A DNA stretch of 64,000 bases, taken from assembly GCA_025359065.1 (NCBI GenBank), contig JANYHM010000058.1, forward strand, positions 1-64,000. The letters run 5' to 3'. How positions within the stretch are numbered: position 1 is the stretch's first letter; each line of letters starts with the position of its first letter. Shown piece after piece: positions 1 through 64,000 of the stretch. The notes beneath the pieces are model-generated. The model made no database searches. It was given only the letters and a program-made list of their open reading frames with translations, and was not told where the DNA came from. Made by a program: the position numbers and the translations under genes. This DNA comes from Synechococcales cyanobacterium GL140_1_metabinner_5_sub. Its GTDB lineage: Bacteria; Cyanobacteriota; Cyanobacteriia; Cyanobacteriales; Chamaesiphonaceae.

Positions 1-103
1 ACCCAACTTTAATTAAATTACACCCAAACTACCAAAAACTCATACATCACGGTACTCTTAGGGCTTGACTTTTCCTGAAATCTGTCCGGACTATTGTAAG
101 CTG

Positions 104-562
104 TTAGCTTCCAGAAACCATTTGCAAAATCCGATCGGCCACTTCATCCAATACCGGCAACACTGATAACCGATTGCCCTGTTTCACTACTAGTAACTCC
201 TCAGTCGTAAAAGCCTCCCGTAACTCACTGAGGCTCAAAGCCTGATCGAAGGTCTGCACATATTTCACCCGCACCGTATGCCAGCGGGGATTCTCTAGAG
301 TCGCTTTGGGGTCAAAATATTCACCCTCCCCATCAAATTGACTCGGATCTATTACCATGGACTCGGTAATCTCCATCAAGCCCACAATTCCTGGCGGGTT
401 GGTGTTGGAGTGATAAAAGAAAGCCCGATCGCCGACCTGCATCGACTTTAAAAAATTCCTGGCCTGATAGTTTCTCACTCCATCCCAGAGAGTGGTTTGC
501 TCGCGCTGCAATCGATCGATTCCAAACACATCTGGCTCTGACTTCATTAACCAGTGACTCAT
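104..562 (-). CDS. EVE domain protein
   Basis: A 152-residue single-domain protein of the EVE family, a PUA-like fold that binds modified bases in DNA or RNA. The N-terminus MSHWLMKSEPDVF and the following WDGVRNYQARNFL and FFYHSN segments are typical of the family, and the length fits a stand-alone EVE protein. Its ATG overlaps the stop of the upstream GIY-YIG gene in an ATGA junction, so translation is probably coupled and both likely belong to one leftward operon with the GNAT gene. The ligand cannot be told from sequence; an RNA- or DNA-modification reader is inferred from the family. Confidence 0.85.
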   Translation of the reverse strand: MSHWLMKSEPDVFGIDRLQREQTTLWDGVRNYQARNFLKSMQVGDRAFFYHSNTNPPGIVGLMEITESMVIDPSQFDGEGEYFDPKATLENPRWHTVRVKYVQTFDQALSLSELREAFTTEELLVVKQGNRLSVLPVLDEVADRILQMVSGS

Positions 563-1071
563 ATATCCAACAAGCCTCGCTCTTTGGTCTTAGGGTTAAA
601 GCGAATCTCGGTCTGTAAGCCCCGCACCTGAAGTTTTTCCATAATCGTCGCCTCTACTCGCCGCGCCACTTGTTTTAGCAGCTTGCTCTGAGCAATTTCT
701 TCCATTTCTGGGAATTTGGCGGTTTCTTCTACAGTCATGGCATATCGGCAATCGATCGATTCTTGCCAATCATGAGCTGCCTCACCATTTCCTGGTGGAT
801 TCTGTTCCGCCGTCCAAGCCGCTACAATCTCTTCTAGGATGGTGCGGTTAGGTTTATCAATTAAATAAATCTTTACCCACTGACAAGCCTGGGGCTGACG
901 CACTAAATGCTGCTTGAGACTAATAAAAATATCCCGTGAATAGCCCACAAATTGCAGGTTCTGCTCAATGTTAAAGATCGCAAAAACTCCCACCTGACGG
1001 GGTGGAAACACAGGGATTAGACCATGATCATCGATGTAAGGTATGTAAGGCAAGTCGGCAAGTTCTGGCAT
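559..1071 (-). CDS. GIY-YIG nuclease family protein
   Basis: A 170-residue protein. Residues about 27-60 (GVFAIFNIEQNLQFVGYSRDI) carry the GIY-YIG core in the divergent form common in cyanobacteria, where GVF replaces GIY and FVG replaces YIG. A conserved E (LEEIVAAW) follows at the place expected for the metal ligand. Target and activity are unknown; relatives include small stand-alone nucleases of repair or mobile elements. It lies between the GNAT gene (15 nt upstream) and the EVE gene (4-nt overlap), which supports co-transcription. Confidence 0.7.
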   Translation of the reverse strand: MPELADLPYIPYIDDHGLIPVFPPRQVGVFAIFNIEQNLQFVGYSRDIFISLKQHLVRQPQACQWVKIYLIDKPNRTILEEIVAAWTAEQNPPGNGEAAHDWQESIDCRYAMTVEETAKFPEMEEIAQSKLLKQVARRVEATIMEKLQVRGLQTEIRFNPKTKERGLLDI

Positions 1072-1085
1072 GTTTAATCTGGCAG

Positions 1086-1562
1086 CTAAAATTCTATCGC
1101 TGTACTTTGCAGCATCTCCGTTGCAGAACAGCGATCTAGAATCATCGTAGCCGTGTCGTTGCGCACAAAACCCAAACGTTCATAGAAATTTTGCTGATGA
1201 CTCGTAGTCAAGTAAACCCGCTCTACTCTCGCTATCTTGGGATGATGAATTAAAGTATGCACCAACCGCCTACCCAGACCCAAGCTGCGATAATTCTCAT
1301 CAATCACCACATCCCAAATCATTGCTCGGTAGATGCCATCAGAGGTTGATCGAGCAAAGCCAATAAGTTTTTGGTCGTCCCACATCGAAATTGTCGGGTC
1401 ACTATGTTCGACCATGATCTGCAAATCGGTGATCGATCGACCCTTTGCCCAAAAGGCATTGGCATTAAACAGTGATTGCAGTTGTTGCAGGTCTACATCC
1501 TGCTGGCGATCACTTATGGTGCAAGCGAATCTATCGCTAAACTCGATTGGCCGCTCTGTCAT
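1086..1562 (-). CDS. GNAT family N-acetyltransferase
   Basis: A 158-residue GCN5-related acetyltransferase. The acetyl-CoA binding motif is the DENYRSLGLGRRLV segment (Q/RxxGxG/A type), preceded by strand beta4 in MIWDVVID and followed by VYLTTSHQQNFYERLGF, the usual C-terminal beta-bulge region. The form GFARSTSDGIYRAMIWDVV resembles the cyanobacterial and plastid GNAT group. The substrate is not predictable. It is the first gene of the probable GNAT, GIY-YIG, EVE operon. The ATG at 1562 gives a normal-length domain. Confidence 0.85.
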   Translation of the reverse strand: MTERPIEFSDRFACTISDRQQDVDLQQLQSLFNANAFWAKGRSITDLQIMVEHSDPTISMWDDQKLIGFARSTSDGIYRAMIWDVVIDENYRSLGLGRRLVHTLIHHPKIARVERVYLTTSHQQNFYERLGFVRNDTATMILDRCSATEMLQSTAIEF

Positions 1563-1795
1563 TGCTCTAAATGGTTAAGGGTAATTTAGTCTTAGATACC
1601 AATTACACAGTCTTCGATTGGCTCATGGATCAAAATCCACTGCCCGATTCTAGCTCAAATTGACTATTGCTGCGTCCAAACGGATTCCTACCTTTCTGAG
1701 GTGATGCCGATCGAACCACAAATCGCGCCACCTGACCGATGACCAGCTCATAAATCACTGGATAACATTGGTTGACCATTCTTTCAGTCAATTCC

Positions 1796-3220
1796 ATGCA
1801 GGTCTCCGAGCAAGATATTCGCGCCCAGCTCCAAAAGATTTGGGGCTACCCAGATTTTCGGCCACCTCAAGGGGAAATCGTGCGCAGCCTTTTGCACCAG
1901 CATGACACTTTGATTGTCTTGCCCACCGGAGCCGGTAAATCAATTTGTTTTCAGTTGCCAGCGCTTTTGCAGCAGGGAGTGACGATCGTGGTGTCACCAT
2001 TGGTCGCTCTCATGGAAAATCAAGTCCAAGAATTGCGGGTACAAAACTTAGCCGCTGCCACCTTACACAGCGAACTGCCAAATACTCAGCAACGCCAGAC
2101 AATCGAACTCCTCAAAGCCCAAAAACTTCGACTACTTTATCTATCACCAGAGACGTTGTTGAGCGATCGAGTTTGGTCAATCCTGATCCAGCCCCAGATC
2201 CAAATCAACGGCCTGATTCTAGACGAAGCCCATTGTCTGGTGCAATGGGGCGAAACTTTCCGCCCAGCCTATCGGCGATTGGGTGCTGTGCGTCCAGCGA
2301 TTTTGGCTCAAAAGCCAGTGGGGACAAAAATTCCGATCGCCGCTTTCACGGCCACGGCTGACCCTGCTGCTCAAAAAGTAATTGCCGAAATATTGCAGCT
2401 CGATCGACCCGTCAAATTCCTGATCAACCCTCACCGCCCCAATCTTCATCTATCTCTCCAAACTGTTTGGACTCCCCGAGGTCGCCATCAAAAGCTCAAG
2501 GAGTTCATCGATCGCTTTCCCCAAGAAGCTGGGTTGGTCTATGTCCGCACCCGCCGCGATGCCGAAGATTTAGCAGCGCTCTTGACTCAAACTGGTTTCA
2601 AAACTGCTGCCTATCATGCCGGACTCGGTGCCCAACAGCGGCGAAAAATCGAGCAGCAATGGTTGACCGATGAAGTGCAATTTGTAGTTTGTACTTGTGC
2701 CTTCGGCATGGGGATAAATAAACCTGATGTGCGCTGGATTGCCCACTACCAAACGCCTTTGCTCCTCAGTGAATATGTCCAAGAAGTAGGCCGTGCGGGG
2801 CGAGATGGTAAATCAGCGGCGGCCATGATGTTGGTCTGTGAACCTACCGGCTGGCTGTATCCCGATGACAAGCAGCGCCAAGCCTTTTTTCTCAGCCAGC
2901 TTGCCCAGTTAGATTTACAAGCGCAGCAATTGGCCAAGAAAATCCCGATCGCAGGCAACTTAGCCGAACTCAAACAACAGTTTCCTCATGCCGAAATTTC
3001 TTTAGCCATCTGGCAAAGTCAGGGACAGCTCACTTGGCAGACTCCTTTTACTTTTCAGCGAAACCCCGGCAAATTAAAAAGTCGTGACCCTGATGCCTAT
3101 CAGCAAGTTTCGGAATATGCTAAGACCAAGAGCTGTCGTTGGCAATATTTACTTGGTGCCTTTGGTTTTACCGATCAAGGTATGAACTGGCGCTGCGGCC
3201 ACTGCGATCGCTGTAAATAG
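1796..3220 (+). CDS. recQ: RecQ-type ATP-dependent DNA helicase, short form
   Basis: A superfamily-2 3'-5' DNA helicase of the RecQ family. Visible motifs are Walker A LPTGAGKS, the DEAH box (ILDEAHCLVQWG), motif III FTATAD, and motif VI QEVGRAGRDG. The protein ends in RCGHCDRC, completing a four-cysteine zinc site that begins with KSCRWQYLLG. Nothing follows the zinc site, so the winged-helix and HRDC domains of longer RecQ proteins are absent. The ATG at 1796 is preferred because its product begins just before the conserved IWGYPDFRPPQ; a TTG at 1772 would add eight residues. It acts in recombination or replication-fork repair. Confidence 0.9.
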   Translation: MQVSEQDIRAQLQKIWGYPDFRPPQGEIVRSLLHQHDTLIVLPTGAGKSICFQLPALLQQGVTIVVSPLVALMENQVQELRVQNLAAATLHSELPNTQQRQTIELLKAQKLRLLYLSPETLLSDRVWSILIQPQIQINGLILDEAHCLVQWGETFRPAYRRLGAVRPAILAQKPVGTKIPIAAFTATADPAAQKVIAEILQLDRPVKFLINPHRPNLHLSLQTVWTPRGRHQKLKEFIDRFPQEAGLVYVRTRRDAEDLAALLTQTGFKTAAYHAGLGAQQRRKIEQQWLTDEVQFVVCTCAFGMGINKPDVRWIAHYQTPLLLSEYVQEVGRAGRDGKSAAAMMLVCEPTGWLYPDDKQRQAFFLSQLAQLDLQAQQLAKKIPIAGNLAELKQQFPHAEISLAIWQSQGQLTWQTPFTFQRNPGKLKSRDPDAYQQVSEYAKTKSCRWQYLLGAFGFTDQGMNWRCGHCDRCK

Positions 3221-3303
3221 GTCAGCATAATTATCTAGAACATAGATGGTGGATCGAATCTGCTTACAAAAGATATTCAGCCACCTACGTGACAGCGCTA
3301 TAG

Positions 3304-3774
3304 ATGCAATCCCCCATGACTAATATCTATTTTTACAAAGTCGATCGATCTTACGGTTATTTTTCTAACTTTTCACCCCATGCTATTGAGCTAGATAGCC
3401 AACATTGGCCAACCGTAGAGCATTATTATCAAGCCCAAAAATTCTTGGGTAGTGAGTTTGAGTATCTGATAGCCAAAATTCGATCAGTCACCACTCCAGA
3501 ATTAGCCGCAGCAATCGGGCGAAAAAGTGATCATTTACCCAGTACTGATTGGCCTCAGCGAAAATTAGCAGTAATGGAAAAAGCTTTGCGTCAGAAGTTC
3601 AATACTCATCTAGATCTACACCAGCTTTTGTTAGATACCGGAACGGCCACAATCATTGAAGATTCGCCAGTAGATTACTTCTGGGGCTGCGGCTTAGATC
3701 GATCGGGCAGTAACTATCTGGGTCTCATCTTGATGCAGATCCGTGCCGAAAATGCCCTTGGCCAAACAGACTGA
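3304..3774 (+). CDS. NADAR family protein (YbiA-like, DUF1768)
   Basis: A 156-residue protein of the NADAR family. The diagnostic segment is YGYFSNFSPHAIELDSQHWP followed by TVEHYYQAQKF; the C-terminal WGCGLDRSGSNYLG is also typical. Members remove N-glycosidic adducts: YbiA-type proteins act on riboflavin-pathway intermediates, and others remove ADP-ribose from guanine in DNA. Which reaction applies here is not decidable from sequence. An alternative ATG at 3316 (MTNIYFYK) would shorten the protein by four residues. It lies 83 nt after recQ on the same strand. Confidence 0.88.
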   Translation: MQSPMTNIYFYKVDRSYGYFSNFSPHAIELDSQHWPTVEHYYQAQKFLGSEFEYLIAKIRSVTTPELAAAIGRKSDHLPSTDWPQRKLAVMEKALRQKFNTHLDLHQLLLDTGTATIIEDSPVDYFWGCGLDRSGSNYLGLILMQIRAENALGQTD

Positions 3775-3897
3775 AATCATCCGGCATTGACTGCTGCGGA
3801 CTTTATTGTGTCCGATCAATTCTAAAAATTACTGATTAACTAATCATCAAGAATTATTGCAGAATTACTAGTATCCCGGAGTGAAATACAGATTCCT

Positions 3898-4461
3898 TTG
3901 CGCAGCGAACTCCAAAGCTTCTTGGCTCAACCCAAACCAACTTGGCGAGTAATTATAGATCGATATATTGCCAGCAACAAACCCTTCGAGTTAGCCTACC
4001 GCGATGCCGCCGATCGAGCCATTACTTTCACTGTTCGCTATGCTGCCATTGAATCGATCGAAAAAAGACAGTATCTCCAATGCTGGTGCGAAGAAAGCAC
4101 CGGCAACGAAGATCTGCCGCCCCTGAACCACAATTGGACACTAAGACTCGATCGCATCTCTGATGCAGCAATTACTGCCCTCAAAGGTAAATGGCATCCA
4201 GGTTTAAAAACTATTCCGGTAACTCTCCATTTCCACAATCGCCTAGCTTTTGCCTACGAAGCAAAAGCTAGTGATCTAGAAAATGACTGGCATCCTGAAC
4301 AGACTAAGGTTAGGAGAGTAGTTCGCCCAGTTTCTAGTACCTTCTGGCTATTTAGGGAAGTATTTCCCTATGGAGCTGACTGCGAAATTGTTAGCCCGCC
4401 GGAAATAGTGGCAATGTTTCGGCAGAAAGTATCAGAGTTGAGCGATCGGTATCAAAAGTAG
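3898..4461 (+). CDS. WYL domain-containing protein
   Basis: A 187-residue protein with no N-terminal DNA-binding domain. It has a WYL-like beta-barrel (FTVRYAAIESIEKRQYLQCW, then WTLRLDRISD) and a C-terminal WCX-like extension (RRVVRPVSSTFWLFREVFPYG followed by a segment ending in EIVAMFRQKVSEL). WYL domains are usually ligand sensors, possibly for nucleic-acid ends or nucleotides, in regulators of defence and repair genes. The first in-frame start I can see is TTG at 3898; an ATT three codons upstream is a weaker option. Located between the NADAR gene and the convergent menC. Confidence 0.78.
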   Translation: MRSELQSFLAQPKPTWRVIIDRYIASNKPFELAYRDAADRAITFTVRYAAIESIEKRQYLQCWCEESTGNEDLPPLNHNWTLRLDRISDAAITALKGKWHPGLKTIPVTLHFHNRLAFAYEAKASDLENDWHPEQTKVRRVVRPVSSTFWLFREVFPYGADCEIVSPPEIVAMFRQKVSELSDRYQK

Positions 4462-4542
4462 TCGAGCAGTAGATCAATATATCGTCACTAGTAGGTTTGA
4501 AATATTAAATCAACCAATAAATTTATCTATCATCAACGTCAA

Positions 4543-5445
4543 CTAGGCAAACCAATTACTGGTCGCCAGCCCAGCAGATCGATCGATCACCTTTTGTTCT
4601 GCTGCCCAACGTAAAATTGCCGTTTGCCCGATCGAACTTTCTAAACTCGAAGACAACACCACATCTAACTGGCGCTCTTGAATAAATGCACTCAGTCCTT
4701 CCAAGGAACCAGCAATGCTGGGTTTAATCACATAAATTCCTCGCCAGCCTTGCTCATAACAGTTCTGCAATCGCCCCAAATTACTTGCTAACTCATCGAC
4801 TGCCAGAGGAATCTCGAAGCGCTCAGCTAACCTCAGCATCTCGGTCAGACTAGCCACTGGCTGCTCCAAAAATTCAATAGCACCCAGTGGCAATGATGAT
4901 AACCAAGTGCAAGCATCCTCGTAACTCAGACCAGCATTGGCATCTAGTCGCAGTTTTGCGCCTTTGGGTAAAGCAGTGAGCAATCGATTAAAAATCTCTA
5001 ACTCCTCAGCTATCTCCGCCACCCCAATCTTCCACTTGAAAGTGCGATGCCCTAACTCCCATGGTCGCTGCCAAGCCTCTAAGACTTTCTCGTTTGCTGG
5101 CAACAAAAAACTCCAATTAACATCTTCCATCACCGGCTCCAACGGCTCATAGCCATAGGGAATCGCTGCGCTAAAAGCAAACTGGGTAGCTGGTAACTGC
5201 TCAGGAATTTCCATGGGCCAAGATACTGTGTTACCCAGAGAAGTACAGAACTCGATCGCCTCCTCTAAACTCTCTGACCCAAACCAAGGAATCGGCGCAA
5301 TCTCGCCCCAATAGCTGCTCCCGGCTTCATCAATTAACTGAATAATTAATCCCTCTCGCACCGCCCACTGACCATGGGCAGTCTGCAACGTATATAAAAA
5401 AGGACGCTGGTAGCGCCCAAAAAAAAATAGATAGTTATCAGTCAT
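4543..5445 (-). CDS. menC: o-succinylbenzoate synthase
   Basis: A 300-residue enolase-superfamily enzyme that dehydrates SHCHC to o-succinylbenzoate, an intermediate on the way to phylloquinone (the A1 acceptor of photosystem I). Active-site elements are the catalytic KWKIG lysine pair, the metal ligands LRLDANAG, EFLEQP and AVDELA, and the second catalytic lysine in VIKPSIAG. The ATG at 5445 is right for the family because the FGRYQRPFLYTLQTAHG strand starts at once. It begins only 4 nt after the 3' end of the tRNA-Leu gene on the same strand, so no separate leader exists. Confidence 0.92.
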   Translation of the reverse strand: MTDNYLFFFGRYQRPFLYTLQTAHGQWAVREGLIIQLIDEAGSSYWGEIAPIPWFGSESLEEAIEFCTSLGNTVSWPMEIPEQLPATQFAFSAAIPYGYEPLEPVMEDVNWSFLLPANEKVLEAWQRPWELGHRTFKWKIGVAEIAEELEIFNRLLTALPKGAKLRLDANAGLSYEDACTWLSSLPLGAIEFLEQPVASLTEMLRLAERFEIPLAVDELASNLGRLQNCYEQGWRGIYVIKPSIAGSLEGLSAFIQERQLDVVLSSSLESSIGQTAILRWAAEQKVIDRSAGLATSNWFA

Positions 5446-5449
5446 GACA

Positions 5450-5533
5450 TGGGGGTGGCGGGACTCGAACCCGCACAGCCGTTACAACCAACAGATTTTA
5501 AGTCTGTCGCGTCTACCATTCCGCCACACCCCC
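5450..5533 (-). tRNA. trnL-UAA: tRNA-Leu(UAA), no intron
   Basis: On the minus strand an 84-nt cloverleaf is visible: acceptor GGGGGTG pairs with CACCCCC, the D-arm is GGCGGAATGGTAGACGC, the anticodon arm is CAGACTTAAAATCTG with anticodon TAA, there is a long class II variable arm, and the T-arm ends GGTTCGAGTCCC. The discriminator A at 5450 fits leucine. CCA is not encoded. The gene is continuous, so the group I intron found in this tRNA in many cyanobacteria and chloroplasts is absent. Its 3' end abuts menC. Confidence 0.96.
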
Positions 5534-5581
5534 AAACACAGGATTCTGATTATATCTTGTTTTTGACAAAAGTGGAATGTT

Positions 5582-6418
5582 TTACAAATCAATTTTTTCG
5601 CCGCCCATCATCACCGCATCTCCTTCCGGCATTGGGGATTGTTTGGCCGACTCGATCGTCACCACCACTGTTTTTGCCGACTGCCATTCTTTTACTGATA
5701 TTTTTTGAAACACCTGGCCAGATTTATCGGGCACAAAATCAGCACAGGCCATTTCATCGATTCCCATCACTGCCCACATCCGATAGACCTTGCCAGCAGG
5801 TAATGCAGGCACCTTTTGCAGCGCCAACACCGCTGTATCCATGGCTGGAGACATGATCAAACTACCCGTAGATTTACCGCCATCCATGCCGTCGATCGCC
5901 AGTAACTTGTTGCCAGATTGCCTCAACAATACCTGCTGACTTTGAATTTCTTGCTGCGCCACCTGCAACTTTTTATTGAACTGTTGTCCAGACTGTTGAA
6001 TTTCTTGGCGGACTAACGTCAACTGTCGATCGAGCTGATAATTTTGCCAGCCCAAAGCAGTCGCTGCAATGGTGGCGATCGAACCTAATCCCCAACCAAG
6101 CCAAGGTAAGATCCTATTTTTCAGAGATGGGCAAGTCTGAGCAACAAGGGGTTGGGGGGCAACAATCTGCTGCCGCATTTTGGCTAAGCTCTCCAGTTCT
6201 GCTGGGGTTGCAGAGAAACTATCTACCGATATTGCGGATAAAGGAGCCGTGTCGGCCACTATTGAAAAAGCCGCCTGTAACTGTTGTAATTCCTGTTGTG
6301 CCGTGGGGTTACTGGCTACATAAGTTTCCACTGCTGCAATTTCTTGTGGGGTGAGATCACCCAAAACATATCCGGCTAGCAGTTCCGACCATTCAACAGG
6401 TGAGATAGAAGATTTCAT
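5582..6418 (-). CDS. anti-sigma factor, RskA/anti-sigma-K type
   Basis: A 278-residue single-pass membrane protein. The N-terminal cytoplasmic sigma-binding part (about 1-60) contains ELLAGYVLGDLTPQE, there is one hydrophobic helix near 108-125 (WLGWGLGSIATIAATALGW), then a coiled-coil-like stretch and a C-terminal RskA domain (MSPAMDTAVLALQKVPALP and KVYRMWAVMG). No zinc HxxxCxxC motif is seen, as expected for RskA-type proteins. It lies 5 nt downstream of the ECF sigma gene, the usual arrangement for a cognate pair. It likely holds the sigma factor inactive until cleaved after an envelope or oxidative signal. Confidence 0.88.
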   Translation of the reverse strand: MKSSISPVEWSELLAGYVLGDLTPQEIAAVETYVASNPTAQQELQQLQAAFSIVADTAPLSAISVDSFSATPAELESLAKMRQQIVAPQPLVAQTCPSLKNRILPWLGWGLGSIATIAATALGWQNYQLDRQLTLVRQEIQQSGQQFNKKLQVAQQEIQSQQVLLRQSGNKLLAIDGMDGGKSTGSLIMSPAMDTAVLALQKVPALPAGKVYRMWAVMGIDEMACADFVPDKSGQVFQKISVKEWQSAKTVVVTIESAKQSPMPEGDAVMMGGEKIDL

Positions 6419-6423
6419 AGTAG

Positions 6424-7068
6424 TTACAGGAGGTCTTGAAGTAGCGTTTTTAACTTGAGTAAGCCTTGACGAGAACGGGTTTTGACTGTACCAAGTGGAA
6501 TTTCAAGCTGGTTGGCGATCGTCGATTGGCTCAGGCCGCCGTAGTAAGCCAGTTCGATCGTCTGCCGTTGTTCTAGTGGAATTTGGGCTAAGGCTGCTCC
6601 TACTCGATCAGCCAAAGTTTCTAGATGAGCAGTGTCCATACCAGTAGCTGGGACAGAATGGGGATGATTTTGCCCATATTGCTCAGCCAAATTTTGGCGA
6701 GATTTGTTTTGGCGCAGTTTGTTGAGTGCCCGCGATCGAGTCACCACGGCCAAAAAAGTCGAGAGCGCTCCCCGTTGGGGTTCGTACTTATTCGCTCCTT
6801 GCCAGAAGGTAACAAACACTTCCTGAGTGAGATCTTCCGCATCATTAGAGTTTCGTAAGATTTTCAGCGCCAGTCGATAGACCATTAGCCCATATCGATC
6901 ATAAACTTCACCTACAGCTTTATCGTCACCTGCTTGCAGCGCATTGATCACCACAAAATCTGATTGACCTTTCCACCGTGAGGCATTGGGTACAGAGCCA
7001 GACAAGGGAGATTGTGAGCCTTTACTATCACGAGGAGTGATCGACATGGGAAAAACAAGTGAAACCAT
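6424..7068 (-). CDS. ECF-type RNA polymerase sigma-70 factor (SigK-like)
   Basis: Group 4 (ECF) sigma factor. Region 2 is visible as AVGEVYDRYGLMVYRLALKI with the NDAEDLTQEVFVTFW segment, and region 4 as LEQRQTIELAYYGGLSQ followed by IANQLEIPLGTVKTRSRQG. The start is uncertain: ATG at 7068 gives 214 residues, ATG at 7047 also works, and a TTG at 7122 would extend further; none has a clear Shine-Dalgarno. It precedes the RskA-like anti-sigma gene by 5 nt and is divergent from dnaK3. Stress-responsive transcription is inferred from the pairing. Confidence 0.9.
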   Translation of the reverse strand: MVSLVFPMSITPRDSKGSQSPLSGSVPNASRWKGQSDFVVINALQAGDDKAVGEVYDRYGLMVYRLALKILRNSNDAEDLTQEVFVTFWQGANKYEPQRGALSTFLAVVTRSRALNKLRQNKSRQNLAEQYGQNHPHSVPATGMDTAHLETLADRVGAALAQIPLEQRQTIELAYYGGLSQSTIANQLEIPLGTVKTRSRQGLLKLKTLLQDLL

Positions 7069-7260
7069 AATGAGCGAGGAGTTATCAAGATCTATCCAAT
7101 CAAGAATAATGATCCACCTCAACTTCTAGGTTAATAGAAGGGGTGGAAAAAAAGTTTGCTCTTTGATGTAGATACACTTGCCGATCAGCAGTGGATTTAT
7201 CGAATCCTTGATCAACTACCCGTACCGCCCAACCACCCCAAAAATGAAGCAATGCTCTAA

Positions 7261-7266
7261 TATAAT
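7261..7266 (+). promoter_or_regulatory. Candidate -10 element for dnaK3
   Basis: A perfect TATAAT lies 28 nt before the dnaK3 ATG, which would give a leader of about 20 nt. No good -35 hexamer is seen 16-18 nt upstream (the bases there are C/A-rich), so activator use or a non-standard sigma factor is possible. No CIRCE repeat is present here, in contrast to the groEL gene at 57659. Confidence 0.45.
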
Positions 7267-7293
7267 CAAGAAGCTCTCGTGTGAGAAATAGGG

Positions 7294-9738
7294 ATGAGTA
7301 AAGTAGTCGGCATAGATTTGGGCACAACCTACTCGGTGGTAGCCGTGATGGAAGGTGGCAAGCCGGTAGTAATCGCCAACTCGGAGGGCACCCGTACAAC
7401 TCCCTCAGTAGTGGGATTCAGCAAAGATGGCGATCGGCTAGTTGGTCAAATGGCCAGAAGACAAGCCGAAATGAATCCGCAGAATACTTTTTATGGTGTA
7501 AAGCGTTTCCTGGGCAGAAAATATGCCGAACTCAGTCCCCAGGCCAAACAAGTTCCCTACACTATTCGCAAAGATGACAATGGCAACATCAAAATTCGCT
7601 GTCCCAGGTTGAATAAGGAATATACTGCCGAAGAAGTTTCGGCGATGATCTTGCGCAAGCTGGCCGACGAAGCCAGCCGCTATTTGGGTGAAGAAGTCAC
7701 TGGTGCCGTAATCACCGTCCCGGCATACTTTAATGATTCCCAGCGCCAAGCCACCCGTGACGCTGGCCGGATCGCTGGTCTGGAAGTCTTACGGATTCTA
7801 AATGAACCCACGGCAGCATCTTTGGCCTATGGTCTAGACAAACAGGAACTCCAAACCATTTTGGTCTTTGACCTGGGCGGTGGTACCTTTGACGTGTCGA
7901 TTTTGGAAGTGGGCGAAGGAGTCTTTGAAGTCAAGGCCACCAGCGGTGATACTCAGTTGGGTGGAAATGACTTCGATCGATTAATCGTCAACTGGTTAGC
8001 CGATGAATTTTTTAAAACCGAAGGTATTGACCTCCGCAAAGAGCGCCAATCTTTACAGCGACTAGCCGATGCCGCCGAAAAAGCCAAGATTGAACTATCG
8101 GGCATGGCCACCACCGAAATCAACCTACCCTTTATCACTGCCACTACCGAAGGGCCAAAGCATATTGAAACCAGCCTCAGCCGTGCGCAGTTTGAGGAAA
8201 TGTGTGGTGATCTGCTCTCCCGCCTCCAAGCGCCTGTAAAGCGTGCCTTAGCTGATGCTGGGATGACTGGCAGAGAGATAGATGAGATAGTCCTAGTTGG
8301 CGGCTCTACCCGGATTCCGGCTGTCCAAGACATTGTGCGGCAGTTTTTGAACAAGCGCCCGAACCAGAACGTGAACCCCGATGAAGTAGTGGCGATCGGT
8401 GCCGCTATCCAAGCTGGAGTACTCTCTGGTGAAGTAAAAGAAATACTGCTGCTAGATGTCACCCCTCTCACCTTGGGCTTAGAAACCGTGGGGGGCTTGA
8501 TGAAAAAGCTGATTCCTCGCAATACCACTATCCCAGTTCGCAGGTCAGACACTTTCTCGACTTCCGAAAACAATCAAACTATGGTGGAAATCCATGTGGT
8601 GCAGGGCGAACGAGATATGGCCAACGACAATAAATCTCTGGGGCGCTTTAAGCTCACGGGCATTCCGCCTGCTCCTAAAGGTCTACCCCAAATCCAGGTT
8701 TCGCTAGATATCGATGCCAATGGCATTCTGCAAGTCTTGGCGCTGGATCGCACCACTGGACGAGAGCAAACCATCACCGTGCAAGGAGCCTCTACTCTCA
8801 GCGAATCAGAAGTCCAAAGAATGATGGCAGAAGCCGCTGAGTTTGCCGCAGTCGATCGGCAAAAAAAAGACAAAGTAGAGCGGCGCAACAAAGCCGAAGC
8901 CCTCACTTCCCAAGCCGAACGCCGAATGCGAGAGATTGCGATCGAGTTTGGCATGCAGTTTGCCAGCGGCCAACGTCGCCAAGTCGAAAACTTGGTGCGA
9001 GAATTACGCGGTGCCCTGCAAGACAACAACGAGCGGGACATTGAAGCAATCAAAGCCGAGCTAGACGAGCTGCTCCAAGATATCAACCGTCAAGTTCGCC
9101 AGCTCACTGCCGCCGAAGATGAAGGCTTTTTCACCACCCTCAAGAAAACCATTTTGGGTGACGACGATGAGTTTTTTGATAACCGCGATTATAATCGGGA
9201 CTACGGTGGATACAATAGTCCCAGGATGTTACCGCCGGCCTCTGGCTATAATGAACCCTATCGCCCCAACGATTATCCACCCCGTTACCCCAACAGCCGC
9301 AGCTATGAAGAAGATCGCCGGGACGATCGATCAGCAGACCGGAACTATGACGGTAATTACTACGACAATCCTCCCAATAACCGAGATAATTACGGTGATC
9401 GATCAAATCGCCGTTCCAACGACAACTTTGACCAAAGACCTAGAGATGTAGATCCTCGATCGCCCAGAGATCAAGACCCCTGGGACTCCGAGCCAAGATC
9501 ACCCAGATCTTCCGAAAACTCTGACCGTCGTCCTCCTTCTGCCGGTTCAGGGCAACGCCCAAACGATCTCGATCGTCCCCTAAATCGCCCCCGCGATAGT
9601 GATAGTCGCCCTCGCGGCAACAATCCTCCCGTGAGCTATCCGGAAGGGAATCAGCCCCGCGACTCTCGCCCCAGATCCAATCCACCTGAACGCCGTTCTC
9701 CACCGCCTGACTGGCTAGACGAAGACGAGTGGTACTAA
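7294..9738 (+). CDS. dnaK3: Hsp70 chaperone, DnaK3-like with long disordered tail
   Basis: An 814-residue Hsp70. The ATPase domain begins [15 protein letters not shown] and contains the phosphate-2 and adenosine motifs [11 protein letters not shown] and [13 protein letters not shown]; the interdomain linker is in [13 protein letters not shown] near residue 390; the substrate domain runs to about 620. From about residue 640 a tail rich in Arg, Asp, Asn, Pro and Tyr replaces the usual short EEVD-like end. In cyanobacteria such extended, essential and partly thylakoid-associated forms are called DnaK3. The J-protein gene follows by 9 nt, supporting the assignment and a dnaK3-dnaJ operon. Confidence 0.9.
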
Positions 9739-9747
9739 CTAATTTCT

Positions 9748-10767
9748 ATGGAAAACTTTCGCAACTACTATGAATTGCTGGGCGTAGAGCGTAACTCGCC
9801 GCCTGACGAAATCAAAAAAGCCTTTCGGCGCTTAGCTCGCCAGTATCATCCCGATCTAAATCAGGGTGATAAAAGTGCTGAAGAAAAGTTCAAAGAATTT
9901 AACGAAGCCTATCGAGTACTCTCGGATCCGGCTGCACGTAGTCAGTATGACCAATTCACCCGCTTTTGGCGAGGTAAAAAAAACCGCAATAGCCCGGATT
10001 TTTGGAGTGCCAGCCGTGAGGACGACCGGAATGATCGATCAAAATCTGAAGAAGACTTTAGCCAATTTGGTGATTTCAATAGCTTTATCGATCAGCTCTT
10101 AGGTCGCCGATCCAAGCCAAATAGCTACAGCCGTAATGACGAAGAAGAAGTGGGCAGCAGTCGCCGTGGTCGGACTTCTACGGTGGAACCCGAAGATGAT
10201 TTCCCCTCGAAAAATATTCGAGATAATGCTAAAGCCGCACCACCTCGCCCCAAAAATGTCGAAGCTGAACTGCGCTTGCCCTTAGAAAAAGCCTATCAAG
10301 GCGGCAGAGAAAGGATCAAGCTAGAAGACGGTCGATCGCTGGAAGTGGATATGCCCGCTGGCATGGTGCCCGGTCACAAAATTCGGCTGCGTGGTCAAGG
10401 CATTGCCAACGGCGATCTATTCCTAAAAATTGATGTGGTACCCCATCATCGCTTTCGCTTATTGGGCAATGACGTTCATTGTGCTCTCTCTGTCACTCCT
10501 GCCGAAGCGATCTTAGGCGGCTTTGTGGAAGTTCCCACCCTAGATGGCTTGGTCAAGATTTCTTTACCCCCCGGAGTCACCGTCGGCCAAAAGCTGCGTC
10601 TGGCAGGTAAGGGCTTCCCCGATGAAAATGGTAAACGTGGCGACCAGCTACTAGAAATTCAGGTGGCGGTGCCTAGAACTGTTTCTCAGGCAGAGCGGGA
10701 GCTATATGAAAAGATTAGGTCGATCGAAACCTTTAATCCGCGCCTAGATGATGCCAATAGTCCCTAG
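9748..10767 (+). CDS. dnaJ: DnaJ-type co-chaperone without zinc finger (class B)
   Basis: A 339-residue J-protein. The J-domain (about 5-70) has the HPD motif in QYHPDLNQGD and NYYELLGVERNSPPDEIKKA. A charged Ser/Arg/Asp-rich linker (about 75-165) follows in place of a G/F region and cysteine-rich zinc domain, then the C-terminal substrate domains (VDMPAGMVPGHKIRLRGQG and ISLPPGVTVGQKLRLAGKG). It stimulates the ATPase of its Hsp70 partner, here almost certainly the DnaK3 encoded 9 nt upstream. The charged linker has a composition like the DnaK3 tail. Confidence 0.9.
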   Translation: MENFRNYYELLGVERNSPPDEIKKAFRRLARQYHPDLNQGDKSAEEKFKEFNEAYRVLSDPAARSQYDQFTRFWRGKKNRNSPDFWSASREDDRNDRSKSEEDFSQFGDFNSFIDQLLGRRSKPNSYSRNDEEEVGSSRRGRTSTVEPEDDFPSKNIRDNAKAAPPRPKNVEAELRLPLEKAYQGGRERIKLEDGRSLEVDMPAGMVPGHKIRLRGQGIANGDLFLKIDVVPHHRFRLLGNDVHCALSVTPAEAILGGFVEVPTLDGLVKISLPPGVTVGQKLRLAGKGFPDENGKRGDQLLEIQVAVPRTVSQAERELYEKIRSIETFNPRLDDANSP

Positions 10768-10856
10768 ATTTGGAACTTAAGCTAGACGGTTCGTAGTCTC
10801 AGTGAGTTAAGGCTCCGATCGGGGCATAATCTAGTCGTGTCTTCCAAGAAAACATT

Positions 10857-10937
10857 ATGTATCACCTGTCTTTAGATAACTCAATTTTGTTTATGTTGGG
10901 TATGGTAGTAGCGGTCTGTTTCTCTGGTTTGACCTGA
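10857..10937 (+). CDS. Possible 26-residue membrane peptide
   Basis: An ATG opens a short frame with a strongly hydrophobic core (ILFMLGMVVAVCFSGLT at its C-terminal end). Its TGA overlaps the ATG of the next gene as TGATG, the arrangement of translational coupling. I do not recognise it as a known photosystem, cytochrome b6f or NDH small subunit. The upstream AAGAAAA is a poor ribosome site. A frame of this size can arise by chance, so it is recorded only as a candidate. Confidence 0.2.
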   Translation: MYHLSLDNSILFMLGMVVAVCFSGLT

Positions 10938-11260
10938 TGACTTCGGCTTACGAAAAAATCTATGCTGTTGTTCGCCGCATCCCCGTGGGCAAGGTCGCTA
11001 CTTATGGCCAAGTAGCTGGCTTGGCTGGGCTATCGGGCAAAGCCAGACTAGTAGGCTATGCCCTCTATAAAGTAGAGATTGCTGGTGATATTCCTTGGCA
11101 GCGCGTAGTTAATGCCCAAGGTCAAGTTTCGTATTCTACTGCCCGCAATGGTGCTGACCATTTGCAAAAAAATTTGTTGGAGCAAGAAGGCATTAAGTTT
11201 AATGCCCAAGGAAAAATTGATTTAAAGGTCGATCGATGGCCAGAATTCCTCGCCGATTAA
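10937..11260 (+). CDS. Alkyltransferase-like protein (MGMT family without the cysteine)
   Basis: A 107-residue protein matching the C-terminal DNA-binding domain of O6-alkylguanine transferases (IPVGKVATYGQVAGLAG, GYALYKV). The acceptor motif PCHRV is replaced by PWQRV, so tryptophan stands in place of the alkyl-accepting cysteine. ATL proteins of this type bind alkylated guanine tightly and flag it for nucleotide excision repair rather than repairing it themselves. A genuine alkyltransferase with PCHRV is encoded at 39634, so the cell probably has both routes. Confidence 0.9.
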   Translation: MTSAYEKIYAVVRRIPVGKVATYGQVAGLAGLSGKARLVGYALYKVEIAGDIPWQRVVNAQGQVSYSTARNGADHLQKNLLEQEGIKFNAQGKIDLKVDRWPEFLAD

Positions 11261-11458
11261 CAGGGGGTAAAACATAGTAATTTTGTTTGCATTTTTCCTG
11301 CGGGGATTTATATCTTAACTTTTGTAGTTTTTTGTCTTGACAATTGGAGGCGCTTCATAGCATTGCCTGTACTGGTGAATAAATGTTGTCATGGCTTCCA
11401 GATTTTTCATCTCGATAGCAGAAAATATTATGCGTGATTTGGGATTCTAAAAAAAATC

Positions 11459-11487
11459 TGGACAAAAAAGACACACTGACGTATAGT
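11459..11487 (+). promoter_or_regulatory. Candidate sigma-70 promoter of the S10-spc operon
   Basis: TGGACA (5 of 6 to the -35 consensus) at 11459-11464 and TATAGT (5 of 6 to the -10 consensus) at 11482-11487, separated by exactly 17 nt. Transcription would start near 11494, leaving a leader of roughly 255-285 nt before the rplC start. A TTGACA at 11337 lacks a -10 partner. Confidence 0.6.
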
Positions 11488-11489
11488 AA

Positions 11490-11737
11490 GAGGCTGTGGT
11501 CAAATTTTTGCGCGAATAGCCTCGGCTACCGCACGCGCTCAACGCTGGCTCTGCTTGGATACTAGCTGATAAAACAGCCCCAGTCCGATCGAGCGCAACA
11601 ACAGCATTGAACAGTACCTAGAGCGATCGTAGAGTCTCAGCAATTTACTGAAAACGCTGTTTTAGCAGCGTCTTTACCTACCCCTTTCCGTACAGCAGCA
11701 TAATTAACCAAATGGACGCGCCAGCCGGTGGAAGTCC
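11490..11737 (+). promoter_or_regulatory. Structured 5' leader of the ribosomal protein operon
   Basis: Three inverted repeats are visible: GAGGCT (11490-11495) with AGCCTC (11518-11523); ACGCTG (11654-11659) with CAGCGT (11666-11671), followed by TCTTTA; and TGGAC with GTCCA around 11713-11737. The second has a terminator-like form but a weak U-tract. Ribosomal protein operons of many bacteria are autoregulated through such leaders (for example by L4 in enterobacteria); that this leader does so is inference. Confidence 0.4.
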
Positions 11738-11779
11738 ATCAACAAATTAGTGTCTCAACAAATTAGGAACACAAACGCC

Positions 11780-12415
11780 GTGTCGATCGGTATATTAGGC
11801 ACCAAAGTCGGCATGACCCAGGTTTTTGACCAAGAAGGCAGAGCAGTCCCTGTAACTGTTGTCCTCGCCGGGCCATGTCGAGTAACCCAAATCAAAACCA
11901 AGCAGACAGACGGATATGAATCTGTACAGCTCGGCTTTGATGAAGTTACCCCCAAAAAGCTAAACAAGCCAGAGTTAGGTCATTTAAACAAAACTGAAGC
12001 TCCCCCCCTGCGTCACTTACAAGAATTTCGCGTTCCCTCTGCCAGCGAATGGACAGTCGGTCAAGAAATTAAGTCTGATGTATTTGCCGTAGGTCAAATC
12101 GTAGACGTAGTCGGCAACACCATCGGGCGTGGTTTCGCCGGCTGGCAGAAACGTCACAACTTTGCCCGAGGCCCCATGACTCACGGTTCTAAGAATCACC
12201 GTGAACCTGGTTCCACCGGAGCAGGTACCACCCCTGGTCGGGTATACCCAGGTAAGAAAATGGCCGGTAGACTAGGTGGTAAGCGCGTCACCATTGGCAA
12301 ACTGCCGATCGTGATGGTAGACACTGAAAAGAACCTGATCTTAATCGCCGGTTCCGTGCCCGGAAAGCGCGGCACCCTCCTGCGGATCGTACCTGAAGTT
12401 AGAGTTGGCAAGTAG
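11780..12415 (+). CDS. rplC: 50S ribosomal protein L3
   Basis: L3 signature [19 protein letters not shown] and the [18 protein letters not shown] loop that reaches the peptidyl transferase centre are present. The GTG at 11780 starts the product at [14 protein letters not shown], the usual cyanobacterial N-terminus, and has AGGA 11 nt upstream; a GTG at 11750 would add ten residues. First gene of the operon: rpsJ (S10), which opens this cluster in Escherichia coli, is absent, as is normal in cyanobacteria where it sits with the elongation factor genes. Confidence 0.95.
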
Positions 12416-12429
12416 GAGGATATTGAAAA

Positions 12430-13071
12430 ATGACTAATTGCGTAGTACGCAACTGGCAAGGCGCAGAAGCTGGCTCAGCCACTCTGGAACTGAAAGTTGC
12501 CTCAGAAGAAAATGCTACCCACATCGTCCATCGGGCAGTGGTGCGGCAAATGAATAACGAACGCCAGGGTACAGCTTCTGCTAAGACCCGCGCCGAAGTT
12601 AAAGGTGGTGGTCGCAAACCTTGGAAACAAAAAGGTACAGGCCGCGCCCGTGCTGGTTCTATTAGGTCTCCGCTATGGCGGGGGGGCGGTGTAATTTTTG
12701 GGCCAAAACCCAGAGACTACAGCACTAAAATGAATCGCAAAGAAAGAAGACTGGCCATGCGCACAGCTTTCTTTAGTCGCGTAGATGAACTGGTAGTAGT
12801 AGAAGATTTTGCTAGCCAGTTTGCCAAGCCCAGCACTAAAGAAATGATCGGTGCTGTTCAGCGTTGGGGTGTTGTCCCTGGTCAAAGAGTTCTGTTGATT
12901 GTGGCTGACATGGCCGAGTCTGAGAACGTTTACCTGTCTGCCCGCAACCTCGATAAGCTCAAGCTGATTTCGGCTAATGGTTTGAACATATATGATGTGC
13001 TTCATGCTGATGTTGTGATCGTCACCAAGAGCGCTCTCACCAAGATCCAGGAGATATACAGTGACGACTAG
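12430..13071 (+). CDS. rplD: 50S ribosomal protein L4
   Basis: 213 residues with the conserved exit-tunnel loop ([20 protein letters not shown] followed by [13 protein letters not shown]). A strong AGGAGG lies upstream, overlapping the end of rplC. L4 is the autogenous regulator of the S10 operon in some bacteria, so it is the first suspect for binding the leader at 11490-11737. Overlaps rplW by 11 nt. Confidence 0.97.
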
Positions 13072-13384
13072 AAGACCAGAACCGACCAGAATTGATTCTC
13101 GCGACTTGCCAGACGTTTTGCACAAGCCGATCATCACTGAAAAAGCTACCCGCCAAATGGAGCAAAACAAATTTGTTTTTGACGTTGCTCCTAAATCTAC
13201 CAAGATTGACATTAAAGCGGCAGTGGAAAACATGTTCAACATCAAGGTGGTACGGGTTGATACCTACAACCCACCTCGACGTAAAAAGCGGGTTGGTCGC
13301 TTTGCTGGCTACAAGCCTCACTTCAAACGGGCGATCGTCACTGTAGCAGCAGGCCAAACTATTCCCATCTTCCCCGAACCATAG
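13061..13384 (+). CDS. rplW: 50S ribosomal protein L23
   Basis: 107 residues, recognised from [19 protein letters not shown] and the [19 protein letters not shown] loop near the C-terminus. L23 sits at the tunnel exit and docks trigger factor and SRP. It starts with GTG inside the 3' end of rplD (11-nt overlap), which implies translational coupling to keep L4 and L23 balanced. Confidence 0.95.
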
Positions 13385-13449
13385 GATATTTCCACCAGAA
13401 TAAAGCCTCAGTTCAGTCCTTTATTTCCATCTTTAGATTGAGTTAACTT

Positions 13450-14316
13450 ATGGGTACTCGTTCATATCGGCCATATACCCCGAGTACTCGCGAAACCGTA
13501 ATTTCTGACTTTGCAGAAATTACCGCGAGTAAGCCGGAAAAATCTCTCGTCGTCCACAAGCATCGTGCTAAAGGGCGCAACAACCGTGGTGTGATCACCA
13601 GTCGCCGTCGGGGTGGCGGCCACAAGCGGATGTATCGGATCATCGATTTCCGCCGTCAAGACAAACTAAATATCCCGGCGCGAGTGGCTGCGATCGAATA
13701 CGATCCCAACCGCAACGCCCGGATTGCTTTACTGTTTTACCGCGATGGTGAAAAGCGTTACATCTTGCACCCATTAGGCTTAGAAGTCGGCACCGAAATT
13801 GTAACTTCGCCCGAAGCGCCGTTTGAAATTGGCAACGCTTTGCCTCTGGGTAACATTCCTTTAGGCACCATGGTAAACAGCATTGAGCTGGTTGCTGGCA
13901 AAGGCGCACAAATCGCCCGTTCTGCTGGTGCAGGCGCAACCATTATGGCTAAAGACGGTGACTATGTCACCCTTAAAATGCCTTCTGGTGAAATCCGCAT
14001 GGTACGTCGAGAATGCTATGCCACCATTGGTCAAATCGGCAACACCGAAGCGCGCAACATGAGTGCCGGTAAAGCTGGTCGGAACCGCTGGAAAGGCCGC
14101 AGACCGAAGGTGCGCGGTAGTGTCATGAACCCTGTGGATCACCCGCACGGTGGTGGTGAAGGTCGGGCACCGATCGGACGCAGTGGTCCTGTTACACCTT
14201 GGGGTAAACCTACTCTTGGCTACAAAACTCGGCCAAAGAACAAGCTCAGCGACAAGCTCATCCTACGTCGTCGTCGCAAGTCTTCCAAACGCGGCAAGGG
14301 CGGTCGTCAGAACTAG
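13450..14316 (+). CDS. rplB: 50S ribosomal protein L2
   Basis: 288 residues, close to the usual 275-290. The signature [18 protein letters not shown] near the C-terminus contains the conserved histidine important for peptidyl transfer and subunit association. An internal basic run (RRRGGGHKR) binds 23S rRNA. It is 65 nt after rplW. Confidence 0.97.
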
Positions 14317-14352
14317 TTACAGTTTTTCCAGTCGTTTATTTAAGCAATTACT

Positions 14353-14631
14353 ATGGGTCGTTCACTCAAAAAAGGGCCATTCGTCGCTGACCACCTGATG
14401 ACTAAGGTGGAAAGAATGAATGCCAGCGGTAAAAAAGAAGTCATCAAGACTTGGTCTCGCGCTTCCACCATCTTCCCCCAGATGATTGGCCACACGATCG
14501 CCGTTCACAACGGTAGACAGCACGTCCCCGTCTTTGTATCCGACCAAATGGTGGGTCACAAACTGGGAGAGTTCGCACCGACTCGCACCTACCGCTCCCA
14601 TGCGAAGGGCGACAAAAAAGCAGGTAGATAA
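14353..14631 (+). CDS. rpsS: 30S ribosomal protein S19
   Basis: 92 residues beginning [15 protein letters not shown] and containing [15 protein letters not shown] and [16 protein letters not shown], all hallmarks of S19, which binds the 16S rRNA head near S13. It is 36 nt after rplB, in the standard operon order. Confidence 0.97.
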
Positions 14632-14652
14632 CGCCTCTCACAGGAAACCACC

Positions 14653-15012
14653 ATGGCAGTAACAGAAAAGAAAGTTGAAGTTAAGGCAATAGCCAAATAT
14701 ATTCGAATGTCTCCTTTTAAGGTGCGTCGAGTACTAGACCAAATTCGTGGTCGCTCTTATAGAGAAGCGCTGATTATTCTAGAATTCATGCCCTACAAGG
14801 CTTGTGAAGAAATCGTTAAGGTGCTGCGCTCCGCAGCCGCTAACGCTGAACACAACAATGGTATGGATCCCGCTAATTTAGTGGTCTCCACCGCCTTTGC
14901 TGACCAAGGGCCAGTGCTCAAGCGCTTCCGCCCTCGCGCTCAGGGACGAGCTTTTCAAATTCGCAAGCCCTCTTGTCACATCACTGTGGCAGTAGCGGCA
15001 GCCGATAAATAA
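14653..15012 (+). CDS. rplV: 50S ribosomal protein L22
   Basis: 119 residues with [20 protein letters not shown] at the N-terminus and the tunnel-lining beta-hairpin [20 protein letters not shown] near the C-terminus. A good AGGA lies just upstream of the ATG. It is 21 nt after rpsS and 16 nt before rpsC. Confidence 0.97.
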
Positions 15013-15028
15013 TCACTGGTAACTCAAA

Positions 15029-15766
15029 ATGGGACAGAAAATAAACCCGATCGGCTTTCGCTTAGGCATTACCCAAGAGCACCGTGCTCGGTGGTTTGCT
15101 GAAGGTAAACGCTATCCATTAATCTTGCAAGAAGATTACAAAATTCGTCAGTATATTGAGAAAGACCCGGTGCTGAGCACTGCTGGTATTTCTAAAGTGC
15201 GCATTGAGCGCAAAGCTGACCAAGTAGAAGTAGAAATTCACACGGCTCGTCCCGGCGTAGTAGTCGGTAGAGGCGGTGCTGGAATTGACACTCTGCGCCA
15301 AGGTTTGGTAACTGCTTTGGGTGGTGGCAATCGCCAGATTCGGATCAACGTGATTGAAATCGCTAAGGTTGATGCTGACGCTGCTTTGATTGCTGAGTTT
15401 ATTGCTCAACAGCTCGAAAGACGGGTTTCCTTCCGCAGAGTCGTGCGGCAGGCAATTCAGCGCGCCCAGCGTGCTGAGGTTCAAGGAATTAAGCTGCAGG
15501 TAAGCGGTCGCTTAAACGGTGCAGAAATTGCTCGGACTGAATGGACTCGTGAGGGTCGTGTACCTTTGCACACCTTGCGCGCTGACATCGATTACGCCTA
15601 CAAAACTGCCTCCACTACCTACGGGATTTTGGGAGTCAAGATTTGGGTCTTTAAGGGTGAAATCATTCCTGGTCAAGAGCTGTCCGCTGCTCCTAACGAT
15701 CAGCCGAAGCGTCGTGCACCCGGTGGTCGTCGTCGTCAGTTTGAAGATCGATCGAACGAAGAATAA
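15029..15766 (+). CDS. rpsC: 30S ribosomal protein S3
   Basis: 245 residues. The N-terminus [20 protein letters not shown] and the KH domain loop [15 protein letters not shown] are clear; the C-terminal domain includes [13 protein letters not shown] and [15 protein letters not shown]3 forms part of the mRNA entry channel and its helicase activity. The last 25 residues are basic and variable. Confidence 0.97.
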
Positions 15767-15809
15767 TCTCTTTGTATATCTCCCCTAATCTAGAGCCTAA
15801 TTTAGAGCT

Positions 15810-16238
15810 ATGTTAAGTCCCAGAAGAACGAAATTCCGCAAGCAGCAGCGCGGAAGAATGCGCGGTCTAGCGACACGCGGCTGTAATCTCAACTTCGGTG
15901 AATTTGGCCTCCAGGCGATCGAACCATCTTGGATCACCTCTCGCCAAATCGAGGCTTGCCGGAGAGCCATTAACCGCTATATGCGGCGTGGTGGTAAGGT
16001 TTGGATCCGAATTTTCCCTGACAAGCCTGTGACTATGCGTCCGGCAGAAACCCGGATGGGTTCCGGGAAAGGTTCTCCAGAGTTCTGGGTAGCCGTAGTC
16101 AAGCCCGGTCGAATCATGTTTGAAATTGGCGGTGTTGGTGAGCCGATCGCCAAAGAAGCTCTTCGCTTGGCTTCTCACAAGCTCCCGATTAAAACTAAAT
16201 TCATAGCTAAACAAGTCTATGACGAGGAGGAAAGCTAA
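15810..16238 (+). CDS. rplP: 50S ribosomal protein L16
   Basis: 142 residues, starting [19 protein letters not shown], with the conserved [20 protein letters not shown] loop that contacts the elbow of A-site tRNA. Only 1 nt separates its stop from the rpmC start; the rpmC Shine-Dalgarno (GAGGAGGAAAG) is inside the end of this gene. Confidence 0.97.
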
Positions 16239-16239
16239 T

Positions 16240-16458
16240 ATGGCCCTATCTAAAGCTACTGAAATTCGCGCTCTCAGCGACCAGGAACTAGCCGATGGCA
16301 TCGTAGCAATCAAGCGTGACCTGTTTAATCTACGGTTAGAAAAAGCTGTTGGTCGTCTCGAAAAGACCCACCAATTCAAACATGCTCGTCACAAGCTGGC
16401 ACAGATGATGACAGTGGAGCACGAACGCAAAACTAAACAGTCTCAAGAAGCTGAATAA
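16240..16458 (+). CDS. rpmC: 50S ribosomal protein L29
   Basis: 72 residues from the ATG at 16240 ([14 protein letters not shown]), a two-helix protein at the tunnel exit. The family motif ELxxEIxxxKxxLFxLRxxxATGQLENxxRI is seen in diverged form as [19 protein letters not shown]. An in-frame ATG at 16219 is rejected because it overlaps rplP and because GAGGAGG is correctly placed for 16240. Confidence 0.93.
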
Positions 16459-16462
16459 CACT

Positions 16463-16699
16463 ATGGCAGTTAAAGAACTAGTCGGTTTGGTCGTCAGCGA
16501 CAAAATGCAGAAAACTGTAGTGGTAGCAGTGGAAAACCGCTCCGCCCACTCTAAATACGGCAAAGTAGTCGTCCGCACCAAAAAGTACAAAGTCCACGAC
16601 GAAGAAAACCAGTGTAAAGCTGGTGATCGAGTACGCATTCAAGAAACTCGCCCCCTCAGCCGCACCAAGCGCTGGCAGGTTGCGGAGATCTTCAGCTAA
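16463..16699 (+). CDS. rpsQ: 30S ribosomal protein S17
   Basis: 78 residues with the OB-fold signature [18 protein letters not shown] and [18 protein letters not shown] primary 16S rRNA binding protein. It begins 4 nt after rpmC. Confidence 0.96.
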
Positions 16700-16739
16700 A
16701 GCTCTTTAATTTGAAAGAGCACACCCTCCTGAAATCATC

Positions 16740-17108
16740 ATGATCCAACAACAAAGTTATTTAAATGTAGCCGACAACAGCGGCGCGCGGAAGCTCATGT
16801 GCATTCGCGTAATCGGCGGCGGCAACCGTACTTTTGGCGGCGTGGGCGATGTAATCGTAGCCGTAGTCAAAGATGCGATTCCTAACATGGCCGTGAAAAA
16901 GTCTGACGTAGTGCGTGCAGTAATTGTCCGCACCCGTCACACCATGCGCCGAGATAGCGGCCAAAGCATTCGTTTCGACGACAATGCTGCCGTATTGATC
17001 AATGCTGACGGCAATCCCAGAGGCTCCCGCGTGTTTGGTCCAGTTGCTCGCGAACTGCGCGAGAAAAGCTTCACCAAAATCGTTTCCTTGGCACCGGAGG
17101 TATTGTAA
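16740..17108 (+). CDS. rplN: 50S ribosomal protein L14
   Basis: 122 residues starting [20 protein letters not shown], with the L14 signature [20 protein letters not shown]. Contacts 16S helix 14 in the subunit bridge and is a docking site for the RsfS silencing factor. Its TAA shares one base with the rplX ATG (TAATG), suggesting coupled translation. Confidence 0.97.
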
Positions 17109-17452
17109 TGGGTAGACCTAAGCCCAAAGTCTTTTACAAAATGCACGTAAAAGCGGGTGACACTGTGCAGGTAATCTCTGGTAAAGAGAAAGGCCAAATC
17201 AGCGAAATCTTGAAATCTATCCCTGAAAAAAGCATGGTGATCGTTAAGGGCGTAAATATGCGTACCAAACACGTTAAGCCTACCCAAGAGAACGAATCTG
17301 GTCGGATCGATGTTTCCGAAGCGCCAATTCACAGCTCTAAAGTGATGCTCTATTCCAAAAAAGGCCAAGTGGCCAGTCGGGTATCTTACACTTACACTGC
17401 CGAGGGTAAAAAAGTACGGATGCTGAAAAAAACCGGCGAAATTATCGATTAA
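17108..17452 (+). CDS. rplX: 50S ribosomal protein L24
   Basis: 114 residues with the KOW motif [20 protein letters not shown] near the N-terminus and [20 protein letters not shown]. An assembly-initiator protein of the large subunit. Its start is fused to the rplN stop. Confidence 0.96.
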
Positions 17453-17494
17453 TCAATTCAGTTCTGACCAAGCCCAGAACCAGCAATACAAATC

Positions 17495-18040
17495 ATGTCA
17501 CAAACATTCAAGCTCAATTATCAACAGGTCATCGTTCCCAAGCTGCAAGAGCAGTTTGGCTTCAAGAACGTGATGGAAGTGCCTAAAGTCATCAAAATCA
17601 CCGTTAACCGGGGTTTGGGTGAAGCGGCCACCAATGCTAAAGCATTGGAATCTTCGGTAGCCGAAATTGCCAAAGTTACTGGTCAAAAGCCAGTAATTAC
17701 CCGCGCGAAGAAAGCGATCGCTGGCTTCAAAATCCGTCAGGGTATGCCTGTCGGCGTAATGGTGACATTGCGTGGCGATCGGATGTATGCGTTCCTAGAT
17801 AGATTTATTAATTTGTCTCTGCCTCGGATTCGAGATTTTCGCGGCATCAGCCCGAATAGCTTCGATGGACGCGGCAACTACAGCATCGGTATTCGGGAGC
17901 AGCTCATTTTCCCTGAAATTGAGTATGACCAAATCGATCAAATTCGCGGGATGGATATTTCTATCATCACCACCGCAAACAACGATGAGGAAGGACGTGC
18001 GCTGCTCAAAGCAATGCGTATGCCTTTCCGCGACCAATAG
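17495..18040 (+). CDS. rplE: 50S ribosomal protein L5
   Basis: 181 residues with [32 protein letters not shown] and the C-terminal IIPPEIEYDQ-type segment seen here as [20 protein letters not shown]. Binds 5S rRNA. rpsH follows directly; rpsN (S14), present at this place in Escherichia coli, is absent, as in other cyanobacteria. Confidence 0.97.
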
Positions 18041-18065
18041 GCCACTAATCCCCAAGATATAAACA

Positions 18066-18467
18066 ATGGCGGCACACGACACTATTTCAGACATGCTGAC
18101 TCGGATACGCAACTCGAGCCTAGTCAAGCACCAAACCACCGAAATTCCTGCGACTAAAATGACCCGTAGCATTGCCAAAGTGCTGCAAAGCGAAGGCTTT
18201 ATTGGGGAAGTTAGCGAAAGCGGCGAAGGCATTGAGTGTAAGTTGGTCTTGACCCTCAAGTACAAAGGCAAAACCCGACAGCCCATCATCACCGCTTTGC
18301 AGCGGGTGAGTAAGCCCGGTCTCCGGGTGTATTCTAACCACCAAGATCTCCCCAAAGTATTGGGTGGTATTGGCATAGCGGTAATTTCCACTTCTAGTGG
18401 CATCATGACCGATCGCGAAGCGCGCAAACAGGGCGTTGGCGGCGAGATTCTTTGCTACGTTTGGTAG
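18066..18467 (+). CDS. rpsH: 30S ribosomal protein S8
   Basis: 133 residues, N-terminus [17 protein letters not shown] and C-terminal signature [21 protein letters not shown]8 binds central 16S rRNA and is the autogenous regulator of the spc operon in Escherichia coli; whether it has that role here is unknown. It is followed by an 83-nt gap, the longest inside this part of the operon. Confidence 0.97.
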
Positions 18468-18550
18468 ACCCGTTCTCCCCTGATTCAAACTCAGCCCTGA
18501 TTCAAGCTAGGTTGACACTTAATAAATTGACAAGGAGAAATCCCTAATAT

Positions 18551-19090
18551 ATGTCACGTATCGGCAAAAAACCGATCGCCATCCCGGCCAAAGTGGTGGT
18601 AATGATCGAAGACCGTAAGGTATCTGTTAAAGGCCCTAAGGGCGAGCTTTATAGAGAGCTGCCCACCGGCGTAGTAATCGCCAAAGATGGTGAAACTATT
18701 GTGGTCACGCGGGCGAATGAGTCCCGCACCGCTCGCCAACGTCATGGCCTCTGCCGGACATTGGTAGCAAATATGGTAGACGGTGTTTCTCAAGGATTCA
18801 GCAAAAAGCTAGAAATCCAAGGGGTCGGATACCGAGCTTCTAATCAAGGAACTAAATTAATTTTAAACGTAGGCTATAGTAAGCCCGTAGAAATTGAGCC
18901 ACCAGCCGGGATTTCGATCGTGGCTGAAGGAAACACCAACCTGACGGTCAGCGGTATCGACAAAGAGCTAGTAGGTAACACTGCTGCTCGCATCCGCCAA
19001 GTACGTCCCCCAGAAGTATATAAAGGTAAGGGGATCCGCTATGCCGGTGAGGTTGTCAGACGCAAGGCTGGTAAATCAGGTAAGAAATAA
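18551..19090 (+). CDS. rplF: 50S ribosomal protein L6
   Basis: 179 residues, [20 protein letters not shown] at the start and the signature [20 protein letters not shown] at the end. A clear AAGGAGA lies about 12 nt before the ATG. L6 sits near the sarcin-ricin loop. It is 5 nt before rplR. Confidence 0.97.
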
Positions 19091-19095
19091 TAATT

Positions 19096-19455
19096 ATGAA
19101 ATTAACTCGCAAGGCTTCAACTCAGCGGCGACACTTCCGCGTCCGCAAACAGGTCAATGGCTCTGCCGATCGGCCTCGTTTAGCTGTATTTCGCTCCAAC
19201 ATGCACATCTATGCTCAGGTCATTGACGATGCCAAGCAGCACACTTTGGTAGCTGCTTCTACTGTTGATAAAGATCTGAAAAAGTTAGACACTGGTGCTA
19301 ACAGCGATGCCGCTACTGCCGTCGGTAAATTAATTGCCGAACGTGCCCTGGCTTTAGGCATCAAACAAGTAGTATTCGATCGCGGTGGTAATTTGTACCA
19401 CGGTCGGGTCAAAGCTCTCGCCGAAGCCGCCCGCGCTGCCGGTCTAGATTTCTAA
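19096..19455 (+). CDS. rplR: 50S ribosomal protein L18
   Basis: 119 residues with [18 protein letters not shown] and the C-terminal [20 protein letters not shown]. Binds 5S rRNA together with L5. Start chosen at [20 protein letters not shown], normal for the family. Confidence 0.97.
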
Positions 19456-19479
19456 ATAAACTTAACCAATTAAAAAATC

Positions 19480-20064
19480 ATGGCAAGAGACCAACAGCAG
19501 CAAGACAAGCCCGATAAGCAGGATAAGAATTCTCGCCGTAAGGGTGGGAATGACCGCGATCGCAAGGGTGGCAAAGAAAAAGATTCTGGCTACCAAGAAA
19601 GAATCGTCCAGATTCGCCGGGTAAGCAAGGTAGTTAAGGGCGGTAAAAAACTTAGCTTCCGCGCCATTGTGGTAATCGGTAACGAAAAAGGCCAAGTAGG
19701 CGTAGGCGTTGGTAAGGCCAGTGATGTAATCGGTGCAGTACGCAAAGGCGTAGCCGATGGCAAAAAGCACCTGATCGATGTGCCTTTAACTAAGTCCAAC
19801 ACTATTCCTCACCCGATCGTTGGTGAAGGTGGTGGTGCCAATGTCATGATGCGGCCAGCCGCACCAGGTACTGGAGTAATTGCGGGGGGCGCAGTACGTA
19901 CTGTGTTAGAACTAGCTGGAGTCAAGAATATTTTGGCCAAGCAATTAGGTTCTGGTAACCCCTTGAACAATGCCCGCGCAGCGGTTAATGCGCTCAAGAC
20001 TCTCCGTAGCTTCCAACAGGTAGCCGAAGATCGCGGTGTTTCCGTCGAAAGTCTGTTCGCGTAA
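19480..20064 (+). CDS. rpsE: 30S ribosomal protein S5 with long charged N-terminus
   Basis: 194 residues. The core starts near residue 39 ([20 protein letters not shown]) and contains the double-stranded-RNA-binding-like fold and [17 protein letters not shown]. Before it is a low-complexity, highly charged stretch (Gln, Asp, Lys, Arg), longer than in the S5 proteins I recall. S5 shapes decoding accuracy and the mRNA entry helicase site. rpmD (L30) is absent between this gene and rplO, as usual in cyanobacteria. Confidence 0.96.
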
Positions 20065-20100
20065 CCCCCAATTTAAACACTCTAAGCTGAAGTTAGTCCT

Positions 20101-20544
20101 ATGAGATTAGATGATCTAAAACCAAAAGCGGGTTCTAAACACCGCAAACGCCGGATCGGGCGTGGTATTTCTGCCGGTCAAGGTGCCAGCGGCGGTTTCG
20201 GGATGCGCGGTCAAAAGTCCCGCTCCGGTAAACCAACTCGCCCCGGTTTTGAAGGTGGTCAAATGCCTTTGTATCGGCGCTTGCCCAAGCTGAAGCATTT
20301 CCCGCTGATTAACCGTAAGGAATATACAATTATCAACGTGAGCAAGCTAGCTGAATTGGCTGCCAGCACCGAGGTAACTTTAGAGTCCTTGATGGCTGTG
20401 GGTATTGTGACCACTAATGATGGCCCTTTGAAGCTTTTAGGTGATGGCGAACTGACAGTAGCCTTGACCTGTAAGGCCGCAGCGTTTACTGCTGGTGCTA
20501 AGGCTAAAATCGAAGCTGTCGGTGGCACCTGCGAAATAGTTTAG
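20101..20544 (+). CDS. rplO: 50S ribosomal protein L15
   Basis: 147 residues with [20 protein letters not shown] and the [20 protein letters not shown] loop, and the C-terminal glycine-rich sheet. Last ribosomal gene of this block: a hairpin with a T-run follows at 20566, so much transcription may stop here. Confidence 0.97.
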
Positions 20545-20565
20545 GCAAAGATACAAGTTTTATAT

Positions 20566-20615
20566 AAATCGCCCCTGATCGGCTACTTAGCTGGTCGAGG
20601 GCGATTTGTTTTGAT
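20566..20615 (+). terminator. Probable rho-independent terminator after rplO
   Basis: AAATCGCCC (20566-20574) pairs perfectly with GGGCGATTT (20599-20607) around a 24-nt loop that can itself form a weaker inner stem, followed by GTTTTGATT. It lies between rplO and secY, which are uninterrupted in many bacteria. The 150 nt between it and secY are the expected place for a separate secY promoter. Confidence 0.65.
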
Positions 20616-20767
20616 TATATCGTTCTACAAAGGTAAAGAGAGAGTTACAATAATTAATCAATCATTAATATTTGCGACTTATGGCAACCCATCGCTTTTG
20701 TTAGCTGTGGGAGGCAGGCCGCTTTAATCTCAAATAATACAGATATTCGATCAAGGAATTCTTTACG

Positions 20768-22120
20768 ATGAATGCAGCGAGCAGAGAACGAGCGCCCAGC
20801 GCTCAAGAGACTTTTACCCAGATGGCGCAGACGGCAGGTCTGCGGGCAAGGGTGCTGGTGACGATCGGGCTACTAATTTTGGCTCGTTTGGGGGTGTATT
20901 TACCTTTACCAGGTATTGATAGACTGCGTTTTGCCGAAAGCTTAAAAAGCAACCAGGCGATCGGCTTTTTAGATATCTTTTCTGGTGGGGGGATTTCGGC
21001 AGTAGGGGTATTTGCCCTGGGTATTTTGCCGTACATCAATGCCTCGATCATTATTCAACTGCTGACTACTGCTTTACCAGCGCTGGAAAAGCTGCAAAAA
21101 GAAGAGGGTGAAGCTGGTCGTAGAAAGATCTCTCAGATTACTCGCTACGTGGCCTTGGGTTGGGGCATTATCCAAAGTGTGGGAATCGCCTTTTGGTTGA
21201 ATAATTTTGCGATTACCCCCAGTCCATTGTTCGTTCCTAGTACCGCGATCGCTTTGGTAGCTGGTTCAATGTTCATTATGTGGATCTCGGAATTGATTAC
21301 CGAACGGGGTATTGGTAACGGAGCATCGCTGCTAATTTTCATCAACATTGTGGCTGTCTTCCCTAAGTCTTTGGCGGATACTTTTGACCAGGCTAAAACC
21401 GGCGGCAACCAAGTGCTTATTAATGTACTGATTTTGCTAGCAGTATTTTTGGTGACGATCGTTTGTATCGTATTTATTCAAGAAGGCTCTCGTCAGATCC
21501 CAATTATTTCGGCCAAGCGTCAGGTTGGTCGGCGGCTATATCGTGAACGCACTAGCTATTTGCCCCTGCGTTTAATTCAGGGCGGTGTGATGCCAATCAT
21601 TTTCGCTTCTTCGGTCATGGCTTTGCCTCAAGGTTTGTCTGGTTTCACCAGACCTGCTGAAGGAGTTACTCAAAATCAGTTTATGAGTGCCCTGCATACT
21701 GGTGCAAATGCTGTATCTACTGCTATGAACCCAGAAGGTCCTACTCCCTGGATTTATTTGGGTGTGTATATGATCTTGATTATCTTCTTTAGCTATTTCT
21801 ATTCTACTTTGGTGGTTAACCCCATCGATATGGCGCAAAATCTGAAGAAAATGGGTGCTAGTATTCCTGGGATTCGGCCCGGTCAAGCTACTAGTAAGTA
21901 CATCGAAGGAGTTTTGAATCGCCTGACTATCTTGGGTGCTTGCTTCTTGGGTGCCGTGGCTATTATTCCTGGCATTATTGAGTCTGCGTTACACATCACC
22001 ACCTTTAGAGGTTTTGGTGCAACTTCCTTGCTAATTTTAGTAGGGGTGGCGATCGAGACGGCTAAACAAATTCAAACATACGTTATCTCTCAACGCTATG
22101 AGGGCATGGTGAAGCAGTAA
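20768..22120 (+). CDS. secY: Preprotein translocase subunit SecY
   Basis: 450 residues with ten predicted membrane helices; the plug and pore regions FLDIFSGGGISAVGVFALGI and the conserved cytosolic loop RRLYRERTSYLPLRL are clear, and the C-terminal helix begins GVAIETAKQIQTYVISQRYEG. It forms the SecYEG channel in plasma and thylakoid membranes with the SecE encoded at 55378. It lies 223 nt after rplO behind a terminator. Confidence 0.97.
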   Translation: MNAASRERAPSAQETFTQMAQTAGLRARVLVTIGLLILARLGVYLPLPGIDRLRFAESLKSNQAIGFLDIFSGGGISAVGVFALGILPYINASIIIQLLTTALPALEKLQKEEGEAGRRKISQITRYVALGWGIIQSVGIAFWLNNFAITPSPLFVPSTAIALVAGSMFIMWISELITERGIGNGASLLIFINIVAVFPKSLADTFDQAKTGGNQVLINVLILLAVFLVTIVCIVFIQEGSRQIPIISAKRQVGRRLYRERTSYLPLRLIQGGVMPIIFASSVMALPQGLSGFTRPAEGVTQNQFMSALHTGANAVSTAMNPEGPTPWIYLGVYMILIIFFSYFYSTLVVNPIDMAQNLKKMGASIPGIRPGQATSKYIEGVLNRLTILGACFLGAVAIIPGIIESALHITTFRGFGATSLLILVGVAIETAKQIQTYVISQRYEGMVKQ

Positions 22121-22181
22121 AGTGAAACAGTAAAAACATGCACAACTTAAGCGATATAGCAACATTGGAGCGCAACGTAAC

Positions 22182-22733
22182 TTGACCAGACTAATTTTCA
22201 TCGGCGCACCGGGCGCTGGCAAAGGAACTCAGGCCGCTATTTTGGCCGAACACTTTCACATTCCCCATATTTCTACTGGTGATATTCTGCGGGCGGCGGT
22301 CAAAGACCAGACCGAACTAGGAATCAAAGCCAAAGAGTATATGGATGCCGGAGACCTGGTGCCCGATTCTTTGATTTTGGATTTAATCCGCGATCGGCTG
22401 GCTCAGTCGGATGCGGCAACTGGCTGGATTTTGGATGGCTTTCCTCGGAATGTGGCTCAGGCCGAGTTCTTAGATAAGCTGTTAGTTGAAATCAATCAGC
22501 ACGACTATGTGGGCTTAGAGCTGTTTGTACCAGATGATATCTTGGTCGAACGCTTGCTGCTGCGAGGGAGAGCCGATGATAACGCCGAGACGATTCGCCA
22601 CCGCCTAGGGGTGTATCATCAACAAACTTCACCCCTGACGACTTTTTACAAAAACCAACAGCGCCTGCGCCAAGTCAATGGTCATCAGGAGCTAGAAGTG
22701 GTTGCTAAAGACCTGCAAACTGCTTTGGCTTGA
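22182..22733 (+). CDS. adk: Adenylate kinase
   Basis: 183 residues, Walker A FIGAPGAGKGTQ at the N-terminus, and the AMP site DGFPRNVAQAEFL. The LID region (LLLRGRADDNAETIRHRLG) is the short type without zinc cysteines. It interconverts AMP, ADP and ATP. The only suitable start is TTG at 22182, right at the conserved first strand. It sits in the usual secY-adk-infA order. Confidence 0.95.
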   Translation: MTRLIFIGAPGAGKGTQAAILAEHFHIPHISTGDILRAAVKDQTELGIKAKEYMDAGDLVPDSLILDLIRDRLAQSDAATGWILDGFPRNVAQAEFLDKLLVEINQHDYVGLELFVPDDILVERLLLRGRADDNAETIRHRLGVYHQQTSPLTTFYKNQQRLRQVNGHQELEVVAKDLQTALA

Positions 22734-22847
22734 GACAAATAAGAAGTTAGCCGTTACCTGAGACAGATGACGGCTAATTTTGCTACAATGTGTCAGGTAG
22801 AAATACTGACAGCAGTCAACTTTGTTAAATTTAGAGGTATTCAAAGC

Positions 22848-23081
22848 TTGTCTAAACAAGACTTGATCGAAATGGAAGGCACCGTGACAGAGTCACTGCC
22901 CAATGCAATGTTCCGAGTAGATCTGGACAACGGCTTTAATGTGCTGGCGCATATTTCTGGCAAAATTCGCCGGAACTACATCAAAATTTTGGAAGGCGAT
23001 CGAGTTAAGTGCGAACTAACTCCTTACGATCTGAGTAAAGGGCGCATTACTTACCGTCTCAAAAATCAGCGTGGTCGTTAG
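22848..23081 (+). CDS. infA: Translation initiation factor IF-1
   Basis: 77 residues when read from the TTG at 22848, giving a first residue followed by [18 protein letters not shown], the universal IF-1 N-terminus; AGAGG stands about 11 nt upstream. An ATG at 22767 would add 27 non-conserved residues and is rejected. The OB fold ([20 protein letters not shown]) binds the ribosomal A site. The usual continuation rpmJ-rpsM-rpsK-rpoA-rplQ does not follow. Confidence 0.95.
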
Positions 23082-23165
23082 TTAACGTTAATCCTTGATT
23101 CTTTCCAGGGTCTATGGTATCGTTAGAGATTGGCATAGTGATTAATCGCTTTGTCCTAACGCCGA

Positions 23166-23248
23166 GCAGATGTGGCGGAATTGGTATACGCGCACGCTTG
23201 AGGTGCGTGTGGTCCTAGACCTTGCGAGTTCGAGTCTCGCTATCTGCA
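23166..23248 (+). tRNA. trnL-GAG: tRNA-Leu(GAG)
   Basis: 83 nt: acceptor GCAGATG with TATCTGC (one G-T pair), D-arm TGGCGGAATTGGTATACGC, anticodon arm CACGCTTGAGGTGCGTG with anticodon GAG, long class II variable arm, T-arm GCGAGTTCGAGTCTCGC, discriminator A. No encoded CCA. It lies 84 nt after infA and is followed by a strong terminator. Confidence 0.96.
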
Positions 23249-23261
23249 TCGCACTAGCAAC

Positions 23262-23310
23262 TTCCGGTGGCTTTCTTTATTATTAAGAGGCTACCGGAAT
23301 TTGTTTTTTA
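23262..23310 (+). terminator. Rho-independent terminator after tRNA-Leu(GAG)
   Basis: TTCCGGTGGCT pairs with GGCTACCGGAA over 11 positions, two of them G-T, across a 17-nt T/A-rich loop; TTTGTTTTTT follows. It closes the secY-adk-infA-tRNA block and precedes the chorismate lyase gene. Confidence 0.85.
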
Positions 23311-23320
23311 AAAGAGTATT

Positions 23321-23887
23321 TTGATCAAAAAATGGCACCGTCTAGATCCAGTTTGGTCTAGTAATCCCTCAGAAGTCCAGTCAGGCTTGCCCCACAGTCA
23401 GTTACCACCAGCTTGGCAGTTGTTGCTCTTGGGTGATGGTTCACCGACTAGGCACCTGCAATTATTGACTGGTGAAGCCACTGAAGTGGACGTGTTAGAT
23501 ATGTCGGTGGTAGGAATGATTGATGATGGTGCACCGATCGAGCTACAAGAAGTGCCGGGGCCAAGATTGAGGCGACAAGTATGGCTCAGGACTGCTTCAG
23601 GGCAAAGGCTGGCCTATGCGGCTTCCTGGTGGAACGCTGAACATGTAGATGAATATTTGCAAAATCGCAGTCTGCCGATTTGGGCGAGTTTGGCGAGGCT
23701 CCGCACTGAACTCCATCGAGATGTGCGCGGCATTTACTGCGGCACTTCGCCAGCTCTGAGCAAGGGCTTTGGAGAGCCAGGAATTCTTTGGGGTCGGCAC
23801 TATTTGTTTTGGCACCAGGGCAAGCCATTGACTTTGATCTATGAGGTTTTTTCGCCTTACTTACAGCGATATTTAGGCAAGCTGTGA
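23321..23887 (+). CDS. Chorismate lyase family protein (plastoquinone pathway)
   Basis: 188 residues resembling the cyanobacterial chorismate-pyruvate lyase, which makes 4-hydroxybenzoate, the head-group precursor of plastoquinone. Visible features are LLLLGDGSPTRHLQLLTG near the N-terminus, the arginine-containing RRQVWLRTASGQRLAYAASW strands and FGEPGILWGRHYLFWHQGKP, consistent with the UbiC fold (Arg and Glu bind chorismate). The start is TTG at 23321, just after the tRNA terminator, so its promoter must lie within or near that hairpin. Confidence 0.8.
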   Translation: MIKKWHRLDPVWSSNPSEVQSGLPHSQLPPAWQLLLLGDGSPTRHLQLLTGEATEVDVLDMSVVGMIDDGAPIELQEVPGPRLRRQVWLRTASGQRLAYAASWWNAEHVDEYLQNRSLPIWASLARLRTELHRDVRGIYCGTSPALSKGFGEPGILWGRHYLFWHQGKPLTLIYEVFSPYLQRYLGKL

Positions 23888-23921
23888 TGGAGATAGAATT
23901 CGGCCAGATTCCTGACGTGGG

Positions 23922-24257
23922 CTAAAAAATGATGGGCTTGATTCGTCTCAGGCAATCCTGTAACAAAAGCTCTGGACAAGCACCCTGATAAGTAGCCCTT
24001 CTGGCTCTAAAGTCAAGCGATCGCATTTGCTCTGTCATAATAACGCCGGTAACAGCTTCACCCTCTGGTATAACTACATAGAAAGGATTTTTCCTTTGGG
24101 TATTACTAATGGGGCAAACATAAGCAAAACCCATTTGTGCATTAAAATCGTCGTGGCTAATCACTAGAGCTGGTCGATTACCCATTTGCTCATGACCAGC
24201 CTGCGGATCAAAATCAATCCAAATAAAATCCCCACGTTTTGGAATGTACACTACCAA
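23922..24257 (-). CDS. mazF: MazF/PemK-type endoribonuclease toxin
   Basis: 111 residues. PKRGDFIWIDFDPQAGHEQM followed by GNRPALVIS is the conserved beta1-beta2 core with the catalytic arginine, and VCPISNTQRKNPFYV and TGVIMTEQMRSLDF contain the catalytic threonine region. Such toxins cut mRNA at short motifs. The gene overlaps the end of the antitoxin gene by 7 nt, so the two are translated together. Confidence 0.92.
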   Translation of the reverse strand: MVVYIPKRGDFIWIDFDPQAGHEQMGNRPALVISHDDFNAQMGFAYVCPISNTQRKNPFYVVIPEGEAVTGVIMTEQMRSLDFRARRATYQGACPELLLQDCLRRIKPIIF

Positions 24258-24493
24258 ACCTCTTGCCCCATTGGTTTACCCCATTCCACTTCGCCGTCAG
24301 GTTCTTCGGTAATGCCTACCAGCAATTCATTTAGGGTAAATTCTGGTAATGCTTGAATGCGCTGTATCACCAATTTACCGCCCTCAACAGTGCACTCGAT
24401 CGCATCATTGGGCTTTAGATCCAGTGCTTCAACGGCATACTTGGGAATCCGCAAAGCAAGAGAGTTTCCCCACTGGCCAATTTGTGACTTCAT
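24251..24493 (-). CDS. mazE: MazE-type antitoxin (AbrB/SpoVT fold)
   Basis: 80 residues. The swapped-hairpin DNA-binding domain is at the N-terminus (QIGQWGNSLALRIPKYAVEA, DAIECTVEGGKLVIQRI), and a short acidic tail, expected to wrap MazF, is at the C-terminus. It comes first in the operon, as in mazEF of Escherichia coli. Palindromes just upstream (24518-24580) are the likely operator. Confidence 0.92.
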   Translation of the reverse strand: MKSQIGQWGNSLALRIPKYAVEALDLKPNDAIECTVEGGKLVIQRIQALPEFTLNELLVGITEEPDGEVEWGKPMGQEVW

Positions 24494-24517
24494 AATTTTA
24501 TGTTCTCACCGCTTAAC

Positions 24518-24580
24518 TTAGATATCTAAAGTATATCATAAATAATCTCTTGCTTTAAGTGTGTAGAGTCTTATGATATA
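24518..24580. promoter_or_regulatory. Palindromes and mirrored -10 elements between mazE and the Uma2 gene
   Basis: A perfect 12-bp palindrome TTAGATATCTAA (24518-24529), then TATATCATAA (24532-24541) and its exact inverted copy TTATGATATA (24571-24580). Each arm of the long inverted repeat contains TATGAT on one strand. On the plus strand TTGCTT (24550-24555) plus 16 nt plus TATGAT (24572-24577) makes a good promoter for the Uma2 gene. MazE or MazEF binding here would affect both directions; that is inferred. Confidence 0.55.
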
Positions 24581-24608
24581 AGTACAGGTTTTCTTATGGG
24601 TAGATACT

Positions 24609-25376
24609 ATGGCTAATACTGTCCTGCAACAAACGGCGATCGAAGTCGATAGCTGGAATCCACCTTCACCACCTACAGATCTAATCTTTGACGATGGAGA
24701 GTCTTTGGAAACTAACCAACACCGAGTAGCGATGAATGTGCTGATTCGCTCTTATCAGCAATACCGCATCGCACAAACAGACTTTTATGTTGGCGGTAAT
24801 ATGTTTATTTATTACAGCAGTACCCAAGTCAAAAATCGTGACTTTCGCGGGCCAGACTTTTTTGTAGTACTAGATGTCGATGGAGAGCGAGAGCGGCTGG
24901 GATGGGTAGTTTGGGAAGAAGAAGGCCGCTATCCTGATGTGATCGTCGAGCTAATGTCGCCGAGTACCACCAAGGTCGATCTGGGGGTGAAAAAAGACTT
25001 ATACGATCAAGTGTTCAAAACTCAAAACTACTTTGTCTATAATCCCTTTGATGCGACCTCTCTGCTTGGTTGGCATCGCAGTAACGCCTATCAAGAAATT
25101 GCTCCCGATGAGCGCGGCTGGCTCTGGTGTGAGAAATTGGGCTTGTGGTTGGGCACTTGGCAAGGGACAATCGACCGCGAGACGATGAATTGGCTGAGAT
25201 TTTATGACTCAACTGGTGGATTGGTGCTCTTACCAGAAGAGGTAGCGCAGCAAAACGCTGAGATAGCGCAACAAAAGGCCGAAGCTGAGTTTCAACGTGC
25301 TGAGGCTGGGTCTCAACGAGTAGAGCGACTAGCGGCTCGACTGAGGGAGTTGGGTGAAAATCCTGACTTGCTCTGA
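24609..25376 (+). CDS. Uma2 family endonuclease-like protein (DUF820)
   Basis: 255 residues, a PD-(D/E)XK-fold protein of the family greatly expanded in cyanobacteria. Core elements are FRGPDFFVVLDVDG, the catalytic region YPDVIVELMSPSTTKVDLG with KKDLYDQ, and YFVYNPFD. The C-terminal 45 residues form a Gln/Ala/Glu-rich coiled coil with repeats of AQQNAEIAQQKAE type. The function of these proteins is not established; nuclease activity is inferred from the fold. Confidence 0.85.
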   Translation: MANTVLQQTAIEVDSWNPPSPPTDLIFDDGESLETNQHRVAMNVLIRSYQQYRIAQTDFYVGGNMFIYYSSTQVKNRDFRGPDFFVVLDVDGERERLGWVVWEEEGRYPDVIVELMSPSTTKVDLGVKKDLYDQVFKTQNYFVYNPFDATSLLGWHRSNAYQEIAPDERGWLWCEKLGLWLGTWQGTIDRETMNWLRFYDSTGGLVLLPEEVAQQNAEIAQQKAEAEFQRAEAGSQRVERLAARLRELGENPDLL

Positions 25377-25399
25377 CTCAGAGTAGAATGTTTATGCGG

Positions 25400-25434
25400 A
25401 GTCTGTCTGATCTGGTTGATGAGACAGACTTTTG
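25400..25434 (+). terminator. Terminator after the Uma2 gene
   Basis: AGTCTGTCT (25400-25408) pairs perfectly with AGACAGACT (25422-25430) around 13 nt, followed by TTTTGGG. There is a T-run only on the plus strand, so it serves the Uma2 gene and not the convergent purF. Confidence 0.75.
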
Positions 25435-25524
25435 GGTTCTTTCGATCGACCATATTTTTTGAGAGCATCAGTTAGCCCCGGCTTTTCTTTGAGGCGTTTA
25501 ACGAGAGGTCGAGCTATGCTTTGT

Positions 25525-26991
25525 CTAGGTTGCTGCGGCTAATTTTTCGAGCATGAGCTTAGAGCGCTGCATACTTTCGGGAACTGGCACAGGATACTTG
25601 CCATTGAAGCAGGCCGAGCAGAAGCGATCGATGCTTTGAGTAGTAGTTTCTAGCATCCCAGCTTCAGATAAGTAAGCTAAAGAATCTACCCCAATTTGCT
25701 CGGCAATTTCGGCCACGGTTTTAGTTGCAGCAATCAACTGATCTTGAGTATCGGTATCGATACCATAGAAACAAGGATGAGTTACTGGCGGCGAAGATAT
25801 GCGCATGTGGACTTCGGTGGCACCGGCATCGCGGATGGCTTTGACGAGCTTGCGGCTAGTGGTGCCCCGCACGATCGAGTCATCTACAACTATTACTCTT
25901 TTGCCTGCTAAAACATCTTTAAGAGGATTCAACTTCATCCGAATGCCCGATTCGCGCATTTCTTGGGTGGGTTGAATGAAAGTTCTGCCCACATAGCGGT
26001 TTTTGATTAAGCCTTCCATATACATGATGCCAGAAGCCTGAGAGAAGCCGATCGCTGCCGGAATTCCGGAATCTGGCACTCCAATTACAATATCGGCATC
26101 TTGAGGAGCTTCTTTGGCTAACTGGCGACCGATGCGTAACCGGTAGCTATAAAGGCTCTCGGCGTTCATCCAGCTATCGGGACGAGCGAAGTAAATCATT
26201 TCAAAAATGCACAGCTTGGGGCTTGTAGCTTCTGCCCAGATGGTGCTAGCTAGGCCATCTGCTGTTGCCCAGACTAATTCGCCCGGTAACACATCGCGCA
26301 AATACTCGGCACCAATAATATCGAGAGCACAGGTTTCTGAGGCAAAAGCATAATGTCCGGGATGCTCTGGCCACATGCCAATTACCAAGGGTCTGATGCC
26401 GTTGGAGTCGCGGGCGGCAACAATGCCGGTAGGAGTAGCAATGGTCAGACTAAAAGCACCCTCACACATTTTGAGCGAGGTAATTAAGGCTGTTTGCCAA
26501 TCTTGGCCTTCGTTGACTTCGTTGGCCATCGCCAAAGCGATCATTTCTGAATCAGTGGTGCTCTGAATATCCCATTTCTTTTTTGTTAAATGCTCTTTGA
26601 GTGCTAGCACGTTTACCAAATTGCCATTGTGCGCCAGTGCCAAGCCACCCAAGCGGGTATCAACTGTCGCCGGTTGAGCATTGACCCGACGGCTAGAGCC
26701 AGTGGTAGAGTAGCGAGTGTGGCCGATCGCCCAGTTACCACCTAATTCCTCTAAAATCTCGGGCTTAAATACCTGAGAAACCAAGCCCATATCTTTGTAG
26801 TGATGCATGGTGTCAGCAGTCATGGTGGCAATGCCCGCTGATTCTTGGCCGCGATGCTGGAGAGCATAAATGCCAAAATAGGTTAATTTGGCGACATCTT
26901 GGCCTGGGGCATAAACTCCAAACACTCCACAAGCTTCCTCGGGTTTATCGGCAGCGGTCTCTTGAGGGAAAATAGAGTCATGGGGGATCAT
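25525..26991 (-). CDS. purF: Amidophosphoribosyltransferase
   Basis: 488 residues; first committed step of purine synthesis, PRPP plus glutamine to phosphoribosylamine. A propeptide of about 20 residues precedes the nucleophile cysteine in EEACGVFGVY, so this is the self-processing type. The PRPP loop is VIVVDDSIVRGTTS. Candidate 4Fe-4S ligands of the Bacillus-type enzyme are present: PKLCIFEM, THPCFYG and FCSACFNG. It is divergent from pipY. Confidence 0.96.
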   Translation of the reverse strand: MIPHDSIFPQETAADKPEEACGVFGVYAPGQDVAKLTYFGIYALQHRGQESAGIATMTADTMHHYKDMGLVSQVFKPEILEELGGNWAIGHTRYSTTGSSRRVNAQPATVDTRLGGLALAHNGNLVNVLALKEHLTKKKWDIQSTTDSEMIALAMANEVNEGQDWQTALITSLKMCEGAFSLTIATPTGIVAARDSNGIRPLVIGMWPEHPGHYAFASETCALDIIGAEYLRDVLPGELVWATADGLASTIWAEATSPKLCIFEMIYFARPDSWMNAESLYSYRLRIGRQLAKEAPQDADIVIGVPDSGIPAAIGFSQASGIMYMEGLIKNRYVGRTFIQPTQEMRESGIRMKLNPLKDVLAGKRVIVVDDSIVRGTTSRKLVKAIRDAGATEVHMRISSPPVTHPCFYGIDTDTQDQLIAATKTVAEIAEQIGVDSLAYLSEAGMLETTTQSIDRFCSACFNGKYPVPVPESMQRSKLMLEKLAAAT

Positions 26992-27031
26992 TCAGGCAAC
27001 ACTCCAGCAGCAAAGGGTGATTTCAATCTTA

Positions 27032-27051
27032 GCTTAACAAATGCTTAACAA
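27032..27051. repeat. Direct repeat in the purF-pipY intergenic region
   Basis: GCTTAACAA occurs at 27032-27040 and again at 27043-27051, one helical turn (11 bp) apart. The location between two divergent genes suggests a protein-binding site, but no known operator matches it to my knowledge. Confidence 0.3.
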
Positions 27052-27144
27052 TTACTTTTCGTGAGCCTATTTTTCCGATCTTCAGCAAATCTTCCCAATT
27101 CCTTTCCAGATCTGCCGTTACACCATTAGTTTCTTAGTGTTTCT

Positions 27145-27831
27145 ATGAATGACTCGAACTCAATTGCCCAAAGATTAGCCACCATCCGTGAGGAGATCCC
27201 TCCAACTGTCAAATTAGTTGCCATTAGTAAAGGGGCAACCATTGAGCAAATGCGAGAAGCATACGCAGCAGGACAGCGTGATTTTGGGGAAAGCCGGATT
27301 CAGGCAACGATCGAAAAGCAAGCGGCCTTGGCTGACCTGCCAGATATCTGTTGGCACCTCATTGGTCAACTACAGAGTAATAAGGTGCGCAAAGCCGTGC
27401 AGATGTTTGATGTGATTCATTCGGTGGATAGTTTAAAGCTTTGCCAGCAGATCGATCGAATAGCTGGAGAGCTTGGTAAGTCGCCTCAAGCGTTTTTGCA
27501 GGTAAAAATGCTGCCCGATCCCCAGAAATCTGGTTGGTCAGAGGCAGAATTATTAATAGATTTGCCAGAGATAAACAAGTGTGAATTCGTGAAAATTGAC
27601 GGTTTAATGTCGATCGCGCCTTTGGGATTAAGCAAACAAGAATTGGTGTGCTTGTTTACGTCAGTGAGAGATTTACAAAACAAAGTAAATAAATGCAATT
27701 TTTTATCCATCAACTTAAAACACTTGTCCATGGGAATGTCTCAAGACTACCAGCTAGCTGTAGCGGCTGGTTCTAGCATAATTCGAGTCGGCAGTAAAAT
27801 CTTTGCCTATCAAGAAAAAATAATAAAGTAG
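27145..27831 (+). CDS. pipY: PLP homeostasis protein PipY (YggS/PLPBP)
   Basis: 228 residues. The PLP lysine is in KLVAISKGATIEQMREAYAA; DFGESRIQ, WHLIGQLQSNKV and the phosphate-binding LSMGMSQDYQLAVAAGSSIIRVG are conserved. The protein buffers pyridoxal phosphate and amino/keto acid balance. In many cyanobacteria it is co-transcribed with pipX, but here only about 150 nt separate it from the divergent purF and no pipX is present. sepF and proC follow, an old conserved neighbourhood. Confidence 0.93.
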   Translation: MNDSNSIAQRLATIREEIPPTVKLVAISKGATIEQMREAYAAGQRDFGESRIQATIEKQAALADLPDICWHLIGQLQSNKVRKAVQMFDVIHSVDSLKLCQQIDRIAGELGKSPQAFLQVKMLPDPQKSGWSEAELLIDLPEINKCEFVKIDGLMSIAPLGLSKQELVCLFTSVRDLQNKVNKCNFLSINLKHLSMGMSQDYQLAVAAGSSIIRVGSKIFAYQEKIIK

Positions 27832-28112
27832 CTGCTACGTACTATCAAATTCATGTGGCTCTATAGAATCTTACGGAAAACCCAACTTTTTTTGTGTTCA
27901 ACCGGCTAGATTTTAATAATCTTTTCTGTTAATTTGTCTTTCATTGATTGTTTTTTGTAATTCATACAGATTGTTGTGTGTAAGTAATCAGCGCATAGAG
28001 TTGAACTAAAGACCCACAATTTTTTGTGAAATCTTAAGAAAAACCGTATTTTATAGCCTTCAATAAGATTTGTGTTAACCTCATTTTAATCACCTCCAGG
28101 AGCATCACCACC

Positions 28113-28661
28113 GTGAGTTTTCTTAGCAAACTAAAAGATATCGTCGGCCTCAACGATCAAGACGAGTACGATTACGAGTACGAAGATGTAGAACAGCATC
28201 ATGGCTATGCTGACTACGCCGCTCCAGCGCCTGCTGCCCCAGCAGAGGCTCCTACTGCTCGTACTTCTTTCAACGCCGAGTTGAGATCTAAGGCTAGTAA
28301 CGTTATTGGTATGCCCGGTGTATCTCATGGCGCATCAGAAATGGTGTTGATTGAACCCCGTGCTTTTGAAGAAATGCCTCAGGTTATTGATGCTTTGCGC
28401 CAGCGCAAATCAGTAATTTTGAACATGACCTTGATTCGTCAAGAAGAAGCTCAGCGCGCCGTAGATTTCGTGGCTGGTGGTACTTATGCCATTGATGGTC
28501 ACTACGAGCGCATTGGCGATAATATTTTCTTGTTCACTCCTAGCTGTGTTCAGGTCAGCACTCCTACTAACGTTTTAAACGAAGTAGTTCAAGCTCCTGC
28601 TCGCACTCATCGTTCAGTAACTCCTGGTAATCCTTGGGCTAGCGAAGCGATCGCTCAGTAG
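28113..28661 (+). CDS. sepF: Cell division protein SepF
   Basis: 182 residues. An N-terminal membrane-binding amphipathic helix ([13 protein letters not shown]) is followed by an acidic then Ala/Pro-rich linker and the SepF core from about residue 75 ([40 protein letters not shown]). It tethers and bundles FtsZ at the division site. Start is GTG at 28113 with CAGGAGC upstream. It lies 281 nt after pipY, a gap that probably holds its own promoter. Confidence 0.95.
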
Positions 28662-28712
28662 AGCAATCTGGCTGTGCAGCAAATTGCTACCGTTTACTAG
28701 CTGGAGACTGCA

Positions 28713-29510
28713 TTGCGAAAGGAACTTGGAATCGTTGGAGGCGGGGTAATGGCAGAAGCTATTATTTCCCGCCTTCTGACTGTCGGCATATATCCAGCCG
28801 AGGCTGTGATAGTGAGTGATCCTTTAGGGGATCGCCGAGAATTTTTACATCAGCAGTACGGTGTAACCGTTACTGGTAATAATCAAGAGGTGGTGGAAGC
28901 TGCCTCTATTGTTTTGGCGGTTAAACCTCAGGCGCTGCGATCGGCTGTGAATGGTTTAAAAGTTTCGGCGGACAAATTAATCATTTCTATTTTGGCGGGG
29001 GTAAGCCTGAGCCAACTGGAGGGAGTTTTCTCTCAACAATCAATTATTAGAACCATGCCCAATACCCCGGCAACAGTAGGGGCTGGGATGACGGCGATCG
29101 CTGGGAATGAGCGAGTCACCGATGTTCAATATGCTTTGGTCAGCAATATATTCCAAGCAGTTGGTAAGGTAGTCCAGGTTTCGGAGTCGCAGCTTGATGC
29201 TGTTACCGGACTCTCTGGATCTGGCCCGGCCTATGTAGCTTTGATGGTAGAAGCTTTGGCTGATGGTGGTGTGGCCGCTGGTTTACCCAGGGCAATGGCG
29301 CAAGAATTGGCGCTGCAAACTGTTTTGGGAACTGCACAGTTATTAGATCAGCAGCAGTTGCACCCGGCAATTTGCAAAGATCGGGTGACAAGCCCTGGTG
29401 GTACGACCATTGCTGGCATTAGAGCCTTAGAAAAAGGTGGGTTTCGATCGACCATCATAGAAGCCGTGATTGCTGCTGCTAATCGATCGAAGGAGTTGAA
29501 TCAGGGCTGA
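28713..29510 (+). CDS. proC: Pyrroline-5-carboxylate reductase
   Basis: 265 residues; last step of proline synthesis using NAD(P)H. The Rossmann motif is GIVGGGVMAEAI; the C-terminal catalytic part contains VTGLSGSGPAYVALMVEALA and the family signature KDRVTSPGGTTIAGIRALE. The start is TTG at 28713, placed right before the first strand. It is 51 nt downstream of sepF. Confidence 0.95.
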   Translation: MRKELGIVGGGVMAEAIISRLLTVGIYPAEAVIVSDPLGDRREFLHQQYGVTVTGNNQEVVEAASIVLAVKPQALRSAVNGLKVSADKLIISILAGVSLSQLEGVFSQQSIIRTMPNTPATVGAGMTAIAGNERVTDVQYALVSNIFQAVGKVVQVSESQLDAVTGLSGSGPAYVALMVEALADGGVAAGLPRAMAQELALQTVLGTAQLLDQQQLHPAICKDRVTSPGGTTIAGIRALEKGGFRSTIIEAVIAAANRSKELNQG

Positions 29511-29516
29511 ATAGAA

Positions 29517-30188
29517 TTACTTGGGCTGGATGAATTTAATTTTATCTATATCAGTGGCTGTGATTAATGCGCCCATATAGTTAATCGGTAAACTGATGGG
29601 GTGTAGTTGCCAACTTTGGTGGTTGGGGGCTTGGATAATTTTGGGGTTTTTGCTATCCATGCTAACTTCTACTGCTGACAATGGGGTGTAGAGTCCGGTG
29701 CCGATCGCTTTCAAGTAAGCTTCTTTTACTGTCCAGGTGCGAAAAAAAGCGGCTGATTGCTCTGATGGGGGCAACTTCTGCCATGTGGCAAATTCGTTGG
29801 AGGTGAAGAAACGCTGGATAATGCCGGAGAGTTCCATCGATCTGATCCGTTCGATATCAATACCTATTGGTCGATCGCTGATAGCGTAAACCACCAAATC
29901 GCCGCTGTGGGATAGGTTAAATTCTATGCCGGCCACTTGGGGCTTCCCGTGAAGACCAGTAGAGATTTCAATTTTTGGGGGCGATTGATCTAAATAGCTT
30001 CCTAGAATTTGACGCAGCTTTGCCCGCGCTACGATTTTGTGCTGACGCACATGGGGCAGCCGGCAGTGATCGCACAAAGCTAATTCAGCGGGAGTCAAAA
30101 ACTTGGTAAGAGTAGCTACTTCGATTTCGGTTAAATCTAAGCGATCAATCCATACTTCTGCCCAACCACTAGCCCCCATAATATTCAT
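29517..30188 (-). CDS. 4'-phosphopantetheinyl transferase (Sfp/HetI type)
   Basis: About 223 residues. Transfers phosphopantetheine from CoA to carrier proteins. The Mg-binding motif is IGIDIERIRSM and the second motif is WTVKEAYLKAIGTGLYTPLS; HSGDLVVYAIS (NLSHSG) is also present. Start is uncertain among TTG 30197, ATG 30188 and ATG 30179; all overlap the end of ygfZ. Convergent with proC, with 6 nt between the stops. It may activate fatty-acid acyl carrier protein and any polyketide or peptide synthases. Confidence 0.9.
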   Translation of the reverse strand: MNIMGASGWAEVWIDRLDLTEIEVATLTKFLTPAELALCDHCRLPHVRQHKIVARAKLRQILGSYLDQSPPKIEISTGLHGKPQVAGIEFNLSHSGDLVVYAISDRPIGIDIERIRSMELSGIIQRFFTSNEFATWQKLPPSEQSAAFFRTWTVKEAYLKAIGTGLYTPLSAVEVSMDSKNPKIIQAPNHQSWQLHPISLPINYMGALITATDIDKIKFIQPK

Positions 30189-31185
30189 GACTAACAAAAG
30201 GAATATCCACGATTTTGCCGGTGGTATTGCCCACTTGGACTTGCAGACCCACCCCGCCTGCTTTAGATTTGAGATATACCAGACCGCGCTGACCGCAACA
30301 GCTAGTCAGAGTGCCAACTTTAGTGTCGTTCAAAATCAAGTCACTGCCGATTTCTGCTGATCCCTGTAGTTCGATGCCCCAGAGATATTGCTTAACTCCT
30401 TTATAGGTGTTGAGACGGGCGATCGTTTCTTGGCCAATGTAGCAGCCTTTGGTAAACGAGATGGTCTGCCATAGCCCAACTTCAAGGGGATTATAATCTG
30501 CTGTTAGTTCTCGGTCAACTGCCGGCCGCCCCTGGCGAATGCGCAGTTCTTCCCAGCATTCTTCACCGCCGGGGATAGCACCAAGAGCGACTAGTTTTTG
30601 CCAAATTTGGGGGGCGGCAGTATCCATAAACAAGGTGTAGCCCGGTAGACCAAGGCCAGAGTCGGCGACGATGCGTACTGGAGTGCCGTCGATATCTATG
30701 GTTTGTTGGAATCCGCTGGGGATTTCGGCGGCGGCGAGGATTTGGAGGCTCTGAGGGCCAACTAGGCTAAAAGCTGCTTGGGTGGTCTTTTGGATGGTCA
30801 CTTTGTCTGCAAAAAAGATGTATCGATCGAGCAGTTGAAATATGGCATTTTCTTGACCAGGGGAAACCATTAGCAGCACTGCGTTTTCTAAAATTAAGGC
30901 CAAAGCTAGGTCGATCGTTCTGCCGGTGGAGTTGACGAAGACAGTGTTGCAGCTCGATCCGGGTTCGAGGGCGTTGAAGTCGGCGGTGCTTTGGTTGTGT
31001 AAAAAGCGCAGTCGGTCTTCGCCGCTGACTAAGATTTGTCCCCAATGTGATCGATCGACCAACATTGCTCCAGAGTTGGCAGCTTCTAAAGCCTGAGCAT
31101 TGTTACCAAAGCTGGCTGGGATGGCCGGATATTGGGCATCGAAGGTTGCGCCTGGGCTGGTGTGGTGAATAGCAAGGTCGCTCAT
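30169..31185 (-). CDS. ygfZ: Folate-binding protein YgfZ/GcvT-like
   Basis: 338 residues with the diagnostic motif KGCYIGQETIARL (K-G-C-Y-x-G-Q-E). Members bind tetrahydrofolate and support assembly or repair of certain Fe-S enzymes. The GcvT-like fold is visible from GAMLVDRSHWGQILVSGEDR onward. It is upstream of the phosphopantetheinyl transferase gene and overlaps it; a terminator at 31192-31227 separates it from ctaE. Confidence 0.9.
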   Translation of the reverse strand: MSDLAIHHTSPGATFDAQYPAIPASFGNNAQALEAANSGAMLVDRSHWGQILVSGEDRLRFLHNQSTADFNALEPGSSCNTVFVNSTGRTIDLALALILENAVLLMVSPGQENAIFQLLDRYIFFADKVTIQKTTQAAFSLVGPQSLQILAAAEIPSGFQQTIDIDGTPVRIVADSGLGLPGYTLFMDTAAPQIWQKLVALGAIPGGEECWEELRIRQGRPAVDRELTADYNPLEVGLWQTISFTKGCYIGQETIARLNTYKGVKQYLWGIELQGSAEIGSDLILNDTKVGTLTSCCGQRGLVYLKSKAGGVGLQVQVGNTTGKIVDIPFVSHEYYGG

Positions 31186-31191
31186 AGATAT

Positions 31192-31227
31192 AGTAAAAGC
31201 TGTAGTTCTCTTCAGATCCTACAGCTT
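31192..31227 (-). terminator. Terminator of the ctaCDE operon
   Basis: AAGCTGTAG and CTACAGCTT are perfect 9-bp arms (31197-31205, 31219-31227) around 13 nt. On the minus strand the stem is followed by TTTACT, giving a TTTT run. It lies about 90 nt after the ctaE stop and just before the ygfZ start. Confidence 0.7.
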
Positions 31228-31315
31228 GGGTGGCTTTAAGATTAAGTTGTCTGGTAATGGACTTCAAGAAGAGGCTTTGTATACCAGCCTCCTTTAAAAT
31301 CGAACCCGTTGCCAA

Positions 31316-31948
31316 TTAAAGCAAATACAACAAGATAAACAGAATAATCCAGATGACATCAACGAAGTGCCAATAAATTTCGGCGGCTTCTACTCCAAAG
31401 TGACTAGTGCTACTGTAGTGGTCAGCGCTTTTGATAGAACGCCATAGCACCGCCAACATCAACATCACACCCACCAATACGTGTAAGCCGTGGAAGCCCG
31501 TTAGCACATAGAAAGTACTTGCAAACAAATTAGTCCGCAGCCCAAACTCCAAGTGCATGTACTCATATACTTGGCCACAGAGAAACACGACACCCATTAG
31601 CGCTGTAATACCAAACCACTTGCGCAGTCCGGCCACATCGTTCTTTTTAATTGCCGAGTCTGCCTGGTGAATCACCAAACTACTCGAAATCAAAATTACC
31701 GTGTTAATTCCTGGCAACAGCAGCTCTAACTTCGGAGTGCCCTCTGGTGGCCACACTGGAGCCACCGCCCGAAAAGTTAAATAAGCTACGAATAGCCCAA
31801 TAAACAGCGCACTCTCTGCAACCAGAAACATGAATAAACCGAAGATTCGGAGATCGGGGTGTTCTTCGTGGCCGTGGGCAACTGCTACACTCTCGGCGGT
31901 GCCAGAGATTTGGATGGACTGGTTTTTGTTATCGATCGAACCCTGCAT
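31316..31948 (-). CDS. ctaE: Cytochrome c oxidase subunit III
   Basis: 210 residues with five predicted membrane helices; the segment GFHGLHVLVGVMLMLAVLWR and the terminal EIYWHFVDVIWIILFILLYL are characteristic. Third gene of ctaCDE, 37 nt after ctaD. It stabilises the oxidase and the proton-uptake path; the complex is the aa3-type respiratory terminal oxidase. Confidence 0.96.
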   Translation of the reverse strand: MQGSIDNKNQSIQISGTAESVAVAHGHEEHPDLRIFGLFMFLVAESALFIGLFVAYLTFRAVAPVWPPEGTPKLELLLPGINTVILISSSLVIHQADSAIKKNDVAGLRKWFGITALMGVVFLCGQVYEYMHLEFGLRTNLFASTFYVLTGFHGLHVLVGVMLMLAVLWRSIKSADHYSSTSHFGVEAAEIYWHFVDVIWIILFILLYLL

Positions 31949-31985
31949 AAAATTCTAGACGGTAAAGGACGTTTGATATTTGAAA

Positions 31986-33638
31986 TTAACTCGCGATTGT
32001 CGCCAAGTGCTCTTCTTCTTCTACCCCATAGTCATAAGGGCCAGTAGTAAGAACAGGTAATACCTCAAAGTTTTCGATTTCTGGTGGAGAGCTAGTCATC
32101 CATTCAAAAGTCAAAGCATTCCAAGGATTATCGGGAGCTTTTTCGCCCTTAAACCAACACCATAAAGCATTGACCAAGAACGGCACCGTAGAAACCGCCA
32201 ATAAATAGCTGCCCCAAGTACAAACCTGGTTCAGAGTTTGAAACTCCGGCGCATACATCGCAATCCGGCGAGGCATACCTTGTAGACCCAAAATGTGCAT
32301 GGGTAAAAACGTGACGTTAAAACCTACAAAAGTCATCACAAAATGTACCCTGCCCCAGAATTCGCTATACATTCTGCCGATCGCTTTAGGATACCAGTGA
32401 TAAATTCCAGTAAAGATCCCAAATACCGAGCCACCAAACAACACATAGTGTAAGTGGGCAACTACAAAGTAAGTATCGTGAACATGAATATCAAAAGGTA
32501 CGGCTGCCAACATTACGCCACTGATGCCACCAACCACAAAAGTAGATAAGAAACCCATCGCAAATAGCATGGGACTATTTAGGGAGATTTTGCCGCCCCA
32601 CATCGTGGCTAACCAACCAAAGACTTTGATCCCTGTGGGTACCGCAATGATCATCGTCGTGATCATAAAAAACATCCGTAACCAAGCTGGAGTACCACTG
32701 GTAAACATGTGGTGTGCCCAAACAATGAGACCCAAGAAGCTAATGGCTAAGCTGGAATAGGCGATCGCACCATAACCAAAAATTGGCTTGCGGGAGTGGA
32801 TGGGAATAACTTCCGAGATAATGCCAAAGAATGGCAGCACCATAATATAAACGGCAGGGTGAGAGTAGAACCAAAACATGTGTTGGTAAACTACCGGATG
32901 ACCGCCACCAGTGGGGTTAAAAAATGCCGTACCCGCCAATAGATCAAAGGAAAGCAAGATCAAAGCACCAGCCAAAATCGGTGTAGCAATTAAGATTAAG
33001 GCCGAAGTTGCAATCATTGCCCAACAGAACAAGGGCATTTGCATCATGCCCATGCTGGGCACCCGCATTTTGAGAATGGTGGTCATAAAGTTGATCCCAC
33101 CCAAAATGGAGGAAGTCCCACCTAGGAGCAAACTAAAAATCCAGATAGCTTCGCCCACTTTACCAGTGGTCAAACTCAAGGGAGGATAAGAAGTCCAACC
33201 TGCCTGGGCGGTGCCAAAGTAGAAGCTACCAATCAGCATTACACCGGCTGGGGGCAGCATCCAAAAGGCTACAGCGTTCAGCTTCGGAAATGCCATGTCT
33301 CGTGCCCCAATCATTAAGGGGATCAAGTAATTAGCAAAAGCCCCGGTGCCTGCTGGCACGATCCACAAAAAGATCATGATCGTGGCGTGCATGGTAAACA
33401 TGCTGTTATAGAGCGCCGGATCTACCAAATCGGGATCGGGAGTAGCAAGTTCAGTCCGAATACCTTCGGCCAGCAAGCCACCTACCAAGTAGAAAAAGAA
33501 AGACATCACCATATATTGGATGCCAATCACCTTATGGTCGGTATTAAAGGTGAAATAATCTTGCCAACGGCGTTCGCCGTGGCCGTGGCTGGGAGATGAT
33601 TGCTCCGCAACAGGTGGGAGAGAAATATTGGCAGTCAT
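31986..33638 (-). CDS. ctaD: Cytochrome c oxidase subunit I
   Basis: 550 residues, twelve helices. The heme-copper site is shown by WFYSHPAVYIMVLPFFGIIS (CuB histidine and cross-linked tyrosine region), WAHHMF (two CuB histidines) and HDTYFVVAHLHYVLFGG (heme a and a3 ligands). The HPAVY and YFVVAHLHY pattern is typical of A-type oxidases. Overlies ctaC by 3 nt spacing, so both are co-transcribed. Confidence 0.97.
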   Translation of the reverse strand: MTANISLPPVAEQSSPSHGHGERRWQDYFTFNTDHKVIGIQYMVMSFFFYLVGGLLAEGIRTELATPDPDLVDPALYNSMFTMHATIMIFLWIVPAGTGAFANYLIPLMIGARDMAFPKLNAVAFWMLPPAGVMLIGSFYFGTAQAGWTSYPPLSLTTGKVGEAIWIFSLLLGGTSSILGGINFMTTILKMRVPSMGMMQMPLFCWAMIATSALILIATPILAGALILLSFDLLAGTAFFNPTGGGHPVVYQHMFWFYSHPAVYIMVLPFFGIISEVIPIHSRKPIFGYGAIAYSSLAISFLGLIVWAHHMFTSGTPAWLRMFFMITTMIIAVPTGIKVFGWLATMWGGKISLNSPMLFAMGFLSTFVVGGISGVMLAAVPFDIHVHDTYFVVAHLHYVLFGGSVFGIFTGIYHWYPKAIGRMYSEFWGRVHFVMTFVGFNVTFLPMHILGLQGMPRRIAMYAPEFQTLNQVCTWGSYLLAVSTVPFLVNALWCWFKGEKAPDNPWNALTFEWMTSSPPEIENFEVLPVLTTGPYDYGVEEEEHLATIAS

Positions 33639-33641
33639 GAT

Positions 33642-34676
33642 TTAGCTATCTAGGTGGATGTGGTTTTTGGCTTGCTGGTCACGTACCAACTTGGCAAGCA
33701 TTTCGGTTCTTACACCCATCTCGTGGGCATAGGGAGCCAGATACTCGTGGGTGGGCATAGTGGCCGGATTCATGGATTCGATGGAGGCCAAGGTACTCTG
33801 CATTACTGCCGATCCGGTAGTTTCAGCAGGCTGAATTTGGCTGGCAACCCAAGTGTCGTAGTTTTCTTGAGTTTCAACGATCATATTAGTGACCATCGAA
33901 CCATGGTAGCCGCCACAAAGCTCAGCACAACGAATTGGATAGGTGCCAACCTTATTAGAAGTGAAGCGTAGCTGAGTGATTTCGCCAGGAATAGTGTCTT
34001 GCTTCAGGCGCAGTTGGGGAATCCATAAAGCATGGATCACGTCATTGGCCTTGAGAGTCAGCTTGACTTCTTGATTTACCGGCACATGCAGTTCACCGGC
34101 GGTGATATTGGTGTTGGGGTAGTTGAAGATCCAGGCATATTGCAAGCCGGTGACATTCACGTTTACCGCTGCTTCTTTGCCCTGACTAGCAGGAGAAGCA
34201 CCGATACCGCTGGCGGTCATGCCCTCCATTGCTTTCATATCCATTCCAGGCATTTCTGCGGCCATTGCGGAGTTTTTGCCCCCGTGCATGGCGTGCATAT
34301 CGTTGGCAGCCGAGGGATCGAAGCCGCCCATTTCGCCGTAAATCTCGAAGCTATATATAGAGATCCAGAGCACGATCGCAGCGGGGATCGCTGTCCAGAA
34401 AATCTCTAGGGGCACATTGCCTTCGATCGCTGGCCCATCGGTGTCGTCGCCTTTTTTGCGGCGAAACATAATGGCAGAATAGACAATAACGCCTTGCACA
34501 ATGATGAACAAACCGGTGGCGATCGCCATCATGGCATTAAAAAGCGCATCCACGTGGGTGGCTTCGACCGATGCTGCCACCGGCATCAGACCATTGTTGT
34601 AGCCGTACCACAGGCTCACTACGGTCAGCAAGATTCCGGCGACCAGGGTCAGAATAGAATTTGGGATACTTGTCAT
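33642..34676 (-). CDS. ctaC: Cytochrome c oxidase subunit II
   Basis: 344 residues. An N-terminal hydrophobic segment (signal or anchor, residues about 8-25) and two further helices precede the cupredoxin domain with the CuA site RCAELCGGYHGSM (Cys, Glu, Cys, His, Met ligands). Between helix 2 and the cupredoxin domain is a Met-rich insertion (residues about 118-165; at least eight Met and two His). It accepts electrons from cytochrome c6 or plastocyanin. First gene of ctaCDE, divergent from ctaA. Confidence 0.96.
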   Translation of the reverse strand: MTSIPNSILTLVAGILLTVVSLWYGYNNGLMPVAASVEATHVDALFNAMMAIATGLFIIVQGVIVYSAIMFRRKKGDDTDGPAIEGNVPLEIFWTAIPAAIVLWISIYSFEIYGEMGGFDPSAANDMHAMHGGKNSAMAAEMPGMDMKAMEGMTASGIGASPASQGKEAAVNVNVTGLQYAWIFNYPNTNITAGELHVPVNQEVKLTLKANDVIHALWIPQLRLKQDTIPGEITQLRFTSNKVGTYPIRCAELCGGYHGSMVTNMIVETQENYDTWVASQIQPAETTGSAVMQSTLASIESMNPATMPTHEYLAPYAHEMGVRTEMLAKLVRDQQAKNHIHLDS

Positions 34677-35151
34677 GTTTTATAGATACCGTATCGATTA
34701 GCTTGAAAAGTTCGCGAATCCAATGCACAGCAAATAAACACATGATCGAATGTCAGTAACACACTAACTCATGTAAACAGAATGCAATGTTTCCGGCATT
34801 ACTGCTAATCTACCGTAGACTTTTGGAAAACTCCCTTATCCGTTAACAATCTTCAGAATTATTTAACTATCGATCGCTTTTGTGCAGAGTAGTTGTTTCG
34901 ATTTGTTAAGAGTTGAATTTACCCCCCGCGATCCCCAAGTGGGAGTGCTAGCTTATGATAACTTGCGACAAAAGAAAATCCTTGACTAGTTTTGTTCTCT
35001 ACAATTCTAGGCACTTTTGTTAAAAGATTCCATTGATTCTTTTCACTAGCTCCCTAGGGAGGTACTGTGAGGTTTATCCAGGTAAAATCTATTTAAAATT
35101 ACCAGTCGCTGGTAAAAACCTGTAAAGGTAAAAACATTGTAGAAATCAGCT
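34677..35151. promoter_or_regulatory. Divergent control region between ctaC and ctaA
   Basis: 475 nt without a coding frame. Two dyads stand out on the ctaA side: the perfect palindrome CTCCCTAGGGAG (35050-35061) and TTACCAGTCGCTGGTAA (35099-35115). GGTAAAA recurs at 35081, 35111 and 35127. These are candidate operators for coordinated control of the oxidase structural genes and the heme A genes. No NtcA-type GTA-N8-TAC was noticed. Confidence 0.5.
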
Positions 35152-36105
35152 ATGTCAGATTCCACTTTTACGCCGAATAGTCAGTCTCCCCGTGCGTCTT
35201 CGAAGACATCTTTGCCGGTAGATGCTGCTAGCAAAATTTATCAGTCGGTCTGGAAAATTGCGGTGGCCACCTGGCTGTTAATGGCCGTGGGTAGCGCTAC
35301 TAGAGTTATGAATGCTGGTCTGGCCTGCCCAGATTGGCCACTCTGCTATGGTCAGGCGGTGCCTCTTCAGCAGATGAACTTACAAGTTTTCTTGGAATGG
35401 TTCCACCGTCTAGATGCTGGCTTGATTTTGCTGAGTACTATGGCACTTTGTGGTCGATCTTGGTGGAGCCGCAAGTCTTTGCCAGCTTGGCTGCCGGTAA
35501 TGTCCACGGTGGCGCTGCTGCTGATTTTAGCTCAAGCGGCACTGGGTGCTTTTACGGTCACTGAGCTTCTGCGATTCGATATTGTCACCGCTCATCTGGG
35601 AACTGCGCTACTGTTCTTCTCGGTGCTGCTAGTAGTTAGCAGCAGTTTATCAGCGGCAACTGGTGTTAGTAGCAAATGGTTAACGGCCTCCGCCGGGATC
35701 AGCGCTTTCCTCATTTACGGCCAGAGTTTACTCGGTGCCCTAGTGGGGTCCCAATGGGCTTTGCACCAGTGTTTTGGCAACGACAGACTTTGTGGCGTGA
35801 TGAATAGTCATCTTTGGGGTGTGATTCCAGCAACTCTCAGCGTATTGCTGTTCTTATTGTTGGTTTGGCGCACTGCGGGTTTGAGCAAGGTGTTACGCCA
35901 GCTTGGTGGCAGTGTGGCACTGCTGACTATTTTACAGATTGCTTTAGGGATGGCGACGTTTCGACTGCATTTACAGGCCGCGACTCTCACGGTGGCTCAT
36001 CAATCGATCGGGGCATTACTCCTAGGCACCCTGGTTATCTTCACGACTCTCTCTTTCAGGATGCAGTCTGGTCAGTCTGTTTCGACTCAGCTCAAATCTG
36101 TTTAA
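35152..36105 (+). CDS. ctaA: Heme A synthase (CtaA/COX15)
   Basis: 317 residues with eight membrane helices. It oxidises the C8 methyl of heme O to the formyl of heme A. Conserved elements are GSATRVMNAGLACPDWPLCY in the first loop, EWFHRLDAGLILL, and the paired histidine regions TAHLGTALLFF and VAHQSIGALLLG. It pairs with ctaB (110 nt downstream) and with the divergent oxidase genes. Confidence 0.95.
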   Translation: MSDSTFTPNSQSPRASSKTSLPVDAASKIYQSVWKIAVATWLLMAVGSATRVMNAGLACPDWPLCYGQAVPLQQMNLQVFLEWFHRLDAGLILLSTMALCGRSWWSRKSLPAWLPVMSTVALLLILAQAALGAFTVTELLRFDIVTAHLGTALLFFSVLLVVSSSLSAATGVSSKWLTASAGISAFLIYGQSLLGALVGSQWALHQCFGNDRLCGVMNSHLWGVIPATLSVLLFLLLVWRTAGLSKVLRQLGGSVALLTILQIALGMATFRLHLQAATLTVAHQSIGALLLGTLVIFTTLSFRMQSGQSVSTQLKSV

Positions 36106-36214
36106 TCTTCACCCAGTTTAATTCTACTCAGTCTAATTTTACTCAGTGCGAACCCTCTTCATCTCGCCCTGAATCAACTGCTCATCTATCTTCGTTTTAG
36201 AGACGACTTAAATC

Positions 36215-37204
36215 ATGCAAGAAATGCTCAAGAGTTCTAACTGGCAAGAAACCGTTCGCAGTTACTATCAACTCACTAAGCCCAGAATTATTCCTCTGCT
36301 GCTAATTACCACTTCCGCTTCAATGTGGTTAGCAGGCGAAGGTACTGTCGATCCGCTGTTGCTGTTGGTGACTAATCTGGGTGGTACTTTAGCGGCGGCT
36401 TCTGCTCAGACTTTGAATTGTATTTACGATGGTGATATCGATTATGCAATGGAGCGTACTCGTTCTCGTCCAATCCCCTCAGAGCGGGTACAGTCTAGCC
36501 ATGCGTTGATCTTTGCAGCGGTTTTAGCTGCGCTGTCTTTCTGGCTGCTGGTGACTTTCGCTAATTTGGCGGCGGCGCTGTGGACTATGGCGGGGATCGG
36601 TTTTTATGTAGTGGTCTATACCCATTTTTTAAAGCGTCATACTAGCCAAAACATTGTAATCGGCGGTGCGGCTGGGGCGATTCCGGCTTTGGTAGGTTGG
36701 GCTGCGGTGACTGGCCATGTGAACTTGACGGCTTGGCTACTGTTTGCGATCGTCTTTATTTGGACTCCTCCTCATTTTTGGTCTTTGGCGCTAATGCTGA
36801 AGGATGACTATGCCAAGGTGGGGATTCCGATGTTGCCGGTGGTGGCTGGGGCGGAGGAAACTACTAATCAGATTGGGCTATATACTCTGCTGCTGGTGCC
36901 AACCACTGGTTTGTTGGTATATCCGTTGGGTGTTTCGGGCGCTGTCTATGGTGTCTCGGCATTCATTTTGGGATTAATGCTGTTTCAACGGGTACAAGAG
37001 TTGATGGCTGAACCAGAAAGCCGTGATCGGGCAAAGTCTCTCTTCAAGTTCTCGATTCTCTATCTTATGGTGCTCTGTACTGCTATGGTGGTAGACAGTC
37101 TACCTGTGGTTCATCAGTTAGATGCTCAGATTTGGCAGGTGGGTCAAAACTTTGCTCAATCCATTAGTCATTTTGCTCTGGGTTTGCTGCCGCAGAATTT
37201 CTAA
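36215..37204 (+). CDS. ctaB: Protoheme IX farnesyltransferase (heme O synthase)
   Basis: 329 residues, UbiA-family prenyltransferase with about nine helices. The prenyl-diphosphate motif is [20 protein letters not shown] and the second aspartate motif region is [20 protein letters not shown]. It adds the farnesyl group to heme B to give heme O, used by CtaA. Start ATG at 36215 is at the usual place before the first helix. Confidence 0.96.
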
Positions 37205-37286
37205 TAACACATGCAATATCAGAAGACTTCAATAGAGTGCAATGGGAGTTAGCTATGATGCTAAGTAAACATGAGGATCACCACCT

Positions 37287-38117
37287 ATGGACTTTTGGCA
37301 ACAGGTACAGACCCTCTCTCACGAAATCAGCAAAGAAGTAGGCGATCGACTGCTCACTGACTTTGGTAGCGCCACCGCTGAAACCAAATCTGATGGCAGC
37401 CTAGTCACCCAGTCCGATCGATGGGCAGATAACTTCATCAAACAAGCGCTATTAAAAGCCTTCCCCGATCACGCCGTCCTAAGCGAAGAAGACTTTCACC
37501 TCTTCACTGATACTCCTTGGACGTGGGTAATCGACCCGATCGATGGCACTACTAACTTTGCCCGAGGAATGCCCTTGTGGGGAATCTCGATCGGTCTGCT
37601 CTATCATGGGCACCCAGTATTTGGTCATGTATACTTCCCACCAATTCAGCAATCTTTCTATGGCTACTGGCCGGGGGAAAGTGGCCTAGAAATGCCAACT
37701 GGTGCCTGGTTAAACGGTAAATCTATCCATACCACCCGCGATCAGCCCAGCAGCAGCCACCTGTTTGGAATTTGTGCTCGGAGCACCGCGATCGTTCAGC
37801 ATCGAGTGCCCGCTAAGCTGCGGATGGTGGGCGTGACAACTTACAGCTTTTTATCAGTAGCCGCCGGTTTTATGATGGGAGCAGTGGAGTCTACTCCTAA
37901 GATTTGGGACTTGGCGGCAGTCTGGCCAATTTTTCATGCCGCAGGTGGTCACTGGGTTTCTTTGTCTAACAAAGATATTTTTCCGGCGGATATTGGGCGG
38001 AATTATGGCAACTACCCTTTGCCCAGCATGGTTTTGGCTCGCGCCAATATCACAGGCATTTTTGAACCAGCGGTACGCACCGGGCTAGGGTTGCCAGGGA
38101 ACTTCTGTATGCTGTAG
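37287..38117 (+). CDS. Inositol monophosphatase family protein
   Basis: 276 residues. The metal-binding motifs are EED (SEEDFHLF), WVIDPIDGTTNFARGMP and IWDLAAVWPIFHAAGG, all intact, so phosphatase activity is likely. Family members act on inositol phosphates, PAP or sugar phosphates; the substrate cannot be assigned here. AGGATCACCACCT upstream gives a reasonable ribosome site for the ATG. Confidence 0.9.
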   Translation: MDFWQQVQTLSHEISKEVGDRLLTDFGSATAETKSDGSLVTQSDRWADNFIKQALLKAFPDHAVLSEEDFHLFTDTPWTWVIDPIDGTTNFARGMPLWGISIGLLYHGHPVFGHVYFPPIQQSFYGYWPGESGLEMPTGAWLNGKSIHTTRDQPSSSHLFGICARSTAIVQHRVPAKLRMVGVTTYSFLSVAAGFMMGAVESTPKIWDLAAVWPIFHAAGGHWVSLSNKDIFPADIGRNYGNYPLPSMVLARANITGIFEPAVRTGLGLPGNFCML

Positions 38118-38151
38118 ACTTGTAGATTGCGTCTTACAGTTGAGATAAATC

Positions 38152-38349
38152 ATGCCTAAACTCAAATCCCGCCGCGCTGCCGCCAAACGGTTTCGTGCCA
38201 GCGGCACCGGCAAAATCATGCGCCGCAAGGCTTTTAAGAGCCACTTACTAGCTCACAAGAGTCCTACTCGTCGCCGGAATCTTTCTAAGATTGCGGTTGT
38301 CAGTGAAGTAGATACCGATCGGGTACGTGGCATGTTGCCATATTTGTAA
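38152..38349 (+). CDS. rpmI: 50S ribosomal protein L35
   Basis: 65 residues, very basic, starting [20 protein letters not shown] and with [16 protein letters not shown]. It sits 120 nt before rplT, the conserved rpmI-rplT pair. infC, upstream of this pair in many bacteria, is not here. Confidence 0.96.
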
Positions 38350-38469
38350 GCTCGGCTCACAGATCCCATTCAGTTAGCTTGGTAGCTTGAGGAATCAAGA
38401 TTTTTATTAATCTTTAGGTACCGTAGAGCCATCAAAACCAAATCACCATCGACTAACACCTCCAAATAA

Positions 38470-38823
38470 ATGACCAGAGTAAAACGCGGTAATGTTGCCC
38501 GCAAACATCGCAACAAAATTTTAAAACTAGCCAGCGGTTTCAGAGGATCACACTCTAAACTGTTCCGCATAGCCAACCAGCAGGTCATGAAAGCCCTGCG
38601 GAATGCTTACCGCGATCGGCGCAAAAAGAAGCGGGACTTTCGTCGGCTGTGGATTGCTCGGGTAAATGCTGCGGCTAGAATGCACGGCACTACCTACAGT
38701 CGTCTGATTGGTGGCATGAAAAAAGCCGATATCCAATTGAACCGCAAGATGCTAGCGCAGATGGCGATCCAAGATATGGCCGGATTTGAGCAAGTGGTAA
38801 AACTAGCCATGGCTGCCAAATAA
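38470..38823 (+). CDS. rplT: 50S ribosomal protein L20
   Basis: 117 residues starting [20 protein letters not shown], with the rRNA-binding N-terminal extension and the conserved [20 protein letters not shown]. An early assembly protein and an autogenous repressor of its operon in several bacteria. Its stop is 6 nt before the duplicated dyad described at 38829. Confidence 0.97.
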
Positions 38824-38828
38824 ACTCC

Positions 38829-38863
38829 GGAGAATACTCCACTTCAATTTAGGAGAATACTCC
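38829..38863 (+). repeat. Two identical 12-bp dyads before the solute-binding protein gene
   Basis: GGAGAATACTCC occurs twice, at 38829-38840 and 38852-38863, 23 bp apart. Each copy is itself an inverted repeat (GGAG, AATA, CTCC). The second copy ends directly at the ATG (38864), so its GGAG is the Shine-Dalgarno and its CTCC could mask it. An overlapping 8-bp palindrome CTCCGGAG is at 38825-38832. Confidence 0.6.
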
Positions 38864-39631
38864 ATGCAAAGTCAGCTACGGATCTTTTTAGTACTGGGGC
38901 TGGCTTTGTTGTATTTGGCTCCCGCTTCGGCAGAAACACTCAAAGGTGTGCGGCAGCGAGGTCGGCTGATTGTGGCAGTAAAAGACAATACTCGTCCCTT
39001 GGGTTTTAAAGATCAGCAAGGGCGTTTGCAAGGTTTAGAAATAGATATTGCCCAGCGATTATCAACAGAAATTTTGGGACAGCCCGATCGAGTAGACTTG
39101 ATACCAATCAATAATCAAGATCGATTGCAAGTTTTGTTCGATCGCAAAGTAGATGTAACTATTGCTCGTTTGGGCATAAATCGCGGTCGATCGCGGGTGG
39201 TAGAGTTTAGCAAGCCTTATTATCAAGATGGAACGGGGTTGTTAACCAATAGCGCTAAAGTACAAAAACTAGCCGATTTAGCCGGACAACCAGTAGCAGT
39301 AATTCAGTCTTCGGTTAGCTCATATCCAGTAGCAGAAAATATTCCAAGGGCAAAACTAGTGCCGGTGGGCAGTTATGCAGGAGCAAAAAAGCTGTTAGAT
39401 GAGGGTAGAGTAGTTGCTTTTGCGGCAGATTATAGTTTGCTGGTGGGTTGGGTACAGGAATTTCCGCAGGGGTATCGACTGTTGCCAGAAAAGCTGAGCG
39501 TAGAATCACTGGCAATCGCTATGCCTAAAGGAATCCAGCATCAGGAGCTAAGAGAGTTTGTGCAGGAAGCGCTCGATCGATGGAAGAAGGAAGGTTGGCT
39601 CCAAGAGAGAATCCGTTATTGGGGTTTATAG
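38864..39631 (+). CDS. Periplasmic amino-acid-type solute-binding protein
   Basis: 255 residues, bacterial extracellular solute-binding family 3. A signal peptide is clear (IFLVLGLALLYLAPASA, cleavage near residue 23), then the lobe-1 opening LKGVRQRGRLIVAVKDNTRP and GLEIDIAQRLSTEILG. The hinge and lobe-2 region contains QPVAVIQSSVSSYPVAEN. No permease or ATPase gene is adjacent, so it is an orphan component or a sensor-like protein. Translation may be controlled by the dyad overlapping its ribosome site. Confidence 0.85.
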   Translation: MQSQLRIFLVLGLALLYLAPASAETLKGVRQRGRLIVAVKDNTRPLGFKDQQGRLQGLEIDIAQRLSTEILGQPDRVDLIPINNQDRLQVLFDRKVDVTIARLGINRGRSRVVEFSKPYYQDGTGLLTNSAKVQKLADLAGQPVAVIQSSVSSYPVAENIPRAKLVPVGSYAGAKKLLDEGRVVAFAADYSLLVGWVQEFPQGYRLLPEKLSVESLAIAMPKGIQHQELREFVQEALDRWKKEGWLQERIRYWGL

Positions 39632-39633
39632 CT

Positions 39634-40164
39634 ATGAAATTTTTAATCGATCGAATCTCTTCGCCCATGGGCATTCTGCTGCTAGTTTCTGATGGTGAAA
39701 GTCTATGCGCATTAGATTTTGCTGACTATGAGACGCGGATGATGGGGTTATTGCAAAAACGCTATGCCTCGGTGGAGTTGGTGGAGGCGATCAATCCGCA
39801 AGGATTTAGTAGTAAAATTGTGGCTTATTTAGCTGGAGATTTTGGTAGTTTAAATAATATTCCTGTGAATGCTGGCGGCACCGATTTTCAGCGGCTAGTT
39901 TGGCAGGAACTACGCAAAATTCCGGTTGGGACAACGCTTACCTATGGAGAACTAGCGACCAACTTAGGCAAGCCCACCGCTTCTAGAGCTGTAGGCATGG
40001 CCAATTCACTAAACCCCGTAGCGATCGTGGTGCCTTGTCATCGGGTGATTGGGGCTAAAGCAAAACTCACGGGTTATGCCGGAGGGTTAGAACGCAAACA
40101 GTGGTTACTAGAGCATGAAGGAGTTTGTCGTCAAAACGTTCAGGGAAGCTTGGTATACAATTAG
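39634..40164 (+). CDS. ogt: Methylated-DNA-protein-cysteine S-methyltransferase
   Basis: 176 residues from the ATG at 39634 (MKFLIDRISSPMGILLLVSD); an upstream in-frame start would overlap the previous gene and lacks conservation. The acceptor cysteine is in AIVVPCHRVIGAK; the helix-turn-helix is in GTTLTYGELATNLGKPTAS and the finger region in TGYAGGLERKQWLLEHE. It removes O6-methyl from guanine by suicide transfer. Compare the cysteine-less relative at 10937. Confidence 0.94.
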   Translation: MKFLIDRISSPMGILLLVSDGESLCALDFADYETRMMGLLQKRYASVELVEAINPQGFSSKIVAYLAGDFGSLNNIPVNAGGTDFQRLVWQELRKIPVGTTLTYGELATNLGKPTASRAVGMANSLNPVAIVVPCHRVIGAKAKLTGYAGGLERKQWLLEHEGVCRQNVQGSLVYN

Positions 40165-40187
40165 GAACCTGAACCCGGAATGGAGCT

Positions 40188-40766
40188 ATGAACGATCTAA
40201 ATAATTTGTGCCCACCAAAAGAGATCGCCGCGATCGATGCTGATGGTAAATCGATCGGCTTCAACATGCCTTCTGAGCCACTGACCTGTTCACTTTTAAG
40301 GGTTCTTGCTGCATCTAAGCCCGCTGGCAATTTCTTAGAGCTGGGTTCTGGGACAGGGGTGTCCACAGCCTGGATTTTGGATGGAATGGATGTAAATTCT
40401 CGGTTAACGACGATCGACAATGAAGAATCTCTGTTACAAATTCTGAGGCAACATTTGGGTTCAGATCCCAGGTTAACGGTGGTTTGTGGGGATGGGGATC
40501 AGATTGTGCCATCCTTGGCTGGACAAGAGTTTGACTTTATTTTTGCCGATGCTTGGCCGGGTAAATATCGCTTTCTTGATAAAACATTGTCACTTCTTAA
40601 ATCAGGTGGAATTTATGTGATCGATGATATGTTGCCTCAACCCAACTGGCCAGAGGGACACGAGCAAAAAGCTACTGCTTTGATTGCCGACCTAGAAAAC
40701 CGTAGTGATCTAAAGTTGGTCAAAATGTCTTGGGCTAGTGGCATTATCTTGGCAACGAAGCTTTAG
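40188..40766 (+). CDS. Class I SAM-dependent methyltransferase, O-methyltransferase-like
   Basis: 192 residues. Motif I is NFLELGSGTGVSTAWIL, the acidic residue after strand 2 is in LTTIDNEESLLQI, and strand 4 is FDFIFADAWPGKY. It resembles catechol-type O-methyltransferases. The substrate is unknown. It lies 24 nt after ogt and 16 nt before the phosphatase-like gene, so the three may be co-transcribed. Confidence 0.8.
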   Translation: MNDLNNLCPPKEIAAIDADGKSIGFNMPSEPLTCSLLRVLAASKPAGNFLELGSGTGVSTAWILDGMDVNSRLTTIDNEESLLQILRQHLGSDPRLTVVCGDGDQIVPSLAGQEFDFIFADAWPGKYRFLDKTLSLLKSGGIYVIDDMLPQPNWPEGHEQKATALIADLENRSDLKLVKMSWASGIILATKL

Positions 40767-40782
40767 TTTTGGAGAAGTAAGT

Positions 40783-41139
40783 ATGGAAAATCTGAAGCTG
40801 CTGTTTGTCTGTGGCAAAAATATGTTGCGTAGCCCTACGGCTGAAGCCATATTTGCGGAATATCCTGGACTAGAAGTGGATTCGGCAGGAGTCGATCGAG
40901 ATGCTGAAACACTATTAGGAGTTGAGGCCATTGAATGGGCAGATATTATTTTTGTGATGGAAAAAACTCATTTGCGTAAACTGCGCACCAAGTTTAAATC
41001 AGACCCCTGCCTGCGTAATAAGCGACTTGTCTCTTTAGATATCCCTGATAACTATGAATACATGCAACCAGAACTGATCGATTTGCTTAACCGGAAAATT
41101 ATTCCCTTACTAGGTACTTTTGCAGCTCAAGATAGCTGA
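40783..41139 (+). CDS. Low-molecular-weight protein tyrosine phosphatase-like protein
   Basis: 118 residues from the ATG at 40783. The CX5R(S/T) loop is in LLFVCGKNMLRSPTAEAIF. Instead of the DP general acid loop of classical LMW phosphatases, the C-terminal half reads SLDIPDNYEYMQPELIDLL, which resembles a group of short bacterial proteins with uncertain activity. Overlaps the end of the convergent GNAT gene by 30 nt. Confidence 0.75.
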   Translation: MENLKLLFVCGKNMLRSPTAEAIFAEYPGLEVDSAGVDRDAETLLGVEAIEWADIIFVMEKTHLRKLRTKFKSDPCLRNKRLVSLDIPDNYEYMQPELIDLLNRKIIPLLGTFAAQDS

Positions 41140-41571
41140 TTTACTTCTCCGATTCAATAGCGATTTATAAAGTTGGATGGCCGCGTCTTGGGCTGTAACG
41201 ACTGTGAGATGTATTCTACGCAAGTCAGTATCTCGTCGAGCACGTATAAGGACTTCGATTGTAAGTGCCCGTGCGAAACCACGCCGCCGAAAATCAGGTC
41301 TAACATAGAGTCCAGCTATAAAACCACGATGCTTTTCATTCACTTCGTCAAAACGTGAAAAGCGAATGGTGCCGACAAGAATATCATCCGAAAAAGCTCC
41401 AAGAATATATGTATCTTCAGATTCTTGGAGACGTGAAGCCACTGCTTCGAGTGTGAGATTTTCTTCCTTTTCAGATGGAGTACCGAATGCAGGTGGTTGC
41501 TCATGCAATGCAGCCAAACGGAGTACTCGATATTCTTTTACGTCTGCGGGCGTAAGTGTTCGTATTGTCAT
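41110..41571 (-). CDS. GNAT family N-acetyltransferase
   Basis: 153 residues. The acetyl-CoA loop is in YVRPDFRRRGFARALTIEVL (RRRGFA, Q/RxxGxA type), preceded by RGFIAGLYV. TIRTLTPADVKEYRVLRLAA at the start is the common GNAT opening. Acceptor substrate unknown. Ends inside the convergent phosphatase-like gene. Confidence 0.85.
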   Translation of the reverse strand: MTIRTLTPADVKEYRVLRLAALHEQPPAFGTPSEKEENLTLEAVASRLQESEDTYILGAFSDDILVGTIRFSRFDEVNEKHRGFIAGLYVRPDFRRRGFARALTIEVLIRARRDTDLRRIHLTVVTAQDAAIQLYKSLLNRRSKSAILSCKST

Positions 41572-41929
41572 ACCTTACCTTAAACTATATGAAACGCGAC
41601 AAATGCTGAGCTTAGCAGGCGGATTGTTAGCTAGCGGCATACACCCAAATCTTGAACTTCGCTTCAGAGGATAACGCTGTTTTCAATGAACCGTACTGAG
41701 TATAACAAAACTCTTCAAACTATTGAATCAGGTCATGAAACCTCTCATCTGACACTCGCCAACAAATTCCGTATGCTCGTGACTTCAAATAATTCAACAG
41801 TTCCCCAACTGTATTACTTACCATCCATTGTCTAGCAATAACATAGCTAGACTGATAACCTTTGCTGTGAAAAAAATTCTGGCACCATGCCAGATTGGAT
41901 GGGGGCGCAAGGTTTGCCCCAAGATCACC
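41572..41929. other. Gap of about 360 nt between the GNAT gene and the DUF6464-like gene
   Basis: No frame here looks like a real gene. A 49-codon plus-strand frame (ATG at 41686) and an interrupted minus-strand frame (one in-frame TAG) read through the same part; neither has recognisable motifs or a ribosome site. A decayed gene fragment is possible but not shown. Confidence 0.3.
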
Positions 41930-42601
41930 TTAGCTGAAGTCAATATGCGATTCATCATCTGGCACGAATGGCACGAAATTGTTTTGTATGTAATCGCGAC
42001 ATCCTTCACAGGTTTCGGCACCGGGATGTACTGCACACCGAAGAAAAGCAGAATTAGCATTATAGTCACAAGTCAGATCCCCAAGTCCAACCATCCCGAT
42101 CAGCTCATTATCTGATTCGGGATGTTCATGTACTGCTGTCCAAGTGGTTCCCCAATCATCTGATTCGAGATCTCCACCACCACACTCGCTATAGCGGTAA
42201 TAATCATCGAAATTGATTACTCTTTCGTTGATATCATTATTACCACTGGTAAAACTCGATCTATTAGTTACATTACTTGTATGATTTTCTCCAAGTTGAG
42301 GCTTAAATTTATGGCTGGCCTTAGGCAAGTATGGAATTGGGGAGATAATCATAAATGCGATTGTGCAAGGAACAAGAAGACATGAAAGGATAGTAAATGC
42401 CCACATCCAGATAGTACATGCCCAAGTTATTATCCAGACAACAATTGGAATACTAAAAATCAGATTGAAAACCAGCAAAATTATAGCTAAACATCCTATT
42501 CCCAGTGCCATCTCTGCAAAATAGGTCAGAATTTCCACACACTTTTCTACTAAAAGATCAAATATAAATCCAGATACGCTATACTTTTTTCTCTTGCCCA
42601 T
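41930..42601 (-). CDS. Membrane protein with C-terminal DUF6464-like cysteine domain
   Basis: 223 residues from the ATG at 42601 (MGKRKKYSVSG); a TTG 12 nt upstream is less likely. Two or three hydrophobic segments (residues about 25-85) are followed by a Ser/Asn-rich linker and a C-terminal domain with the pattern TCDYNANSAFLRCAVHPG and ETCEGCRDY, four cysteines placed like a small zinc domain. I recall this pattern as the cyanobacterial DUF6464 family. No function is known. Upstream, a 76-codon frame ends 7 nt before its alternative start. Confidence 0.65.
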   Translation of the reverse strand: MGKRKKYSVSGFIFDLLVEKCVEILTYFAEMALGIGCLAIILLVFNLIFSIPIVVWIITWACTIWMWAFTILSCLLVPCTIAFMIISPIPYLPKASHKFKPQLGENHTSNVTNRSSFTSGNNDINERVINFDDYYRYSECGGGDLESDDWGTTWTAVHEHPESDNELIGMVGLGDLTCDYNANSAFLRCAVHPGAETCEGCRDYIQNNFVPFVPDDESHIDFS

Positions 42602-42620
42602 AATGATCACCAAAGATAAG

Positions 42621-42851
42621 TTACAGAGGTTTCGCTGTGAATGAGGTGCGTTTAACTAGACTGGAAATAGCTTTAGACAAAGACTTTCGGTAGGCTAGCC
42701 AGAAACAAGCTTCCCACTCAGCAACGGATTCTGCTAACCAACGAGTTTGGTCGTAGATGTCAGTAATTTTTTCGTAGTAACCCATTCTGCTAAACCTCTT
42801 GTAGCACTCTAAAATCACCTTAATGCTGCCAACCTCATAGGGAAATTCCAA
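42621..42851 (-). CDS. Hypothetical 76-residue protein
   Basis: A small frame starting with TTG at 42851 (MEFPYEVGSIKVILECYKRF) and ending about 20 nt before the DUF6464-like gene on the same strand. It is rich in aromatic residues (Tyr, Phe, Trp) and predicted to be mainly helical. I do not recognise it. The non-ATG start and lack of an obvious ribosome site make it uncertain; its place directly upstream supports a shared transcript. Confidence 0.4.
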   Translation of the reverse strand: MEFPYEVGSIKVILECYKRFSRMGYYEKITDIYDQTRWLAESVAEWEACFWLAYRKSLSKAISSLVKRTSFTAKPL

Positions 42852-43136
42852 ATGCTGCCCTACAGATTACATTGATACCAACAGATCAGATTCAAACCAC
42901 TGCCGCAACAAAAAACTGAAGCCAGCTAACAATTATTAGACAGAAACTTTCTATCTATCCACCCAAAACTAGAAAGATACATCGAAGAATTCGGCATATT
43001 CCCAGTGGAAAAGCAGAACTGTTCTGCCTATCATCCTATTTAAGGTGGATCTGCTGAATCTGTCCACCTATCTTAACGTAATGCAAAATTTACCAACGTG
43101 TCTTCTCGACTAAGTTAGAGACGTAATCCGCCTTAT

Positions 43137-44102
43137 TCAAAAATGCTGAAACTGACTATCAGAGCTTAATAACAGCTCTTGACCATCATCTATCAACAAA
43201 ATTTCTGGTGTTGCCGTGGTTTGACCAATAATCGCTGCCTTTCCACCAATCAACGTTACCAATGCTTGAGCCGTAGGCAGCGGCAAACAAAGCACCAACT
43301 CAAAATCTTCTCCACCGCCCAATACCCAATTGATCGGACGCTCAGTCAACCCCCATAACCCTGGATTGATCGAAATCGCCGATCGATCTATCCTTGCCCC
43401 TACCCCACTAGCCCGACAAAGCTGAGCAATAGCATCCCATAACCCATCACTACTATCCATCCCGGCCACAAATTCCGGCTGTAACTTATTAAGCAGAGGC
43501 ACTACATCTAACCGAGGTACCGGACGCTGGTGAGCGCGGATCAATTCCTGTCGATCTAGCAAATTCAAATCTTGCCCCAAATTCAAATCCAACAATAATT
43601 CTAAGCCCGCCTTAGACTTACCATGATCACCCGTCACCACAATCGCCGCACCGGGCATAGCCGCATCTCGCCGGATCACCGCTGAACTTTCCACTCGGCC
43701 AAAAGCCGTAATTGCCACCGTCCGCACGGTCGATCGATAGACATCACCACCCACAATACCAGTACCGTAACGCTCTAAACAGGCTGCCAAACCACGATAC
43801 AAATCTGCCACCCATTGAACCTGAGTATTTGGTGGCAAACCCAGACCAACGGTAATACCCAAAGGCATCGCTCCCATGGCCGCCAAATCTGAGAGGTTAG
43901 CCGCTGCCGATCGCCACCCTACATCTTCAGCAGAAGTGGTTTGATCGCTAAAATGCACCCGATCGACCAGCACATCAGTCGTCACCACCAAATTTTCACC
44001 CCTAAACGCAAGCACCGCTGCGTCATCGCCAACGGTGCCTGGTAAACAATACGGGAAGACTAGCTGTAACAGCCCAGCCTCACCAATTTCAGATATTTCC
44101 AT
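43137..44102 (-). CDS. thiL: Thiamine-monophosphate kinase
   Basis: 321 residues; converts thiamine phosphate to thiamine diphosphate. The Mg/ATP motifs are VGDDAAVLAF and TTDVLVDRVHF, with AAANLSDLAAMGAMPLG and VVTGDHGKSKAGLELLL, and the substrate region VAGMDSSDGLWDAI and VLGGGEDFELVLCLP. Normal family length. It lies 26 nt downstream of frp on the same strand. Confidence 0.95.
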   Translation of the reverse strand: MEISEIGEAGLLQLVFPYCLPGTVGDDAAVLAFRGENLVVTTDVLVDRVHFSDQTTSAEDVGWRSAAANLSDLAAMGAMPLGITVGLGLPPNTQVQWVADLYRGLAACLERYGTGIVGGDVYRSTVRTVAITAFGRVESSAVIRRDAAMPGAAIVVTGDHGKSKAGLELLLDLNLGQDLNLLDRQELIRAHQRPVPRLDVVPLLNKLQPEFVAGMDSSDGLWDAIAQLCRASGVGARIDRSAISINPGLWGLTERPINWVLGGGEDFELVLCLPLPTAQALVTLIGGKAAIIGQTTATPEILLIDDGQELLLSSDSQFQHF

Positions 44103-44128
44103 ATATTACGAGCGGCAAGTTTGCCAAT

Positions 44129-44482
44129 CTACATGCTAGCTAATACCGAAATCTTGTCTAACTTTAGTCGATCCAACCCAGAGAGGTCATCCATACTTAA
44201 CCAACCATCGTGCAGCAGCGTCGCGAAGACAAACACCAAAGCAGGTTCCCGATAATCATACTTGCCTTCGATCTCATGGCGCTTGGAGTTCAAAAAGTCA
44301 TTGAGCTTCCAAACCTGTTCTAGGTTATCGATCGAAGTGCATTGCTTGCGAACATCTAGCATGAGAGCTGTAATTTCACGGCCATAAGCAGTCTCAAAAG
44401 CATTCTGGGCAATAGCATGTTCGGCGGCGGACCACATTGTCTCAGTTGTTATTTCAGTCGGCGGTGTCATAGTAAGCTGCAT
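44129..44482 (-). CDS. frp: Fluorescence recovery protein (FRP)
   Basis: 117 residues matching cyanobacterial FRP, which binds the C-terminal domain of active orange carotenoid protein and speeds its return to the inactive form, ending phycobilisome quenching. The central helix reads VWKLNDFLNSKRHEIEGKYD. Against Synechocystis FRP, Trp50, Asp54 and Arg60 correspond to Trp58, Asp62 and Arg68 here; His53 is Asn61. FVFATLLHDGWL follows as the beginning of the head domain. No ocp gene is in the window. Downstream is thiL. Confidence 0.88.
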   Translation of the reverse strand: MQLTMTPPTEITTETMWSAAEHAIAQNAFETAYGREITALMLDVRKQCTSIDNLEQVWKLNDFLNSKRHEIEGKYDYREPALVFVFATLLHDGWLSMDDLSGLDRLKLDKISVLASM

Positions 44483-44745
44483 CGATTCGGAAGTATATAA
44501 ATTTATGGATGTATGGCAATCTATTGTAATTCAGTCACTAATCGAGATGCAGCAGTCATTTGACCCTAAAAAAGAGCTAAGTAGATTGATATATCGTCAG
44601 ATTAGGCTAAATTAAAATTTTAATAAGATTAACTAATCTTAACAAAGATGTTAGTTTTTTCAATGCCTCACCCAGATATTTTTCATCTGAGCCAGAGCTA
44701 GACGGCTAAAATTGCCCAGCTCAGACTCTCATATTTCTCTAAAAT

Positions 44746-45504
<759 letters not shown>

Positions 45505-45604
45505 TCATAAAATCGACAACGCTCCATTTTATCAGCAGGCGGATAGGGCAAATCAAAAAATCTACGAAGCGTATAGAATAAAGCTACTGATTTCTGATGC
45601 CACT

Positions 45605-46252
45605 ATGCGCTTACCTTTACCCCAGTTCTCCGGCAACCCGCGCCACCCTACACACATTGCCGAAGTAATCGAAACCAGTACCACCGAGTTTTTGTCTCAA
45701 TGTCTGTCTTCAGAAGAATTAAAACTGGCTACCATGCCAGATTTTGGCAGCTTTGTGAAAGCGAAAGATGAAGAAACTGGCAACCAGATTTTGGGCGTGG
45801 TTTATGCTGCCACTACTGCCCCGATCGATTCGGTGCATCGAGCCAGAGCACTGGGGTTATCGATCGAAGAACTGCGGGAAGAACAACCCCAAATTTTTGC
45901 GATGCTCAAAACCGAGTTTAAATCGATCATTGTGGGCTATGCCGATCCGCTGGGAAGATATATGCAATATTTACCGCCGCGCCCACCGCAAATTCATCAG
46001 TCAGTTTATGAATGCCCTCCAGAAGAAGTCGTAGCTTTTAGCGAGCAGTTTGATTTTCTGCGACCATTGTTGGAAGTGGCCGGGGCACCTTCCGATGCTT
46101 TGACCGCAGCGGCGATGCGAACAGTCTACAAAATGCGCCAGTTCGATCGAGATTGGCTGATTGCGGCAGGACGGAATTTAAGCCTAATTTTAAGAGAAGA
46201 CTATGATCGGCTGCGCCATATTTTGTCTCAATGTCGGGTTTCTGGTGGATAG
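45605..46252 (+). CDS. HAS-barrel domain protein
   Basis: 215 residues from the ATG at 45605 (MRLPLPQFSGNPRHPTHIAE). The frame is open further upstream into the fabG start, but conserved sequence begins here. The N-terminal half is a HAS-type beta-barrel (FGSFVKAKDEETGNQILGVV), a domain known from the N-termini of HerA-type and ATP synthase-like ATPases; IDSVHRARALGLSIEELREE is also typical of the cyanobacterial form. The rest is helical. Function unknown. Confidence 0.75.
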   Translation: MRLPLPQFSGNPRHPTHIAEVIETSTTEFLSQCLSSEELKLATMPDFGSFVKAKDEETGNQILGVVYAATTAPIDSVHRARALGLSIEELREEQPQIFAMLKTEFKSIIVGYADPLGRYMQYLPPRPPQIHQSVYECPPEEVVAFSEQFDFLRPLLEVAGAPSDALTAAAMRTVYKMRQFDRDWLIAAGRNLSLILREDYDRLRHILSQCRVSGG

Positions 46253-46315
46253 ACGAATTTCACATGTGCCCCAAAAAAGATTCCTGTCGTCTAGATTAAT
46301 TAATTCGATAAGAAA

Positions 46316-46338
46316 GCGCCTGATCAAAGATCAAGCGC
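46316..46338 (-). terminator. Possible terminator for the small membrane protein gene
   Basis: GCGC-TGATC pairs with GATCA-GCGC with one mismatch around AAA. On the minus strand the stem is followed by TTTCTTATC, a modest T-run, about 60 nt after the stop of the 123-residue gene. Confidence 0.45.
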
Positions 46339-46394
46339 CCCAAGAGCATGAATTTCAAAACTGTTGATTTACTGCTTTACTTGACAAGTCTTAT

Positions 46395-46766
46395 TTATTG
46401 CTTGACTTCACAAGTCAAAGGACAAGCAGCATAGGTGGTGGTTTGCAGAACTTCGCTGCTGCCATTTAGCCAGCCCAACCAGCTCACTTCATCAGGATGT
46501 ACACCCTTAGCCGTCAAAGTTGCGGCGGTTGCCACTACTGCAAAAATATTCATGGCCAAAATGCTGCCGGCTACCAACAACACTGCGCTCATTGGCAGAA
46601 TAGGGTGAAGAGCCATAGATAATAGTGCGCCTACAGTAGCCATCACTGCTACTAAAGGAAAACCGACTACCAGCAGACAAACTGCTAGAGCAAAACACCA
46701 TACTAAAAAGCTCTTAGTGACAGCGAGGGAATTCTTTCTGTTCAGGGAATTTTCAGTTACTTGCAT
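46395..46766 (-). CDS. Small membrane protein of unknown function
   Basis: 123 residues with two or three hydrophobic helices (about 18-45, 48-85) and a C-terminal tail with cysteines (TTTYAACPLTCEVKQ). The segments KNSLAVTKSFLVWCFALAV and VSWLGWLNGSSEV appear, from memory, in proteins conserved across filamentous cyanobacteria, but I know no function. GGAGATTAACATC before the ATG is a fair ribosome site. Convergent with the HAS-barrel gene. Confidence 0.6.
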   Translation of the reverse strand: MQVTENSLNRKNSLAVTKSFLVWCFALAVCLLVVGFPLVAVMATVGALLSMALHPILPMSAVLLVAGSILAMNIFAVVATAATLTAKGVHPDEVSWLGWLNGSSEVLQTTTYAACPLTCEVKQ

Positions 46767-47172
46767 GATGTTAATCTCCAGTGGTTTATATGAATACCGG
46801 TTAAGATTCGACGAATTATTGTCTTACTTCCGGCGGGGATCGATTGCTTGGTGTCTTTAATATAAAGGATCATCCCTAATAAGCATGAGACGATCGCAAC
46901 TATTTGTTACATTTGCAAAAACTTCCTGAGTCTAATTACCTACGAAGCTTTGTATTGAATTAATCTTTTACTAAAATAAATCAAATTATTTTGTGATTAA
47001 AGTATTTTAAATTGAAATCCAAAATTCATATACAGCAATCGATCGAGCTACTAATAAGCACCAAAAGCATTTTGAGTGTAAATACTTTCCGCGAGTATTT
47101 GTGCTGGAGCAACCCATCTGCTGAAAATTAGTGGATAATATGAGAAGTTTTGTAACAATATTCATTTATCCC
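46767..47172. other. Intergenic region upstream of the DUF2854 gene
   Basis: About 400 nt, A/T-rich, between divergently transcribed genes. It holds a perfect hairpin AAATACT-AGTATTT (47080-47100, loop TTCCGCG) about 70 nt before the DUF2854 start. No RNA gene or frame is recognised. Confidence 0.35.
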
Positions 47173-47742
47173 ATGTCCCTGCTGCGCCGCATTCCTCTCG
47201 GACCCACCTTGATTAGTATCGGTGGCTTGCTCACCCTGATCGGCTTCGGTGCCTACGCCGTTGATAACCCCACCCTCAACCTGATTGGCTTTTTCTATGG
47301 AGTCCCCCTGCTGTTGGGTGGTTTGGCACTAAAGTCGGCAGAACTGCGTCCAGTCCCCCTAGAAGACCCTGAGCCAGAAATGAAGGAGATCCGCGAGGCG
47401 CAGCAGACTGCGATCCAAAAGCAGATTCGTCAAGATGTAACTAGGTTTCGCTATGGTCAAGAAGCCCATTTGGATGTGGCTCTAGAAAAACTCGGCCTAT
47501 CACCTACCGATGATGAACGCCCAGTAATCAGAGGAATGCGCGAAGAGTTAGTCGATGGCAAGTACGCTCTGATCATGGAATTTTATACCCCCCTGATTCC
47601 CTTCACCACCTGGGAAGAAAAACACGAAAAAATTACTAAGTTCTTTGGCCCTGGCCTTCATGTCACTCTCAAGCGCACCAGCGATGAAGATATTGATGTG
47701 GCATTAATTGTGGGTGAACCGGCTCCAGTTGCCGCCGCCTAG
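47173..47742 (+). CDS. DUF2854 membrane protein
   Basis: 189 residues from the ATG at 47173 (MSLLRRIPLGPTLISIGGLL); an upstream ATG adds 14 residues without similarity. Two membrane helices at the N-terminus (TLISIGGLLTLIGFGAYAVD and LIGFFYGVPLLLGGLALK) precede a soluble domain (VTRFRYGQEAHLDVALEKLG, LVDGKYALIMEFYTPLIPF). The family is shared by cyanobacteria and plant chloroplasts, suggesting a thylakoid or envelope role. No biochemical function is known. Confidence 0.8.
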   Translation: MSLLRRIPLGPTLISIGGLLTLIGFGAYAVDNPTLNLIGFFYGVPLLLGGLALKSAELRPVPLEDPEPEMKEIREAQQTAIQKQIRQDVTRFRYGQEAHLDVALEKLGLSPTDDERPVIRGMREELVDGKYALIMEFYTPLIPFTTWEEKHEKITKFFGPGLHVTLKRTSDEDIDVALIVGEPAPVAAA

Positions 47743-48002
47743 CTTTTTTCTAACCGCACGGCATACCACTGTATATATTGACCTGCACCTAAGTCCAACT
47801 CGCAGTAATTGTCTAATAAGTAAGCTGCCCGCGCTGCTGTAGAAGCTTTTGCCAAAACATCTGCGGGAAAATCGATCTCTCCGTGATTCAATAGAGTCTC
47901 GGAGAGTTTCACTAACATCTCAGCAGCAGTCAAAATTTCTTCTGGCTGGCCACTGGTGAGCACCACATACTCATCTTCTTGAAACATTAATGAATCTGTC
48001 AT
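47739..48002 (-). CDS. crr7: Chlororespiratory reduction 7 family protein (Crr7)
   Basis: 87 residues matching the CRR7 family: MFQEDEYVVLTSGQPEEILT at the start and CELDLGAGQYIQWYAVRLEK at the end. In Arabidopsis, CRR7 is needed for chloroplast NDH complex accumulation; a role in NDH-1 in cyanobacteria is inferred. The ATG at 48002 faces the selO ATG at 48007. It ends 4 nt inside the stop region of the convergent DUF2854 gene. Confidence 0.82.
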   Translation of the reverse strand: MTDSLMFQEDEYVVLTSGQPEEILTAAEMLVKLSETLLNHGEIDFPADVLAKASTAARAAYLLDNYCELDLGAGQYIQWYAVRLEKS

Positions 48003-48006
48003 CTAG

Positions 48007-49425
48007 ATGAATCCTCTTCTTAGCCTAAATTACGAACCCGCCCTCGCCGACCTGGGCAATGATTATTATGACGATGTGGCAGCGGAAGATTTTCCTCAGC
48101 ACACCTTACGCTGGCGCAATGATGACATCTTAGCTCAGTTGGGTTTAGACCCGACCAACGTGAGTGATGCAGATTTTGAGGAAGCTTTTGGTCAGTTCAG
48201 CGGTCATTCTCAGCCAATGTTGGCTCTGCGCTACCATGGCTATCAGTTTGGCAATTACAATCCCGGCTTGGGCGATGGACGGGGATTTCTCTATGGCCAA
48301 GTGCGCGGCATCGATGGCGAGTTGTACGACTTCGGCACCAAGGGTTCTGGCCGCACTCCCTACTCCCGAGGCGGAGATGGGATGCTGACGTTAAAAGGAG
48401 GTCTGCGGGAGGTGTTAGCGGCGGAGTCGCTGCATCGAATGGGGGTCAAAACTTCTCGCTGTTTGAGTGTGGTAGAAACCGGGCTAGACTTATGGCGAGG
48501 CGACGAACCTTCACCCACCAGATCATCAGTAATGGTGAGGTTTAGCCGATCGCACATTAGGTTTGGCACTTTCGATCGACTGCACTATCTCAAACGCCCA
48601 GACTTAACCCGGCGACTGTTAGATCATGTGATTGCCGTTTACTATCCCCATTTAGTTAGCGCAGAAAATAAACATCTGAGCTTTTATCAGGAGTTGGTCG
48701 ATCGAGTAGCAGACTTGGCTGCCCAATGGATGGCTGCGGGCTTTTGCCATGCGGTGTTAAACACAGACAATATGTCGATCACTGGGGAAAGCTTTGACTA
48801 TGGGCCATTTGCTTTTTTGCCCACCTATCAGCCCAATTTCACAGCGGCTTATTTTGACTATGGTGGTCGGTATAGCTACGAAAATCAGCCGGGGATCTGC
48901 AAGCTGAACCTAGAAATTCTGCAAAAGCCTTTGGCGGCGGTTTTGAACCAGGGAGATATGGATGAGGCTTTAGAGGCTTTTGACGATCGATATGCTCACA
49001 GCTATCAAAATTTGATGTGGCAAAAGCTGGGTCTAACGGGAGAAGTTAATGATCAAGGTCTGAAGTTATTGAACGCCACCCTGGAGCTGCTGGATACCAC
49101 CCAAATTGGCTATCATCAGTTTTTTACTTTGGTGACAGAGCGCTGGGCAAGTAAATGGCACGAAGACTTTAATCTGATTCTTGGTGATACTAATTGGCTA
49201 CCAGTAGAGGGCAAGGAGTCGATTAAAAATCTGTGGCAGCAGTTGTATCAACAGTCGATCGGCTCTTTGACCCCTGAGCAGTTGGCGTTAGTTGGTGAGA
49301 CTTTAATAAAAATAAATCCAGCCACGGTGCCTTTGAGACCCTTGATTGAGGGAGTTTGGGAGTCGATCGCTCAAGAAGACAATTGGCAGCCATTTTATGA
49401 TTTGGTGGCAAAAATACGGGCTTGA
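48007..49425 (+). CDS. selO: Protein adenylyltransferase SelO (YdiU family)
   Basis: 472 residues, a pseudokinase that transfers AMP to protein hydroxyl side chains. Typical segments are [20 protein letters not shown] and [19 protein letters not shown], the inverted nucleotide-binding core [18 protein letters not shown], and [20 protein letters not shown] followed by FDYGPFAFL (metal-binding Asn and Asp). SelO acts in redox homeostasis in bacteria and mitochondria. Its start is only 4 nt from the divergent crr7 start. Confidence 0.93.
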
Positions 49426-49546
49426 TATTCTTCTATTTCACAAAATCATCGCTTATCACTCCCGTCAATGAATCCATTGACAACTTGGGTCAAGTTAAAT
49501 TGTATGATGGCAGTGAATAACAGCCGAAAAATACAGAGAAACAGTT

Positions 49547-50191
49547 TTGGGGATCGAATTACGCAGCTATGTCTATTTAGACAGCCTCCAACCGCAACAT
49601 GCCGCCTACTTAGGCAAAATAGTGCAGGGATTTTTACCGGTTCCTGGTGACAGCTCTCTATGGGTCGAGATTTCGCCCGGTATAGAAATCAACAAAATTA
49701 CTGACATTGCCTTAAAAGCCGCCTCTGTGACTCCTGGGGTACAAATTGTCGAACGACTATATGGCTTGCTCGAAATTCACTCAGCGTCTCAAGGCGAAAC
49801 CCGCGCTGCTGGCAAAGCGATTCTTGCCCATATTGGGGTCAAGAGCAGTGATGGCATTAAGCCTCGGGTGGTTTCTAGTCAAATTATTCGCAACATCAAC
49901 GCTCACCAAACCCAAATTATCAATCGGATGGCCAGGGGACAGATGCTGTTGGCTGGGCAAACATTGTTTGTGTTGGAAGTAGAGCCTGCGGCCTATGCTT
50001 CATTGGCTGCCAATGAAGCCGAAAAGGCAGCGGCAATTAATATTTTGGAAGTTCAAGCTGTAGGCAGCTTTGGTCGCCTGTATTTGGGTGGCAGCGAGCA
50101 AAATATTTTGGCAGGGGCAGCAGCGGCAGTTAGCTCGATCGAGAATGTGGCTGGCCGGGTGCAGCCGCCGATCAAAAATCAAATGGAGTAG
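49547..50191 (+). CDS. ccmP: Carboxysome shell protein CcmP (tandem BMC domain)
   Basis: 214 residues, two fused bacterial microcompartment domains as in CcmP, which forms stacked trimers with a large gated pore thought to pass 3-phosphoglycerate or RuBP. The start [50 protein letters not shown] and [20 protein letters not shown] are characteristic. The start is TTG at 49547, giving the family N-terminus. It is away from any other ccm gene in the window. Its presence indicates a beta-carboxysome. Confidence 0.9.
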
Positions 50192-50195
50192 CTAG

Positions 50196-50735
50196 ATGTC
50201 AGTTGACCGAGTGGATTGGAGATCGCTACCCTCACCTTTATATTTGCCGGGAGCAGAGTTGGGGTTGGTGGAATGGCCGGGGGCTGTGCTCGATCGGGCT
50301 GATTTGAGTAACTGTAATTTGGTGGGGGCAAATTTGGCTGGAGCCAGTTTGTACAAGGCAATTTTGACTGGGGCGAATTTGGTCGGAGTTAATTTTACCG
50401 GGGCAAACTTGCAGGATGCCGATTTGGGAGAAGCTTGTTTACATCGATCGAATCTTTGTTTTGCTAATCTGCGCGGTGCCAATCTTTGTGGCGCAGATTT
50501 GAGTGGGGCGAAGTTGTATGAGGCTGAGGTGCAAGGGGCTTATTTCTATCGATCAGATTTTAGTGGAGCAAACTTAAGTAAGGCACATTTGTATGGCTGT
50601 TATTTAGTGCGGGCAAATTTGAGCGGGGCTGATTTGAGTGGGGCTGATTTGCGGGGAGCTAATTTATTTCAGGCAAATTTGAGTGGAGCGAATTTAAGCG
50701 GCACTAAATTTCTAGGTGCCAAAAATCTGCAATAG
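50196..50735 (+). CDS. Pentapeptide repeat protein
   Basis: 179 residues made of A(D/N)LXX repeats from about residue 28 to the end (for example ANLAGASLYKAILTGANL). Such proteins form a right-handed quadrilateral beta-helix. There is a short N-terminal segment and no signal peptide. Function unknown. The ATG follows the ccmP stop by 4 nt, so the two are probably co-transcribed. Confidence 0.88.
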   Translation: MSVDRVDWRSLPSPLYLPGAELGLVEWPGAVLDRADLSNCNLVGANLAGASLYKAILTGANLVGVNFTGANLQDADLGEACLHRSNLCFANLRGANLCGADLSGAKLYEAEVQGAYFYRSDFSGANLSKAHLYGCYLVRANLSGADLSGADLRGANLFQANLSGANLSGTKFLGAKNLQ

Positions 50736-50820
50736 AAGATGATAGAAAAATGAGTAAAAATGGCTTGGAGCAAAGTTTCTAGTAAAATTAACAGCATCAG
50801 AATAATATTGCTTGGGAAGA

Positions 50821-51480
50821 ATGCTAGAAGCTTTTACTGCTGGATTACTATTAATCACTGCCTCGGAATTAGGAGACAAAACCTTTTTCATGGCCGTGGT
50901 CTTGGCGACCCGCTATCCTCGCAAGCCCGTGTTGATCGGCGTGGTCAGCGCACTGGCGACCATGACCGTATTGTCAGTAGGCATTGGGCATTTTTTGATG
51001 TTATTGCCCCAATTTTTGCTGCAACATTTACCATCTAATCTGGCTTTTTTAGCCAAGATTACGATTCAGCAAGTCGCTGCCCTTTTGTTTTTCTTGTTTG
51101 GCCTGAAACTCTTATATGAGTCTCGGCAAATGTCGGCGCAGACCGATGAGGAAGTTAGAAATGAAGCCGCAGAAGCTGTGGAAGCAGGAGAGCGCAAGTT
51201 TCAACAGCGCAATACTTTCTGGAAAATTGTGATTGAGAGTTTTGTCCTAACTTTCGTTGCTGAATGGGGCGATCGAACCCAAATAGCCACCATTACCCTA
51301 GCCGCTGCCAAAAACCCGATCGGAGTAACAATTGGTGGCATTCTAGGACATACAATTTGCTCTTTGATTGCCGTGTGGGGCGGCAAAATGATTGCTGGTC
51401 GCATTTCTGAAAAAATAATTACGATCGTTGGCGGATTACTTTTTATCTTGTTTGCAGTTCTCACCATCTGGTTAGGCTAA
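50821..51480 (+). CDS. TMEM165/GDT1 family transporter (manganese exporter Mnx-like)
   Basis: 219 residues with six or seven helices in two repeats, each bearing the family motif: ASELGDKTFFMAV and VAEWGDRTQIATI. In Synechocystis the homologue Mnx moves Mn2+ out of the cytoplasm toward the thylakoid lumen, supplying photosystem II. ATG at 50821 is preferred; TTG at 50812 would add three residues. Its TAA overlaps the stop of the convergent ARPP-2-like gene by two bases. Confidence 0.87.
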   Translation: MLEAFTAGLLLITASELGDKTFFMAVVLATRYPRKPVLIGVVSALATMTVLSVGIGHFLMLLPQFLLQHLPSNLAFLAKITIQQVAALLFFLFGLKLLYESRQMSAQTDEEVRNEAAEAVEAGERKFQQRNTFWKIVIESFVLTFVAEWGDRTQIATITLAAAKNPIGVTIGGILGHTICSLIAVWGGKMIAGRISEKIITIVGGLLFILFAVLTIWLG

Positions 51481-52625
51481 TATTTACGCAGAGCTTTTTC
51501 AGCCTGCTCCCGCACCTGATTATTGATGAGGTATCCCAAATCAGCTTTTTCCATTCGTTTTACTAAACTAGCCAAAGTTTCATTGAGTGAAGCTGCGGCT
51601 TTTTCTAGTTGCCAATTATGCCGATCGAGCGTTTGCAATAAGTAAGCTCTACGAGTCTGTACCGCCGATAGGCCATAAATTTTTAGATATTGCAAATTAC
51701 CATGATCATCTATGATCGACTCGCCAATATAGTTAGTATGGGTTCTATCTAAATCAGTAATGAATCGCTGAAGACTAAAGACTCCGGCCTGATATATTTG
51801 CTGTGATTGAATGGGTCGCTGTAATAAGTCTTCGCTCATCATCGATTGTACGTCGCTCCATTCTTGACGCATCTTAGTTAATGCTGATCGCAGATCAGCT
51901 AAGTTATGAATGCTTTGATCTTTGATAGCACACCTTAATTCTTGAGCCTGACCATAGAGTCCATAGTAATAAAAAGTTTCACCATAGGCATCGGTCAACA
52001 GCATTTCATGCAGGTCTCGATAGTCTTTGGGGTGGGGCAAAATAAAAGCGGTAGCCAGCATCTCGCCCACAAATAACAAGACCCCTACCTGATTTTCGTG
52101 AATTTCAAACACCCGCAAAGCTTCACTCAGATCAGAGATCGATCGACCAGTAATCGAATACTCGGTGCGCGGTGACAAGCCGGTAGACCGAGAGCGTCGT
52201 GAATACTCTTGCCAAGCAATGGTTGGCCCCTTAAAAAACATCCCCATAAAACCCTCCATGGCCATTTCTAACGGCAAAAAACGCAGTGAGTTTTTGTTTC
52301 CCCCCTTATTTTCTCGTTGCGCCATCCGTCGCATAACTTTAACGCCACCAAACTGATCAGACTTATCGCCCAACTGACCACCTAAAGATGCCACTGGCTC
52401 TCCATCATCACTCCAGTTCAACACCAAACCGTGGGGCACATAGCTATGATATAAGGTGTTGTCGTCGGTACTGACAACAACCCGACTATTGTAACTACGC
52501 TTAGCCAATCGTAGATCTTCTCTATAACCCTTACTCACCAATGGTACTAACCTGATTGACCCCCAGACTTGACTAGGAGCAACCTCTAAGTTATGAAGAG
52601 CAATGGTTTCAAGTAGTTTAGTCAT
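51477..52625 (-). CDS. ARPP-2-like protein with C-terminal Fis-type helix-turn-helix
   Basis: 382 residues. The N-terminal beta-rich part (SQVWGSIRLVPLVSKG) leads into a conserved core FLPLEMAMEGFMGMFFKGPT then IAWQEYSRRSRSTGLSP and FEIHENQVGVLLFVGEMLAT. I recall this as the ARPP-2 type of protein linked with ADP-ribosyl-glycohydrolase and phosphatase genes in RNA-repair-like operons; the match is from memory. The last 55 residues (LDRHNWQLEKAAASLNETLA) look like a Fis/HTH_8 helix-turn-helix. It lies 3 nt after the vWA gene, so the two form an operon. Confidence 0.55.
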   Translation of the reverse strand: MTKLLETIALHNLEVAPSQVWGSIRLVPLVSKGYREDLRLAKRSYNSRVVVSTDDNTLYHSYVPHGLVLNWSDDGEPVASLGGQLGDKSDQFGGVKVMRRMAQRENKGGNKNSLRFLPLEMAMEGFMGMFFKGPTIAWQEYSRRSRSTGLSPRTEYSITGRSISDLSEALRVFEIHENQVGVLLFVGEMLATAFILPHPKDYRDLHEMLLTDAYGETFYYYGLYGQAQELRCAIKDQSIHNLADLRSALTKMRQEWSDVQSMMSEDLLQRPIQSQQIYQAGVFSLQRFITDLDRTHTNYIGESIIDDHGNLQYLKIYGLSAVQTRRAYLLQTLDRHNWQLEKAAASLNETLASLVKRMEKADLGYLINNQVREQAEKALRKY

Positions 52626-52628
52626 GAT

Positions 52629-54050
52629 CTAAGATTTAGCAAGAATATCTTGAGCGCGCTGGAGTAAATAGGTTTCTAGTTCATTTAGGCTGCCTTGGCC
52701 ATTAGCAAAACGCATAAAAGCCAAAACAGTAGGCAGATCTTCGGCTTCCCGTATGCCGATCGTCGGCACCAAAGGACTAATTTGCTTCAGCTCATAGTCA
52801 TTAGCATTAAACACCGGGTTGCAGTGGACGATCGAGACCTGTCGCTGGAGATCTATTTTTTTATAGTAAACTCGCAACAGCTCAGCCACTGCCCCTGGCG
52901 GATCATTTTCCCAGCCATCAGAAATTACTACAATCAGCTCCGGCTGCCAATCTAAGGCATCTAAAATAGGATTGGCCAGATCAGTTTGACCTCGGGGCGT
53001 TGCCAACAAAGGGTCAGCCAGTGGAACTGTCCAAAAAGCTTGATATTCTCTAGAAACTTGTTGCAGTAAACAGTCCACAGCTAGGGCAATCCCCAGCGGA
53101 CGACGGCGTTTTTCACGGGAACCCGAGCTAGAGTAGCTCCGATCGAGCACCGCTGCTACTTTCCCAAGTTGCAGAGGAGTATTTTTTAATATTGTCGCTG
53201 CACTTTTGGCCAGCCAGTCAGCTAGTTCTAACCGCTGCTCTTGGCGCTGTTTAAGATCTAGAGATAACAAATAGAGCGCCAGTTTCGTGAGCGGTAGACG
53301 CTGAGGATCGATCGATAATTCCATTTCAGCCTTATGGGCGCTACCTTGCAGCCGCAGCTTTTCCCCTGTCGTCATTTGCCCTTGGATTTTTTCTAGAAAT
53401 ACCTTGCGAGGAATCTGATGCTTTACCGCTAATCCTTCAGCTACAGTAAAGGGCAGGGCATAAATGGCACTGGCGCTATAAAAAGCTTGGCGAAACTTCT
53501 CAAAAATTTCGGTATCAAAGCTTTTTTCCCAGTGACCAAACAAAAAGTTGCTAAGTTCTGGTTCTAGCTTGAGATGAAAGTGAGAAGCGATCGCCCGCAG
53601 CTTTGATCGATATTTAACAGCTTGGAAAGCTAGCTTATCACCTCGGCTATTGATGTAGGCTTGGGCGATCGATCTTGCCCGTCGATTGTTGATGCTTTTT
53701 TTGCGGAGCTGTAATAATAATCCCCATGCTCTTTGGGGCGGCAATCGATCGAGAGTAACAGTAATTAATTGATTCTCAATTGATTGCTTATTGGGGGAGG
53801 CCGATTTACCGGTAGCCAATAATTTGAGGATAATCTGAGCTTGGTTGAAGTGATTAATGCCAGCAGCAAGTGTCAGAGTATAAAGCTGCCGATAGTTACC
53901 CAGAATGTAATCATGCAGAAAATCTAAAGAAATCTTTTGACCATAGCTATAGCTGTATTCATCATAAAATTCACCCTGACCAGTGCAGGACAAACAGGCG
54001 TTAATAAACATTACCAAGTCTTCGCGTTCGACTTGTTCGATGAGCTTCAT
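52629..54050 (-). CDS. vWA-domain protein with helical N-terminus (TROVE-like layout)
   Basis: 473 residues. About 1-290 are predicted helical without recognised motifs. The C-terminal von Willebrand A domain has a complete MIDAS: DRSYS (Asp303, Ser305, Ser307), Thr356 in RGQTDLANPIL and Asp378 in IVVISDGWEN. Helical repeats followed by a metal-binding vWA domain is the plan of Ro60/TROVE proteins that bind small RNAs, but I see no direct TROVE signature. First gene of a two-gene operon. Function unknown; RNA or protein scaffold is inferred. Confidence 0.6.
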   Translation of the reverse strand: MKLIEQVEREDLVMFINACLSCTGQGEFYDEYSYSYGQKISLDFLHDYILGNYRQLYTLTLAAGINHFNQAQIILKLLATGKSASPNKQSIENQLITVTLDRLPPQRAWGLLLQLRKKSINNRRARSIAQAYINSRGDKLAFQAVKYRSKLRAIASHFHLKLEPELSNFLFGHWEKSFDTEIFEKFRQAFYSASAIYALPFTVAEGLAVKHQIPRKVFLEKIQGQMTTGEKLRLQGSAHKAEMELSIDPQRLPLTKLALYLLSLDLKQRQEQRLELADWLAKSAATILKNTPLQLGKVAAVLDRSYSSSGSREKRRRPLGIALAVDCLLQQVSREYQAFWTVPLADPLLATPRGQTDLANPILDALDWQPELIVVISDGWENDPPGAVAELLRVYYKKIDLQRQVSIVHCNPVFNANDYELKQISPLVPTIGIREAEDLPTVLAFMRFANGQGSLNELETYLLQRAQDILAKS

Positions 54051-54075
54051 TTGGAGAGATGTAATCGGTACAGTG

Positions 54076-54155
54076 GCCGACGGGGCGAGGCGGCACGACG
54101 GGCTATGGCCAAGTTATAGTTGGATTTCGGAAGTCGCACCAAAGTCCCACGACGG
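54076..54155 (-). promoter_or_regulatory. Repeated CCGTCGTG motifs upstream of the vWA operon
   Basis: CACGACGG occurs at 54094-54101 and 54148-54155, with a related CCGACGGGG near 54078, inside a locally GC-rich stretch. On the minus strand (the operon strand) these read CCGTCGTG. They lie 30-105 nt before the vWA start, where operators or an RNA element would be expected. Confidence 0.3.
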
Positions 54156-54203
54156 TTTAGATATCTTAGCAAATAAATGTGGGGTTTGACTGCCAAAGGT
54201 TTA

Positions 54204-54935
54204 TCACTTACTCTGAGCCGCCAGTTCCGATAAATTAACGATTTTATAGCCTCGCTGTTTTAGCTTAGGTATGAATTGATCTAAGGTTTCAGCGGTGTTT
54301 TTGCCCCAGTCGCCAGAGTCGTGCATTACAATAATGCCACCCGGTTGAGCATTGGCCAGCATAAATTGCGCAGCAAACCAAGGCGAAGAAATATTAGTAT
54401 CGTAAGGGAAAATTGAGCCAAGGGCGACTTTATAGTTGTATTTTTGGGCAATGCCAATCATTTCTTGGCTATACCAGCCACCAGCAGGACGCAGCCACTG
54501 AGGCTGTACAAAAGTCTTGAGGATGGAATCGGCTTTGAGAAGATCTTGCTCAAATTCGGTCGTACTGAGACCAATACTGTGAATATCCGCCGTGGTGTGG
54601 TTTCCCAATTCATGGCCAGATCCCAACATCCGCTGCAGAATTTGTTCATTACCCGCAACCCGATCGGTGATGATAAAAAAGGTAGCCGTAACATTATGCC
54701 GATCGAGCACATCCAGAATACGACCAGTAGTTTTGGCATCAGGGCCATCATCGATCGTCAGAGCAATAACAGGTTGGTCGGTGGTGGTGTAATAAGTTGC
54801 CCCCGGAAAAAAGTGATTAGTTAGCTGAAAAATCGCTCGCGGTGGCCGTAACACCAGCACCCCCAAAGCTATTAAAGTTCCGCACAGCAGTATCCAAGGT
54901 AGATTGGGCAAGCGAAGAATTTTCTGGATCTGCAT
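54204..54935 (-). CDS. Polysaccharide deacetylase family protein (NodB domain)
   Basis: 243 residues. An N-terminal hydrophobic segment (PWILLCGTLIALGVLVL) anchors or exports it. The CE4 motifs are ALTIDDGPDAKTTG (catalytic Asp pair), GHELGNHTTAD, LRPAGGWYSQ and IVMHDSGDWG. The metal motif has Asp where many members have a second His or Ser; similar variants exist in a subgroup with PYDxxI, seen here as FPYDTNI. It may deacetylate cell-wall or exopolysaccharide sugars. Confidence 0.85.
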   Translation of the reverse strand: MQIQKILRLPNLPWILLCGTLIALGVLVLRPPRAIFQLTNHFFPGATYYTTTDQPVIALTIDDGPDAKTTGRILDVLDRHNVTATFFIITDRVAGNEQILQRMLGSGHELGNHTTADIHSIGLSTTEFEQDLLKADSILKTFVQPQWLRPAGGWYSQEMIGIAQKYNYKVALGSIFPYDTNISSPWFAAQFMLANAQPGGIIVMHDSGDWGKNTAETLDQFIPKLKQRGYKIVNLSELAAQSK

Positions 54936-54962
54936 ATTTTGAAGGCGCTAAAGGAACATCGA

Positions 54963-55175
54963 TCAAGCCGGAATCACTGGTTCTAAATCTTCATTACAGA
55001 GGTCACTTAGCTTAGCAGCAGTTTCTGGATCAAAATAGAACAAAATCATCGCCTGACCATTATCGATCGAATAGAACTGTTTGCCATCTCGCTGCAAATC
55101 TTCCATCACATAAGAAAGAGCCATCATATCTGCCCAGTCATCATTTAAATACTTGCCAACCAAATCAGATTCCAA
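54963..55175 (-). CDS. Hypothetical 70-residue acidic protein
   Basis: Reads LNDDWADMMALSYVMEDLQR and YSIDNGQAMILFYFDPETAA. The frame starts at TTG 55175; it remains open for about 13 further codons without an ATG or GTG. Acidic, no membrane segment, no signal. I do not recognise a family. It lies just upstream of the deacetylase on the same strand (27 nt), so they may share a transcript. Confidence 0.45.
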   Translation of the reverse strand: MESDLVGKYLNDDWADMMALSYVMEDLQRDGKQFYSIDNGQAMILFYFDPETAAKLSDLCNEDLEPVIPA

Positions 55176-55377
55176 AAAATAGTCTAAAACGCCACCAGAA
55201 AGCTTCCTATCTGGATGTCATCAGAAAATCAGTCGATCAACTTAGCCACACAGACAAAATCTCAGCTAAACTAAGAGATTGGTGAGCAGATTTATTTATT
55301 AGCCTGATCATCCAGCCGATCGCAGAAGATTTCTGTTCTGATCGACATTTTACCCAAACTAAACGAGGCGTAACAAC

Positions 55378-55617
55378 GTGGCCACCGATAAGACACCGAA
55401 TAGTACCACAGCTAACGAGAAGCCTAAGCTAGACTTAGTCGGTTTCGTCAAAGATAGTCAAACTGAGTTAGGCAAGGTCATCTGGCCAAACCGCCAACAG
55501 CTCATCAGCGAATCTTTAGCCGTAGTATTGATGGTATCCCTGTCTGCGGCAGTCATCTACGGAGTTAACGGCCTGTTTGCAGAGGTAGCTAAAATCATCT
55601 TCAAAACTCCAGGCTAG
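55378..55617 (+). CDS. secE: Preprotein translocase subunit SecE
   Basis: 79 residues, single-helix SecE. The amphipathic region reads FVKDSQTELGKVIWPNRQQL and the helix SLAVVLMVSLSAAVIYGVNG. Start is GTG at 55378 with GAGGCG upstream. It clamps SecY (20768). It is 9 nt before nusG, the normal pair. Confidence 0.95.
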   Translation: MATDKTPNSTTANEKPKLDLVGFVKDSQTELGKVIWPNRQQLISESLAVVLMVSLSAAVIYGVNGLFAEVAKIIFKTPG

Positions 55618-55626
55618 GATAGTTTT

Positions 55627-56253
55627 ATGAGTTCGACGACAGAAGACGATATGCTGCTCGACGAAAGCAGTTCAACAGGTTCAGCCCCCCAGATAAAACC
55701 TCGTTGGTACGCAGTCCAAGTAGCATCTGGCTGTGAAAACAAAGTTAAACTCGACTTGCAACAAAGGATTCACTCTTTTGGTGTTGGCGATCAAATCATT
55801 CAGGTAGAAATACCTCAAGCCGCGATCGTCCGCCTCAAAAAAGACGGATCTAAACAGCACGCCGAAGAAAAAGTCTTTCCAGGATATGTGCTAGTGCGCA
55901 TGGCCATGGACGACGACGCTTGGACGGTGGTTAAAAACACTCCCAACGTGATTAACTTTGTAGGTGCTGAGCAAAAACGCGGCTACGGACGCGGGCGCGG
56001 TCACGTCAGACCCTTGCCCTTATCTCCTGGAGAGGTCGATCGGATTTTCCGCCAAGTTACCGAACAAGAAGCGGTAGTCAAGACCAACCTCAACGAAGGT
56101 GACAAAATTGCGGTGTTGTCTGGACCATTTAAAGATTTTGCCGGAGAAGTTATTGAAGTTAGCCCCGAACGGAGCAAACTAAAAGCCCTCCTCTCGATCT
56201 TTGGGCGCGATACCCCCGTAGAATTAGAGTTCAATCAGGTTCAAAAACAGTAA
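55627..56253 (+). CDS. nusG: Transcription antitermination factor NusG
   Basis: 208 residues. The NGN domain has PRWYAVQVASGCENKVKLDL and EEKVFPGYVLVRM; the KOW domain has GDKIAVLSGPFKDFAGEVIE. An acidic tail of about 25 residues precedes the NGN domain. It binds RNA polymerase at the clamp and links it to S10 or Rho. It is 3 nt before rplK. Confidence 0.96.
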   Translation: MSSTTEDDMLLDESSSTGSAPQIKPRWYAVQVASGCENKVKLDLQQRIHSFGVGDQIIQVEIPQAAIVRLKKDGSKQHAEEKVFPGYVLVRMAMDDDAWTVVKNTPNVINFVGAEQKRGYGRGRGHVRPLPLSPGEVDRIFRQVTEQEAVVKTNLNEGDKIAVLSGPFKDFAGEVIEVSPERSKLKALLSIFGRDTPVELEFNQVQKQ

Positions 56254-56256
56254 AAA

Positions 56257-56682
56257 ATGGCAAAAAAAGTAGTAGCAATCGTTAAGCTAGCGTTAAACGC
56301 TGGTAAAGCGAACCCCGCACCACCAGTTGGTCCTGCATTAGGTCAGCACGGTGTGAACATCATGGCATTCTGTAAAGATTACAACGCCAAGACTCAAGAC
56401 CAACCAGGTATGGTCATCCCGGTAGAAATCTCGGTCTATGAAGATCGCAGTTTTACTTTTGTGCTCAAGACTCCCCCTGCTTCGGTTTTAATCAAAAAAG
56501 CCGCTGGCATCGAAACCGGTTCTAACGAACCCCAAAAGAAAAAAGTTGGCAGCATTACTCGGGCGCAGTTGGCTGAAATCGCCAAAACCAAAATGCCTGA
56601 CTTGAATGCTAACGACATTGAAGCTGCGATGAATATCGTAGGCGGCACCGCTCGGAATATGGGCGTAACCATTACCGATTAA
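56257..56682 (+). CDS. rplK: 50S ribosomal protein L11
   Basis: 141 residues with the proline-rich N-terminus [20 protein letters not shown] and the rRNA-binding [20 protein letters not shown] near the end. It forms the GTPase-associated centre and senses uncharged tRNA for RelA-type enzymes. 69 nt before rplA. Confidence 0.97.
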
Positions 56683-56751
56683 TTTTCTTTTTCTATTTAC
56701 CCACTTACGGGGCAGAGGCCATTGGCTTCGAGATCGACCCCCAACTAAAAC

Positions 56752-57462
56752 ATGACTAAAAAATATTCTCGCCGCTATCAAGAGCTGCAAAAAAAAGTAG
56801 AAGAGCGCGCCTACGAACCTGAAGCCGCGATCGCTCTACTCAAAGAAACCGCCACTGCCAAGTTTGGTGAATCGGCAGAAGCGCACATTCGCTTGGGTAT
56901 TGACCCCAAGTACACTGACCAACAATTGCGCACCACCGTGGCTTTACCCAAGGGCACTGGTCAAGTGATTCGGGTAGCAGTAATTGCCCGTGGAGAAAAA
57001 GTTAATGAAGCAACTCTCGCTGGTGCCGACATGGCAGGCTCCGAAGAGCTAATTGAACAAATCCAAAAAGGCATGATGGATTTCGATTTGCTGATTGCTA
57101 CTCCTGACATGATGCCGCAGATTGCTAAGCTAGGTAAAGTACTCGGCCCACGCGGTTTGATGCCCTCGCCCAAAGCTGGTACGGTCGCTACCGATTTAGC
57201 GACTGCAATCTCTGAATTTAAAGCAGGTAAATTGGAGTACAGAGCCGATCGGACTGGTATTGTTCACGTAATATTTGGCAAAGCTGCTTTTTCTGCCGAA
57301 GATTTAATGATCAACCTGAAAGCTTTACAAGAAAGCATCGATCGAAACCGTCCTTCTGGAGCCAAAGGTCGTTACTGGCGGAGTATTTATATCTCAGCCA
57401 CTATGGGCCCGGGTATCGAAATCGATGTCAACTCTCTGCGCGATTTGAAGTTTGAAGCTTAA
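56752..57462 (+). CDS. rplA: 50S ribosomal protein L1
   Basis: 236 residues with [15 protein letters not shown]-type segment seen as [14 protein letters not shown], and [20 protein letters not shown], the L1 signature. It forms the L1 stalk and represses its own operon in Escherichia coli. A strong terminator follows at 57476; rplJ and rplL, usual next genes, are absent. Confidence 0.96.
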
Positions 57463-57475
57463 TGTTCGAACCGTG

Positions 57476-57515
57476 AAAGTGACCCTGCTGGCTAAAATCA
57501 GCGGGGTCACTTTGT
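57476..57515 (+). terminator. Rho-independent terminator after rplA
   Basis: AAAGTGACCC-GCTG pairs with CAGC-GGGTCACTTT (one T/G mismatch) across the loop GCTAAAAT; TTTGTTGG follows. It lies 14 nt after the rplA stop and ends the secE-nusG-rplK-rplA unit. Confidence 0.8.
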
Positions 57516-57599
57516 TGGGTAGGTTCAACATATGTAGTGAATTTATTAGGATGAATTCATCGCAGTTCGGGAAACCGCACCAAATTGGGACAAATCTGT

Positions 57600-57626
57600 T
57601 TAGCACTCCTGCCCCTAGAGTGCTAA
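57600..57626 (+). promoter_or_regulatory. CIRCE operator (HrcA site) of groEL
   Basis: TTAGCACTC (57600-57608), 9-nt spacer, GAGTGCTAA (57618-57626): an exact match to the CIRCE consensus, located 33 nt before the groEL ATG. HrcA should repress groEL here and release it on heat or light stress. No CIRCE is seen before dnaK3. Confidence 0.95.
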
Positions 57627-57634
57627 ATTCTTGA

Positions 57635-59305
<1,671 letters not shown>

Positions 59306-59329
59306 TCTACGCCCAATTAATTTTTGTTG

Positions 59330-59357
59330 AAAGACGGCCATGGCCGTCTTTTTTTGC
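59330..59357 (+). terminator. Rho-independent terminator after groEL
   Basis: AAAGACGGCCA and TGGCCGTCTTT (59330-59351) form an 11-bp perfect stem with essentially no loop beyond the central AT, followed by TTTTTGC. In vivo a smaller loop opens at the centre. It isolates groEL from the AraC gene. Confidence 0.9.
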
Positions 59358-59386
59358 GATTCAACCTCAGCATCGATAGACAATGT

Positions 59387-60304
59387 TCAAGCTATCCGTA
59401 AACGTTCAATATCTTTGATTGGTGGTGCACCAAACATGCGGGAATACTCTCGACTAAATTGTGAAGGACTTTCATACCCAACCCGATAAGCGGCGTTGGT
59501 GGCATCAGTATTTTCGGTCAGCATCAGCCGACGCGCTTCCAGTAGCCTCAATTGTTTCTGATATTGCAGCGGACTCATAGAGGTGACTTTCTTAAAGTGG
59601 CGGTGGAACGATGCAGAAGACATATTGGCTAGATCGGCTAAGTCCTCAACCCGTAGTGACCTTGTAAAATCAGCTTTGAGGAACTTGATCGCTTCAGCAA
59701 TACGCTGCATGTTACTGTCAGGTGTTGCAATCTGGCGAACCGCTTCGCCTTGTTTGCCGATTAAAAGACGATAATAGATTTCGTGAATAATCATCGGTGC
59801 CAAAAACGGGATATCTTGTGGTGTATCCAGAAGTCGTGTCAGTCTGATGGCACAATCAATTAACGCTATGTCAGCGTCACTAACAAACAAACCTCTCACT
59901 GAGTTTTCTCTCTTCCCTGTGCCGGGTTGGATCTGAGTAATAATGTCACAGAGCTGGATGGGATCTAGACTCAGCTTAAATCCTAAATATGGCCTGTCGG
60001 GTGTTGCTTCTAGCACAAATCCACTAAGCGGCAAATCCACCGAGACTACGAGGTATTGAGCTGCGCCATACAGATAAGTTTCTTCCCCCAGCAACGCTTC
60101 TTTTTTCCCCTGAACAATGATGGCGAGAATCGGTTCAGCGACACCACAGATGGCAGTGGCAGCGAAAGATTCCCGCATAAATTCCAACTGACTGATATCA
60201 GTTTGATGGACACCGTTTCCCTTGCCATCAGTGTGCTGTGTGACTAATGTGGCTAGTTCTTGACAAGCACTAATGACTATATCGTGCGGTAGTGTTTTAA
60301 TCAC
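59387..60304 (-). CDS. AraC family transcriptional regulator
   Basis: 305 residues. The N-terminal AraC_N cupin-like sensor spans about 20-180; the C-terminal double helix-turn-helix contains DLADLANMSSASFHRHFKKV and NAAYRVGYESPSQFSREYSR. It is divergent from an SDR oxidoreductase gene 177 nt away, the common layout for AraC regulators controlling an adjacent detoxification reductase. The inducer is unknown. Confidence 0.92.
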   Translation of the reverse strand: MIKTLPHDIVISACQELATLVTQHTDGKGNGVHQTDISQLEFMRESFAATAICGVAEPILAIIVQGKKEALLGEETYLYGAAQYLVVSVDLPLSGFVLEATPDRPYLGFKLSLDPIQLCDIITQIQPGTGKRENSVRGLFVSDADIALIDCAIRLTRLLDTPQDIPFLAPMIIHEIYYRLLIGKQGEAVRQIATPDSNMQRIAEAIKFLKADFTRSLRVEDLADLANMSSASFHRHFKKVTSMSPLQYQKQLRLLEARRLMLTENTDATNAAYRVGYESPSQFSREYSRMFGAPPIKDIERLRIA

Positions 60305-60481
60305 TATGCTGGTTTCCTGGCTAATTTAACCGTTCTCATGCGCTCATTATAGAGAATTTTCTTTTTTACCAATATCTCGTCTGACAGGATTAGGCAATAA
60401 TATGCGCGGTTTGTGTATTTAAAGCCAGATGTTTCAAGCCTATGATGAATCCATCCAAGAAAGTCATGAAAGGATGAGGCA

Positions 60482-61249
60482 ATGGTACAGGACATAACAA
60501 AAATCGCTTTGATCACAGGATCGAGCCGAGGGTTAGGCAAAAATACTGCTTTGGCACTTGCTCAAAAAGGCGTTGATGTCATCGTGACGTATTACAGCAG
60601 CGAGGCAGAAGCAAAAGAAGTTGTCTCTGAGATCGAACAAATTGGCGGTAAAGCGGTTGCATTGCAACTGGATACTTCTAACACTAAAACCTTTGACAAT
60701 TTTGCGGTGCAAATCAAGCAGTCACTCCAAGACAAATGGCAGACAGAGCGGTTTGATTTCCTGGTCAACAACGCGGGAGTTGGTGTTTATGCACCGTTTG
60801 TAGAGACCACAGAGGAAGACTTCGATCACTTGATGAACATTCATGTAAAGGGTGTTTTCTTCCTCACCCAGAAACTTCTGCCGCTGATGAAAGATGGTGG
60901 GCGAATTGTCAATATTTCCTCTGGTCTTGCCCGTTTTACTCTCCCAGGCTATGCCGCTTATGGCGCGATGAAGGGGGCGATCGAGGTTTTGACCCGATAC
61001 ATGGCGAAGGAATTAGGTCAAAGACAGATTGCGGTGAATGTAGTTGCCCCTGGCGCGATTGAAACAGATTTTGGGGAGGGTGCAGTCCGTGACAATCCAG
61101 AGCTTAACAACTTCATTGCCTCGCAAACCGCTTTAGGTCGTGTTGGCGTGCCGGATGATATCGGCAGGGCGATCGCATCTTTACTCTCCGAAGACAACCG
61201 ATGGGTCAATGCCCAGAGAATTGAAGTCTCTGGCGGCATGTTTCTCTAA
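60482..61249 (+). CDS. Short-chain dehydrogenase/reductase
   Basis: 255 residues. Cofactor motif LITGSSRGLGKNTALAL, NNAGVGVY, catalytic Ser in VNISSGLARFTLPG and Tyr/Lys in YAAYGAMKGAIEV, and C-terminal VSGGMFL. The AAAGGATGAGGCA before the ATG is a good ribosome site. Substrate unknown; regulation by the divergent AraC protein is inferred. Confidence 0.9.
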   Translation: MVQDITKIALITGSSRGLGKNTALALAQKGVDVIVTYYSSEAEAKEVVSEIEQIGGKAVALQLDTSNTKTFDNFAVQIKQSLQDKWQTERFDFLVNNAGVGVYAPFVETTEEDFDHLMNIHVKGVFFLTQKLLPLMKDGGRIVNISSGLARFTLPGYAAYGAMKGAIEVLTRYMAKELGQRQIAVNVVAPGAIETDFGEGAVRDNPELNNFIASQTALGRVGVPDDIGRAIASLLSEDNRWVNAQRIEVSGGMFL

Positions 61250-61400
61250 TTCAAACCAACTGAACCAAAGTGGAAATCGTTTGATATATTAATTCAATCA
61301 AACTGATTAGTGCAGGTGTAGTAGGCGATCGATACTAGTTTAGACATTCTTATTCGTTAGGCTTTGCCACGATCACGAAAGATGGCAAGCTTTGGTTTAG

Positions 61401-61973
61401 CTACATCTCACATTCCGTGTTAATCTTGGCATTAATCCAACCTAACCCAATCTGCTGATTACGAAGTCGAAAGTACTTGACGTGACAATCAACCTCATCT
61501 CCTACCTGTGGCCAAAGCGACATACCATCCGGCAGTGGGTCGCCACCACTCCATCTACTATGCCCCACATCAACTAAACCAATGTAGGGCGCACCAATAT
61601 CAACAAATAAGCCAAATGCTTGTATTCGGGTGACAGTTCCTCGCACTCGACTGTCCAATTTCAGCGTATCAATAAAATCATAGTAAGCCCGCCATGCTTC
61701 AATACTTTGCTGGGATGTATCGCTGGGTCTAGCACTCAAACATAAAACACCATCAACACAATTCATAACGACCGTAGCAAATTCTTCACCAATTTCGGGT
61801 AAGCATGTTGAATTTGACGGTGAATCTTCCATCCAATGAGCGGGAAGAATTGCCTGGTATCCTTTCCCTGTTTCCATCAAAACACGACCATATTGATCAT
61901 ATCCAATCACGCTTGCATTCAACGGACTGCCGAGTTTATGAATAAATCTCACAACTTCCCATGAATTTATCAT
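61401..61973 (-). CDS. S1 RNA-binding domain protein
   Basis: 190 residues. An S1/OB domain lies at about 105-180: DSRVRGTVTRIQAFGLFVDI followed by GAPYIGLVDVGHSRW and VGDEVDCHVKYF. The first 100 residues resemble a second, degraded OB-like half (GYDQYGRVLMETGKGYQAIL). Binding to RNA or to the ribosome is inferred from the domain. It stands alone, with non-coding sequence on both sides. Confidence 0.75.
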   Translation of the reverse strand: MINSWEVVRFIHKLGSPLNASVIGYDQYGRVLMETGKGYQAILPAHWMEDSPSNSTCLPEIGEEFATVVMNCVDGVLCLSARPSDTSQQSIEAWRAYYDFIDTLKLDSRVRGTVTRIQAFGLFVDIGAPYIGLVDVGHSRWSGGDPLPDGMSLWPQVGDEVDCHVKYFRLRNQQIGLGWINAKINTECEM

Positions 61974-62413
61974 GAACTCTTTATCACCTAAATACAGAAG
62001 TATAACAATCGTTAGACAGCAACCTTTTCTGTATCTTAATACAATGAAACCCTCTAACGCAACTTCTCGAAAAAGTTAGAGAGATCACTTTCTGAACCCC
62101 CGCGCTAACAGCAATGCCACACCAAGGATTTTCAAACAACACGGAGTCTAAGACAATAAAAAATTAGAAAATATGAGTTAATGAATGGACTTAGGGTCGA
62201 ATGAGGACAGCAACTGGAAAGTTACTCTATTTTCCCTCGATTTATTTTTCTTGCTCTGCAACTTGCTAAATGCTGTAAATGAGATTTCTGCGGCTGTGCA
62301 GGAGCTATCCAGCCCTAATAGTTATCGTACAATGATCTGTATCAGCAATTCTAAATTTTAGTTCACGCTGGTGAATTGAGAATCGCTGAGTCTACATAAC
62401 TATATTTACGACC
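61974..62413. other. Intergenic region with a possible small ORF
   Basis: 440 nt. It contains the inverted repeat CTCTAAC/GTTAGAG (62052-62081, no T-run) and a 58-codon plus-strand frame (ATG 62185, TAG 62361) with one hydrophobic stretch (TLFSLDLFFLLCNLLNAV). The frame lacks a ribosome site and a known family, so it is not called a gene. Confidence 0.3.
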
Positions 62414-62902
62414 ATGAATTTTAAGACTGTTATTGTTGCTGTTCTCGCCGCGGGTCTTAGTTCGGCCAGCGTGAGCAAAGCCTTAGTCCAAGAGGATGCC
62501 CCCACTAAACCTACCTGTACCGATAACTCTGCTCAGTGCCAAAACGACCAAGCATTTTATCGCCTCTCCGCGATGATATACGGCTGCAAGGATACCGAGA
62601 AGCAGCAAGGTGTCTTTAGCTATAGCATTTGTTTATCTAATGGCAAAGTATTGTCGGCTAAGGAATGGAACACAGAAGCGCCTGACGTTGGGGGTATTAC
62701 TTACTTTTTCAGCAACGCTAAAGTGGTGGCTGTGTTCTATCACAGCGGCGATCTAGCCATTATTGAGAATGGCAAGCTGATAAAAATGTATGAAGATGGT
62801 GGAATCAAGGTGAAAACAAAATTCACCAAGGCTGAGCGCCAGAATATAGAAAAAACTGCGGCTAATGGTTATCGATCGATCTTGAAAAAATTTGGTCGCT
62901 AA
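62414..62902 (+). CDS. Hypothetical exported protein
   Basis: 162 residues with an N-terminal signal peptide (VIVAVLAAGLSSASVSKAL, cleavage near residue 24). The mature part has four cysteines, two of them in KPTCTDNSAQCQNDQ and others in YGCKD and SICLS, so two disulfides in the periplasm are plausible. SNGKVLSAKEWNTEAPDVGG and FYHSGDLAIIENGKLIKM follow. I do not recognise a family. A hairpin with a T-rich tail follows at 62926. Confidence 0.7.
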   Translation: MNFKTVIVAVLAAGLSSASVSKALVQEDAPTKPTCTDNSAQCQNDQAFYRLSAMIYGCKDTEKQQGVFSYSICLSNGKVLSAKEWNTEAPDVGGITYFFSNAKVVAVFYHSGDLAIIENGKLIKMYEDGGIKVKTKFTKAERQNIEKTAANGYRSILKKFGR

Positions 62903-62925
62903 GCAAACGCTAATTCTAGCTATCT

Positions 62926-62970
62926 CATGGTGTAGAGGCAGTACAGACCCTACACTATGGGATTGTTTTA
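62926..62970 (+). terminator. Possible terminator after the exported protein gene
   Basis: CATGGTGTAG (62926-62935) pairs with CTACACTATG (62950-62959), ten positions with one G-T, loop of 14 nt, then GGATTGTTTTAT. The T-run is late and short, so this is a moderate candidate. Confidence 0.45.
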
Positions 62971-63067
62971 TGAATTTTATGTGGGTGTAAATATCCGGAG
63001 GCGCGATGGGTATCGTGGAATAAGGTTGAGGAATTACTTAAGATCAAAATAGACTGGAGAGCTGACA

Positions 63068-63946
63068 GTGAACGGGATGCCAAATAACCAACTGGGAATG
63101 ATCATTGCGGCCATGATGCTATTGAGCGCCTGTGGCACAAAAACTTCAGCACCAACTCCAGAAGTCAGCGTTACCCCAGCCGCCGTTGCCCCCAGCCCCA
63201 CAGTGCCCGTTGACACTGCGGCCATGAATGCCAGTATCGCCAACGATCGATATCAAGATGCTTTAAATATGGCAGCATCGGCCAGATCAATCAGTGAGAC
63301 TGCTTTGGCCAAAGAAGACTGGTCATTGGTGGCCGATCGATGGCAAGAATCGATCAACAAACTAAGAAAAGTCCCTCAAGACAGCATTAATTATCCATTA
63401 GCAATGAAAATTCTGCCGCAATTTCAGCAGAATTTAACCAACGCCCGCCAAAAAGCAGCAAATTTTAAAGCCCCCAAAACTGACCAGCTAATTTCTGATT
63501 TAAACAAAGCTAATTCAACCAAGAAAAACAGTAAAATCGACCAAAGCGAACCAGTTATTATCACCAAAATCGAACAAGCTACATCTTTTTCGCTGCCGAT
63601 TGTCTCTAAAAATAACAATGTGCCAGTTGTTGAAATAGTTATCAATGGCCGCGATCGAATCCAAATGATGTTAGATACTGGTGCCAGCAAAACATTACTG
63701 ACCAAAGGCGTAGCTGAAAGATTACAGCTAGTTTCTGCTGGCAAAACCAAAGCTAAAACTGCCAATGGCAATGCTGAATTTGATACCGTAAAGCTTGATA
63801 CCGTAGAATTTGGCCAAGGCAAAGTCACCGACCTATCAGTAGCAGTCGGCGACAATAACCTGAACTATGGATTACTAGGCCATGACGTTTACAAAGGTTA
63901 TGACATCACCCTGACCGAAGACAGCGTTCAGTTTAAAAAGCGGTAA
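63068..63946 (+). CDS. Lipoprotein with retropepsin-like aspartic protease domain
   Basis: 292 residues from GTG at 63068. A lipoprotein signal is present (GMIIAAMMLLSACGT, lipobox LLSAC). A Pro/Thr-rich linker and a helical region (about 50-135) lead to a retropepsin domain with one catalytic motif, MMLDTGASKTLLT, the flap region KTANGNAEFDTVKLDTV and NYGLLGHDVYKGYDITL near the end. With a single DTG it must act as a homodimer, probably on the periplasmic face of the membrane. It may process an envelope protein; substrate unknown. Confidence 0.8.
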   Translation: MNGMPNNQLGMIIAAMMLLSACGTKTSAPTPEVSVTPAAVAPSPTVPVDTAAMNASIANDRYQDALNMAASARSISETALAKEDWSLVADRWQESINKLRKVPQDSINYPLAMKILPQFQQNLTNARQKAANFKAPKTDQLISDLNKANSTKKNSKIDQSEPVIITKIEQATSFSLPIVSKNNNVPVVEIVINGRDRIQMMLDTGASKTLLTKGVAERLQLVSAGKTKAKTANGNAEFDTVKLDTVEFGQGKVTDLSVAVGDNNLNYGLLGHDVYKGYDITLTEDSVQFKKR

Positions 63947-64000
63947 TCTGATCCCCAAAATTGATCGAACCCATCACCGCAGGGGCAGGTTTATCCACCA

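What the first reader, a model, noticed from the sequence alone, without database searches (positions are those of the whole stretch)
51477..54155. Two-gene vWA plus ARPP-2-like operon: candidate RNA-handling or conflict system
The first protein has a helical N-terminal half and a vWA domain with complete MIDAS (Asp303, Ser305, Ser307, Thr356, Asp378), the layout of Ro60-like proteins. The second resembles ARPP-2, a domain I recall from operons thought to respond to RNA damage, and it ends in a Fis-like helix-turn-helix. They are 3 nt apart. I know no experimental description of this pair, so it is the strongest candidate here for an undescribed system.
Basis: partly seen in the sequence, partly recalled or inferred. 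Interest (0 to 1): 0.68.

Follow-up and report, generated by a model that had tools for sequence, protein, structure and literature searches.

The report
Ro60-like and ARPP two-gene module
Two neighbouring genes in a cyanobacterium encode a distant relative of the RNA-quality-control protein Ro60 and a partner thought to act on ribose-containing molecules, and the two are kept or lost together in cyanobacteria, turn up paired in two other bacterial phyla and a giant phage, and have no experimental description that I could find.

Summary
The upstream protein (473 aa) has a helical, strongly basic N-terminal half and a vWA domain with a complete MIDAS. The downstream protein (382 aa) is ARPP-2 (Pfam E = 2e-99) with a C-terminal Fis/NtrC-like helix-turn-helix. 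They lie 3 nt apart.

No Pfam model recognises the vWA protein, but it is Ro60-like. The 12 best PDB fold matches are all Ro60/Rsr/TROVE, and its family profile aligns nearly full length with cyanobacterial TROVE (E = 1.5e-8; shuffled controls far weaker).

The pair behaves as one unit. In 389 Cyanobacteriales genomes, all 40 full-length ARPP-2 and all 13 ARPP-1-type partners come with the vWA gene. All 51 linked pairs have it upstream on the same strand. Five genomes keep both genes on different contigs. ARPPs without vWA are decayed.

More distant vWA homologues sit directly upstream of ARPP-1, the cysteine-bearing ARPP: in cyanobacteria, Alkaliphilus, Nonomuraea and a 462-kb phage.

No RNA-repair neighbour recurs, and no Y RNA was found. 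RNA binding and any conflict role remain inference. Best reading: an accessory, mobile Ro60-like RNA-surveillance module with an obligatory ARPP partner, a new variant of known kinds.

The parts
52629..54050 (-). Ro60-like vWA protein, 473 aa: basic helical N-terminal half (about residues 1-290, pI 9.5) plus vWA domain with complete MIDAS (D303, S305, S307, T356, D378)
51477..52625 (-). ARPP-2 protein, 382 aa: ARPP-2 domain (residues 9-281), C-terminal Fis/NtrC-like HTH (about residues 321-361); lacks the cysteine of ARPP-1
52626..52628 (-). 3-nt spacer between the vWA stop codon and the ARPP-2 ATG (operon)
54051..54203 (-). Upstream intergenic region (likely promoter/leader); no Rfam match and no unusual folding (z -0.8), so no evidence for a Y RNA here

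Best explanation
The two genes form one functional unit. The first protein is a divergent Ro60/TROVE-like protein: a basic set of helical repeats, probably a ring, closed by a vWA domain with an intact metal site, probably able to capture structured or aberrant RNA. The second, ARPP-2, is its obligatory partner. It is homologous to ARPP-1, which has been proposed to act on ribose moieties coming from ADP-ribose. In the distant pairs the partner is ARPP-1 with its cysteine, so that version is probably an enzyme acting on the terminal or ADP-ribosyl ribose of RNA held by the ring. In the cyanobacterial ARPP-2 version the cysteine is gone and a Fis-like HTH has been added, so it more likely senses such an end and binds nucleic acid (a DNA-binding regulator or RNA adaptor). 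The unit is accessory and mobile, which fits a stress or virus-conflict role better than housekeeping. Shown: the pairing, joint retention and loss, remote homology to Ro60 and to ARPP-1, an intact MIDAS, a basic N-terminal half, an HTH-like C-terminus, plasmid and phage carriage. Inferred: RNA binding, physical complex, ribose or ADP-ribose chemistry, biological trigger.
For: Fold: the 12 top PDB matches of the vWA model are all Ro60/Rsr/TROVE (E 1.5e-5 to 3e-4); VIA-align Z 16.8 over 378 residues to a TROVE structure, against 12.1 for the best vWA-only chain. Profile: vWA family versus cyanobacterial TROVE, hhalign probability 95.5%, E 1.5e-8, 377 columns; N-terminal half alone E 3.6e-6; best of 30 column shuffles scored 27.0 against 72.6, reversed profile 14.4. 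That TROVE set is authentic Ro60 by PDB search (E 1e-137). N-terminal halves have pI 8.6-10.1, like TROVE. Coupling: 40/40 full-length ARPP-2 and 13/13 ARPP-1-type partners have the vWA gene; 51 linked pairs, all same strand with vWA upstream; 5 unlinked pairs retained; 6 orphan ARPPs are fragments or interrupted. The distance matrices of the two proteins correlate at r = 0.97. ARPP-1 partners in Alkaliphilus, Nonomuraea, a 462-kb phage and other cyanobacteria. ARPP-1/ARPP-2 homology: E 1.9e-9. Mobility: three Nostoc plasmids, two conjugative.
Against: No TROVE Pfam hit. No Y RNA found. No recurring RNA-repair neighbour. With the cyanobacterial profile alone (A1) the N-terminal half is not significant by itself (E 0.005); the distant homologues are needed. 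The AlphaFold model is moderate (mean pLDDT 72) with high Foldseek rmsd, so the ring itself is not verified. The ARPP-2 model is poor (pLDDT 45). The histidine corresponding to Ro60 H187 aligns ambiguously (H157 or H159). Nothing shows that the proteins meet RNA or each other.
Confidence: 0.5

Rival explanations
1. The vWA protein is a MIDAS-dependent peptide-binding co-chaperone, not an RNA binder, and the pair repairs or recognises ADP-ribosylated proteins, as proposed for vWA and ARPP genes in ARG-centred systems.
For: Published precedent for vWA and ARPP in ARG systems (PMC9503650). The MIDAS is intact and nearly invariant. The vWA halves are mostly acidic.
Against: The similarity to Ro60 covers the helical half as well as the vWA domain. 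The N-terminal half is strongly basic. No conserved neighbour family recurs beside the pair, and the only ARG of this genome is on another contig.
Confidence: 0.25
2. ARPP-2 is mainly a transcription factor: an ARPP-derived sensor domain on a Fis-type HTH that regulates the vWA gene and other genes, with no enzymatic role.
For: C-terminal HTH. Loss of the ARPP-1 cysteine in all ARPP-2 aligned.
Against: The ARPP-1 partners of the same vWA family have no HTH, so regulation is not the common function. No binding site was sought or found.
Confidence: 0.3
3. A toxin-antitoxin pair.
For: Two co-directional, tightly linked genes; patchy distribution; plasmid carriage.
Against: Both proteins are large and strongly conserved. 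Decay hits both genes, and no intact orphan of either was seen among the chromosomes read. Five genomes keep both at separate loci. PADLOC has no match.
Confidence: 0.07
4. The association is only linkage of two independent accessory genes.
For: They usually travel as neighbours, also on plasmids.
Against: 40/40 and 13/13 co-occurrence, retention when unlinked in five genomes, joint decay, and the same order with a different ARPP class in three phyla and a phage.
Confidence: 0.03

Closest known systems
Ro60 / Rsr (TROVE plus vWA RNA-binding protein; bacterial rsr-Y RNA-rtcBA operons, PMC7790460)
   Same: Domain order, fold by Foldseek and VIA-align, near full-length profile similarity, basic helical half, MIDAS, an invariant histidine in the stretch that aligns with Ro60 H187
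   Different: No TROVE Pfam match, no detectable Y RNA, no rtcB/rtcA neighbour; always paired with an ARPP; genomes with the pair often carry a separate true TROVE gene (not this one)
ARPP-1 and the ARG-centred anti-ADP-ribosylation systems (PMC9503650)
   Same: ARPP-2 is homologous to ARPP-1; in both contexts vWA and ARPP genes occur together; the distant relatives of this vWA protein are paired with ARPP-1 itself
   Different: ARPP-2 lacks the conserved cysteine and gains an HTH; no linked ARG gene; the unit has two genes
MoxR-vWA ternary conflict systems (PMC7159879)
   Same: vWA with MIDAS; patchy accessory distribution; an EAD4-NACHT gene next door in some Nostocaceae
   Different: No MoxR ATPase and no effector domains fused to the vWA protein

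Membership tests
TROVE / Ro60 (PF05731) | Match to the TROVE Pfam model | tested here: not met
   No hit for the window protein or for relatives in A1 and A11; TROVE absent from this genome
TROVE / Ro60 (PF05731) | Remote profile homology over helical and vWA parts | tested here: met
   hhalign E 1.5e-8 full length, 3.6e-6 N-terminal half, with shuffled and reversed controls
TROVE / Ro60 (PF05731) | Helical-repeat ring closed by a vWA domain | tested here: inconclusive
   Ro60/TROVE structures are the 12 top matches and span residues 10-467, but the model has mean pLDDT 72 and high Foldseek rmsd; ring closure not verified
TROVE / Ro60 (PF05731) | Complete MIDAS (DxSxS...T...D) | tested here: met
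   D303, S305, S307, T356, D378
TROVE / Ro60 (PF05731) | Y-RNA-contacting histidine (H187 in human Ro60) | tested here: inconclusive
   H157 is invariant in ten homologues; H159 aligns with H187 in the cyanobacterial profile only; H187 role from PMC4030889
TROVE / Ro60 (PF05731) | Associated Y RNA gene | tested here: inconclusive
   No Rfam match near the pair; coverage of bacterial Y RNAs in Rfam was not checked
TROVE / Ro60 (PF05731) | RNA binding | not testable with these tools
   Needs biochemistry
ARPP-2 (PF22549) | Match above the curated cut-off | tested here: met
   332 bits against a cut-off of 27
ARPP-1 (PF20208) | Conserved cysteine | tested here: not met
   Cysteine present in the vWA-linked ARPP-1 proteins inspected, absent in all ARPP-2 aligned
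ARG-centred anti-ADP-ribosylation systems | Linked ADP-ribosylglycohydrolase gene | tested here: not met
   The only ARG hit of the genome lies on another contig
rsr / rtcBA RNA-repair operon | Linked rtcB | tested here: not met
   RtcB lies on other contigs
MoxR-vWA ternary systems | Adjacent MoxR AAA+ ATPase | tested here: not met
   Flanking genes are a polysaccharide deacetylase and GDT1; the other ORFs within several kb read by eye as NusG, ribosomal proteins, GroEL and others, none a AAA+ ATPase (not scanned by Pfam)

The most novel reading that the evidence does not exclude
A mobile RNA-surveillance system, shared by bacteria and a huge phage, in which a Ro60-like ring presents damaged or ADP-ribosylated RNA to a dedicated ARPP partner. 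This would be a third kind of bacterial Ro60 pathway, beside Y RNA-PNPase decay and the rtcBA repair operon.
Probability: 0.3. Interest if true: 0.82.

Novelty: new variant of a known kind. Interest (0 to 1): 0.62.

Why it matters
It extends Ro60-like architecture to proteins that Pfam does not recognise and ties it to ARPP, a domain for which I found no tested function. Obligate pairing across three phyla and a giant phage makes ARPP function testable: whether it acts on RNA ends or ADP-ribose can be asked with a defined partner. Bacterial Ro60 roles outside Deinococcus and the rtcBA operon are largely unknown.

Tried and rejected
Sequence search of the vWA protein and its profiles against PDB gave nothing meaningful. 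Scans of viral contigs with the cyanobacterial profiles found no relatives; the single phage is the same huge phage in two collections. The ARPP-2 structure prediction failed (pLDDT 45), so its fold and active site could not be examined. A Y RNA was sought by Rfam and by folding the upstream region, without result. PADLOC and NCBIfam gave no usable match. A toxin-antitoxin reading was rejected because decay is joint and no intact orphan was seen on the chromosomes read. Co-occurrence with true TROVE genes (11 of 14 pair genomes against 19 of 278 others) is striking but not corrected for phylogeny or genome size, so it is not used as evidence. Literature searches for ARPP-2, DUF6569 and PF22549 found only PMC9503650; the founding RNA-repair survey (10.1093/nar/gkw722) was not held and could describe this pair.

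Full report
What is there. Two minus-strand genes form an apparent operon: a 473-aa vWA protein (54050-52629) and a 382-aa protein (52625-51477), 3 nt apart. The second protein is ARPP-2 (PF22549, E 2.3e-99). The window belongs to a 3.9-Mb genome whose named relatives are cyanobacteria. The pair is flanked by a convergent GDT1 gene and a polysaccharide deacetylase gene, neither of which recurs as a neighbour at the other loci, apart from GDT1 beside ARPP-2 in the closest relative L015.

The vWA protein is Ro60-like. No Pfam model recognises it. An AlphaFold model from a four-sequence alignment (pLDDT 72, pTM 0.74) finds Ro60, Rsr and TROVE structures as its 12 best PDB matches. VIA-align gives Z 16.8 over 378 residues spanning 10-467, while vWA-only proteins reach Z 12 over about 175 residues. 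Independently of the model, the profile of the vWA family aligned with eleven cyanobacterial TROVE proteins gives E 1.5e-8 over 377 columns, and E 3.6e-6 for the helical half alone. Thirty column shuffles reach at most 27.0 against a score of 72.6, and the reversed profile scores 14.4. With the cyanobacterial members alone the full-length value is E 1.5e-6 and the helical half by itself is weak (E 0.005), so the distant members carry part of the signal. The TROVE set is genuine: it finds human, Xenopus and Deinococcus Ro60 at E 1e-132 or below. The N-terminal half is basic (pI 8.6-10.1) in all ten divergent homologues, as in TROVE. N121, R148, H157 and the MIDAS core (D303, S305, S307, D378) are invariant. 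Human Ro60 H187, which contacts Y RNA (PMC4030889), falls in the same stretch, but the exact equivalent (H157 or H159) is uncertain.

ARPP-2. It is homologous to ARPP-1 (hhalign E 1.9e-9; 15 of 16 members also hit the ARPP-1 model, weakly). It lacks the ARPP-1 cysteine (CVQ/CIQ motif), which is present in the vWA-linked ARPP-1 proteins inspected. It carries a C-terminal segment resembling the DNA-binding domains of NtrC4, NtrC1 and Fis. ARPP was described in ARG-centred systems proposed to reverse ADP-ribosylation, with a predicted action on ribose (PMC9503650); I found no paper that tests that prediction.

The pair is one unit. In 292 genomes across the phylum, ARPP-2 and the vWA gene occur in the same 14. 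In 389 Cyanobacteriales genomes, 40 of 40 full-length ARPP-2 genes and 13 of 13 ARPP-1-type genes (found as weak PF22549 hits; those read proved to be ARPP-1 with the cysteine) come with the vWA gene. All 51 linked pairs share the strand with vWA upstream. Five genomes keep both on different contigs. The six ARPP genes without a vWA gene are fragments or interrupted copies (three-quarters of one, G555, remains). Of the seven vWA hits without a PF22549 hit, two have an ARPP-1 neighbour, two have decayed copies of both genes, one is truncated beside a likely transposase and two are cut by a contig end. Distance matrices of the two proteins correlate at r = 0.97, although shared ancestry contributes.

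Wider occurrence. Homologues at 21-25% identity sit directly upstream of an ARPP-1 on an Alkaliphilus megaplasmid, in Nonomuraea with an ATGA overlap, in a 462-kb uncultured phage and in further cyanobacteria. ARPP-1 also occurs without this vWA gene, in cyanobacteria outside the group. Three Nostoc plasmids, two of them conjugative, carry the ARPP-2 form.

What it probably does. The best-supported reading is an accessory Ro60-like RNA-surveillance module with an obligatory ARPP partner: an enzyme in the ARPP-1 form, a sensor or nucleic-acid-binding partner in the ARPP-2 form. RNA binding, complex formation and a role in conflict are inferred. The patchy distribution (50 of 389 Cyanobacteriales genomes over the Pfam cut-off, 14 of 292 in the phylum), frequent decay and carriage by plasmids and a phage fit a stress or conflict role better than housekeeping. 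No RNA-repair gene recurs beside the pair; RtcB and an ARG lie elsewhere in this genome.

Known or new. The architecture is known from Ro60, and vWA and ARPP genes were both noted in ARG systems. The combination of a Ro60-like protein with ARPP as a stand-alone two-gene unit was not found in the literature available here. The founding survey of RNA-repair systems could not be read, so prior mention cannot be excluded. It is filed as a new variant of a known kind; TROVE family membership in the Pfam sense is not claimed.

Noticed in passing
L040, L041, L048, L138, L139, L140, L146: In seven Nostocaceae loci a divergently transcribed EAD4-NACHT (STAND NTPase) gene and a 122-aa family with no Pfam match sit directly upstream of the vWA gene.
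   Followed up: partly
L041 4638-6128, L048 5057-6546, L138 about 7451: In three genomes of one genus the pair lies immediately upstream of a 16S rRNA gene on the same strand.
   Followed up: partly
L034 9457-10193, L047 8146-8882, L148 4666-6550: Extra genes are inserted between vWA and ARPP-2: XisH/XisI on two Nostoc plasmids, and two other genes in L148.
   Followed up: no
L036 8001-9416: The vWA gene of Nostoc sp. UHCC 0926 plasmid pn3 has an in-frame TAG and is not annotated, while its ARPP-2 is intact.
   Followed up: partly
L117 5369-5815: A gene that looks NADAR-like by eye (not tested) lies two genes downstream of the unlinked vWA gene of the closest relative (G292).
   Followed up: no
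L037 14081-14659: The huge phage encodes a Macro-domain protein about 3.5 kb downstream of its vWA-ARPP-1 pair.
   Followed up: no
292 cyanobacterial genomes: True TROVE genes occur in 11 of 14 genomes with the pair against 19 of 278 without (not corrected for phylogeny).
   Followed up: partly
L033 6318-7085: A TerD gene lies upstream of the Alkaliphilus vWA-ARPP-1 pair.
   Followed up: no
window 51477-51480: The ends of the convergent GDT1 and ARPP-2 genes overlap by 4 nt.
   Followed up: no
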